A stretch of 37,453 nucleotides of DNA from Acidobacteriota bacterium (GTDB taxonomy: Bacteria; Acidobacteriota; Terriglobia; Terriglobales; Acidobacteriaceae). The translations under genes were made by a program, and so were the position numbers. Position 1 is the stretch's first letter. Each line of letters opens with the position of its first letter. The notes beneath the pieces are model-generated. The model saw nothing but the letters and a program-made list of their open reading frames with translations. It had not been told where the DNA came from and did no database searches. Positions 1 to 37,453 of this stretch are shown here, in pieces. The stretch is from NCBI GenBank assembly GCA_021806005.1, contig JAJZDM010000028.1, positions 1-37,453 on the forward strand, written 5' to 3'.

Positions 1-485
1 GGATAGCACACGGGGGGGTGCAAATCGGGGTTGCGCGGTGCCGTGAGGGTGACCTGGAATCAGTATAAATACGTGGGCGTATATCATTGATTCTTAGATA
101 TTTGATGGCGATCGCGGAGGGTGGCGTTGAACCCGGTCAGGCCCAATCAGGCGCGGGAGCGATGACCTGGAGATGCTGGTTCGTGTCGAGGCGTTCTCTC
201 TTCCTTCTGTGAAGTCTGTAAGATAGTGTGCGGCCAGGATTAGACCGGCGCAACTTTCGAGCACGGGAGATGCAGAGCAAGCCACTCAGGAAGAGAGGCT
301 CTGCTGGGTCCTGCGCGGCGGCGGGCGCGCCCTTCTGGGCAGACGGAGAGGCCGAAACCAAGAGAGAGTTTTCGGCTGGGGGTGTGGCGGCCTGTGAGGC
401 CATGGCCGGGGTGTGTATTAGGATGGATGCATTTTACCGCCATCTCGCGTCCTGCCCGCGATCGGCACTTCAGGAGGAGTGAGCC
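1..485. other. Leader/intergenic region upstream of acs; no gene supported
   Basis: No reading frame here has protein-like composition together with a ribosome binding site; the short frames overlap each other on both strands. Around 60-85 there is an AT-rich patch with a 5-bp inverted repeat, ATACG (69-73) and CGTAT (78-82). It could belong to a promoter, but I cannot assign a -35/-10 pair. The 3' end carries the strong Shine-Dalgarno of acs (AGGAGGAG, 472-479). The 3' end of a preceding gene may lie outside the window. Confidence 0.4.
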
Positions 486-2492
486 ATGTCGCAGGAACAG
501 AACGAGAACACCAAAATACCTACAAATGACGATGTGTTCGAGACCCACATGCATGAGGTCCGGTTATTTCCACCACCGCCCGCATTTTCCGCCAAGGCGC
601 GATTGAGGAGCCTGGAGGAGTATGAGCGGATGTATGCGCGCAGCGTTGAGAACCCGGAGGAGTTCTGGGGCGATGCGGCGCAGGAGTTGGAATGGTTCAA
701 GCCGTGGGATCGGGTGCTGGACGAGAGCGGGCTTCATGCGCGCTGGTTCACCGGCGGGAAGCTGAACCTCAGCCATAACTGCCTGGATCGGCATGTGCGG
801 GGGCCGCGAAGAGACAAGATTGCGTTGATCTGGGAGGGTGAGCCGAGTGGGGAGGAGGGAAGAGCCGAGGTGCGGCGGCTCACCTACGGGCAGTTGCACG
901 AACAGGTGCAGCGGCTGGCGAACGTTCTGAAGTCGCTGGGGGTGAAGAAGGGCGATCGCGTGGCGGTGTACATGGGGATGAGCCCCGAGCTGGCGATTGC
1001 CGTGTTGGCCTGTGCGCGAGTGGGTGCAATTCATTCGGTGATCTTCGGCGGGTTTGGGGCGCAGGCGATTGCAGATCGGGTGAAGGACGCCGATTGCCGG
1101 GTGGTTTTGACCCAGGACGTGAGCTACCGGCGGGGTGCGGAGGTGAGGCTGAAGGAGATAGCGGACGAGGCGCTGGAGAAGTGCCCGGAGGTACGCAGCG
1201 TGGTGGTGTACCAGCGGGAGCCAAGGTTTCCTGTGGTGATGAAGGCTGGCCGCGATCTGTGGTGGCATGAGGTGATGACGGCGGTCTCTCCGGATTGCCT
1301 GCCGGAGTGGATGGACGCGGAGGATCCGCTCTACATCCTTTACACCAGCGGCACGACGGGCAAGCCGAAGGGGCTGGTGCATACCACGGGAGGCTATGCG
1401 GTGCAGACCTACCTTTCTACCCGGTACGTCTTCGACCTGCGCGAGGAGGATGTGTACTGGTGCACGGCGGACATTGGCTGGGTGACGGGGCACAGTTATG
1501 TGGTCTACGGGCCGCTGCAGAACGGAGCCACGGTGCTGCTCTATGAGGGAGCTCCGGTGTGGCCGGAGAAGGACCGCTACTGGAGGATCGTGGACGACTA
1601 CAAGGTGACGGTGTTTTATACCGCGCCAACGGCGATCCGGGCGTTCATCCGCTGGGGGACCGAGTGGGTTCACCCGCACGATCTGAGCAGTCTGCGGCTG
1701 CTGGGCACGGTAGGCGAGCCGATCAACCCGGAGGCCTGGATATGGTACCACCGGCATATTGGCAAAGGGCGGTGCCCGATTGTGGACACCTGGTGGCAGA
1801 CGGAGACGGGCGCGATCATGATTGCTCCGATCCCGGGAGCGGTGGCGACCAAGCCGGGGTCGGCCACGCGTCCATTCTTTGGCGTGGTTCCGGAGGTTGT
1901 TTCCCAAGAGGGGCACGCCGTGGGGCCGGACCAGGGCGGCGTGCTGAGGATGAAGCGGCCCTGGCCGTCGCTGGCGCGCACCATCTGGAAGAATCCAGAG
2001 CTGTATGAGAAGACCTACTTTCCCCACGGGCCGGGTGTGTACGTTACCGGCGACGGGGCCCGCTGCGATGAGGATGGGTACTACTGGCTGATGGGCCGGG
2101 TGGATGATGTGATCAATGTGAGCGGGCACCGGCTGGGAACAGCCGAGATTGAGTCAGCCCTGGTGGGCCACGCCGGCGTTGCGGAGGCTGCCGTGGTAGG
2201 GCGGCCAGATGAGTTGAAGGGCCAGGCGGTGGCTGCATTTGTGACGCTCAAGGAGAGCATGGCGCCGAGCCTGGAGCTGAAAGAGGAGCTGCGCCAGTGG
2301 GTGAGCAAGGAGATTGGTCCACTGGCCCGGCCCGACGACCTGCGTTTTGTGCAGCGCCTGCCGAAGACGCGTTCCGGAAAGATCATGCGCCGGTTGTTGC
2401 GGGAGCTGGCCACGACCGGAACGGTGAAGGGCGATACGACGACGCTGGAGGATTACAGCGTGCTGGAGCACCTGCACGAGAGCGAGGAGTAA
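486..2492 (+). CDS. acs: Acetyl-coenzyme A synthetase (AMP-forming)
   Basis: This 668-residue enzyme activates acetate with ATP to acetyl-AMP and then acetyl-CoA in the cytoplasm. Length and order match the family: an N-terminal acetyl-CoA-synthetase segment, then the ATP/AMP-binding core with [10 protein letters not shown] (near residue 288), the WWQTETG motif, and a C-terminal domain with TRSGKIMRR. Lys632 in that last motif is the catalytic lysine that is acetylated in characterised homologues. The start is chosen because AGGAGGAG lies 6 nt upstream of ATG 486 and the N-terminus begins as expected for Acs. The next gene follows after about 200 nt, so acs may be its own unit. Nothing is odd in the sequence; assignment is very secure. 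Confidence 0.97.
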
Positions 2493-2694
2493 AGCGGCTT
2501 CCTCAGCAGGATCAACTGATTGTGGCAGAGCGGAGAATCGGCGCAGGGAGTGCTCCGTGCGGGAGCAAGGGGCGGAGTGTGGGCGGGAGGCTGATGGGGC
2601 AGGCCATGGATGGAGACGCGCCAGGAATCCTATATAGAAACTCAGCAAGAACCATGTATAGATAGAGGAGGACACTTGACTCGAGGAGCGATGG

Positions 2695-3186
2695 ATGATG
2701 GCTGGCGGATGGAGGAGGGTTCTGGCGGTGGGCGGGATGCTATGCGGGCTGACGCTGTGGCCCTCTGCAGCAGCCCACGCGCAGGTGTTGACCTGGGCCG
2801 GACCGACGATCTTTCCTGCGGTGGATGCGGCTCCGGAACAGGTTCGCCGGGCCCTGCTGGAGGCGCGGCGCGAGCACAAGCGGGTGCTGCTGGACTTTGG
2901 CGGCAACTGGTGCATTGATTGCAAGCTGCTGAATCTCTATTTTCATGAGAGCCCGAATGCGGAGCTGCTGAAGAACTACTTTGTTCTGGTCGATGTGAAC
3001 ATTGGAAACATGGATGCGAACCTGGACATTGCGCGCCGCTATGGTCTTTCCCTGACGGGAGTTCCGGTGCTGGTGGTATTGAACGGCGAGGGACGGGTGG
3101 TCTATGCGCAGGGCAAAGAGTTTGAAGACATGGCGATTGTGAGCCCTTCGGCGGTTACGGCGTTTTTGAACAAGTGGAAGCCATGA
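2695..3186 (+). CDS. Secreted thioredoxin-fold protein (Thioredoxin_7-like)
   Basis: A 163-residue protein with a signal peptide (hydrophobic stretch about residues 8-28, probable cleavage after AHAQ). It then has a thioredoxin fold with the redox motif WCIDC (Cys73 and Cys76) and a TGVPVLVVL segment that supplies the usual cis-proline. It is expected to act in the periplasm as a thiol-disulfide protein; the partner is unknown. The sequence resembles the short DsbD-gamma/thioredoxin_7 family rather than cytoplasmic TrxA (which has WCGPC). Start: GAGGAG at 2683-2688 is 6 nt before ATG 2695; a second ATG follows at 2698. It overlaps the next gene by ATGA, so the two are probably translationally coupled. 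Confidence 0.82.
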   Translation: MMAGGWRRVLAVGGMLCGLTLWPSAAAHAQVLTWAGPTIFPAVDAAPEQVRRALLEARREHKRVLLDFGGNWCIDCKLLNLYFHESPNAELLKNYFVLVDVNIGNMDANLDIARRYGLSLTGVPVLVVLNGEGRVVYAQGKEFEDMAIVSPSAVTAFLNKWKP

Positions 3187-4250
3187 AGAGAGCATGGTCT
3201 GGCCCGGCGGCCGGGCAGGGACCTGCCGAGGGGCGGTGGGGGGAGCGCTGCAGGCGGTGGATGGACAGTGGTCGGGGTGTGGTCCGGACGCTGCGGCGCG
3301 CGGTTCTCTCCGCAGTGGAGCACGATGTGCTGACGGTGGCGCAGGCGGCCGCCTACTCCGCGATGGTTGCCCTGTTCCCGGCGCTGATTGTGGCGGCGGC
3401 GATCTTTGCCCTGGTGCCGGATACGATGCCGGTGAGGGTGCAGATGGCCCAGGTCTTCACCCAGGTTCTGCCATCCAATGTGCTTCCGCTGCTGGAGCGG
3501 TACTTTGCACCCACGCACCCGAACATGCACACGGCAAGGGTGCTGCTGGGCTCGGTGGTGGTGAGTATTACCGGGGCTTCCAGCGTGATGGCGACGTTGA
3601 TGGAGGGATTTCGGCGGGCCTATGAGCTGCCGCTGACCAGCGACAGCTTCTGGCCGCGCAGGATGCGGGCGTTGGCGCTGGTGCCGCTGTCGCTGGTGCC
3701 GCTGGCGGCGGCCAGCGGCCTGGTGATCTTTGGGCACCTGATCAGCGGCTGGATGACCGGAGAGGTGACGCCGGTGCTGCGGGTGCCGGCGTTGGTGGCG
3801 ACCATTGTGCTGCGCTGGACGGTGGCCTTTGCGGGCAGTGTGGGGATCATCGCGGTGATCTACCACCTTGGAACAGATATGACGCGGCAGATGCGGGAGC
3901 ACCTGGAGCCGTTGCTGCGGGAGCCATGGGTGATGCTGCGCAAGGACTGGAGCTGGAGAGCGAGCCTGCCGGGAGCCGCGCTGGCTACGGTGGCGTGGCT
4001 GGTGACGACACTGCTGTTCGGTTTCTATGTGACCCGCTTTGCGAATTACTCCCGGGTGTATGGATCGCTGGGAGCAGCCATTGCGCTGTTGTTCTGGCTG
4101 TACATCATTGCGCTGAGCGTCTTGATTGGAGCGGAGTTCAACGCCCAGCGCGCCGCGCAGGGGCCGGGCAGGCGCGATCCAAAGCTTTCAGAACTGCTGA
4201 GAAAGCTGCCGGGGCTGCTGCGGCGCCGCACGGGAAGAACAACCGATTAG
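3183..4250 (+). CDS. YihY/virulence factor BrkB family inner-membrane protein
   Basis: A polytopic membrane protein of about 355 residues with six hydrophobic segments, starting after a basic N-terminus. The C-terminal half carries the family pattern: W-x3-PGA, later YSRVYGSLGAA, then a FWLY segment ending in GAEFNAQ. The biochemical role of the family is not settled, and the old ribonuclease BN label is incorrect for it. ATG 3183 overlaps the stop of the thioredoxin-like gene (ATGA), which favours this start; an in-frame GTG at 3174 would add three residues. The tail is strongly basic (RRRTGR), as is usual for a cytoplasmic end. pyk follows about 45 nt downstream and may be co-transcribed. 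Confidence 0.85.
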   Translation: MKRAWSGPAAGQGPAEGRWGERCRRWMDSGRGVVRTLRRAVLSAVEHDVLTVAQAAAYSAMVALFPALIVAAAIFALVPDTMPVRVQMAQVFTQVLPSNVLPLLERYFAPTHPNMHTARVLLGSVVVSITGASSVMATLMEGFRRAYELPLTSDSFWPRRMRALALVPLSLVPLAAASGLVIFGHLISGWMTGEVTPVLRVPALVATIVLRWTVAFAGSVGIIAVIYHLGTDMTRQMREHLEPLLREPWVMLRKDWSWRASLPGAALATVAWLVTTLLFGFYVTRFANYSRVYGSLGAAIALLFWLYIIALSVLIGAEFNAQRAAQGPGRRDPKLSELLRKLPGLLRRRTGRTTD

Positions 4251-4297
4251 CCTTGCAGGTAAAATGACGGAAGGATTGACGGATGATTTTTTAATTG

Positions 4298-5845
4298 ATG
4301 GGCAGAGATTTCTCGGTAGAAGTTTTGGACCGGATGGGAAGGATGAAGCAGGATATGGAACTGACAGCAGGAAGCCCGACGGTTGGTCGTCGGCGGGCAA
4401 AGATTGTGGCAACCCTTGGGCCGTCTTCGAACACCGAGACGACGTTTCGTGAACTGGTCCGCGCCGGACTGGATGTGGCGAGGTTGAACTTCTCGCATGG
4501 CACGCATGAGCAGAAGGCAGAGTTGATCGCGATGGTGCGCAAGGTGGCGCGGGAGGAGCACAAGCCCATCTGCATTCTTGCGGATCTGCAGGGGCCGAAG
4601 ATCCGGACGGGCAAGCTGGTGGACCACCGGCCCGTACTGCTGGAGGCCGGCAAGCGGCTGACGATTACGCCGGACAAGGTGGAGGGAACCTGCGAGCGAG
4701 TCAGCACGGTGTTCCCGACCCTGGCGGAGAATCTGAAGCCGGGCGATCAGATTCTGCTCTCGGACGGGTTGATTGAGTTGCGGGTGGTGGAGATCGCCGG
4801 AGGGGATGTCGTCACCGAGATCATCAACGGCGGAATGCTGGGTGAGAACAAGGGCATCAATCTGCCGGGAGTGTCGGTGAAGGTTCCGGCGCTGACAGAA
4901 AAAGACGAGATCGATCTGGAGTTCTGTCTCAAACAGGGTGCGGATATCATCGCGGTGTCTTTTGTGCAGACGGCCGATGATATCCATCATGTGAAGCGGC
5001 GAATCAAGGAGATGGGCTCCGATGCGTGGGTGATTGCGAAGCTGGAGAAGCCGCAGGCGCTGGACCATCTGGACAGCATCCTGGAGGCCTCCGAAGGGAT
5101 TATGGTGGCGCGTGGCGATCTGGGCGTAGAGGTTCCGCCGGAGAAGGTGCCGGCCATCCAGAAGCATATGATCCGGCGAGCGACGGAGTTCCGCAAGCCG
5201 GTGATTACAGCTACACAGATGCTGGAGTCGATGATTGAGAACCCGCGGCCGACCCGCGCCGAGGCCAGCGATGTGGCCAACGCGATCTATGACGGCAGCG
5301 ATGCGGTGATGCTCTCCGCCGAGAGCGCCGCCGGCAAGTATCCGGTTGAGTCGGTGGCGATGATGAGCAAGATCGTTCTGGAGACCGAGCGCCAGATGGA
5401 TCTGCTGGGGCTGAGGCCGGTACCGAGGGCGATGAATGCCAGCCGGGGACGGTCACTGACGGTGGCTGAGACGATCTGCGAGTGCATGGCGCACTCGGCG
5501 CTGGATGTCGACCTGGCGGCGATTGCGATCTTCACCGAGAGCGGAAATACGGCCCGGTTGCTCTCCAAGTATCGGCCGATCTCCCCCATCTACGCATTGA
5601 GCCCGTATGAGCGGGTGGTGAACCGCGTGATGCTGCTGTGGGGCACCGTGGCGATCCACTGCGATCGCTTTGTGGGCACCGACAGCCTGGTGACCATGGC
5701 CGAGGAGATGCTGGAGGAGCGCGGCTACCTGAAGCGGGACGAGATCGTGGGCATTGTGGCGGGTACGGCTACCAGGACCGGAGCGACGAACTTCATGCGC
5801 CTGCACCGGTCCGGCGACCAGATCGGGAGAAAGAGCCAGTTCTGA
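4298..5845 (+). CDS. pyk: Pyruvate kinase
   Basis: Converts phosphoenolpyruvate and ADP to pyruvate and ATP in glycolysis (cytoplasm). The (beta/alpha)8 core begins at RRAKIVATLGPSS, contains the LNFSHG segment, the B-domain insertion, the effector lysine region VIAKLEKPQAL, MVARGDLGVE and ATQMLESMI..PRPTRAE, followed by MLSAESAAGKYP. The C-terminal domain ends with GATNFMRLH. The start is uncertain: TTG 4295/ATG 4298 gives about 515 residues, but ATG 4334, 4343 and 4355 are also in frame, and 4355 would give a length more typical of the family (496). No start has an ideal Shine-Dalgarno. A perfect hairpin follows 30 nt after the stop. Function is secure, start is not. Confidence 0.95.
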   Translation: MGRDFSVEVLDRMGRMKQDMELTAGSPTVGRRRAKIVATLGPSSNTETTFRELVRAGLDVARLNFSHGTHEQKAELIAMVRKVAREEHKPICILADLQGPKIRTGKLVDHRPVLLEAGKRLTITPDKVEGTCERVSTVFPTLAENLKPGDQILLSDGLIELRVVEIAGGDVVTEIINGGMLGENKGINLPGVSVKVPALTEKDEIDLEFCLKQGADIIAVSFVQTADDIHHVKRRIKEMGSDAWVIAKLEKPQALDHLDSILEASEGIMVARGDLGVEVPPEKVPAIQKHMIRRATEFRKPVITATQMLESMIENPRPTRAEASDVANAIYDGSDAVMLSAESAAGKYPVESVAMMSKIVLETERQMDLLGLRPVPRAMNASRGRSLTVAETICECMAHSALDVDLAAIAIFTESGNTARLLSKYRPISPIYALSPYERVVNRVMLLWGTVAIHCDRFVGTDSLVTMAEEMLEERGYLKRDEIVGIVAGTATRTGATNFMRLHRSGDQIGRKSQF

Positions 5846-5876
5846 CGCGAGTTCCCGTGGGAGGTTGCGGCATCCG

Positions 5877-5907
5877 TGAAGGCTGCTCCGGACAGGAGCA
5901 GCCTTCA
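5877..5907 (+). terminator. Hairpin terminator after pyk
   Basis: A perfect 13-bp inverted repeat: the left arm 5877-5889 (with GGCTGCTCC) pairs with the right arm 5895-5907 around a 5-nt loop (GGACA). It lies 31 nt past the pyk stop. There is no long T-tract afterwards, so termination efficiency is uncertain, but the stem is GC-rich and uninterrupted. Confidence 0.75.
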
Positions 5908-6062
5908 TCTGTCAGTGGGATTGGATTGTAGCGGGGGGCAGATCGAAGTGCAGGCCATGAGGCTTGCCCGGACGCTTGGCGGCTGGCGCTCGACGGCTGA
6001 GGAGGCGTACTCCGGTGCCGCTGGCTGTGGGGAGAGGGCCTTGCTTCCCGTATCTTAGAGGT

Positions 6063-8111
6063 ATGGGCAGGATACGGGTACTCTCCGATCAGGTGGCCAA
6101 CCAGATCGCCGCCGGCGAGGTGGTGGAACGGCCGGCTTCGGTGGTGAAGGAGCTATTGGAGAACGCGCTGGATGCCGGTGCGACGCGAATCCGCATTGAG
6201 GTGGAGGCCGGGGGACGGAAGCTGATCCGGATGGTGGACAACGGCCACGGGATGGGGCGTGACGACGCGCTGCTGGCCTTTGAGCGGCACGCCACGTCGA
6301 AGCTGCGCATCAGCGACGATCTGCTGCGGATTGCCACTCTGGGGTTTCGCGGTGAGGCGCTGCCGTCGATTGCCAGTGTGGCGCGGGTGAGGCTGGAGAC
6401 GCGCGCGGCTGAAGACGAGATTGGAACGGTGCTGGAGATCGCCGGGGGCAGCCTGACGCGGGTGGAAGATGCCGGGTTGCCGGCGGGTACGACGATTACC
6501 GTTCAAGATCTGTTCTTCAATACGCCGGCCCGGCGAAAGTTCCTTCGCGCGGAGCAGACCGAGTTGGGGCATGTGGCCGCGCTGGCGACGCACTATGCGT
6601 TGGCGTATCCGGGACGGCACTTCGAGTTGCACTCTGCGACCCAGGCGCTGCTGGTGGCTCCGGCGGTGGCAGACGCCGGCGAGCGGCTGTACCAGATCTT
6701 CGGGAGAGAGACCTTTGAGCGCATGATTCCGGTGGCGGCGGAGATTCCCTTTGGGCGCGCCGGGGTGCCTGAGCCGCCGCCGTGGAAGCAGGCGGAGGAT
6801 TACGAGCCGCCGCAGCCGGGAGAGCTGCGCATGAGTGGATTTGTCAGCAAGCCGGAGTTGCAGAAGCTGAACCGGAACTCGATGTATGTGTTCGTGAACG
6901 GCCGGCTGATTCGCGACAAGTTGATTCTGCACGCCTTCAACGAGGCATATCGGAACATCGTTCCGCCCACGTCGTTTCCCGTGGTTTTGATGTTTCTGGA
7001 GATGCCGGCGCATGAGGTGGACGTGAATGTGCACCCGGCCAAGACGGAGGTGCGGTTCCGGCAGGGGAGCTTTGTGCACGACTTTGTGCGCGACTCCGTG
7101 CGCACGGCGCTGATGCAGGCGCGTCCGGCGGCAAGCTTCTTCCAGGCGCTGCATGCGTCGCCAACCGCCAGTGAGTCACTGATGGTGGATGTGAGCCCAC
7201 TGCCCGGTCTGGAAGGGGCGGTGTTTTCGCCCCGGGAGGGCTATCCGGCGAACGCCTATCCGGGAGGCGAATTGCGCCCGGAGTTCGTTGCCCGGGGCGA
7301 GATGGTTGCGGAGAGCGAAGGGGCGGGCGAGGCCGGCGACATGGCCAGAGATGTGGCGGCGTTCGAGCTGAGCGAGCCCGCGGGCCCGGCTTTGACAGGA
7401 AGGCTGGAGTTTGGCGGCGTGGGGCTGGCGGTGGGGTATGAACAGCCTGCTGTCGGCGCCGCTGCTGAGGAGGGGACGGGGGACTTGGTGGCGGAGGAGG
7501 CGGTTGTGGAGGGACAGACGACGCTGAATGCTCTGGCCTCCTTGAAGCCGCTGGGGCAACTGCGGGAGTCCTTCATACTGGCGGTGAACGAGGATGGGTT
7601 GTGGATCATCGACCAGCATGTGGCGCATGAGCGCGTGCTGTTTGAGAAGATTCTGCGCGAGCGCAGGGTGGAGGCGGTGCAGCGGCAGAGGCTGCTGATG
7701 CCGGTGCTGGTGCAGTTACTGCCCGAGCAGATGGTGATGTTTGCGGCGATCGCCGAGGAACTGGAGCGGAACGGTTTTGAGGCGGAGCCCTTTGGGCCGC
7801 GAACGCTGGCGGTAAAGGCGACCCCGGTGGGGCTGGAGGGCAGGGAGTTGGAGCGGGTGCTGGACGAGTTGCTGGGCAGCGGAGAGAAGACCGCGCAGGT
7901 GGAGAATGAGGATCTGCGGCGCACGCGGATCGCGGCATCCATCGCCTGCCATGCGGCGATCAAGATAAATATGCCGCTGGAGCCGGCCAAGATGGACTGG
8001 CTGTTGCGAGAGTTGGGCAGGACGGAGCATCCAATGAGCTGTCCGCACGGCAGACCGATCGCATTGCGGTATTCTCTAAGAGACATTCAAAGGGCGTTTC
8101 AGCGGATTTAG
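6063..8111 (+). CDS. mutL: DNA mismatch repair protein MutL (endonuclease type)
   Basis: A MutL of 682 residues that couples MutS mismatch recognition to strand incision. The N-terminal GHKL ATPase shows NQIAAGEVVERPASVVKE (catalytic Glu30), LLENALDAG (Asn34), DNGHGM, and FRGEALPSI. The transducer domain ends near FVNGR..RD and the NVHPAK motif. A low-complexity linker of about 120 residues, rich in A, E and G, follows. The C-terminal dimerisation domain has DQHVAHERVLFE (Asp517, His519, Glu523, Glu528), ACHAAIK (from Ala628) and CPHGRP (Cys660-Pro665), the metal-site motifs of nicking MutL proteins. The canonical DQHA has Val instead of Ala. An upstream in-frame TTG (5964) would add a non-family basic leader; ATG 6063 starts exactly where the family does. 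Confidence 0.96.
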   Translation: MGRIRVLSDQVANQIAAGEVVERPASVVKELLENALDAGATRIRIEVEAGGRKLIRMVDNGHGMGRDDALLAFERHATSKLRISDDLLRIATLGFRGEALPSIASVARVRLETRAAEDEIGTVLEIAGGSLTRVEDAGLPAGTTITVQDLFFNTPARRKFLRAEQTELGHVAALATHYALAYPGRHFELHSATQALLVAPAVADAGERLYQIFGRETFERMIPVAAEIPFGRAGVPEPPPWKQAEDYEPPQPGELRMSGFVSKPELQKLNRNSMYVFVNGRLIRDKLILHAFNEAYRNIVPPTSFPVVLMFLEMPAHEVDVNVHPAKTEVRFRQGSFVHDFVRDSVRTALMQARPAASFFQALHASPTASESLMVDVSPLPGLEGAVFSPREGYPANAYPGGELRPEFVARGEMVAESEGAGEAGDMARDVAAFELSEPAGPALTGRLEFGGVGLAVGYEQPAVGAAAEEGTGDLVAEEAVVEGQTTLNALASLKPLGQLRESFILAVNEDGLWIIDQHVAHERVLFEKILRERRVEAVQRQRLLMPVLVQLLPEQMVMFAAIAEELERNGFEAEPFGPRTLAVKATPVGLEGRELERVLDELLGSGEKTAQVENEDLRRTRIAASIACHAAIKINMPLEPAKMDWLLRELGRTEHPMSCPHGRPIALRYSLRDIQRAFQRI

Positions 8112-8146
8112 CTGGGAAGGTAGCCAAGCCAGGGCAGGATCGTGAG

Positions 8147-8187
8147 CCGGGCAGCACGAGCCGGACGGCAGGAGTCGCGCTGCCCGG
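8147..8187 (+). terminator. Possible hairpin downstream of mutL
   Basis: CCGGGCAGC (8147-8155) pairs perfectly with GCTGCCCGG (8179-8187), a 9-bp GC-rich stem enclosing 23 nt, 36 nt after the mutL stop. No T-run follows, so this is only a candidate terminator or mRNA structure. Confidence 0.35.
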
Positions 8188-8313
8188 GATTCAGACGGCG
8201 GAGATCTTCCCTGGGCCGGTAAGAAACTGTGCGGCGAAGTTCAGCAAGTGTACAACGACCCTCTGCATCGCTCCGTGGGGCAGATTGAGGTGCTCGCACG
8301 CAGGCGATACAGC

Positions 8314-10413
8314 ATGACAAAGATAGGGGAAACAGTGAGTTCGAGCTTGGAGTTAAACCAACCGCAGCTTGAGGCTGCGCGTGCGCTTGCATGGAAGCAG
8401 GCAGAGGCCGCCCCGGCGGGTTCTCTGCCCGACGGGACGGAGAAGAGCCATGCCCTGCTAACCCTGGAGGCGGCGCGGGAGTGGATCAACGAATTTGGTC
8501 TGGTGCTGTTTGCCCCGCGGGCGCAGCAGTTGCCGACGCCTGCGCCATCGCTGGTGGAGGCCACGCTGGGAACGGCCAAGGCGAGTCCCACGCCGGAAGA
8601 GAGTGAGGTGGCGCGGGGATTGGTGGCGCGCATGGCCAGCGAGGGATTGGCGGTGCCGCTGAATCTGATGGGCGTGACCGGGGAGACACCGGACTTTATC
8701 GTGAGCGCGCGGGTCTTCAGCTACATCTTCACCTTGCGCGGGGATAAGGCCTGGAAGCAGCCGCCGTCTACCTCTGGAGCCGTCAAGGTCTCGCCGCTGG
8801 GGCTACGAGTGTTCGAGGCGCTTACCCGGGTGGGAGCGATGACTGCCGCGGAGCTGGCGCAGGAGCTGGGGCGCGAGGTGACCGAGAGTGCGGTGGTGCG
8901 CGCGCTGGTGGAGCTGTGGTCACAGCTTCGGGTGATTCCGCAGGCCGCCCAGGGCCCGGAGGCCAGGGGCGATGGCGCGACGCTGTGGGAGTTGACGACG
9001 CGGCGGTTTACCAAAGCGATCAAGGCTGGGGCCAATAGCGGCCAGCCGAGTGCGCTGTCTGCGCTGGTGTCGCTCTACCTGACCCAGGTGCTGGCGGCCA
9101 CCGAGGAGGAGATTGCCACCTTCCTTTCGCCGCTTACGGCGCGCTCCCGGGTGCGGGAGGTGCTGCATGCCCTGGTGGCGGCACGGGAGCTGGATACCGT
9201 GGTGATCGACGGGCGGACGCTACTGCATCTTCCCGGAGGCCTGCCGGAGGTGACGGTGGCTTCTGCTCCGGTACCGGAGGTAGTGGAAGGCGAGACCGCC
9301 GCTGCGTCAGCAACGGCTGCCCATCCGGGAAACCGGCTGAAGAGGATGGGGACCGAGCGCAGGCCGGGAGGCGGCAGGGCAGGCGCGGGGCAGAGCTGGG
9401 GCCAGCGCGGGCGGGGCGGAGACGCGGGAAGATCCGCCGGAGGTCGCGGGGGAAGGCCGGCGAGACCTTACGAGGCCAAGCCGGAGGGCCGGAGGAAAGA
9501 GGGCAGGGACGAGGCCGCACGACGGCCGTTCCAGAGGACGCCGCCGTTCAAGCGGGATGAGCCTGAGCGCCCCATGCCGAGTGGCGAGGGCGCGGCCGGA
9601 GGCGCGGAGCCAAAGAGCTTTGCCAGGCCCTGGGACGAGGAGCGGCGGGAGAGGAGTGAGCGGCGCGACCAACGTCCGCAGCGGGACACTGGCTCGGGGG
9701 AGAGAAAGCCGGCCTGGAAACGGGAAGCAGGGCGAGGCACCGAACCGTCTGCCGGGCGTTCTTCCGGCAAGCGACCGTCTTCGGGCAGAGGGGATGGCAA
9801 GAGGACGTACTCGGCCAAGGGATCCGGATCGGGAGAGCGCGCGGCGTTCAAGCCGCGTCGGTTTGAGGGTGCAGCACGCGGTAAGGCGCCCTTTGCCGGA
9901 GAGGGTAAAGGACGCTCCAGGAGCAAGCCGGAGTGGGCTCCCCGAGAGAGATCTCCAAGAGGGGGTGACGATGCGGAGCGCCGGTATGCTCCCCGTGGCG
10001 GTAAGCCCCGCGGAGAGCGCGGCTCCGGGGAGTTTGTTGAGGGAGCGGGCTCGCGGCCTGCGGGCAAGTTTGGGGGCAAGCCAGGCGGCAAGTTCCAGGG
10101 CAAGCCCACGGGCAAGTTCGAAGGGAGGCCAGCGGGCAAGTTCGGCAAGCCTGCGGGCAAGTTCGGGGGCAAGCCAAGCGGCAAGTTCGAAGGGAGGCCA
10201 GCGGGCAAGTTCGGAGCAAAGCCAGCGGGCAAGTTTGGGGGCAAGCCAGGCGGCAAGTTCGAAGGGAGGCCGGCGGGCAAGTTCGGAGCAAAGCCTGGGG
10301 GGAAGCCAAAGTCCGGCAAGTTTGCGAAGCCGGCAGGCTGGGAGGCCAGGCGGAGCGGATCCCCGGGTGCTGCCGGACGTAGGGCGCCCAAGACAGGGGA
10401 TCAGGAGCAATGA
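8314..10413 (+). CDS. Unrecognised protein with winged-helix-like segments and a basic GKF-repeat tail
   Basis: I do not recognise a named family. With ATG 8314 the product is 699 residues. The first ~320 are ordinary globular sequence, including two stretches that look like winged-helix folds (one near [19 protein letters not shown], another near [19 protein letters not shown]). From about residue 340 onward the protein is disordered and very basic (R, G, K, P, E, S). Residues 584-675 form a tandem array of about eleven GKF-x-GKP/GRP units. A basic disordered tail suggests nucleic-acid binding; that is inference. The stop overlaps the cmk start (ATGA), so the two are probably coupled. Other starts: GTG 8248, and GTG 8335, which has AGGGGA 4 nt upstream. 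The gene is read on the + strand; long open frames opposite its tail are composition artefacts. Confidence 0.75.
10063..10335 (+). repeat. In-frame tandem repeat coding the GKF-GKP octapeptide array
   Basis: About eleven copies of a 21-24-nt unit (core GGCAAGTT, then codons for F/x/G/K-or-R/P) encode [16 protein letters not shown] and GKFGAKPA variants. Larger blocks are duplicated: the stretch starting near 10171 recurs almost unchanged near 10243, with only scattered base differences. This suggests recent expansion by slippage or unequal exchange. The frame is kept throughout. Confidence 0.85.
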
Positions 10414-11177
10414 CGACGGGAGCTTCAGGTGCGGGCAGGGGTTCGGTGCGGCCGGGCCCGCGGCGCGAACGACCGGTGATTGCCATTGATGGACCGGCAG
10501 GCGCCGGCAAGAGCACGCTGGCGGCGCACCTGGCGCGGCAGTTTGGGCTTTTGAACCTGGAGACGGGGGCTATGTACCGTGCTCTGGCGCTTAAGGCCCT
10601 GGATCATGCGGTGGCGCTGAACGATGAGTTGGCGCTGCTGGAGTTGGCGGCCCGGACGCAGATCGTTCCTGAGCCCAGGCCGGAGGGGAATCGGGTGCTC
10701 CTGGACGGAGTGGATGTCTCGCGGAGGGTTCGGGAGGCGGACGTGACGGCCGCGGCCTCGCAGGTCTCTGTGCATCCCCGGCTGCGCCAGTGGATGGTGG
10801 CGCAGCAGCAGAGGATGGGGGCCAGGGGTGGAGTGGTGATGGAGGGCCGCGACATTGGAACGGTGGTCTTTCCGGACGCGGAGGTGAAGATCTTTCTGGA
10901 CGCCGATCCGGAGGTGAGGGGTAGTCGGCGCTATCTTCAGGTTGGTCCCGGGCGGACGACGCAGGAGGCGATCGTTCATGAACTCAAGGAGCGGGATGCA
11001 AGGGATCGGAACCGGACGGAGTCTCCGCTGCGGCCGGCGGAGGATGCGGTGATCCTGGACTCGACGGCGATGACGCTGGAGCAGGTGCTGGCGGCCGCCG
11101 AGGAGATTGTGCGACGGTACGTGGAAGAGCCCGGATCGGGACCAGCGCCAGCGGGATCGCAGGTAGATCCAAAATAG
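10410..11177 (+). CDS. cmk: Cytidylate kinase
   Basis: Phosphorylates CMP/dCMP with ATP in pyrimidine nucleotide salvage and synthesis (cytoplasm). The P-loop GPAGAGKST is at residues 28-36, preceded by a short basic, glycine-rich leader of about 20 residues that the family does not need. [11 protein letters not shown] is the substrate-binding segment, and [14 protein letters not shown] and KIFLDAD are typical Cmk motifs; R-rich lid residues follow near [10 protein letters not shown]. The 255-residue length is slightly above the usual ~225 because of both ends. ATG 10410 overlaps the stop of the upstream gene (ATGA), which supports this start. An internal start nearer the P-loop cannot be excluded. 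Confidence 0.95.
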
Positions 11178-11208
11178 ATACCTGAAAATCGCACAAATTT
11201 CAGTGCAA

Positions 11209-11276
11209 TTCAAACGATGTGTAATTTTTTCGGTGGAAAAATCAACCTTCGTGCTAACATTTCTCCATCGTTTGAA
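11209..11276 (+). promoter_or_regulatory. Inverted repeat in the leader of the cold-shock gene
   Basis: TTCAAACGATG (11209-11219) and CATCGTTTGAA (11266-11276) are perfect 11-bp complements. Between them lies a second, smaller stem, ATTTTT (11224-11229) and AAAAAT (11237-11242). If transcription starts upstream of 11209 the csp mRNA leader would fold into a nested structure ending about 80 nt before the start codon. Long structured leaders are known for cspA-type genes. Alternatively this is an operator. TAACAT at 11255-11260 could be a -10 box, but no convincing -35 accompanies it. Confidence 0.55.
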
Positions 11277-11357
11277 ACAGATTGGTTTTCTGCAAGTAGT
11301 AGCCGAAGCCCCGATTTGGATTCAGCGTCAAAGTCAATCACAAGGATTTGGGACAAA

Positions 11358-11558
11358 ATGGAACAAGGAACAGTAAAGTGGTTCAACGACGCCAAGGGAT
11401 TTGGCTTCATCAGCCGTCAGAATGGTGAGGACGTGTTTGTGCACTACTCTGCGATCAACTCCAATGGTTTCAAGAGCCTGCAGGAAGGCCAGGCGGTTCA
11501 GTTCAACGTGGTCAAGGGACCGAAGGGATGGCAGGCGTCTGACGTCCAGCCTCTCTAA
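11358..11558 (+). CDS. csp: Cold-shock domain protein (CspA family)
   Basis: A 66-residue single cold-shock domain that binds single-stranded RNA/DNA and acts as an RNA chaperone. RNP1 is KGFGFI (residues 13-18) and RNP2 is VFVHY (26-30); the start [10 protein letters not shown] and the end ASDVQPL are typical. GGGA lies 5 nt before ATG 11358. A longer in-frame reading from upstream would run through the structured leader and is not credible. The gene stands alone: about 180 nt of leader separate it from cmk, and a strong terminator follows 42 nt after the stop. Confidence 0.96.
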
Positions 11559-11600
11559 TCGAGCGAGATAACTTACGGTGAACTCTGTTCGACGGGCAAG

Positions 11601-11636
11601 AGGGAGGAGACTCGCGTCTTCCTCCCTTTTGCTTTT
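11601..11636 (+). terminator. Rho-independent terminator of csp
   Basis: AGGGAGGAGAC (11601-11611) pairs with GTCTTCCTCCCT (11616-11627) around a TCGC loop, with one bulged T, and is followed directly by TTTT GC TTTT. This is a textbook intrinsic terminator. Confidence 0.92.
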
Positions 11637-11981
11637 AACCGAAGCGGACGATGAGTCGGCTGACGCTAGGACTGGTAATAGCATTTTTCTGTTGCAGAGG
11701 ACTCCGGAGAGGATGTACGGAGCGCTTTCCTCAGGGAGACCGCTGGTCAACGTCGAGACCGCACGACATCTACAGTTACAGTGAAGATGCTCGATCGGCC
11801 ACCGGTGGCGGCAGCGGCTGTGAAGAGCGGCCCAAGCTGGCGCGGAGACACGGGCGAAAGAATGGATGGGTGAGAGCCTCGCGCTCCCGGCAGATCTGGA
11901 TGCGGGGAGCGCGGCGCGAAGGAAGAAGGAGCGCATGGAGTACATGGCGCCCGGTGACAGCTTCTGTGGAGCGACAATGCC
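11637..11981. other. Convergent intergenic region with a GC-rich hairpin; no gene supported
   Basis: This stretch separates csp (+) from the receptor gene (-). CGCGCTCCC (11880-11888) pairs perfectly with GGGAGCGCG (11905-11913), with a 16-nt loop, and could terminate the receptor transcript coming from the right, although no T-run follows it. A small frame beginning at 11651 starts like a signal peptide but then loses protein-like character, so I do not call it. Confidence 0.4.
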
Positions 11982-14900
11982 CTAGAAGTCCAGACGCAGA
12001 GCCAGTTGCCCGGTACGGTTGCCGGCGCTCTCTGCCGTCTCCGAGGAGGTGAGTGCGCCAAAGGAACTTGGGGTACTGATGTCGGTCTCCGGCGGGGCGA
12101 AGTTTGTATGGTTGAGCACGTTGGTGAAGGTTGCTTCGAAGCGGAGGAAGAGTCTTCCGTGGAGGTTTGTGACCTTGGCCAACCCGGCATTGACCACCGC
12201 TGCGCCGGGCGCTTCCAGACTGCCTACAGCGGCGTTCCCGACCCGGCCGGCATTGGCAGGCGGGGGGGCGAAGGCAGCGATGTTGAAGTAGCTGGAGCGG
12301 GTCCGGCTGGCTGGAATGGGATTGCCGATTCGATCCGGGCGGACGACCAGAATGCCGGCTGCCGCCGGGTCCGTATTGGTCTGATCGTATTGAACGCTCA
12401 TGGTGGGCGTCAGGTAGGGGCCGGTTTCAAGCAGAGTGATGGTACTGAGGTTCCATCCGCCGAGAACCGTGCGCAAGATATCCGACCGATTCGACCATCG
12501 CCGGCCGGCCCCATAGGGCAGTTGATAGGTTCCGGTGAGCATGAAGCGTTGGCGGCGGGTTCCTGTAACGTTGCCTCGGTTGGCCTGGATGTCGAAGCGG
12601 TCTTCTACCGCAAGACCGTACTGGGTCTCACCCTGGAAGGTGGTTGGAGCATCGCCCTGCGCATCGCTGATGTCATGCGCCCAGGTGTAATTTGCCTGAA
12701 AGGACAGGCCGCTCCCGGTGCGGTGAGTCGCCTGCAGTTGCAGCGCCTGGTACGCCTCATGGCCGTAGTTTCCGGTCTGGAAGATGGTTCCCCAGTTGGG
12801 AAACGGGATCGGATTGGGGTTGGGGGAGAGTGTTGAGGGAGGCTGCTGGTTCAGGTTGACGGTGAGATTCAAGCGATAGGAACTTTCACCCACGTAGCTG
12901 ACGCGAAATGCGGTGTTCGCGGTGAGGGTTTTTTCCACGGTGAGGTTCCACTGCGCGGACTGCGCATCGCGATAGTGCACCGCGGTTGCCTGTTCCAGTT
13001 CGCCGCCACCGTAGCTGACGCCTGCGGAGGCCGGCATCACAGCGGGGAACTGAAAGGTGGGGAGCAGGGTGGATGGGTTCTGGTTGGAGTAAGTCTGGAT
13101 CGAGATGGAGGGGTTGCCCTCGTTATTGTTCTGGAGCTGGCCGAGGGCCGTGACCGTATAGATACCTAAGCCACCGCGAACGACCGCATTGCCGAGCGCC
13201 GAGGGGCGATATGCGAAGCTGATGCGCGGATCGAAGTTGCGCAGATAGGTCTGCCTCAATCCTGGCCCGACCCCAGCCTGCCCGTTCGAGATCAGGTTCG
13301 TGCAGGGGATCCGGGAGTCAGGGGTGTAGCCAACATCGTTGGGAGCCGAGTAGCCGGAGGGCGCGGCGTTGCAGGCGTTGAACGACTCGAGGAATGCAGG
13401 CACCGGGCCGCCCAGCGTGGTGTAGAGTTTCTGGTTGACGACGACCGAATCACTGGCTGGATCGAAGTTCGCCGCCATTCCGTTGGCATCCTGGAAGGGA
13501 GGCAGAAGCTCCCAGCGCAGGCCGTAGTTGATCGTCAGGCGATGGTTGACCTGCCACTCATCCTGAGCGAAGAAGCCGTATTGCAGGCCGACAGGATCTT
13601 CGTTGGGTCCAGTCATTGCGAAGTAGGTGGTATAGGGCAGACCCAGAAGAAAGTCGCCGAAGGCGTCTCCGGTAAAGGTTGGTTGAAAGGTCATCTGGCC
13701 GAAGTCGTCCGACGGAGTTTCCAGGGCAACCACCTGTTCCCGCAGCCAACGAACGTCAACACCGCTGCGCAGCGTGTGTCTTCCATGGGTCCAGGTGAGG
13801 TTGTCGGCCAGTTCCTGGGTGTAGGAGTCGAATGGGCCCGTGATGTCGCGTCCAATCGGCTCAAAGTTGGTGCCCTGGGAGAAGTTGAAGGTGGTAAAGC
13901 CACCCTGGGTTTGGTGAAGGGCCGGGATTGCGGGCCAGTCTGACAGGAGGCCGAGTTGTTGCAGCGCCTGCTCGCCTTGAATCGGGAAACTGGGAGAGAG
14001 GAGCGAGTTGGTGAAGCCATAGCGGAGTTCGTTCAGAAGGTTGCTGCTCAGCTCAAAGTTGTGGGAGACCATGAAGCTGCGGTCGTGCTCAGTGTCCACA
14101 TCATCGGGCAGGAGAGGGTTGACGATATGGGCCACGATGTTTTTCCAGTTGTAGCGGACGAACATCTGCTCCCTGCTGGAGAGGATCTGATCGATTCGGC
14201 CGTCGAGACCGTTGGTGCTGGAGGGCATCGGGATCAGCGCCTGATAGTTGAGTCCTCCGGGGAGATTGTTGTTGTTGGGCAGCGGATAGTAGCTGTCCAG
14301 CAGTGAGAGGGCGGTGGGGTTGAGCTGCGAAGCCGGAATGGTGTCTCCGGAGTAGGCGGTACCTGTGAAGGGGTCTTCCAGCGGGCTGGTCGAGAGCGGG
14401 GACAGATTGCCCTGGCGTTCGGCCAGGGTTGGTACCGTGTACTGCACCGGTTCGGCCGTGCTCTTGCGGTTGCCTTCGTAATCGAAGAAGAAGAAGGTTC
14501 GGTTGTGGCCGTTGTAGAGATGCGGCACGACGACCGGACCATTCAAGCTGCCGCCGAAGGTATTGAAGTGCTCGGGTGTCTTCAGCGAAAAATCATAGGA
14601 TATGGCGTTGAGCGCGTCGTTCTGCAGGTACTCGTAGAGACTGCCGTGCCACTGGTTGGCGCCGCCCCTGGTGATGAAGGTGACGTCAGCCACCTGGGAG
14701 AACTCTGCGCTGTTGTTGAAGGCGCTGACCTTCAGTTCAGCGATAGCTTCAGTGGAAGGATACGCATTGACTCCCTGCGCGCCGGCGGCCAGGGACGCTC
14801 CGCTGGTCCATACATTCACGGTGGAGATTCCGTCGACCGAGAATCCTGTCATATTCGAAGTGGCGCCGCCGATGGCGAAGTTCCCCGAGCTATCCTGCTG

Positions 14901-15446
14901 GACGTTGGCCGATGTTGCCAGTGCGGCCAGAGGGCTGGTGGTTTGAGCTCGATAGTTGAGCGGTAACTGCGCCAGTGTGTGCCCGGTTTTCATGCCGCCC
15001 AGCGTGGCGTCTTCGGTGTTGATCTCCGCCGCCGAGGAGGTTACCTGCACGGTGGTTGCCTGGGCGGCGCTCAACGAGATTGTGACCCGCATATCCTGGC
15101 GGGCTGAGAGGGAGATTCCGTTGAGCGTAGAGCCCGCAAACCCAGGGTGACGTCCACGAATCCTGTAGTGGCCGGGTTGCAGGTTTTCAAAGAAGAATGC
15201 GCCACCGGCATCCGTCCTGACGGTGAGGTCGTTGTTCTTGTCAGTATTGTGCAGGGTGACACTCCCATCCGGGAGGACAGCGCCCGAGGCGTCCTGCAGC
15301 GTGCCGCGGATGCTTCCGAATGTAGACTGTGCCAGAACGGAGGAGGCGGTTCCAGGCAGGATGCAGCAGAGGAGGAAGCAGGCAAGCCGGCAAAACAGAG
15401 CCGGGATGGCGGTACGTGCCCTGGTATGGCATGCGGTGTGAGGCAT
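11982..15446 (-). CDS. TonB-dependent receptor with N-terminal carboxypeptidase-regulatory domain (Oar-like)
   Basis: An outer-membrane beta-barrel of about 1154 residues, expected to import a bulky ligand with energy from TonB. After a signal peptide (hydrophobic core around CRLACFLLCCILP, cleavage near VLAQ) comes a carboxypeptidase-regulatory-like Ig domain (GSIRGTLQDASGAVLPDGSV). A plug-like region (SVDGISTVNVW, DVTFITRGGANQWHGSLYEY) and a long barrel follow, ending in the aromatic terminus LALRLDF. This architecture is strongly expanded in Acidobacteriota. ATG 15446 is preferred because it gives a normal signal peptide; in-frame starts at 15515 and 15557 exist. No SusD-like partner is present. 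It faces the two-component system divergently, and glycosidases lie beyond, so a glycan ligand is plausible but unproven. Confidence 0.9.
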   Translation of the reverse strand: MPHTACHTRARTAIPALFCRLACFLLCCILPGTASSVLAQSTFGSIRGTLQDASGAVLPDGSVTLHNTDKNNDLTVRTDAGGAFFFENLQPGHYRIRGRHPGFAGSTLNGISLSARQDMRVTISLSAAQATTVQVTSSAAEINTEDATLGGMKTGHTLAQLPLNYRAQTTSPLAALATSANVQQDSSGNFAIGGATSNMTGFSVDGISTVNVWTSGASLAAGAQGVNAYPSTEAIAELKVSAFNNSAEFSQVADVTFITRGGANQWHGSLYEYLQNDALNAISYDFSLKTPEHFNTFGGSLNGPVVVPHLYNGHNRTFFFFDYEGNRKSTAEPVQYTVPTLAERQGNLSPLSTSPLEDPFTGTAYSGDTIPASQLNPTALSLLDSYYPLPNNNNLPGGLNYQALIPMPSSTNGLDGRIDQILSSREQMFVRYNWKNIVAHIVNPLLPDDVDTEHDRSFMVSHNFELSSNLLNELRYGFTNSLLSPSFPIQGEQALQQLGLLSDWPAIPALHQTQGGFTTFNFSQGTNFEPIGRDITGPFDSYTQELADNLTWTHGRHTLRSGVDVRWLREQVVALETPSDDFGQMTFQPTFTGDAFGDFLLGLPYTTYFAMTGPNEDPVGLQYGFFAQDEWQVNHRLTINYGLRWELLPPFQDANGMAANFDPASDSVVVNQKLYTTLGGPVPAFLESFNACNAAPSGYSAPNDVGYTPDSRIPCTNLISNGQAGVGPGLRQTYLRNFDPRISFAYRPSALGNAVVRGGLGIYTVTALGQLQNNNEGNPSISIQTYSNQNPSTLLPTFQFPAVMPASAGVSYGGGELEQATAVHYRDAQSAQWNLTVEKTLTANTAFRVSYVGESSYRLNLTVNLNQQPPSTLSPNPNPIPFPNWGTIFQTGNYGHEAYQALQLQATHRTGSGLSFQANYTWAHDISDAQGDAPTTFQGETQYGLAVEDRFDIQANRGNVTGTRRQRFMLTGTYQLPYGAGRRWSNRSDILRTVLGGWNLSTITLLETGPYLTPTMSVQYDQTNTDPAAAGILVVRPDRIGNPIPASRTRSSYFNIAAFAPPPANAGRVGNAAVGSLEAPGAAVVNAGLAKVTNLHGRLFLRFEATFTNVLNHTNFAPPETDISTPSSFGALTSSETAESAGNRTGQLALRLDF

Positions 15447-15851
15447 GGCTCCTGCGAGAGATGGATAAACTTTGAGACCTTTCACTTGAATCACCTCGAA
15501 GGCCGGAAATCTCATCCGGCCTTGTTCAGTGAAGCGGGAAACCCGTAAAACAGGCATAATCGCCGGACTGGATATCGGAGGTCCTCATTCGGTCATGATC
15601 CATGAGGGCCGAGAGAAAATCTCCGGCTCGCAGTGGCGCGGCACGCTGAGTGGGGAGCCTCCACGAGGGATGAGTCCGCGCCCGGTTGAAGTGGGAGTCT
15701 GCTCCAGCTATGCGGGAGGGTTCTGCCATGGTCTTCGCCTTGGAGCGGTTGCGCAGCGAGGTACAACGGAGCAGAGGAGGACTGCCGCTCTTTATGGGTT
15801 TCTTATGGGTGGCGTCGTAGGCTGTGAAGGGCGAGTGACTAAAGAGAGGCC
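15447..15851. other. Divergent intergenic region between receptor and sensor kinase
   Basis: About 400 nt hold the promoters of two divergent units. No credible gene is seen: a + strand frame at 15529-15921 overlaps the kinase start and looks unlike protein. The clearest signal is a pair of identical octamers just upstream of the kinase, listed separately. Confidence 0.5.
15792..15810 (+). promoter_or_regulatory. Direct repeat with 11-bp period, candidate OmpR-family operator
   Basis: TTATGGGT occurs at 15792-15799 and again at 15803-15810, exactly 11 bp apart, ending 41 nt before the kinase start codon. OmpR/PhoB-family regulators bind as tandem dimers to direct repeats spaced about 10-11 bp, and such a regulator is encoded in this operon. 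Autoregulation is inferred. Confidence 0.5.
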
Positions 15852-17288
15852 ATGGTTCCCGGCAAGTTTTATCGACGCGCTATCAGAATTGCTTTCGGAG
15901 TGGCGGCTGCGCTGCTGTTGAGTGTTGCAGCGTTCGAGCTCCACTTCAACCTGTCTTCTGCAACCTCGGTCCACCTGCTGCTGATCACCGTGATCGCACT
16001 GAAGTGGGGGCTGCCGGAGGCGAGTGTGGTCTCGCTGGTTTCGGTGGGCTGCCTGGATTATCTCTTCACGCAGCCGCTGTTTCGCTTCTACATCTCGGAT
16101 TCGCATGACTGGGTGGCGCTGGCAACGTTTGAGAGCGTAGCGCTGGTGGTGAGTCGTCTTTCTACCGAGGTGAGCCGGCACGCCGAGGATGCGGAGATGC
16201 ATCGAATGCGGCTGCAACGGTTGTATGAGCTGAGCCAGAAGATGCTCTATCTCGATTTTCAGAAGCCGATGGAGGCCGAGCTGGCGGAGTTGATTCGGGC
16301 AACGCTGCCTGCGCGAGGGGTTGCGCTTTGGACCGCGTATGATCTTCGCCTGTCCAGATCGGGGATCTGCGATATCGCGGAGGAAGAGATTCGGGCAGTG
16401 TTTTACGCCGAGAGCAATGAGGATAACCCGGTAGACGGTGTCTCCCATCGCACGGTGCGTTCCGGGACCAGGCCGATTGGAGTCCTTGTGGTCCAGGGGC
16501 ATGCGGCGGATGCGGCGTCGATGAATGCGGTGGTATCTCTGGTAGCGGTTGCGCTGGAACGTGCGAGGTCGTTCACGGCGCAGAGTGGGGCAGAGGCGGC
16601 GAGGCAGAGTGAGCAGTTGCGCGCGGCCGTGCTTGACGCGCTGGCGCACGCCTTCAAATCTCCGCTGACGGTGATTCAGGCATCCAGTTCGGGGCTGCTG
16701 GAGATGAACAGCCTGGCTCCCAACGAGAGGCGGCTGGTGGCGCTGATCGACCGCCATGCGACACACCTGAGCGAGATTACGACGCGTCTGCTGCGAGTAG
16801 CGAAGTTCGATTCTGCAAGCTTGAGGCCCAAGCGGCAGGCGATTGATCTTGCGGAGCTGGTGCGTGAGAGTGTGGTGGAGTGCGGCGGGCAGGCTGTCCA
16901 ACCCGCGGTCCAGATCCGGCTGGAGAGCGAGCCCATGAAGGCCTTTGCCGACCGGCACCTGCTGAAGATGGCGCTGCTTCAGCTACTGGACAATGCGGCG
17001 AAGTATGGCGCGGCGGATGGTTCGATTGTAATCGACGTGCATCAGGACCACTTCGAGTCCAGGATCGATATTCACAATGATGGTTCGTTTCTTTCGCCGG
17101 CAGAGCGTAGCCGGATCTTCGACAGGTTCTATCGTGCCCCGGGCGCGGAGCATCGAGCTTCAGGAAGTGGCATCGGGCTCTCGGTGGTGAAGCATATCGT
17201 TGAAGCGCATCACGGAAGGGTGTGGGTCGCCAGCGAGCCAAGCCAGGGAACGACGTTCTTTCTTGCTATACCGACAGGCAGGGACTGA
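15852..17288 (+). CDS. Membrane sensor histidine kinase, KdpD C-terminal-like (DUF4118)
   Basis: A 478-residue inner-membrane kinase. Residues about 10-105 are a hydrophobic DUF4118-like module with several membrane segments; a GAF-like region runs to about 240; then the DHp helix and the catalytic ATPase domain. The phosphoacceptor is His266 in LAHAFKSPL, the N-box is LLDNAAKYG (Asn381), and the G2-box is GSGIGL (438-443). Compared with KdpD (near 900 residues) it lacks the N-terminal KdpD and UspA domains, and no kdpFABC is nearby, so potassium sensing should not be assumed. Odd point: the acidic residue that normally follows the phosphoacceptor His is Ala267. A purine-rich AAGAGAGG precedes ATG 15852 closely. 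The regulator gene starts 3 nt after the stop. Confidence 0.9.
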   Translation: MVPGKFYRRAIRIAFGVAAALLLSVAAFELHFNLSSATSVHLLLITVIALKWGLPEASVVSLVSVGCLDYLFTQPLFRFYISDSHDWVALATFESVALVVSRLSTEVSRHAEDAEMHRMRLQRLYELSQKMLYLDFQKPMEAELAELIRATLPARGVALWTAYDLRLSRSGICDIAEEEIRAVFYAESNEDNPVDGVSHRTVRSGTRPIGVLVVQGHAADAASMNAVVSLVAVALERARSFTAQSGAEAARQSEQLRAAVLDALAHAFKSPLTVIQASSSGLLEMNSLAPNERRLVALIDRHATHLSEITTRLLRVAKFDSASLRPKRQAIDLAELVRESVVECGGQAVQPAVQIRLESEPMKAFADRHLLKMALLQLLDNAAKYGAADGSIVIDVHQDHFESRIDIHNDGSFLSPAERSRIFDRFYRAPGAEHRASGSGIGLSVVKHIVEAHHGRVWVASEPSQGTTFFLAIPTGRD

Positions 17289-17291
17289 TAG

Positions 17292-17987
17292 ATGGTGCAG
17301 AAGAGTAAAGTGCTGGTTGTTGATGACGACGATGGCATTCGTCAGAGCCTGTTTGAGACACTGGCGGCGCTGGGGTTTGCCGTAGGAGCGGTCTCCAGCG
17401 GCGAAGAGGCACTCGCCTGCCTTCCGGTGACGAACTATGATGCGGTCCTGCTGGATATCAACATGCCGGGGATGGGAGGCATCGAAGCGTGCCGCAGAAT
17501 CTCCAGCAGCTTTCCGAGGTGCCCGGTTCTGATGCTCTCCGTGCGGGACGATGAGGATGACAAGGTGCGGGCACTCGAGCTTGGGGCGGATGATTATGTG
17601 ACCAAGCCGTTTCAGATTCGAGAGCTGACCGCTCGCCTGCGCTCCGCGATTCGACGCTCGAAGATACCGGCCAGACCCGCGACGTCGGTTTACACGATCG
17701 GGGGCATCCACCTGGATGCAGAACGTCACCGGATGGAGAAGAATGGTGAAGAGGTGCGGCTGAGCCCGAAGGAGTTCGGTGTCCTCGAATATCTGATGGC
17801 CCATGCCGGACGGCCTGTGCCGCACCAGAGATTGCTGTCTTCCATCTGGGGGCCGGAGTATGGCGACGAACGAGAGTATCTTCGTGTCCTGGTCAACCAG
17901 CTTCGAAAGAAGATTGAAGATGATCCCTCCAACCCGATGTACATCCTCACCGACAGTTACATAGGCTATCGCTTTCGCGACGAGTAG
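17292..17987 (+). CDS. OmpR/KdpE-family response regulator
   Basis: A 231-residue DNA-binding regulator, partner of the kinase just upstream (3-nt gap, same operon). The receiver domain has the acidic cluster DDDD (11-14), phosphoacceptor Asp55 in LLDINMPG, and Lys105 in VTKPF. The C-terminal winged helix (about 130-230) shows RLSPKEFGVLEYLM and the EYLRVLVNQLRKKIEDDP recognition-helix region. Targets are not known from sequence, but the 11-bp-spaced octamers upstream of the kinase are a natural candidate. The GH3/GH92 pair downstream on the same strand could also be under its control, although about 370 nt separate them. Confidence 0.93.
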   Translation: MVQKSKVLVVDDDDGIRQSLFETLAALGFAVGAVSSGEEALACLPVTNYDAVLLDINMPGMGGIEACRRISSSFPRCPVLMLSVRDDEDDKVRALELGADDYVTKPFQIRELTARLRSAIRRSKIPARPATSVYTIGGIHLDAERHRMEKNGEEVRLSPKEFGVLEYLMAHAGRPVPHQRLLSSIWGPEYGDEREYLRVLVNQLRKKIEDDPSNPMYILTDSYIGYRFRDE

Positions 17988-18360
17988 GGGTTCTCCCGAG
18001 TTGCCGGAGCTGCAAGGGCTGAGGTGCGCATCTGGAAGGGTTGTAGAGATTTGCGTGCCACTGAGCGGATATCCAGATTCGCGCTGCTGCGGATGGTGAA
18101 AGCGGGATATTGGAGGAGCGCGCTGGAGTCTGGAGTGCCTTATCTGTTGTTTCGGGGAGGACAGACTGGGAAGGCCGGTGCTGGCATGCTGCGAACCCAC
18201 ATCTCTGAAGGGCGAGATGTCGGGCGTCCTGCGCACCCGGTGGGGGTTAGGAGTTGAGGAGGGTTGGAGGTGGAAATTATGACGAGCGCTGCATCCCGGC
18301 GCTGGGATCTGATAGTAGAGTGGTGCTTGGTTGCTGCATCGCGAGGAACTACTCCGTAAG
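17988..18360. other. Intergenic region with a palindromic repeat element
   Basis: About 370 nt between the regulator and the GH3 gene. It contains the palindromic element at 18191-18230 (listed separately) and a G/T-rich stretch just after it. No supported gene; a promoter for the glycosidase pair probably lies here, but I cannot place it. Confidence 0.4.
18191..18230. repeat. Palindromic intergenic element, copy A
   Basis: CCCACATCTC (18196-18205) is followed 8 nt later by GAGATGTCGGG (18214-18224), an imperfect inverted repeat (7-bp perfect core ACATCTC/GAGATGT). The 14-mer GCGAGATGTCGGGC (18212-18225) recurs in copy B near 23214. The surrounding order (gcga..., ATCTC, 5-6-nt loop, core, CC) is shared between the copies. 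Confidence 0.6.
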
Positions 18361-20742
18361 ATGATCCCAAAGCTCTTTATGCGTCCTTCCGTTCCTGGTG
18401 GCAACTCCTCCGCCAGGCCCCTTCCGGTGGTGCAAGGCAAGCAAAGATTCAGAGAGCGGTCTCGCTCCCGGTGGACGATGGCCCGACTGTGCGGGGTCGT
18501 CTTCCTTGTTCCCGCAGGAGCCGGGCTGTTTGCCGCTGTTCCGCTGTGCGCCCAGACTGCTCACCACTCCGCACGGAGGACGCAGGTCTATCAGAATGCG
18601 GATGCGCCGATCGAAGCACGCGTCGATGATCTGCTGGGCCGGATGACGCTGCAGGAGAAGGTGCGGCAACTGGATATGTACGCTGGCGCGACCTCCATCA
18701 TGAGCCGCTACTCGAACAAGACCCATGCAGCGCCCGATGCGATGTTTGTCCCTGCAAAGGCCGAGGCGGTGTGGGGCGAGGCGGGCGTGGGCTCCATCCA
18801 CGATCTGAATCCGACGCCGGAGCAGTCGAATGCGATCCAAAGATGGGTGATCTCCCATAGCCGCCTGGGGATTCCGGTTCTGTTTATCGAGGAGGGGCTG
18901 CATGGATTCGACACCGGCACCGTCTTTCCCGCGCCGCTGGGTCTGGGCGGTACGTGGGATCGACAACTTCTGCGAGCGGCGGGCTCGAGTATCGGATCCG
19001 AGGCCCGCGCCACCGGTGTGGACATGATCCTCGCCCCGGTTTTGAACCTGGCTCGGGATCCGCGATGGGGCAGGGTTGAGGAGACGTACGGCGAGGATCC
19101 TTACCTGGCGGGGCAGATGGGACTCTCCTTCATCGACGGGGCGCAGGGAGATGGCCTGGCGACGGATGACACTGTGGTTGCGGAGCCCAAGCACTTTGCC
19201 GCCTATGGCGCGCCGGAGGCCGGCACCAACACCTCTCCGGTGGATATGGGAGAGCGTGAGTTGCGGATGATCATGCTGCAGCCGTTTGAAACCGCGGTTC
19301 GTCAGGGGCATGTGATGAGTGTGATGGCCGCCTATAACGAGATCGACGGCGTTCCGATGACCGCCAATCCGTTTTTGCTGAAGACGGTGCTGCGGCGGGA
19401 GTGGGGCTTCAAAGGCTTTGTGCTCTCTGATCTTGGCGCTATTGAGAATCTATACAAGGTGCATAAGGTAGCCGCGACACCGCAGGACGCAGCCTGTATG
19501 GCGATACGGGCGGGCGTGGACATGCAGTTCTACGATATTCCCCAGGATGTGTTTGACCGTGACCTGATGGGCTGTGTTCACGATGGGTCGATTTCCGAGG
19601 AGGACGTTGATCGTGCCGTTCGCTCGGTGCTTCGGGTGAAGTTTGCCCTGGGGCTCTTTGACCATCCCTATGTGGATCCGGCGCTGGAGGCAAGGGTGTA
19701 TCGTTCGCCGGCTCATCTTGCCGTCTCGCTGCGCGCCGCTCTTGAGTCGATGACCTTGCTCAAGAACGAAGATCATCTGCTGCCGCTCTCCCGATCCACG
19801 CAGCGCATCGCGGTGATCGGTCCCAATGGCGACAAGGCGCGTTACGGCGACTATGAAGATCATGCGAATGGATTGAAGATCAGTATGCTTGAGGGGATTC
19901 GCGAGCTTCTACCGCAGGCGACAGTGAGCTTCGACGATGGGAGCGACATCGAGTCTGCTGTAGCGAAGGCCCGCAGCGCGCAAGTGGTGATCCTGGGACT
20001 CGGCGAGTGGCAGGGGGTCTCTGGTGAGGGCTTTGACCGGTCCGGCCTTGGCTTGCCGGGCAACCAGGAGAAGCTGCTCGAAGCCGTCGCCGCTGCGGGA
20101 AGGCCAGTGGTGCTGGTTCTGGACAATGGACGGCCGCTGACGATTGGCTGGGCAGCGAAGCATGTGCCCGCAATTCTGGAGGCTTGGTATCCGGGTGAGT
20201 ATGGCGGAAGAGCGATCGCCGAAACCCTCTTTGGAGAGAATGATCCGGGTGGCCACCTTGCCGTGACCTTTCCCCAGCGAGTGGGACAACTACCGGACGC
20301 CTATGACGCCGATCCCTCGCGCGTCTATCGGTACATTGATTCCGATGGCAAGCCCTTGTTTCCCTTCGGATTTGGGCTGAGTTACACCACCTTTCGGTTT
20401 GACCATCTGGCGGTGAAGGCGCCGGTTGCCGGTAGCCATGGCGATATTGAAGCTACTGTAGACGTTACGAATACGGGTACGCTCGCAGGGGATGAGGTCG
20501 CCCAGCTCTATGTGCGGGAGGATGCGGGCAGTGTGGAGACTCCGAGCCGGGCTCTGGCAGGTTTTTCCCGCATCCATCTTGCACCAGGGCAGACCACGAC
20601 CGTTGCCTTCCATGTACCGCAGCAGCAGGTTGCGGTGTGGAACGCCGAGAGGCGATGGGCGGTTGAGCCGGGTGCTTATACGGTGTGGGCGGGCGACTCC
20701 TCCCTGGCGTCTTTGTCCGCGCAGTTCACACTGAGACCGTGA
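18361..20742 (+). CDS. Glycoside hydrolase family 3 (beta-glucosidase/beta-xylosidase type)
   Basis: A secreted retaining glycosidase of about 793 residues. After a signal sequence (hydrophobic MARLCGVVFLVPAGAGL, cleavage near LCAQ) comes the GH3 N-terminal barrel with IEEGLHGF and DPRWGRVEETYGEDP, and the nucleophile Asp357 in FVLSDLGAIENL. The C-terminal alpha/beta sandwich has LGEWQGVSGEGFDR, whose Glu after SG is the likely acid/base. A fibronectin-III-like domain (FGFGLSYTTF, then DEVAQLYV) closes the protein. Substrate cannot be read from sequence. The start is uncertain: ATG 18361 puts a long basic leader before the hydrophobic stretch, while ATG 18478 would give a compact standard signal peptide. 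GH92 follows 86 nt downstream, probably in one operon. Confidence 0.92.
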   Translation: MIPKLFMRPSVPGGNSSARPLPVVQGKQRFRERSRSRWTMARLCGVVFLVPAGAGLFAAVPLCAQTAHHSARRTQVYQNADAPIEARVDDLLGRMTLQEKVRQLDMYAGATSIMSRYSNKTHAAPDAMFVPAKAEAVWGEAGVGSIHDLNPTPEQSNAIQRWVISHSRLGIPVLFIEEGLHGFDTGTVFPAPLGLGGTWDRQLLRAAGSSIGSEARATGVDMILAPVLNLARDPRWGRVEETYGEDPYLAGQMGLSFIDGAQGDGLATDDTVVAEPKHFAAYGAPEAGTNTSPVDMGERELRMIMLQPFETAVRQGHVMSVMAAYNEIDGVPMTANPFLLKTVLRREWGFKGFVLSDLGAIENLYKVHKVAATPQDAACMAIRAGVDMQFYDIPQDVFDRDLMGCVHDGSISEEDVDRAVRSVLRVKFALGLFDHPYVDPALEARVYRSPAHLAVSLRAALESMTLLKNEDHLLPLSRSTQRIAVIGPNGDKARYGDYEDHANGLKISMLEGIRELLPQATVSFDDGSDIESAVAKARSAQVVILGLGEWQGVSGEGFDRSGLGLPGNQEKLLEAVAAAGRPVVLVLDNGRPLTIGWAAKHVPAILEAWYPGEYGGRAIAETLFGENDPGGHLAVTFPQRVGQLPDAYDADPSRVYRYIDSDGKPLFPFGFGLSYTTFRFDHLAVKAPVAGSHGDIEATVDVTNTGTLAGDEVAQLYVREDAGSVETPSRALAGFSRIHLAPGQTTTVAFHVPQQQVAVWNAERRWAVEPGAYTVWAGDSSLASLSAQFTLRP

Positions 20743-20828
20743 CAGAGATCCTGCGAGCTTTCTGGATGCTCCAGCGACATTTTGTTTGCAAGAGGCCGCC
20801 GAAAGCGAGGCGGCTGAAAGGGTTAAGC

Positions 20829-23147
20829 ATGACGATGAAGTACACGATGATCCTGATGGCGTTAGCCCTGCTTGCAGGCGGCCGTGTCCCTGCTCAAAGC
20901 GTTCCTGAGCCGCAGAAGCAGCCGGTGGATTATGTGAACCCCAACATCGGCGGTATCGGAATTCTGCTGACTTCTACCGCCCCCTACGTGCAGTATCCCT
21001 TTGGCATGGCGCGGATGGCGCCGGTGACGACACCGGGAATCGTGGACCGTTATCTGGCCGACAAAATCTATGGCTTTCCCGCCGGTCCGGCGATGCTGAT
21101 GGTCTCCACCGGCGCATTGGATACGGACGCCCGCAGCTATGCCTCGGACTACGATCACGACTTTGAGCGAGCGACGCCGTACTACTATGAAGCGGATCTG
21201 CAGACATGGGGCGTTCAGGCGGAGTCCACGGTGACCCGGGATGCGATCTTCTATCGCTTCACCTTTCCAGCAAGCCCCCACGCGCATCTTGTGCTGAGCA
21301 TGGCGCAGGATGCGACGCTGGCGGTGGTGGGAAACAACGTGGTGCAGGGAAGCAGACAGGTGTATGGAGCCTATGGTCGGAATGGCGTGCCCTCCAGCGC
21401 GAATCAAGAGACCAGGGAGTACTTCTACGCGGTGTTTTCGCAACCGGTGAACTCCTGGCGGACGTGGCAGGGTGCGCAGCTTGGGAAGTTGCCGGAGCAG
21501 AGCGGTGGGGCGATCGGGTACGTCGGCAGTCTGAGTACCACGGCAGGAGAGACGATGGATGTCCGCGTCGGTATCTCCTACATCAGCGTTGAGCAGGCCA
21601 GGAGCAACCTGGAGGAGCAGATTACGGAGGGGACGTTTGACCAGGTGACTCAGAAGGCCAGGGCGGCGTGGGATGATGCGCTGGGACAGATTGCTTTTAC
21701 GGGAGGCAGCGAAAGACAGAAGACGATTTTTTACACCGCGCTGTATCGCTCGCTGCAGCGGATGACCGACATTACCGAGGATGGCCTGTACTACAGCGGA
21801 TATGACCATGCGGTGCATGACGCGAACGGCCATGATTTCTATGTAGATGATGGAGCCTGGGATACCTTCCGCTCGATGCATCCGTTACAACTGCTGCTGA
21901 ACGGCAGGCAGCAGGAGGATATGATCCGCTCCTATGTGCGCATGTACCAGCAGAGCGGCTGGATGCCGTCTTTTCCATCGGTGTCGGGATCCAAGGCGGT
22001 AATGATCGGACATCACGCGGATGAGATCATACTGGACGCTTATGAGAAAGGCTTCCGGAACTTCAACGTGGAGGCGGCTTACGAGGCGATGAAGAAGAAC
22101 GCCACGCAGGCGAGCATGATCCCCTGGACGCTGGATCCGATGACGCGTCTGGGCAGGGAGTATCTGCAGAAGGGATTCTTCCCCGCGCTGGCCTATGGAG
22201 AGAAAGAGACCGTACCGCAGGTGACGCAGGAGCGCCGACAGGCAGTCTCTGTGACGCTGGAGACGGCCTATGACGACTGGTGTGTGGGAACCATGGCGAA
22301 GGCGCTTGGAAAGACCGCGGATGCCGCCTACTTCATGAAGCTGGCCCAAAACTACAGGAATGTCTTCAACCCGGCGATAGGGTTCATGGCTCCCAGGAGC
22401 GCCGATGGAAGCTGGGTGGCTCCCTTTGACCCGAAGCTGGGTGGAGGACAGGGCGCGCGGGACTACTTCACGGAGATGGATGGGTGGGTGTACACCTTCA
22501 GCGTGCAGCACGATGTTGCGGGGTTGATCGGTCTGATGGGTGGCCGGGACAGGTTCAACTCCAGACTCGATCAGTTGTTTGTGGAGCAGTATGGAGTTCC
22601 GAAGTACAAGTTCCTCAGCCAGTTTCCCGATGCGACGGGATTAATTGGTCTGTACGCGCAGGGGAACGAGCCAAGCTTTCACATTCCTTATCTCTATGAC
22701 TTCTCCGGCGAGCCGTGGAAGACCCAGTTCCGCGTCCGGCAGCTTCTCGGCATCTGGTATGGCGATGGTCCGCTGGGAGTTCCGGGTGATGACGATGGTG
22801 GCGAAACCTCGTCCTGGTATGTTCTGAGCGCGCTGGGGTTCTATCCGGTTTGCCCGGGCAGCCCGGTGTATGAGATTGGCAGCCCAATCTTTCCCAGAAG
22901 CGTGATCCGGATGGGGAATGGACGGGAGTTCACGATCATCGCCAATGGCGACTCTGCCAAGAACAAGTACATCCAGTCCGCCACGCTGAATGGCCACCCG
23001 CTGGATAAGCCGTGGTTCAGCCAGGCAGAGATCGCCAAGGGAGCTACCCTGGTTCTGCAGATGGGTGACAGACCGAATCTGCAATGGGGAAGTGCGCCAG
23101 AGGATGCGCCGCCTTCCATGTCGACGACGACCTCTGATCAGGACTGA
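20829..23147 (+). CDS. Glycoside hydrolase family 92 (alpha-mannosidase family)
   Basis: A secreted enzyme of 772 residues with signal peptide (MKYTMILMALALLAGG, cleavage near VPAQ). GH92 enzymes are calcium-dependent inverting exo-alpha-mannosidases. Family features: VDYVNPNIGG at the mature N-terminus, DHDFERATPYYYEADL, DDGAWDTFRSMHPL, NEPSFHIPYLYDF (Glu614, likely acid position), and PGDDDGGETSSWY (Asp654-656, Ca2+/base region) followed by LGFYPVCPGSP. The last motif is usually PGNDDGGQMSAWY-like, so the Gln-Met to Glu-Thr change may bear on specificity. Start: AAAGGG lies 7 nt before ATG 20829, and the signal peptide begins there. Together with GH3 it suggests breakdown of mannose-containing glycans such as fungal wall or N-glycan material. 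Confidence 0.93.
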   Translation: MTMKYTMILMALALLAGGRVPAQSVPEPQKQPVDYVNPNIGGIGILLTSTAPYVQYPFGMARMAPVTTPGIVDRYLADKIYGFPAGPAMLMVSTGALDTDARSYASDYDHDFERATPYYYEADLQTWGVQAESTVTRDAIFYRFTFPASPHAHLVLSMAQDATLAVVGNNVVQGSRQVYGAYGRNGVPSSANQETREYFYAVFSQPVNSWRTWQGAQLGKLPEQSGGAIGYVGSLSTTAGETMDVRVGISYISVEQARSNLEEQITEGTFDQVTQKARAAWDDALGQIAFTGGSERQKTIFYTALYRSLQRMTDITEDGLYYSGYDHAVHDANGHDFYVDDGAWDTFRSMHPLQLLLNGRQQEDMIRSYVRMYQQSGWMPSFPSVSGSKAVMIGHHADEIILDAYEKGFRNFNVEAAYEAMKKNATQASMIPWTLDPMTRLGREYLQKGFFPALAYGEKETVPQVTQERRQAVSVTLETAYDDWCVGTMAKALGKTADAAYFMKLAQNYRNVFNPAIGFMAPRSADGSWVAPFDPKLGGGQGARDYFTEMDGWVYTFSVQHDVAGLIGLMGGRDRFNSRLDQLFVEQYGVPKYKFLSQFPDATGLIGLYAQGNEPSFHIPYLYDFSGEPWKTQFRVRQLLGIWYGDGPLGVPGDDDGGETSSWYVLSALGFYPVCPGSPVYEIGSPIFPRSVIRMGNGREFTIIANGDSAKNKYIQSATLNGHPLDKPWFSQAEIAKGATLVLQMGDRPNLQWGSAPEDAPPSMSTTTSDQD

Positions 23148-23193
23148 GAAGAGGGAGGCGGTCCGAGACTGTGTCGGTTGTTGCGGGCATCCG

Positions 23194-23232
23194 GCGAGCC
23201 AAGATCTCAAAGTGCGAGATGTCGGGCAGCCA
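23194..23232. repeat. Palindromic intergenic element, copy B
   Basis: GATCTC (23203-23208), a 5-nt spacer, then GCGAGATGTCGGGC (23214-23227). The right half is identical to copy A over 14 nt. The left arm has diverged (GATCTC instead of CATCTC), leaving a 5-bp perfect stem. It lies in the gap between the GH92 gene and the ABC permease, 47 nt after the GH92 stop. Confidence 0.55.
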
Positions 23233-23366
23233 GGACCCCGCTCCGGAGTCGTGAGATTTGGAGTTAGCCCACCGGAACCCCTATTCTGGATACAGGCGTT
23301 GTGCGCTGCTGGTGCAAGCTCGCAGCCGCCTGACTCCAGACGCAAGAAGAGAAAGTCCGAAACTGC

Positions 23367-24500
23367 ATGGCCACGTCGCTCTCGTTCACCGGGTATGTAC
23401 TGAAGAACCTACGTCGCCGACGGTTGAGGACGCTGCTGACGCTCTTCGGGATCGGCATGGCGGTGGGAGCGTTTGTGGGCCTGGTGGGGTTCTCGACCTC
23501 CTTTGAGCAACAATGGATGCGCATTTACTCCAGCACCGATACGGATTTTTCCGTTATCCAAGGCAGCTTTCTGAATACGACCCTGGACCAGACGGCGGCG
23601 GCGAAGATTCGGGCCCTGCCCATGGTGGCCCAGGTATCACCTACCATCTTCAACCTGATGGACGTGACGCCCACGATCAATGCGCTGGTCTATGGCTGGA
23701 AGGTGAACGCCTTCGAGTTCAACTCCCTGAAGATCATCGACGGGAAACGAGTGAGTGACGGGCAGCCGGAGGTGATGCTGGGCGACCTGCTGGCGCAGGA
23801 TCTGAAGAAATCGCCCGGCGATAACATCGAACTGCAGGGCACGGAGTTTCGCGTGACTGCGATCTATCACGCCGCATCGACGCTTGAAGCAGCCGCGATC
23901 GTCATGCCGCTCGACCAGTTGCAGCAGTTAAGCGGCATGGACGGGAAGGTTTCAACCATTGATGTGCGCCTGCGTCCTGCCCCGGAGGGCGAGGCGCAGG
24001 AGGCCTACATCCGGTCCGCGCAGGCTGCGATTCAGGCGGCGGTTCCGGGCGCGCGCGCCGTGCCCGCGGCTGAGCGGGCCAGCAGCAATCAGTTTGTGGC
24101 GCTGGCCAAGACCTCAGCCTGGGGAACCTCGGCGCTGGCGCTGGTGATCGGCATACTGGGCATCGCCAATACCATGGCCATGTCCGTCTTTGAGCGCACG
24201 CGCGAGATCGGCATTCTGCGGGCGCTGGGATGGAAGCAGTGGAAGGTGCTGGCGCACATCGAGCTGGAGGCCGCCCTGCTCGGCCTGGGCGGAGGCGTGC
24301 TGGGCATCGGCCTGGGTTGGTGCGCCCTGTGTGTGCTGGCGGTGCTGCCGCAGACGGCAAGCTTCTTTGTGGCCACTGTGCAGTGGCCTGTGCTGGTGAA
24401 GGCGCTGGCCATCGCCGTTCTGGCCGGGCTGATGGCCGGTGTGGTTCCGGCCTGGCGCGCCGGGAAGCTCTCCCCCGTGGATGCGCTGCGGTGCGATTGA
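23367..24500 (+). CDS. ABC transporter permease (MacB/FtsX/LolC type)
   Basis: A 377-residue inner-membrane permease with the type VII ABC layout: one N-terminal membrane helix (about 24-44, after KNLRRRRLRT), a large periplasmic domain (about 45-255), and three C-terminal helices (about 258-370) with the motif ERTREIGILRALGWKQW that couples to the ATPase. Such permeases move substrates between the inner membrane or periplasm and the outer membrane rather than across the membrane. Its ATPase is not adjacent but 1.8 kb downstream, after a glycosyltransferase. The next gene starts about 90 nt later, across an 11-bp repeat array. Upstream Shine-Dalgarno is weak. Substrate unknown. Confidence 0.88.
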   Translation: MATSLSFTGYVLKNLRRRRLRTLLTLFGIGMAVGAFVGLVGFSTSFEQQWMRIYSSTDTDFSVIQGSFLNTTLDQTAAAKIRALPMVAQVSPTIFNLMDVTPTINALVYGWKVNAFEFNSLKIIDGKRVSDGQPEVMLGDLLAQDLKKSPGDNIELQGTEFRVTAIYHAASTLEAAAIVMPLDQLQQLSGMDGKVSTIDVRLRPAPEGEAQEAYIRSAQAAIQAAVPGARAVPAAERASSNQFVALAKTSAWGTSALALVIGILGIANTMAMSVFERTREIGILRALGWKQWKVLAHIELEAALLGLGGGVLGIGLGWCALCVLAVLPQTASFFVATVQWPVLVKALAIAVLAGLMAGVVPAWRAGKLSPVDALRCD

Positions 24501-24507
24501 GCGATTG

Positions 24508-24583
24508 GGAGACGGCTTGAGACGGGCTTGAGAACGTTCTGAGAACGATTCAGGAATGGTTGTGGAACGACTTGGAAACGATC
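24508..24583 (+). repeat. Degenerate tandem array, seven units of ~11 bp
   Basis: From 24508 the gap reads as consecutive units: GGAGACGGCT, TGAGACGGGCT, TGAGAACGTTC, TGAGAACGATT, CAGGAATGGTT, GTGGAACGACT, TGGAAACGATC. All but the first are 11 nt. The consensus is TGAGAACGATT. It fills most of the space between the permease and glycosyltransferase genes. Function unknown: possible protein-binding array in helical phase, or slippage-derived sequence. Confidence 0.6.
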
Positions 24584-24593
24584 GAAGAAAGGC

Positions 24594-25862
24594 ATGATGC
24601 GATTCGGAGCTTTCTGCTTTCCAGCTACCGGGCACATTAACCCGATGACGGCCCTGGCCCGCTCTTTGGAGCTGAGGGGCCACAAGGTAATTCTCTTTGG
24701 AATCGCCGACACCGAGGAGCGGGTGCGGGCCGCAGGGATAGAATTCCACTGCATCGGCGCAGAAGAGTACCCGGTGGGTACGCTGGCAAAGCTGGACGAG
24801 CGTATGGCTGGGCTGAAGGGCCTGGCTACCCTGCGCTTTACCCTGGAACGGGTGAGGAACTCGGCACGCATGGTGCTGCGCGACGGGCCGCGCGCGGTGC
24901 GCCAGGCCGGCGTGGAGGCGCTGCTGGTGGACGAGGCCGACTTTGCAGGCAATGTGGCCGACTACCTGGGGTTGCCCTGGATCTCAATTGCGCTGCTGCC
25001 TCCGCTGCTGCACGACGACCGCTTCCCGCCCTTCTGGCTGGGCTGGGCGGCGCGTGAAGACTGGCTGGGCCGGCTGCGTAACCGGGTGGCCATCGAACTG
25101 CTGCTGCGGATCGGCGCTCCCATCTTTCGCGAGATCAGCGCGCAGCGCGTCGCCTGGGGATTGAAGCCCTACGAGCGCCCCGAGGATGGACTCTCAACCC
25201 TGGCGCAGATCACCCAGTTGCCCGAGGAGTTCGAGTTTCCGCTACGAGGTCCAAAGCCGCCGGGTCTTTATTACACGGGGCCATTTGTCCATGCCCGGCA
25301 GCGTCCGGCGGTGGAGTTCTGCTGGGAACGCCTGGATGGACGCCCACTGATCTATGCCTCGCTCGGCACCTTTCAAAATGGATCGGAGAAGATCTTTCGG
25401 GTGATCGCCGAGGCCTGCGCGGGACTGGATGCTCAACTGTTGATCTCCCTGGGCGGCGGACTGGATCCCGCGCGACTGGGCCCGCTGGCGGGTGCGCCTG
25501 TGGTGGTGAGCTTTGCGCCTCAACTGGAGATTTTGAAGCTGGCCTCGCTGGTGATTACTCATGCCGGGATCAACACAGCGCTGGAGTCGCTCTCCGAGGG
25601 AGTTCCGATGGTCGCCGTGCCGCTGGGCAACGATCAACCCGGGGTTGCGGCGCGGTTGAAGGCGCGCGGGGCAGGGGTGGTGGTCTCACGGCATCGCCTG
25701 ACGCCAGCGCGGCTTCGCAAGGCAGTCCGGCTGGTGCTGGAAGACCACTCCTACCGTGAGGCGGCGAAAAGGCTGCAGGAGGCCATTCAGCGGCAGGATG
25801 GCCCCGGCCGCGCGGCAGAGCTGATCGAAGGGGTCTTCGAGCGTCAGCGCGTGAGAGTCTGA
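24594..25862 (+). CDS. UGT-type glycosyltransferase (GT1; MGT/CrtX-like)
   Basis: A 422-residue cytoplasmic or membrane-associated GT-B enzyme that transfers a sugar from a nucleotide sugar to a small, usually hydrophobic acceptor. The N-terminal half begins FPATGHINPMTALARSL, typical of the family. The C-terminal half has LIYASLGTF and a donor-binding box FAPQLEIL..., THAGINTALESL, GVPMVAVPLGNDQP, which resembles zeaxanthin and macrolide glucosyltransferases. ATG 24594 is followed directly by ATG 24597; GAAAGG just upstream fits the second somewhat better. It sits between the permease and its ATPase, so its product is a candidate cargo of that transporter. The acceptor is not identifiable from sequence. 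Confidence 0.88.
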   Translation: MMRFGAFCFPATGHINPMTALARSLELRGHKVILFGIADTEERVRAAGIEFHCIGAEEYPVGTLAKLDERMAGLKGLATLRFTLERVRNSARMVLRDGPRAVRQAGVEALLVDEADFAGNVADYLGLPWISIALLPPLLHDDRFPPFWLGWAAREDWLGRLRNRVAIELLLRIGAPIFREISAQRVAWGLKPYERPEDGLSTLAQITQLPEEFEFPLRGPKPPGLYYTGPFVHARQRPAVEFCWERLDGRPLIYASLGTFQNGSEKIFRVIAEACAGLDAQLLISLGGGLDPARLGPLAGAPVVVSFAPQLEILKLASLVITHAGINTALESLSEGVPMVAVPLGNDQPGVAARLKARGAGVVVSRHRLTPARLRKAVRLVLEDHSYREAAKRLQEAIQRQDGPGRAAELIEGVFERQRVRV

Positions 25863-26270
25863 ATCAGGGACGGAGCGCCTGCCATCGTGTGCAGCGATCG
25901 AGGGCGCCGCCCATGCGTTCCGCGAGTGGCGGCGATGCTGTGGCCTCCGCGCCAGATGACAGAAAGATGACGAATCGATGACGGAAGGATGACGATCATC
26001 TGGTGCGAAGATGCGCTGGAGGCAAGGATTCCGCAGGGAATTGGCTTGCGGGGGGCTGAATTGCGGGAAGGGTATGACCTTCTGCGATCCCTCCCATAAG
26101 AGCGCAATCCGCGTAACATTTTATTTATACGGTTATTTCGATCGCTGATGCTGGAAGGCTGTTGACCTTTGGCCTCCGCGGTCGTCTTTGAGGTTGGGTG
26201 TGATGATTGTTGCAGGCGATTTTTTTGCGTGCGGGAGTGTCTCGCGCGTTCCGGACGGAGGCTCAACCGC
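25863..26270. other. Intergenic region before the ABC ATPase; AT-rich patch and 11-bp array
   Basis: About 410 nt without a supported gene. It holds the GATGAC array (listed separately) and then an AT-rich patch at 26115-26140 (TTTTATTTATAC) that contrasts with the GC-rich surroundings and probably contains the promoter of the ATPase operon, although no -35/-10 pair is convincing. A run of T (26220-26226) lies nearer the gene. Frames running into the ATPase from 26169 are not protein-like. Confidence 0.45.
25955..25998 (-). promoter_or_regulatory. Four GATGAC direct repeats with exact 11-bp period (Pho-box-like)
   Basis: GATGAC occurs at 25955, 25966, 25977 and 25988. Read on the other strand the units are GTCATC with 5-nt spacers, and the first unit reads CTGTCATC. 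PhoB boxes are TGTCA-type direct repeats with an 11-bp period, so this resembles a double Pho box. Orientation relative to the ATPase operon (start 26271) is reversed from the usual, so identity and target are uncertain. Confidence 0.5.
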
Positions 26271-26936
26271 ATGAGCAGCCCCATTCTTGAAGTACGCGAC
26301 GTATACAAGAGCTACGAGGATGGACGCATCGAAGCCTTGCGTGGAGTGGACCTCTCGATCGATGCCGGCGAGTACGTGGCCATCAGCGGCCATAGCGGCA
26401 GCGGCAAATCCACGCTGCTGCATCTGCTGGGCGGACTGGATAGCCCAAGCCGGGGGGACGTGCTCTTCCGTGGGGTTCCGCTGGGCTCCTCGTTCGATCT
26501 CGACACCTATCGCTGCGATCATGTAGGCTTCGTCTTCCAGGCGTTTTACCTGCTGCCCACGCTGCAGGCTGTAGAAAACGTGCAGGCGCCGATGCTGGCC
26601 TCGCGGAGCGGCAACGGCGATCGTCGTCGGCGCGCCGAGAAGTTGCTACGGGAGATGGGCATGGAACACCGCATGGAGCAGCATCCGAGCAAGCTCTCCG
26701 CAGGAGAGCGGCAGCGTGTGGCGATCGCTCGAGCGCTGGCCAATGAGCCCGACATCCTGCTGGCCGACGAGCCCACGGGCAATCTCGACAGCAAAAACTC
26801 CGCACTGATTATGGAGATTCTGACCGGAATTCAGCGATCGCGTGGCATGACGCTGATTGTGGTGACGCATGAGGACGAGATCGCCCATTCGGCGCCGCGT
26901 CACATCCGGGTGCATGACGGGAGGATCGCCTCGTGA
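26271..26936 (+). CDS. ABC transporter ATP-binding protein (LolD/MacB type)
   Basis: A 221-residue ATPase subunit. Walker A is GHSGSGKST (residues 40-48), the Q-loop is in FVFQAFYLLPTL, the signature is LSAGERQRVAIARAL, Walker B is DILLADEPTGNLDS, and the switch His is in VVTHEDEIAH. The order and the LLPTLTAxENV-like segment place it with LolD, MacB-N and FtsE. ATG 26271 begins where the family does, with GGAGG 9 nt upstream. The stop overlaps the start of the LolA-like gene (GTGA). The likely permease partner is the gene at 23367, as no other type VII permease is in the window. Confidence 0.93.
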   Translation: MSSPILEVRDVYKSYEDGRIEALRGVDLSIDAGEYVAISGHSGSGKSTLLHLLGGLDSPSRGDVLFRGVPLGSSFDLDTYRCDHVGFVFQAFYLLPTLQAVENVQAPMLASRSGNGDRRRRAEKLLREMGMEHRMEQHPSKLSAGERQRVAIARALANEPDILLADEPTGNLDSKNSALIMEILTGIQRSRGMTLIVVTHEDEIAHSAPRHIRVHDGRIAS

Positions 26937-27724
26937 GACGGGCCACTGTGATGATGGCAGCCGCACTGTTGTTTACCGGCGCAGCCAGCGTAGCGGAGAC
27001 ACCGGCGGATCTGGTTACAGTGCGGAGCCGCATCGAAGCTTCGGATTATCGTGCCACTGGCCAACTCGTCCGCGTGGATGCCAGCGGAGGTCGTACCCGT
27101 TTCGCCATCTCCGCCAAGGGGCTGTGGATGGATGGAGCGCTGCACACGCTGATCGAAGCTGTTCCAGCGAAAGGAGCAGCGGTGGACGGAAAGGATGAGC
27201 CGCTCCGACTTCTGCTGGAGGTGCGTCCGGATGGCAGAGACAGCATCCGCATCTTTCGCCCGCACGCGGCCGCGCCGCAGTTGCTGCCGCCGGAGAAGTG
27301 GGGTGATCGTCTTCTGGGCACTGTCTTCAGCTACGAAGATCTGCTTGATCCGCAGTTCTTCTGGCCGGAGCAGACGCTGCAGGGAGGAGTGATGTTCGAC
27401 GGACGAGCGTGCGATCTGCTGAAGAGTGAGCCGGGGCGCCTGGACCACACGAGCTACTCCGAGGTGCGCACCTGGCTGGATCACAGCATCGCCTACCCGG
27501 TGCACGCCGAGAAGACGCTGCGGCAGGGAGGAGCGGTGAAAGAGATTACCTACTACGGTCTGCGCCAAACCAATGGGGTATGGTCAGCCACACAGATCGA
27601 AGCGAGGATGCGCGGCCAGGCGGGCTCCGCGCTCTGGATCGTGAAGCGGGGCAGCGCGAAGGCCCATCTGGATGCAAACGACTTTAAACCCGGCGTTGTT
27701 GGCCGTTTCGAGGATCGCCCATGA
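26933..27724 (+). CDS. Periplasmic LolA-like outer-membrane lipoprotein-sorting family protein
   Basis: A 263-residue exported protein: signal peptide MRRATVMMAAALLFTGAASVA, then an all-beta region with alternating pattern (TGQLVRVDASGGRTRFAISAK), and the segments GDRLLGTVFSYEDLLDPQFFWP and YYGLRQTNGVWSATQIEAR. These match the family annotated as outer membrane lipoprotein-sorting protein (LolA/TP0789-like), half-barrels that carry acyl chains across the periplasm. It starts with GTG overlapping the ATPase stop and ends overlapping the hydrolase start (ATGA), so all three are co-translated. Context points to a carrier that receives the transporter's lipid-like substrate. No lipobox cysteine is present. 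Confidence 0.78.
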   Translation: MRRATVMMAAALLFTGAASVAETPADLVTVRSRIEASDYRATGQLVRVDASGGRTRFAISAKGLWMDGALHTLIEAVPAKGAAVDGKDEPLRLLLEVRPDGRDSIRIFRPHAAAPQLLPPEKWGDRLLGTVFSYEDLLDPQFFWPEQTLQGGVMFDGRACDLLKSEPGRLDHTSYSEVRTWLDHSIAYPVHAEKTLRQGGAVKEITYYGLRQTNGVWSATQIEARMRGQAGSALWIVKRGSAKAHLDANDFKPGVVGRFEDRP

Positions 27725-28749
27725 GTCTGACTCTTGCGATTTTGTTGCCTCTTGCCGTGATTCCTGCAGCGGGATTTCTCTATCAATCTCTGGGCGCGTT
27801 GCGCGATCGAAGACGGTTCACCAGCACAGGCCGCTGGGTCGAGATCGGCCGCGGACAGAAGCTGTTTGTAGTTGAGAAGGGATCGGGCGGGCCGGCGGTG
27901 CTGTTTGAGGCCGGCATCACAGCGACGAATTTGAACTGGCGGCATATTCAGGACAAGGTGGCCGGGTTCACCGCGACGGCGGCCTACGACCGCAGCGGCC
28001 TGGGCTGGAGCAGCGCCTGCTGCAGCCAGCGCACGCCAGGCAACATCTCCGCCGAACTGCACAGCATGCTGGAGTCGGCCGGTATTGAGCCGCCGTACAT
28101 CCTGGTAGGGCACTCCTTTGGCGGCCTGTGCGTGCGGCGCTACGCGACGCTCTATCCGGAAGAGGTTGCCGGCGTGGTGCTGGTGGATCCCATGCGCTGC
28201 GAGGAGTGGCCTCCGCTGAATCCCGACAAGCAGTCCATGATCGACCGGGGCAAGAGGCTCTCCGCTTGCGCGGTTCCGGTGGCGCGCTTTGGCGTGTTCC
28301 GGCTCGCCATCAGCCTGCTGTTCTACCGATCAAGCCGCCTCTCCGGCCGCATTGGTAAATCGGGTGGCATGGGCGGCCGGCACGTGCTGAAGCGGTTGAC
28401 CGAAGAGGTCGGCAAGCTGCCCCGGGATATCTGGCCGATCATTGCGGCGCACTGGTCCCGGCCAGAGTATTACATCGGGATGCAGCGCTATGTTTCGGCG
28501 GTTCCGGAGACGGTTTCAGAGATGAACAACGCGGAGCCGATTCACAACATCCCGGTTCTGGTGTTGACCCCGGGCAAATCGACACCGCTGTCAGAGCAGT
28601 GCCTGGCCAGGATCGGAAACAACGTGCGCCAGGTGATTGCAGAAGAGAGCGCGCACTGGATTCATCTGGACGAGCCGGATCTGGTGATCGATTCGATTCG
28701 CACGATGGTGAGCGAGGTCTCGCGCCCAGCCCTCTCCGCCTCGGCCTGA
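27721..28749 (+). CDS. Membrane-anchored alpha/beta hydrolase
   Basis: A 342-residue protein with an N-terminal hydrophobic helix (residues 2-25, no clear cleavage site), then an alpha/beta hydrolase fold. Nucleophile Ser132 lies in LVGHSFGG, the oxyanion region is near VLFEAGITATNLNW, and His312 in ESAHWIHLDEPDLV is the likely catalytic histidine. The acid is probably in VLVLTPGKSTPLSEQ or nearby. It could be an esterase, thioesterase or transacylase; sequence does not decide. ATG 27721 overlaps the LolA-like stop (ATGA). It is the last gene of the + strand unit and converges with the acyl ligase gene, 39 nt away. Confidence 0.88.
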   Translation: MSLTLAILLPLAVIPAAGFLYQSLGALRDRRRFTSTGRWVEIGRGQKLFVVEKGSGGPAVLFEAGITATNLNWRHIQDKVAGFTATAAYDRSGLGWSSACCSQRTPGNISAELHSMLESAGIEPPYILVGHSFGGLCVRRYATLYPEEVAGVVLVDPMRCEEWPPLNPDKQSMIDRGKRLSACAVPVARFGVFRLAISLLFYRSSRLSGRIGKSGGMGGRHVLKRLTEEVGKLPRDIWPIIAAHWSRPEYYIGMQRYVSAVPETVSEMNNAEPIHNIPVLVLTPGKSTPLSEQCLARIGNNVRQVIAEESAHWIHLDEPDLVIDSIRTMVSEVSRPALSASA

Positions 28750-28788
28750 TCGCGGAGCCTGCAGAAGATCCTCAATGCAGCGGTGAGA

Positions 28789-30396
28789 TCAGTCCGCGGT
28801 TGCGGCGAATCGCTCCTGGAGTTCACGCCTCAGGAACTTGCCGGTGTGGTTCTGCGGGAGTTCGCCGGGAGAGAGAATCCAGATGCGGCGCGGCGATTTG
28901 TAGGCAGCCAAGCGGCTGCGGCACCACTCCAGCAGATCGGTCTCGCCGGCGGTGGCTCCAGGATGCAGTTCGACCGCCGCCACGGGCATCTCTCCCTTTT
29001 CGCGGTGTGGAAGGCCAAAGGCGACGGCGCGCGCGACATCCGGATGGGCCAGGATGGTCTCTTCCAACTCCTTCACATACACCGAGTAGCCGCCGGCCTT
29101 GATGACGTCCTTGGCGCGCCCCACCAAGCGGATGAGCCCGAGGCGGTTGCGGACGGCCAGGTCGCCGGTGCGGAGCCAGCCGTCGCCGGTCAGGATACCT
29201 TCCTGCGTGTCGCCCTTGTCCTTCCAGTAATGCGGCCGGATGCCGTGGCGGCGGATCTGACACTCGCCGGTAGCTCCCGGAGGCAACACGCGGCCGTCTG
29301 CATCGACGACGCGGATACGAAACGGCGGCACGGGGATGCAGAGGTCGCCGCTGCCGGGAGCGAATGGAAGCTCAACGCCCATCATGGCCAGGCCCCCCAG
29401 TTCGACCATGCCGTAACCGTTGAGCAGCACGGGCGGAACACGCAGTCCACCCGGCAGCCGCAGCAGAGCCCCGAAGCGGCGCAGTTGCAGCCGCACCTCG
29501 GCGGGCAGATGATCGCTGGCCGAGAGCCAGAGGCGCACGCTGGTCAGCCGGGTCGGGTCAGGATGAGCGTTGACCAGCCGCGCAAACATCGCCGGAACGC
29601 CAATGACCGAGGTTACGTGAAACCGCTCGATGAGGCTCAGCGCGGCCTCGGCGTCGAAGCGGTTGAGGAAGCAGCCGCGGATGCCCGCCATGAGGCCGTA
29701 GAGCGCGATGGAGACCGCCATGATGTGCGACCAGGGCAGGGCGACCAGGGCCAGGTCGCGCGATCCCAGGAAGACACCGGAAAGAACGGTGGACGCGCGC
29801 GCGCCCAGCAGCGCGTTGCTGGACAGGGCTGCGCCCTTGGGGAATCCGCTGGTTCCCGAGGTGTGAAAGATGGCGATGGTCGCCGCGGGATCGATGTTGT
29901 GCGGAGGAAATACGGCGGCAGGGGTTGCCGGCGCGCGGAGAAATCCGTTGAGGGTCTCCGGCTCGTCGTCGGCCTCGATCCAGGTGCGCACGTCCAGGGC
30001 TTGACGGTCGCCGATGGTGCGCTCGAAGACGGCCTTGTCGGTGACCAGGATGTGCGTTCCGCTATCAGCCAGGATGCGGCGAACCTCCGCCAGCGAGAGT
30101 TGCGGATTGAGCGGGACCGCGATGCCCCCGGCGCGAACGATGGCCAGAAACCAGTGGAAGCAGCGCCGGTCGTTGGTGCGATAGATGGCGACCTGCTCGC
30201 CGGGCCGCAGGGCGATGGTCTGGCGGAGGAAGGCATCGAGGGCGCAGATCTCCATGTGGAGATGGGAGAGACGAAAGGAGCCCTCATCGTCCACGGAGAC
30301 CTCGCAGTCTTCCTTGCGCCGGACGAGTTCGTCGATGAGATTGGCTACGGTGACGCTGGTGTCGCGCGAGAGACGGTAGCGAAGCAGAAGGCTCAT
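28789..30396 (-). CDS. AMP-forming acyl/aryl acid ligase (ANL superfamily)
   Basis: A 535-residue adenylating enzyme that activates a carboxylic acid, giving acyl-AMP and then a thioester. The ATP loop is TSGTSGFPKG (179-188), followed by YGMVELGG, the TGDLAVRNRLG and GRAKDVIKAGGYSVYVKELEE hinge region, and the C-terminal lysine Lys520 in PQNHTGKFLRREL. No carrier-protein domain or phosphopantetheine site is attached. Acid specificity cannot be read. ATG 30396 overlaps the stop of the reductase gene (ATGA), which fixes the start and indicates translational coupling. A 552-residue frame on the + strand over the same DNA is a composition shadow. Confidence 0.92.
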   Translation of the reverse strand: MSLLLRYRLSRDTSVTVANLIDELVRRKEDCEVSVDDEGSFRLSHLHMEICALDAFLRQTIALRPGEQVAIYRTNDRRCFHWFLAIVRAGGIAVPLNPQLSLAEVRRILADSGTHILVTDKAVFERTIGDRQALDVRTWIEADDEPETLNGFLRAPATPAAVFPPHNIDPAATIAIFHTSGTSGFPKGAALSSNALLGARASTVLSGVFLGSRDLALVALPWSHIMAVSIALYGLMAGIRGCFLNRFDAEAALSLIERFHVTSVIGVPAMFARLVNAHPDPTRLTSVRLWLSASDHLPAEVRLQLRRFGALLRLPGGLRVPPVLLNGYGMVELGGLAMMGVELPFAPGSGDLCIPVPPFRIRVVDADGRVLPPGATGECQIRRHGIRPHYWKDKGDTQEGILTGDGWLRTGDLAVRNRLGLIRLVGRAKDVIKAGGYSVYVKELEETILAHPDVARAVAFGLPHREKGEMPVAAVELHPGATAGETDLLEWCRSRLAAYKSPRRIWILSPGELPQNHTGKFLRRELQERFAATAD

Positions 30397-31499
30397 GCGG
30401 CGGAGACCGGTTTGCGGCCCCACTCGCTGGCCACGCAGTAGTTGAAGAGACGATCGAGATAATCCAGAACCGGCGGAGGCGTGAGGCCGGCGGGCTGCAG
30501 GAACCGCTGAGCGTTGCTGGTGTCAAACTGCATGCGCATGGTGAAGTAGTCGCGGTAGGCGCGTCCGTCGCGCAGCACGCTGCGTTTGCGGCCCCACAGC
30601 GCCATGAAGAGCAGCGGCCGCATGACAGCGAAGAAGAAACGCGGATCGACGTAGCGCGGCGCGGGACCGTGGAAGTACTCCCGGGCGCGGAGCGCAATCT
30701 GGTCGATGGTGGCGCTGCCCTGCGGGCCGGCGCAGAGATGCACGGTTGAGCCCAGCGCGGCCTGGTCAAAGAGAAGCAGAGCGACGGCGCGGGCGACATA
30801 GTCGACGGGCACGATGTCCAGCACGGCGTCAGGGTAACCAGGCACGGTCCGCCAGAGCCCGCGCGCGTAGATCTTCAGCGGCCAATACATCATCTTGAAG
30901 CTGGAGGTGACGCCGGTGCGGGAGTCTCCCACGATGATGCTGGGGCGCAGAATGACGCCGGGCATGGAGGTCAGACGGGAACGCACCAGCGCCTCGGCCT
31001 CTGCCTTGGTCTGCTCGTAGGTGTTTCGGTAGCTCTGTCCGATGGCCAGTTCGTCCTCGCGCACCAGGTCAGCGCGCTCGCCGGCCACGTAGGCTGTGCC
31101 CACATAGGCGAAGCTGCGCAACTGGCGCACGCTGCCTGCAAAGTCCAGAAGATGCCGGGTGCCCTCGACGTTGATGCGTCGCGCCTCCTCGAGGGAGTGA
31201 TCGAAGCGCACGGTGGCCGCGGAGTGAATCACGCGCGTGACCTCGGCCTGCAGACGCTGGCGTGTCGCCTCATCCAGGCCGCATCCGGGATGGCTTACAT
31301 CGCCGGAGACCGCCTGCACACGCGCGCGATCCGCCTCGGGGACGAAGGCGTGGACGCGCTGCTCACCGCTGAGCCCCGCGCGGTCACGGACCAGCAACGC
31401 CAGCCGTACATTCGGACGCTGGTCCAGCAGGTCGCGCACCAGTTGCATGCCCAGGAATCCGGTGGCCCCGGTGATTAGAATCAGTTCTTCGTCGACCAT
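30393..31499 (-). CDS. Thioester/fatty-acyl reductase, extended SDR (NAD_binding_4)
   Basis: A 368-residue NAD(P)H-dependent enzyme. The Rossmann motif TGATGFLG is at 10-17, IHSAATVRF at 91-99 is typical of fatty-acyl and carboxylic-acid reductases, and the catalytic YEQTK (Tyr161, Lys165) is present. The middle has ILRPSIIVGDSRTG and DIVPVDYVA, which fit the family. It would reduce an acyl-CoA or carrier-bound thioester to aldehyde or alcohol. Coupled to the ligase by ATGA, the pair resembles a carboxylic acid reductase split into two genes without carrier. The start ATG 31499 is chosen because it abuts the Rossmann strand and has GGAGG 11 nt upstream; GTG 31586 would add 29 residues. Confidence 0.88.
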   Translation of the reverse strand: MVDEELILITGATGFLGMQLVRDLLDQRPNVRLALLVRDRAGLSGEQRVHAFVPEADRARVQAVSGDVSHPGCGLDEATRQRLQAEVTRVIHSAATVRFDHSLEEARRINVEGTRHLLDFAGSVRQLRSFAYVGTAYVAGERADLVREDELAIGQSYRNTYEQTKAEAEALVRSRLTSMPGVILRPSIIVGDSRTGVTSSFKMMYWPLKIYARGLWRTVPGYPDAVLDIVPVDYVARAVALLLFDQAALGSTVHLCAGPQGSATIDQIALRAREYFHGPAPRYVDPRFFFAVMRPLLFMALWGRKRSVLRDGRAYRDYFTMRMQFDTSNAQRFLQPAGLTPPPVLDYLDRLFNYCVASEWGRKPVSAA

Positions 31500-31693
31500 G
31501 TCAAAAAGGGCCTCCGCCCGCGCAGCGTCGAGTTCGGCCAAGGTGGATCCGCGGAATCTGCATCCGGTGAGATCGCCGGCGATCACCCGTCCAGGGAACG
31601 TAGCGGATCTTCCTGTGGCTACATCCCTCGCTTGAGCCGTGTATCCCTATTCATCTTACTGTACGCAGCGCGGGACTCGCGGAGGGCGGTCTC

Positions 31694-32761
31694 TCAGGGC
31701 GAGAGCGGTTGAGACGGAGCCTTTGGGGCAGAGGGCGTGCTCTCTGGCTGGGACGGTGAGGACTGGGAGGGGGAGGGCTGGGACGGCGCAGGTGGAGTGG
31801 GGATGGGCTGCCCGTCGGGTCCGACCAGGCGGTCTGAGTCGATGATGGTGGAGCTGGTGGTGAACCGCTGGTAGTTGGAGGTCACCATACGGAAGGTGCC
31901 GTTAATGTGGTCAAAGAGGAGGATGCGCGCATTGCCCTCTCCGTTGACGTTTGCCGGGAGCCAGACCTCACCGGAGATATGCGTGGAGCGGAAGTCAAAG
32001 CTGAAGCCCTTGTGAATATTCAAAATGAGCCCTGCGCCGATCTTGAAGTCCTGAAGGAAGTGGCCCTGGCCGCGCACCAGGACGCGGCTCTGCTCGTCGA
32101 TCCATACGGTGCCGACGAGATTGCGGATGATGCCCTCTGACTCGTTGCGGATCTTTGCATGGGGATCTCCGGCGTAGTCCAGCACGATGGTGGGGCGGTT
32201 GTCGAGCAGGATGCGGCGGGGGTTGGAGAATGTGCCTAACTCGAGGATGCGCGAGACCGGGATGAGCGGGTTGCCGTGGGGATCAGAGGATTCGCCCTGG
32301 GAGGCGAGACGCTGGCGGCGGTTCCGGGCGCGGGCGACCTCCTTGTCGATGCGGTCGCTCTCCTTCCGGGCCTGCTCCGGGGTGAGAGGTTTGCCGTTGC
32401 GGGCGACTTCCTTGTCGATGCGGATACCGTCGATGGTGATGCTTTCAGTGTCCAGGGTAGAGATCTTTTTGGCGCGGCCGTTGTGGTCCAGTTGCTGGAG
32501 TTCGAAGTGCACGTGGTAGGTGTAGTCGCGCTGGGCGGCTTCGGCCTGCTTCTGATGCTGCTCGACGTCGTGGAGGAGTTGCGGGATGGGCGGTATCGGC
32601 TGGAGCGCGACGGAGGGCTGGACAGCAGCCTCTGCAGGCTTTGCGGCAGGGGATGCGGGTGGGGGTGAGGAGGGTTCGGCTTGCTGCGCGGATGCTGTGG
32701 GCAGGAGGAAGAGGATGCAGGCCAGGCAGGGGAGGTTGAGCATCGGGCCACGGCAGACCAT
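31694..32761 (-). CDS. Secreted protein of unknown function with proline/serine-rich ends
   Basis: Not recognised as a named family. About 355 residues: signal peptide (MLNLPCLACILFLLPTASA, cleavage before QQ), a proline/alanine-rich stretch (PSSPPPASPAAKPAE), a charged region with a repeated RIDKEVAR segment (at about 122 and 144), and a beta-rich globular part. That part (RILELGTFSNPRRILLDNRPTIVLDY, VGTVWIDEQSRVLVRGQ, EVWLPANVNGEG) looks like an outer-membrane lipoprotein-sorting-type fold. A low-complexity tail of PSQPSPSQSS-like repeats closes it. The first ATG giving a signal peptide is 32761; 32743 is also possible and neither has a clear Shine-Dalgarno. It is transcribed divergently from the MFS gene, 146 nt away. 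Confidence 0.7.
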   Translation of the reverse strand: MVCRGPMLNLPCLACILFLLPTASAQQAEPSSPPPASPAAKPAEAAVQPSVALQPIPPIPQLLHDVEQHQKQAEAAQRDYTYHVHFELQQLDHNGRAKKISTLDTESITIDGIRIDKEVARNGKPLTPEQARKESDRIDKEVARARNRRQRLASQGESSDPHGNPLIPVSRILELGTFSNPRRILLDNRPTIVLDYAGDPHAKIRNESEGIIRNLVGTVWIDEQSRVLVRGQGHFLQDFKIGAGLILNIHKGFSFDFRSTHISGEVWLPANVNGEGNARILLFDHINGTFRMVTSNYQRFTTSSTIIDSDRLVGPDGQPIPTPPAPSQPSPSQSSPSQPESTPSAPKAPSQPLSP

Positions 32762-32907
32762 GATTGCACTATAAATTGAGATCGCGCGGAAGACGGAGGA
32801 ACTGAGTGCGAGGCGTGGAGCAGGATCGGGCACCAGGCCCGGCGCCACGCCCGCGCAGGTTCAGGCGGAGGAAACAGTTCCGTAGCTAAGGGTGGCATCA
32901 TAGATCT

Positions 32908-34653
32908 GTGGGCGAGACTGGGCGCATCGACTCAACCGATCTGGCGACAGCAAGCCGGCCGATTCCGGATGGATCCAATGCGTTCGGGCCGCTGCGGATC
33001 GCGAACTTCCGCGACCGGTGGGTCGCCTCGACGGTGTCCAGTATTGGCACATGGATGCAGGACACGGCGGGCACCTGGCTGATGACGGTGCTGACCACGT
33101 CTCCGCTGCTGATTGCGCTGATGCAGACGGCGGCTAGCTTACCGGTGCTTTGCCTGGGACTGCTGGCCGGAGCTACCGCGGATATCTATGAGCGGCGCCG
33201 GCTGCTGATCTTCTGGCAGTGCTGGATGCTGGGCAGCGTTGCGGTGTTGGCGGCGCTGACATTCCTGGGCGTGATCTCGCCGCTGACGCTGCTGATGTTC
33301 ACCTTTCTGCTGAACATCGGGTCGGCGATGAACAATCCGGCCTGGCAGGCGATTGTGCCGGAGCTGGTACCGCATGAGGAGATTCCCAACGCGGTGGCGC
33401 TGAACGCGGCCAGCAACAACCTGGCGCGGGCGGCAGGACCAGCGCTGGGCGGCTTGCTGGTGGCGGCGTTTTTGCTGCCGAGTCGAGGCGCGGCCTGGGT
33501 GTTTGCGCTGAACTCGGCCTCATTTGCCGGGGTGATCTGGATTCTATGGCGATGGCACCGACAACCACTGTTCCGGAGCGCGCTGCCGGCCGAGCGGATA
33601 GCCGGTTCGGTGCGGTCAGGGTTGCGCTATCTGCGCCATGCTCCTGACCTGCAGGGGCCGCTGATTCGAGTGTTTACCTTCACCTTTTTTGTGAGCGCCG
33701 TATGGAGTCTGCTGGCGCTGGTGGCCAAGCAGGACCTGCACCAGGGAGCGATGGGGTACGGCATCCTGAACGGGTGCCTGGGATTGGGAGCCGTGGTGGG
33801 AGCTACGCTTCTGGCGCGTCTACGGCAGCGGGTGGATGCGGATACGATGTTGTCAGCCACCGCGGGCTACTATGTGGCGACACTGCTGTTGCTGGCGCTG
33901 GTGCCGAAGCCCTGGGTGGCGATCGTGATGCTGCTGGGCGCGGGATTTGCCTGGACGACCACGATGTCCACGCTGAACGTGAGCGTGCAACTCAGCGTTC
34001 CGGCCTGGGTCTACGCGCGGGCGCTGGGCGTCTACCTGATGGCGATGCAGGGGGGATTGGCGCTGGGCAGCGTGCTGTGGGGAGCGATTGCGCAGCGCAG
34101 TTCGACGAAGGTGGCGCTGATCTGTGCCGCGGTGGGGCTGGCGGCCAGCATGCCGGGGATGCGGCGCATCCATATCCTGAAGGGCCTGCTGCCGGACCTT
34201 ACGCCGTACCAATGGAAACGCCCACTGCCGAGGTTTGCGCAGATGGCGGATCCGGATGTGGGACCGGTGCGGATCTCCGTGGACTATTACGTGCCGCCAG
34301 AGAACTATGCGCGGTTCACCCGGATCGTACAGGATCTGAAGGGGGTTCGCCTGCGCGGTGGCGCCGTGCGCTGGGGGATCTATCGCGACGCGGCCAATCC
34401 CAAGCATCTGAACGAGACCTTCATCATGGAGAGCTGGATGGACTTTCTGCGTTCGCGGGAGCGGATGACCCAGGCAGATCATGAGATCCAGGAGAAGATC
34501 CATGCGCTGCACAAGGATCCGGAGGGCGGCGGGAAGTCGCCCAGGATTGGATTCCAGGTGTGGGCCTCCAGCGTGCCGGAGAGCGAAGGTCCACACGCGG
34601 ACGGCGAGGCTCCGGAGGAACAGCCGGAGTCTTTGGGCGCCGGGACGCCGTAG
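32908..34653 (+). CDS. MFS transporter, MFS_3 (EntS-like) family with C-terminal soluble domain
   Basis: A 581-residue inner-membrane protein with about 12 membrane segments (residues about 40-430), starting with RIANFRDRWVASTVSSIGTWMQDTA and containing DIYERRRLL and NNPAWQAIVPELVP, typical of the exporter family that includes EntS. The C-terminal part (about 440-555) is cytoplasmic: VRISVDYYVPPENYARFTRIV, LRGGAVRWGIYRD, ETFIMESWMDFLRSRERMT. It resembles an antibiotic-biosynthesis-monooxygenase-like dimeric barrel, a known arrangement in this family. The tail is acidic/proline-rich. The start is GTG 32908; no better start fits the hydrophobic onset. Substrate unknown; probably export of a small molecule. 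Confidence 0.9.
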   Translation: MGETGRIDSTDLATASRPIPDGSNAFGPLRIANFRDRWVASTVSSIGTWMQDTAGTWLMTVLTTSPLLIALMQTAASLPVLCLGLLAGATADIYERRRLLIFWQCWMLGSVAVLAALTFLGVISPLTLLMFTFLLNIGSAMNNPAWQAIVPELVPHEEIPNAVALNAASNNLARAAGPALGGLLVAAFLLPSRGAAWVFALNSASFAGVIWILWRWHRQPLFRSALPAERIAGSVRSGLRYLRHAPDLQGPLIRVFTFTFFVSAVWSLLALVAKQDLHQGAMGYGILNGCLGLGAVVGATLLARLRQRVDADTMLSATAGYYVATLLLLALVPKPWVAIVMLLGAGFAWTTTMSTLNVSVQLSVPAWVYARALGVYLMAMQGGLALGSVLWGAIAQRSSTKVALICAAVGLAASMPGMRRIHILKGLLPDLTPYQWKRPLPRFAQMADPDVGPVRISVDYYVPPENYARFTRIVQDLKGVRLRGGAVRWGIYRDAANPKHLNETFIMESWMDFLRSRERMTQADHEIQEKIHALHKDPEGGGKSPRIGFQVWASSVPESEGPHADGEAPEEQPESLGAGTP

Positions 34654-34816
34654 TGAGCCTGCCAACGGTGCGGTGGGTAGTGCATTTTCAGTGCAGGTGC
34701 AGAGGGATGCCTCGACCTCCATGGGCGTTTTCCCCAATGAAAAAGCCGCTGCAAGTCCGCTTCGGGATACCCATCGACACTGAAGACGCTATCGAGCGTG
34801 GATGCTGGTAAGAGTG

Positions 34817-34845
34817 CAGGGCTCGGCTGCGGCGGCCGAGCCCTG
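34817..34845. terminator. Perfect hairpin between convergent genes
   Basis: CAGGGCTCGGC (34817-34827) pairs with GCCGAGCCCTG (34835-34845) around a 7-nt loop: an 11-bp perfect GC-rich stem. It sits between the MFS gene (+, ends 34653) and the DUF1080 gene (-, ends 34874) and could terminate both, though no T-tract flanks it on either side. Confidence 0.65.
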
Positions 34846-34873
34846 TGATGGGCAGGTTGGCAGCGCGGAGCGG

Positions 34874-35674
34874 CTATGGATTCAAAGTCCCGGCGGTCTT
34901 CTCTGCGCCAGGCTTGTCGTCAGGGAGGGTGCGGATCATGATGTTCCGGAACCAGAGCTTGTCCCCCGGCTCACCCTTGGGCTCTGTGCCCTGCAGCGAG
35001 ATATGCCCGATGTGATATTTGCTGTATCCGGGCATGTGCACGAACTTGGTTCCAGCGATCAAGTGCTGCCAGTGTGCATCCCAAAGATGGGTGTTGATCA
35101 CCTCATGTCCGTTCTGGAAGAGGCGCAGATGACCATGGTTCGCAAGGATCTCGAACGAGTTCCACTCGCCCGCCGGCTTTACCCAGTCTCCGCTGTCGGA
35201 GATCACGTCGAAGATGTCGCCGGAGTGTTCCTTCGCAATGTGGCTGTCTGGAACGGTGCAGGTCCGGTCCGCAATCTGCATCTCCACGCCCGTGTCATAC
35301 GTGTCAGGGTACTGGGGGGATTCGTGAACGTAGAACATCACGCCGCTGTCGATGCATGGGCGCGCCTTCCACTCCAGCTTCAGGTCAAAGTTCGCGAACT
35401 GCTGGTCGGTGACGAGGTCGGCATAGTTGGCCGGCGGATCCTGATTGGTCTTGCTCAACTGAATAGCCCCGTCCACCACCGACCAGTCGCTGCCGGGCTG
35501 CTTCTGCAGGTAGGAGTGCCAGCCGTCGAGGTTGCGGCCATTGAAGAGCAGGCGCCAGCCCTGCTGCTTCTCGTGCGCGGAGAGTGTGTTCGGCGGTTGC
35601 ACCTGCGCCGGGGCTGAGCTGCCCACGGCGATCAAGGCAGTTAGTGCTATCCACAAGGGTCTTTTTACTGTCAT
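34874..35674 (-). CDS. Secreted DUF1080 (3-keto-disaccharide hydrolase-like) protein
   Basis: A 266-residue exported protein: signal peptide MTVKRPLWIALTALIAVGSSAPAQ, then a concanavalin-like jelly-roll typical of DUF1080. Motifs are GWRLLFNGRNLDGWHSY at the start, DWSVVDGAIQL, FDLKLEWKARPCIDSGVMFYVHE, YDTGVEMQI, GEWNSFEILANHGHLRLFQNGHEV, and YHIGHISLQG near the end. Members of the family are now linked to hydrolysis of 3-keto-glycosides, but many remain untested. GAGGAG lies 8 nt before ATG 35674. No oxidoreductase or sugar-dehydrogenase gene is adjacent. The regulator gene lies 157 nt upstream on the same strand and could be co-transcribed. Confidence 0.9.
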   Translation of the reverse strand: MTVKRPLWIALTALIAVGSSAPAQVQPPNTLSAHEKQQGWRLLFNGRNLDGWHSYLQKQPGSDWSVVDGAIQLSKTNQDPPANYADLVTDQQFANFDLKLEWKARPCIDSGVMFYVHESPQYPDTYDTGVEMQIADRTCTVPDSHIAKEHSGDIFDVISDSGDWVKPAGEWNSFEILANHGHLRLFQNGHEVINTHLWDAHWQHLIAGTKFVHMPGYSKYHIGHISLQGTEPKGEPGDKLWFRNIMIRTLPDDKPGAEKTAGTLNP

Positions 35675-35831
35675 CTGAACTTCTCCTCAGCGTCTGGTGT
35701 CGCGTTCAAGGGCACAAGCCTATGTTTTACCTGAAGCCCGGCCGGAAGGGTAGACGACGGCAATCTATGCCGGCGCCTGAACCCGCCGGGAGTTGCGAGA
35801 CGTGGGGAGGTTTACCTCTGGAAGATAGATC

Positions 35832-37151
35832 TCAGTGAACGTGCAGGGCGGCCAGTCTGGTGTTTGTGACTCCGCCGCGAACGAAGTCATTTCTCAACAA
35901 CACCTCAAAGTTATGCAGCCGTCCGCTCTTGTCTACCGCGGCCCGCATCACGGGCTGCCAGAGTGCGTTGTAGGTGAAAAAGTTGACCGCGCCGTAGATG
36001 GAGCCCATCGAGGTGCCCTCGACGAGCAGGACGCGGCCCTGTCCCTGGGTGTTATCGACCAGAGCGATCAGTGTATAGGCACTGAGTCCCGGCATCTTTC
36101 GGTCAAAGAGATACTGCTTCGGTTCGCCAGGGCGGGGGGCGCGATCTGTGACCGTGTAGATATCTGTCCGATAATCCCAATGGACGAAAAAGTCCAATTG
36201 CGGCTGGTACAGCGTGACCCAGGGATCAAAGGTCTCCGAGCCGATGAGGATGAGGTTGTTGCCGTGGGTCTGCGCCGCGACAAGGTCGCGAGCGTAGCAG
36301 ATCTCCGTCCATCCCTCCATCTGCGGCATGCCCATGTGATCCGGAACGCGAACCAGATCTGCGACCAGGCGCAGATCGGCCATGGGTGTCACCGAGCGCA
36401 CGCTGAGCGGTACGTCGTTGTGCGCGGGGGGCGCGCTGACGGTGACGTTGTCCTGGTAGCTCTGGGTTGAATATTCGAGGAGCGGGACCTGGCGTTGTTC
36501 CCAGGAGGTGTAGGCATCCAGACTTGCGTCGCCCGGAACGATGAGGGTCATCCGGCCGGGAGTGAAGAGCACCTTCCAAAGAGCCTCAGGGCCTGGCGAG
36601 TCCGGTGGGGCAACCGCGTGGGGGCGTCGGAGCAGGTAGACCGATAGAGAGAGAGCAATGGTGATGGCTGCGAAGGCGAAGACCGCAACCTTGGCCGCAA
36701 GCGGCCACTGCCCGGACGGCCTCGTTTCCTCCCCTGCGGCGGCTGAGAGGGTGTTCTGGCTTGACGTCGCCTCAGCGGGAGTGGAGGATGCCGCGGGCGC
36801 GAATTGGGCAAGGTAGCTCCCCTTGGGCACCACAATCTGAAGCGGGTTCTCTTTGCCTTCGCCCTGATAGTACTGCGCCAGCCGGTCGCGAAGGTGGCGA
36901 ACCGTGCCTCGCACGATGGTGTCCTCTGCCGAGTTGTAGCCAGGGGAACGGCGAAAGACGTGGATTCCGATCTGCTGCTCGGTCAGGTCCTCCAAACGGC
37001 CTTGCAGGGAGTGTTGGCAGATATAACTCAGCAGGGAGGAGAGCCGGGGCGATTTTGTGAAGGTCTGGCTGGTGAGCACGCGCTCCAGCTCAGCGTGGAT
37101 GGCGTCTGTCTCTGATCTGGTCTCGCTCTCCATGATCGATTTGATCGACAT
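35832..37151 (-). CDS. Membrane-anchored winged-helix regulator, acidobacterial type
   Basis: About 439 residues. The N-terminal ~115 residues (IHAELERVLTSQTFTKSPRL, LTEQQIGIHVFRRSPGYN, EDTIVRGTVRHLRDRLAQYY, PLQIVVPKGSYLAQF) form a module I know from many Acidobacteriota proteins; its end resembles the OmpR/CadC winged helix. A proline/serine linker, one membrane helix (about 150-174) and a ~260-residue extracytoplasmic domain follow. That layout suggests a one-component sensor with cytoplasmic DNA binding and a periplasmic sensing domain; this is inference. The sensing domain has no recognised family. ATG 37151 has GGAG 4 nt upstream; ATG 37133 and a TTG at 37190 are alternatives. Overall confident as a gene, less so in function. 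Confidence 0.82.
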   Translation of the reverse strand: MSIKSIMESETRSETDAIHAELERVLTSQTFTKSPRLSSLLSYICQHSLQGRLEDLTEQQIGIHVFRRSPGYNSAEDTIVRGTVRHLRDRLAQYYQGEGKENPLQIVVPKGSYLAQFAPAASSTPAEATSSQNTLSAAAGEETRPSGQWPLAAKVAVFAFAAITIALSLSVYLLRRPHAVAPPDSPGPEALWKVLFTPGRMTLIVPGDASLDAYTSWEQRQVPLLEYSTQSYQDNVTVSAPPAHNDVPLSVRSVTPMADLRLVADLVRVPDHMGMPQMEGWTEICYARDLVAAQTHGNNLILIGSETFDPWVTLYQPQLDFFVHWDYRTDIYTVTDRAPRPGEPKQYLFDRKMPGLSAYTLIALVDNTQGQGRVLLVEGTSMGSIYGAVNFFTYNALWQPVMRAAVDKSGRLHNFEVLLRNDFVRGGVTNTRLAALHVH

Positions 37152-37190
37152 CTTGCTCCAGCCTGATTGTATGGGAGTCTCTGCAGACAA

Positions 37191-37453
37191 CGCCCGTCCG
37201 CCTGTAGCTGCGTGAGATTCGTGCCGGGCAATCCCGAAGGCCTATCTTCCGCAGCTGTAGCGGGGATGAGCCGTCAACCATCCTCCGCCGGAGATTCCGG
37301 ATGGAGAGGTTGGAGGGTGTGGGCCCTTCCAGATTGAACCGCAGGCATCATCCTGATTCTATCTGCAAACTTCGCCGCCAAGAGCGGCACAGTAACATCC
37401 TGAAGCGTCAGAGCGAGGCGCTGGAAGCGATGGCGTGGCCGGAAGCCATAGCG
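37191..37453. other. Right end of window, no gene recognised
   Basis: About 260 nt upstream of the regulator. I see no credible reading frame or repeat; it may contain the regulator's promoter. Confidence 0.35.

Follow-up and report, generated by a model that had tools for sequence, protein, structure and literature searches.

A putative envelope-lipid locus of Acidobacteriaceae combining an acid ligase, a thioester reductase and a Lol-like transport unit

Gene content of the locus

The window analysed here, i.e. the whole stretch of 37,453 nucleotides on contig JAJZDM010000028.1, harbors seven genes spanning positions 23367-31499. All seven reading frames were confirmed, and each family assignment of the original prediction was supported by Pfam. 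On the + strand lie the genes for a single MacB/LolC-type ABC permease (FtsX; 23367..24500, 377 aa; MacB_PCD 3.5e-20, FtsX 2.2e-20), a GT1/UGT-type glycosyltransferase, which is an optional member (MGT; 24594..25862, 422 aa; UDPGT 5.4e-24), a LolD-type ABC ATPase (26271..26936, 221 aa; ABC_tran 2.2e-33, with LolD as the best NCBIfam match), a LolA-like periplasmic carrier (26933..27724, 263 aa; LolA_like PF17131 6.1e-15) and an alpha/beta hydrolase with an N-terminal membrane helix (ABH; 27721..28749, 342 aa; Abhydrolase_1 1.2e-14). The - strand carries an AMP-forming acid ligase of the acyl-CoA synthetase type (LIG; 28789..30399, 536 aa; AMP-binding 1.6e-53, C-terminal domain 4.2e-16) and a reductase of the thioester/fatty acyl-CoA type (RED; 30393..31499, 368 aa; NAD_binding_4, PF07993, 8.3e-66), and the reading frames of the two overlap. 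The longest RED frame opens at 31586, but translation probably starts from an invariant Met at 31499. Measured against the NCBI curated cut-offs, the LolD, LolCE, MGT and Thioester-redct matches all fall short. Therefore, "LolD-type", "LolC-type" and "MGT-type" are correct, and plain "LolD" or "LolC" would be too strong.

Conservation and co-distribution

We compared 57 loci, comprising the window and 56 loci retrieved by the reductase alone. Only these seven families occur in more than six of the 57. The original prediction proposed to look for the seven families in the same order; their content does co-occur and persists, but gene order and strand change between lineages. RED and LIG are adjacent in 50 loci with a median overlap of 4 bases, and ABH-LolA (20) and LolD-FtsX (9) pairs also overlap. 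Among 120 genomes of the family, an orthologue of the permease (at least 61% identity) is present in four, which are exactly the four with the reductase, and a close hydrolase (at least 61%) is found in the same four. The transport and ligase/reductase halves, which the original prediction recognized might prove independent in most relatives, are thus found in the same four of these 120 genomes; across the 56 loci they adjoin each other or, in the genomes checked, mostly occur together. Moreover, six genomes in which the ligase-reductase pair has no adjacent LolD-LolA-hydrolase genes possess an intact FtsX-LolD-LolA-ABH operon elsewhere.

Some carriers depart from this pattern. The permease was detected in 16 of 20 carriers checked, the other four having none at E 1e-60. 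The genomes G130, G131 and G132 have their sole permease at the reductase locus, and inspection of that locus revealed neither LolD nor LolA-like nor hydrolase genes. Two further observations favour one system. In the loci L079 and L090, different genes for a double-FtsX permease, a LolA-like protein and a LolD-type ATPase adjoin LIG. In a distant family, a reductase at 43% identity adjoins LolA-like, FtsX and ABC genes; the wider look around the distant G208 reductase reached G208 alone, so that this neighbourhood is a single example. Around seven other-family reductases (34-39%), no system permease, LolD, LolA-like, hydrolase or ligase gene was found within about 9 kb.

Named cultured carriers include Granulicella tundricola MP5ACTX9, in which all seven genes reside on the large plasmid pACIX901, G. 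mallensis X5P3 and Edaphobacter aggregans DSM 19364 (locus L102). The patchy distribution and the G. tundricola plasmid mean that hitch-hiking is possible, and one could regard the locus as two neighbouring modules, a Lol-type transporter and a ligase/reductase pair, linked by common descent and shared mobility with no common product. The separation of the halves in several genomes, as well as second permease-glycosyltransferase pairs found away from the reductase, would agree with such an arrangement. However, the exact co-occurrence in 120 genomes, the togetherness through several rearrangements and the different LolA/FtsX/LolD unit at the same position in L079 and L090 argue against it, and we consider it improbable. 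Pairwise-distance congruence among the seven families was high (0 of 500 permutations as high in 17 of 21 pairs), and the four weaker pairs (6, 7, 42 and 83 of 500) all include LolD, whose cluster is mixed with other ATPases; this congruence was given no weight because host ancestry alone yields such correlation. Taken together, the recurring content of the 57 loci, the co-occurrence in 120 genomes and the intact transport operons of the genomes with a split arrangement make it well supported that the seven families form one system, as originally predicted. Linkage by itself cannot separate a shared pathway from shared regulation.

Transport genes

The Walker A, signature and Walker B residues of the LolD-type ATPase are conserved in 30 of 30 rows, except for one E to Q replacement. 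Against the DevA model, whose cut-off is 296, this protein scores 171 bits. The LolA-like protein bears a Sec-type signal peptide, as judged by eye. Its AlphaFold2 model (pLDDT 85) was matched by Foldseek to 3bk5 (1.8e-15, TM 0.75), LolA3 of P. gingivalis (1.7e-14) and NE2245, the three ranging from E 1.8e-15 to 2.1e-10 with TM-scores (query) of 0.61-0.75, and a LolA-superfamily fold is accordingly predicted. LolA homologues with 41-45% identity also exist in three genomes of the family that are devoid of the system. No LolB-like outer-membrane acceptor and no MacA or TolC partner recurs among the 57 loci; one HlyD family, absent from the seven recurring families, is found in 4 loci only. In 10 loci, of which three are near-identical, a gap of 323-496 bases separates LolD from the glycosyltransferase gene; aligning these gaps gave no clear conserved element.

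The locus resembles the LolCDE-LolA sorting system in its FtsX-type permease, LolD-type ATPase and predicted LolA-fold carrier. The LolCDE complex has two different permeases, LolC and LolE. In contrast, a single FtsX family recurs across our loci and the window has one permease gene; the scores are far below those of the Lol equivalogs (permease against LolCE, 58 bits, cut-off 362.45; ATPase against TIGR02211, 235.1 bits, cut-off 307.75), the carrier belongs to PF17131, and enzymes are linked. The similarities of the permease and ATPase to LolCE and LolD, and of the carrier to LolA, might be seen as marks of an accessory Lol machine for a special lipoprotein, the lipid anchor of which is modified by the ligase and reductase. 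But these low scores and the one permease in place of LolC plus LolE speak against lipoprotein sorting, and no eighth family recurs in the loci that could supply a candidate lipoprotein, making this function decidedly unlikely.

The glycosyltransferase as an optional member

The glycosyltransferase is linked in 20 of the 57 loci. No match at E 1e-110 was obtained in 15 of 31 carriers searched, 27 of which had been picked from carriers without a linked copy. Copies with 57-65% identity stand without the permease in seven places inspected. The glycosyltransferase is an optional member that moves together with the permease; its inclusion in the originally predicted set holds for the lineage of the window and not as a constant feature. 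The C-terminal motif (H306, G308, T311, D330 and Q331, numbered from the script-called protein starting at 24645) is conserved in 20 of 20 rows. The structure matches are headed by three entries named only glycosyltransferase, followed by the oleandomycin glycosyltransferase 2iya (9.8e-29) and YjiC 6kqx (8.1e-26). Since the best NCBIfam match is the macrolide family TIGR01426, antibiotic self-protection by a macrolide-type glycosyltransferase and a MacB-type pump was considered. This was rejected as extremely improbable: the scores are below the cut-offs (179.6 against 260 bits, and 90 against 700 for a second macrolide model), no MacA/TolC partner recurs, and the LolA-like protein, ligase and reductase would be left unexplained.

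Ligase, reductase and hydrolase

RED matches PF07993 with 222.2 bits (cut-off 20.1). Its TGxTGFLG motif, Thr and Tyr-x3-Lys are conserved in every row with a residue there (46 to 55 of 55), including T164 in 53 of 53 rows and Y190, K194 and S216 in 55 of 55. The nearest solved structures are MxaA 4u7w (4.4e-36) and then fatty acyl-CoA reductase 7eoz (6.7e-25), and the profile also matches carboxylic acid reductase 5msc (4.3e-14). At the position of an Asp in carboxylic acid reductase, which reportedly restricts reduction to the aldehyde, RED has a Ser, like fatty acyl-CoA reductase. In the C-terminal part of LIG, all 51 rows that have a residue at the position of the catalytic Lys520 retain it, and the residues of the adenylation core motifs are largely conserved. 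No carrier domain was found in LIG, nor by Pfam in RED. From the family matches, adenylation and thioester reduction are shared with carboxylic acid reductase and fatty acyl-CoA reductase; unlike carboxylic acid reductase, which unites A, T and R domains in one protein, LIG and RED are separate, no T domain was found, and export genes are coupled to them.

The matches of LIG cover fatty, aromatic and malonyl types, the structural ones including fatty-acyl-CoA synthase 8weu (6.6e-45) and, directly behind it, feruloyl-CoA synthetase 8wev (7.6e-45). The latter, together with matches to 4-coumarate-CoA ligases and those of the glycosyltransferase to 2iya and 6kqx, raises the alternative of one system for a small aromatic acid of the cinnamate or benzoate type, converted to an aryl aldehyde or alcohol and then a glucoside for ABC export, as with plant monolignol glucosides or phenolic detoxification. 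This is unlikely, as a LolA-fold carrier is hard to reconcile with a soluble glucoside, the best solved relatives of RED are MxaA and fatty acyl-CoA reductase, and the glycosyltransferase is unlinked in many loci.

In the hydrolase, Ser132, Asp156, Glu162 and His312 are conserved in 27 of 27 rows, and the model (mean pLDDT 76) has an N-terminal helix at 3-34. Assigning its function from the fold was abandoned at the fold level, since the model is of moderate confidence and very many alpha/beta hydrolases match at similar scores.

Ether lipids

By analogy with ElbD, the original prediction offered an ether-lipid role. The ligase and reductase would then contribute to alkyl-glycerol ethers or membrane-spanning tetraethers, either by yielding a fatty alcohol or by converting esters. 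PF09989 is a domain of the PlsA/Ger ester-to-ether enzymes, and E. aggregans Wbg-1 is presumably the same strain as DSM 19364. According to PMC13274423, Wbg-1 contains small amounts of a brGDGT and of iso-diabolic acid glycerol ether, so that an ether producer would possess the locus (L102). PF09989 was searched in eight carrier genomes, some of them incomplete, with Thermotoga maritima matched as control; it was present in two (E. aggregans and G127) and not found in six, including the genome of the window and G. mallensis. The PF09989 protein of E. aggregans means that a PlsA/Ger-type enzyme would account for its known ethers without the locus. In addition, the loci contain no other recurrent enzyme family, and membrane lipids require no dedicated LolA-like carrier. 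The ether-lipid role, which we regard as very unlikely, was dropped. Both myxobacterial ElbD and PlsA/Ger process acyl groups during the synthesis of lipids (PMC10087280, PMC13274423). The proposed action on acyl groups is the likeness to these enzymes; the lack of PF09989 in most carriers searched sets the system apart from PlsA/Ger.

Comparison with known pathways

No paper on this gene combination was found in open-licence PubMed Central. The closest analogues are the heterocyst-glycolipid and aryl-polyene pathways. The heterocyst glycolipid chain ends as a long-chain alcohol, and in the heterocyst ABC exporter DevC is of the FtsX/MacB type and DevB is the membrane-fusion protein. That pathway involves the thioester reductase HglB, the final-step glycosyltransferase HglT and the required ABC exporter DevBCA (PMC8064123, PMC10569477). 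Genes for a thioester reductase, a glycosyltransferase and an ABC exporter are thus common to both. However, our loci have no polyketide synthase or carrier-protein domain and no recurring synthase family. They have a ligase that is a protein of its own, a LolA-like carrier but no recurring membrane-fusion protein, a membrane-bound hydrolase and an optional glycosyltransferase. The E. coli APE system contains an acid-activating synthetase, a glycosyltransferase/acyltransferase, and LolA-like and LolB-like proteins that have been proposed to bring a lipid other than a lipoprotein to the outer membrane (PMC8253772). Acid activation, a glycosyltransferase and a LolA-like protein are shared with aryl polyene clusters, whereas the RND transporter, ketosynthases and carrier proteins of APE do not recur here; the present system has an ABC permease with its ATPase, and a thioester reductase.

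Proposed pathway and significance

A pathway with predicted substrate and product can be drawn from what is established: the gene families with their catalytic motifs, the overlaps between operon genes, their conservation and co-distribution, and the LolA-superfamily fold predicted for the carrier. Activation of an acid, its reduction and export to a LolA-like carrier are plausible. LIG would act on a carboxylic acid, which is most probably a fatty acid, and convert it to an acyl-CoA; this product is inferred because the loci have no carrier-protein domain or recurring carrier gene. The co-translated RED would reduce the thioester, most likely to a primary alcohol, and in the lineage of the window the glycosyltransferase could add a sugar to the hydroxyl. 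A homodimeric FtsX-type permease with the LolD-type ATPase may draw the product out of the inner membrane and pass it to the LolA-like carrier, which, judging from its fold and the Lol and aryl-polyene analogies, would move it through the periplasm. In the weakest step, the membrane-anchored hydrolase, placed on the cytoplasmic face according to the positive-inside rule, might free the acid by cleaving an ester or act as an acyltransferase. We give about an even chance to the seven genes forming a single accessory system for an envelope lipid in Acidobacteriaceae, the glycosyltransferase being optional, in which an acid is converted via acyl-CoA to an alcohol, sometimes glycosylated, and exported in a Lol-like manner. 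More tentatively, and with rather less confidence, it may be a horizontally exchanged, partly plasmid-borne pathway. Its product would be a surface lipid built on a fatty alcohol, which in the clade with the glycosyltransferase would be an alkyl glycoside, and a one-permease Lol-like ABC unit of its own would deliver this lipid to the outer membrane together with the LolA-like carrier. Acidobacteria would then have a soil equivalent of heterocyst glycolipids that relies on Lol-type delivery.

Lol-type machinery is known to carry few non-protein cargoes. Soils are rich in acidobacteria, and lipids like theirs serve as climate proxies. A small gene set of some soil acidobacteria probably converts an acid into a product resembling a fatty alcohol, in some cases with a sugar attached, and directs it toward the outer membrane. 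Since the reductase-ligase pair and the Lol-like unit have been kept together over dozens of acidobacterial genomes, the cargo could be found by comparing carriers and non-carriers within a genus. If true, such an unrecognised, transferable lipid would be of interest to lipid chemists, geochemists and researchers of outer-membrane traffic.

Gene families of the seven-gene locus

The window takes in the entire contig C212 (37,453 bases), which belongs to a genome of 4.16 Mb that is 97% complete. As the original prediction had noticed, seven genes at 23367-31499 combine an FtsX permease, a glycosyltransferase, a LolD-type ATPase, a LolA-like carrier and a hydrolase on the + strand with a ligase and a reductase on the - strand; all seven are genuine reading frames with clear families according to Pfam and NCBIfam profile matches. 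The labels LolD and LolC hold as types, but not as named proteins, with matches far under the curated cut-offs. The start of the reductase is most likely 31499, an invariant methionine in the alignment. Upstream of the permease are a 754-aa frame (18478-20742), conserved in three loci of near relatives, and a glycosidase of family GH92 (20841-23147), neither of which recurs with the system elsewhere.

Recurrence and gene order

An alignment of four reductases was used to search the genomes of 84,980 species, and 56 loci were fetched. The search works with exact short peptides and thus reaches close relatives only, and the reductase is present in all loci by construction. Judged by record title, all 56 relatives are acidobacterial, many of them Acidobacteriaceae, Granulicella, Edaphobacter or Terracidiphilus. 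Genes were called by a simple script, and the 702 proteins of these loci and the window were clustered. Among the 57 loci, the reductase was counted in 55, the ligase in 53, the permease in 37, LolD in 30 (including a few non-orthologous ATPases, e.g. at loci L079 and L090), the LolA-like carrier in 29, the hydrolase in 27 and the glycosyltransferase in 20, the lower counts being minima since contig ends truncate many of the loci. The next commonest family occurs in 6 of the 57 loci. At least two loci of the set, L082 and L104, share one assembly. Either one organism has the system twice or this metagenome assembly (SKS5.bin94) is a mixed bin, given that L104 is nearly the same sequence type as the window. 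The flanks are variable: 4 of the 56 loci, each from a near relative, contain the MFS gene and the one at 31694-32848.

Genes that stay together despite a reshuffled order usually share a function. In the related genomes the family content persists together but the order differs, with three main layouts. In the first, that of the window, the permease, LolD, LolA-like and hydrolase genes, with or without the glycosyltransferase, converge on the opposite-strand ligase-reductase pair. In the second (Edaphobacter aggregans DSM 19364, L102; G. mallensis, L064; and others), the glycosyltransferase and permease are divergent from the reductase, and the LolA-like and LolD genes are on the far side of the ligase. 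In the third, the permease alone faces the ligase. Reductase and ligase are adjacent in 50 loci, with a median overlap of 4 bases, and overlaps are also found between hydrolase and LolA-like genes (20) and between LolD and permease genes (9). In the window, the glycosyltransferase and LolD are 408 bases apart (25863-26270), with no clear gene between them; this gap measures 323-496 bases in ten loci and is little conserved. In G116, a genome of the same genus, an isocitrate lyase/PEP mutase-like gene, assigned by eye (L048:4272-5168, - strand), and another frame lie between these two genes.

Distribution in the family and phylum

The reductase (E <=1e-60) was found in 4 of 120 family genomes (the window's genome G000, G116, G020 and G083), and the permease orthologue (61-100% identity, E <=1e-150) in the same four, the next permease being at most 30% identical. 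A close hydrolase (at least 61%) is likewise confined to these four; five others reach 35-41%. Matches to the LolA-like protein were obtained in the four carriers as well as, at 41-45%, in three further genomes, where the remaining genes are not nearby, and the glycosyltransferase occurs at 59-63% in two reductase-less genomes. Two independent sets of four would coincide in 120 with a chance of 1.2e-7, a figure that is too small because the genomes are related (G000 and G116 form one genus). Reductase and permease are both lacking in G064 of that genus and in G008, congeneric with G083. Across 396 members of the phylum, 6 genomes, all Acidobacteriaceae, contain the reductase with at least 76% identity; the next match is at 43%. 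The original prediction that the seven genes form one system is thus well supported, as their families recur through reshuffled layouts and permease and reductase occupy the same four of 120 genomes.

All seven genes are also carried by pACIX901, a complete plasmid of 475,658 bases from G. tundricola MP5ACTX9 (ACIX9_RS19125 to RS19155; L151, NC_015057.1 74995-83263), where the permease shows 71.6% identity. The neighbours there are katG, a Fur-type regulator and a TonB-dependent receptor. The reductase gave three further plasmid matches, all from haloarchaea and at 32-33%. The G. tundricola genome paper lists pACIX901, and the available portion of its text does not mention the seven genes (PMC4148992).

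Split loci and alternative transport units

Where the glycosyltransferase is present (20 loci), it adjoins the permease in 18. Of the 19 rows of the reductase tree that bear a glycosyltransferase, 17 cluster in a single 21-row group (support 93/97), and the two others with a linked copy lie outside it; the four remaining rows of the group come from contigs that end early. Among 31 carriers searched, of which 4 have a linked copy and 27 lack one, 16 gave a match at E <=1e-110, so 12 of the 27 have a copy elsewhere; in G522 it adjoins L104, a second complete copy of the locus. Twelve unlinked places and L143 were inspected. Copies at 70-74% identity adjoin a second permease in 6/6 genomes (L143, L152-L156), and those at 57-63% have no permease beside them in 7/7 (L157-L163). 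Therefore, it is the permease, not the reductase, that the closer glycosyltransferase accompanies; the less similar copies may have another function. The pair found away from the reductase in six genomes may be a module of its own.

The permease was detected at E <=1e-60 in 16 of 20 chosen carriers, and 13 stretches were fetched from 12 of these. In six (L138, L139, L141, L144, L145 and L146), the permease-LolD-LolA-hydrolase operon is intact and lies apart from the reductase. L142, a 3.4 kb contig, has the permease, the hydrolase and a partial glycosyltransferase, L143 has permease and glycosyltransferase, L140 has the permease alone, and the remaining four are the reductase loci themselves. 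In three genomes (G130, G131 and G132), the sole permease is at the reductase locus, where no LolD, LolA-like or hydrolase gene was seen. Four carriers lack the permease. In two of them (L079 and L090), a different unit, made up of a double FtsX permease, a LolD-type ATPase and a LolA-like protein, stands beside the ligase; L075 has a LolA-like protein there, and no LolA/FtsX/LolD unit was seen in the 2.5 kb of contig remaining past the ligase of L084. In a distant acidobacterial family, a 43% reductase of G208 is divergent from a run of LolA-like, FtsX, ABC-ATPase and LolA genes (L126:9292-15398), a single example whose LolA-like match is weak (6.2e-5, under the cut-off). No system-type ligase was seen in its 19.9 kb, and transport neighbours of this kind are missing around seven further distant reductases.

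Features of the proteins

The nearest solved structures of the reductase are MxaA and fatty acyl-CoA reductase. Its S216 (55/55 rows) stands where carboxylic acid reductase has Asp, fatty acyl-CoA reductase Ser and MxaA Gly. Asp at that site holds carboxylic acid reductases to the aldehyde. According to one study, reductase domains of this kind can take aldehydes further, depending on the substrate (PMC10168641). From the Ser in place of Asp and this published further reduction, we infer that an alcohol is a likelier product than an aldehyde. The ligase retains the adenylation motifs and the catalytic Lys, and its matches span fatty, aromatic and malonyl types. The carrier model (pLDDT 85) has a LolA-superfamily fold, with 3bk5, P. 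gingivalis LolA3, a DUF1329 protein and NE2245 as best matches. The carrier is the sole protein of PF17131 (LolA_like) over the cut-off in the window's genome, and in the sister genome G064 no protein exceeds it. In the hydrolase, an N-terminal helix is followed by invariant arginines, which under the positive-inside rule would place the catalytic part on the cytoplasmic side.

Proposed pathway

The ether-lipid role hypothesised originally was not borne out. E. aggregans DSM 19364, which we take to be the same strain as Wbg-1, carries the locus. PF09989, presumably typical of PlsA/Ger, was used as the marker for ester-to-ether lipid enzymes. Some ether lipids are made by E. aggregans Wbg-1 (PMC13274423). 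PF09989 is absent in 6 of 8 carriers including the window's genome, some assemblies being incomplete, and present in two, E. aggregans itself (G121:C45:11701-12390) and the genome of L099 (G127:C143:19042-19668), within open frames of >1200 codons. The presence of the locus thus does not follow that of this enzyme, which takes away the strongest argument for the ether reading.

Two known pathways are the closest overall analogues. Heterocyst glycolipids involve a thioester reductase, a glycosyltransferase and the DevBCA exporter (PMC8064123, PMC10569477); for aryl polyenes, LolA- and LolB-like delivery of a non-protein lipid has been proposed (PMC8253772). The system described here belongs to neither kind: the recurring protein families of the 57 loci include no RND pump, synthase, carrier protein or membrane-fusion protein. 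No literature on the seven-gene combination was found in an open-licence library, although absence there does not prove that none exists.

In the pathway that we propose, an acid would be converted to an acyl-CoA and then to an alcohol, which would be glycosylated in some carriers; the product would be exported by the Lol-like unit and handed to the carrier. At L079 (12878-16138, - strand), one 1086-aa frame joins two MacB/FtsX permease halves and a LolA-like domain and adjoins a LolD-type ATPase, a fusion that would put the carrier at the mouth of the exporter.
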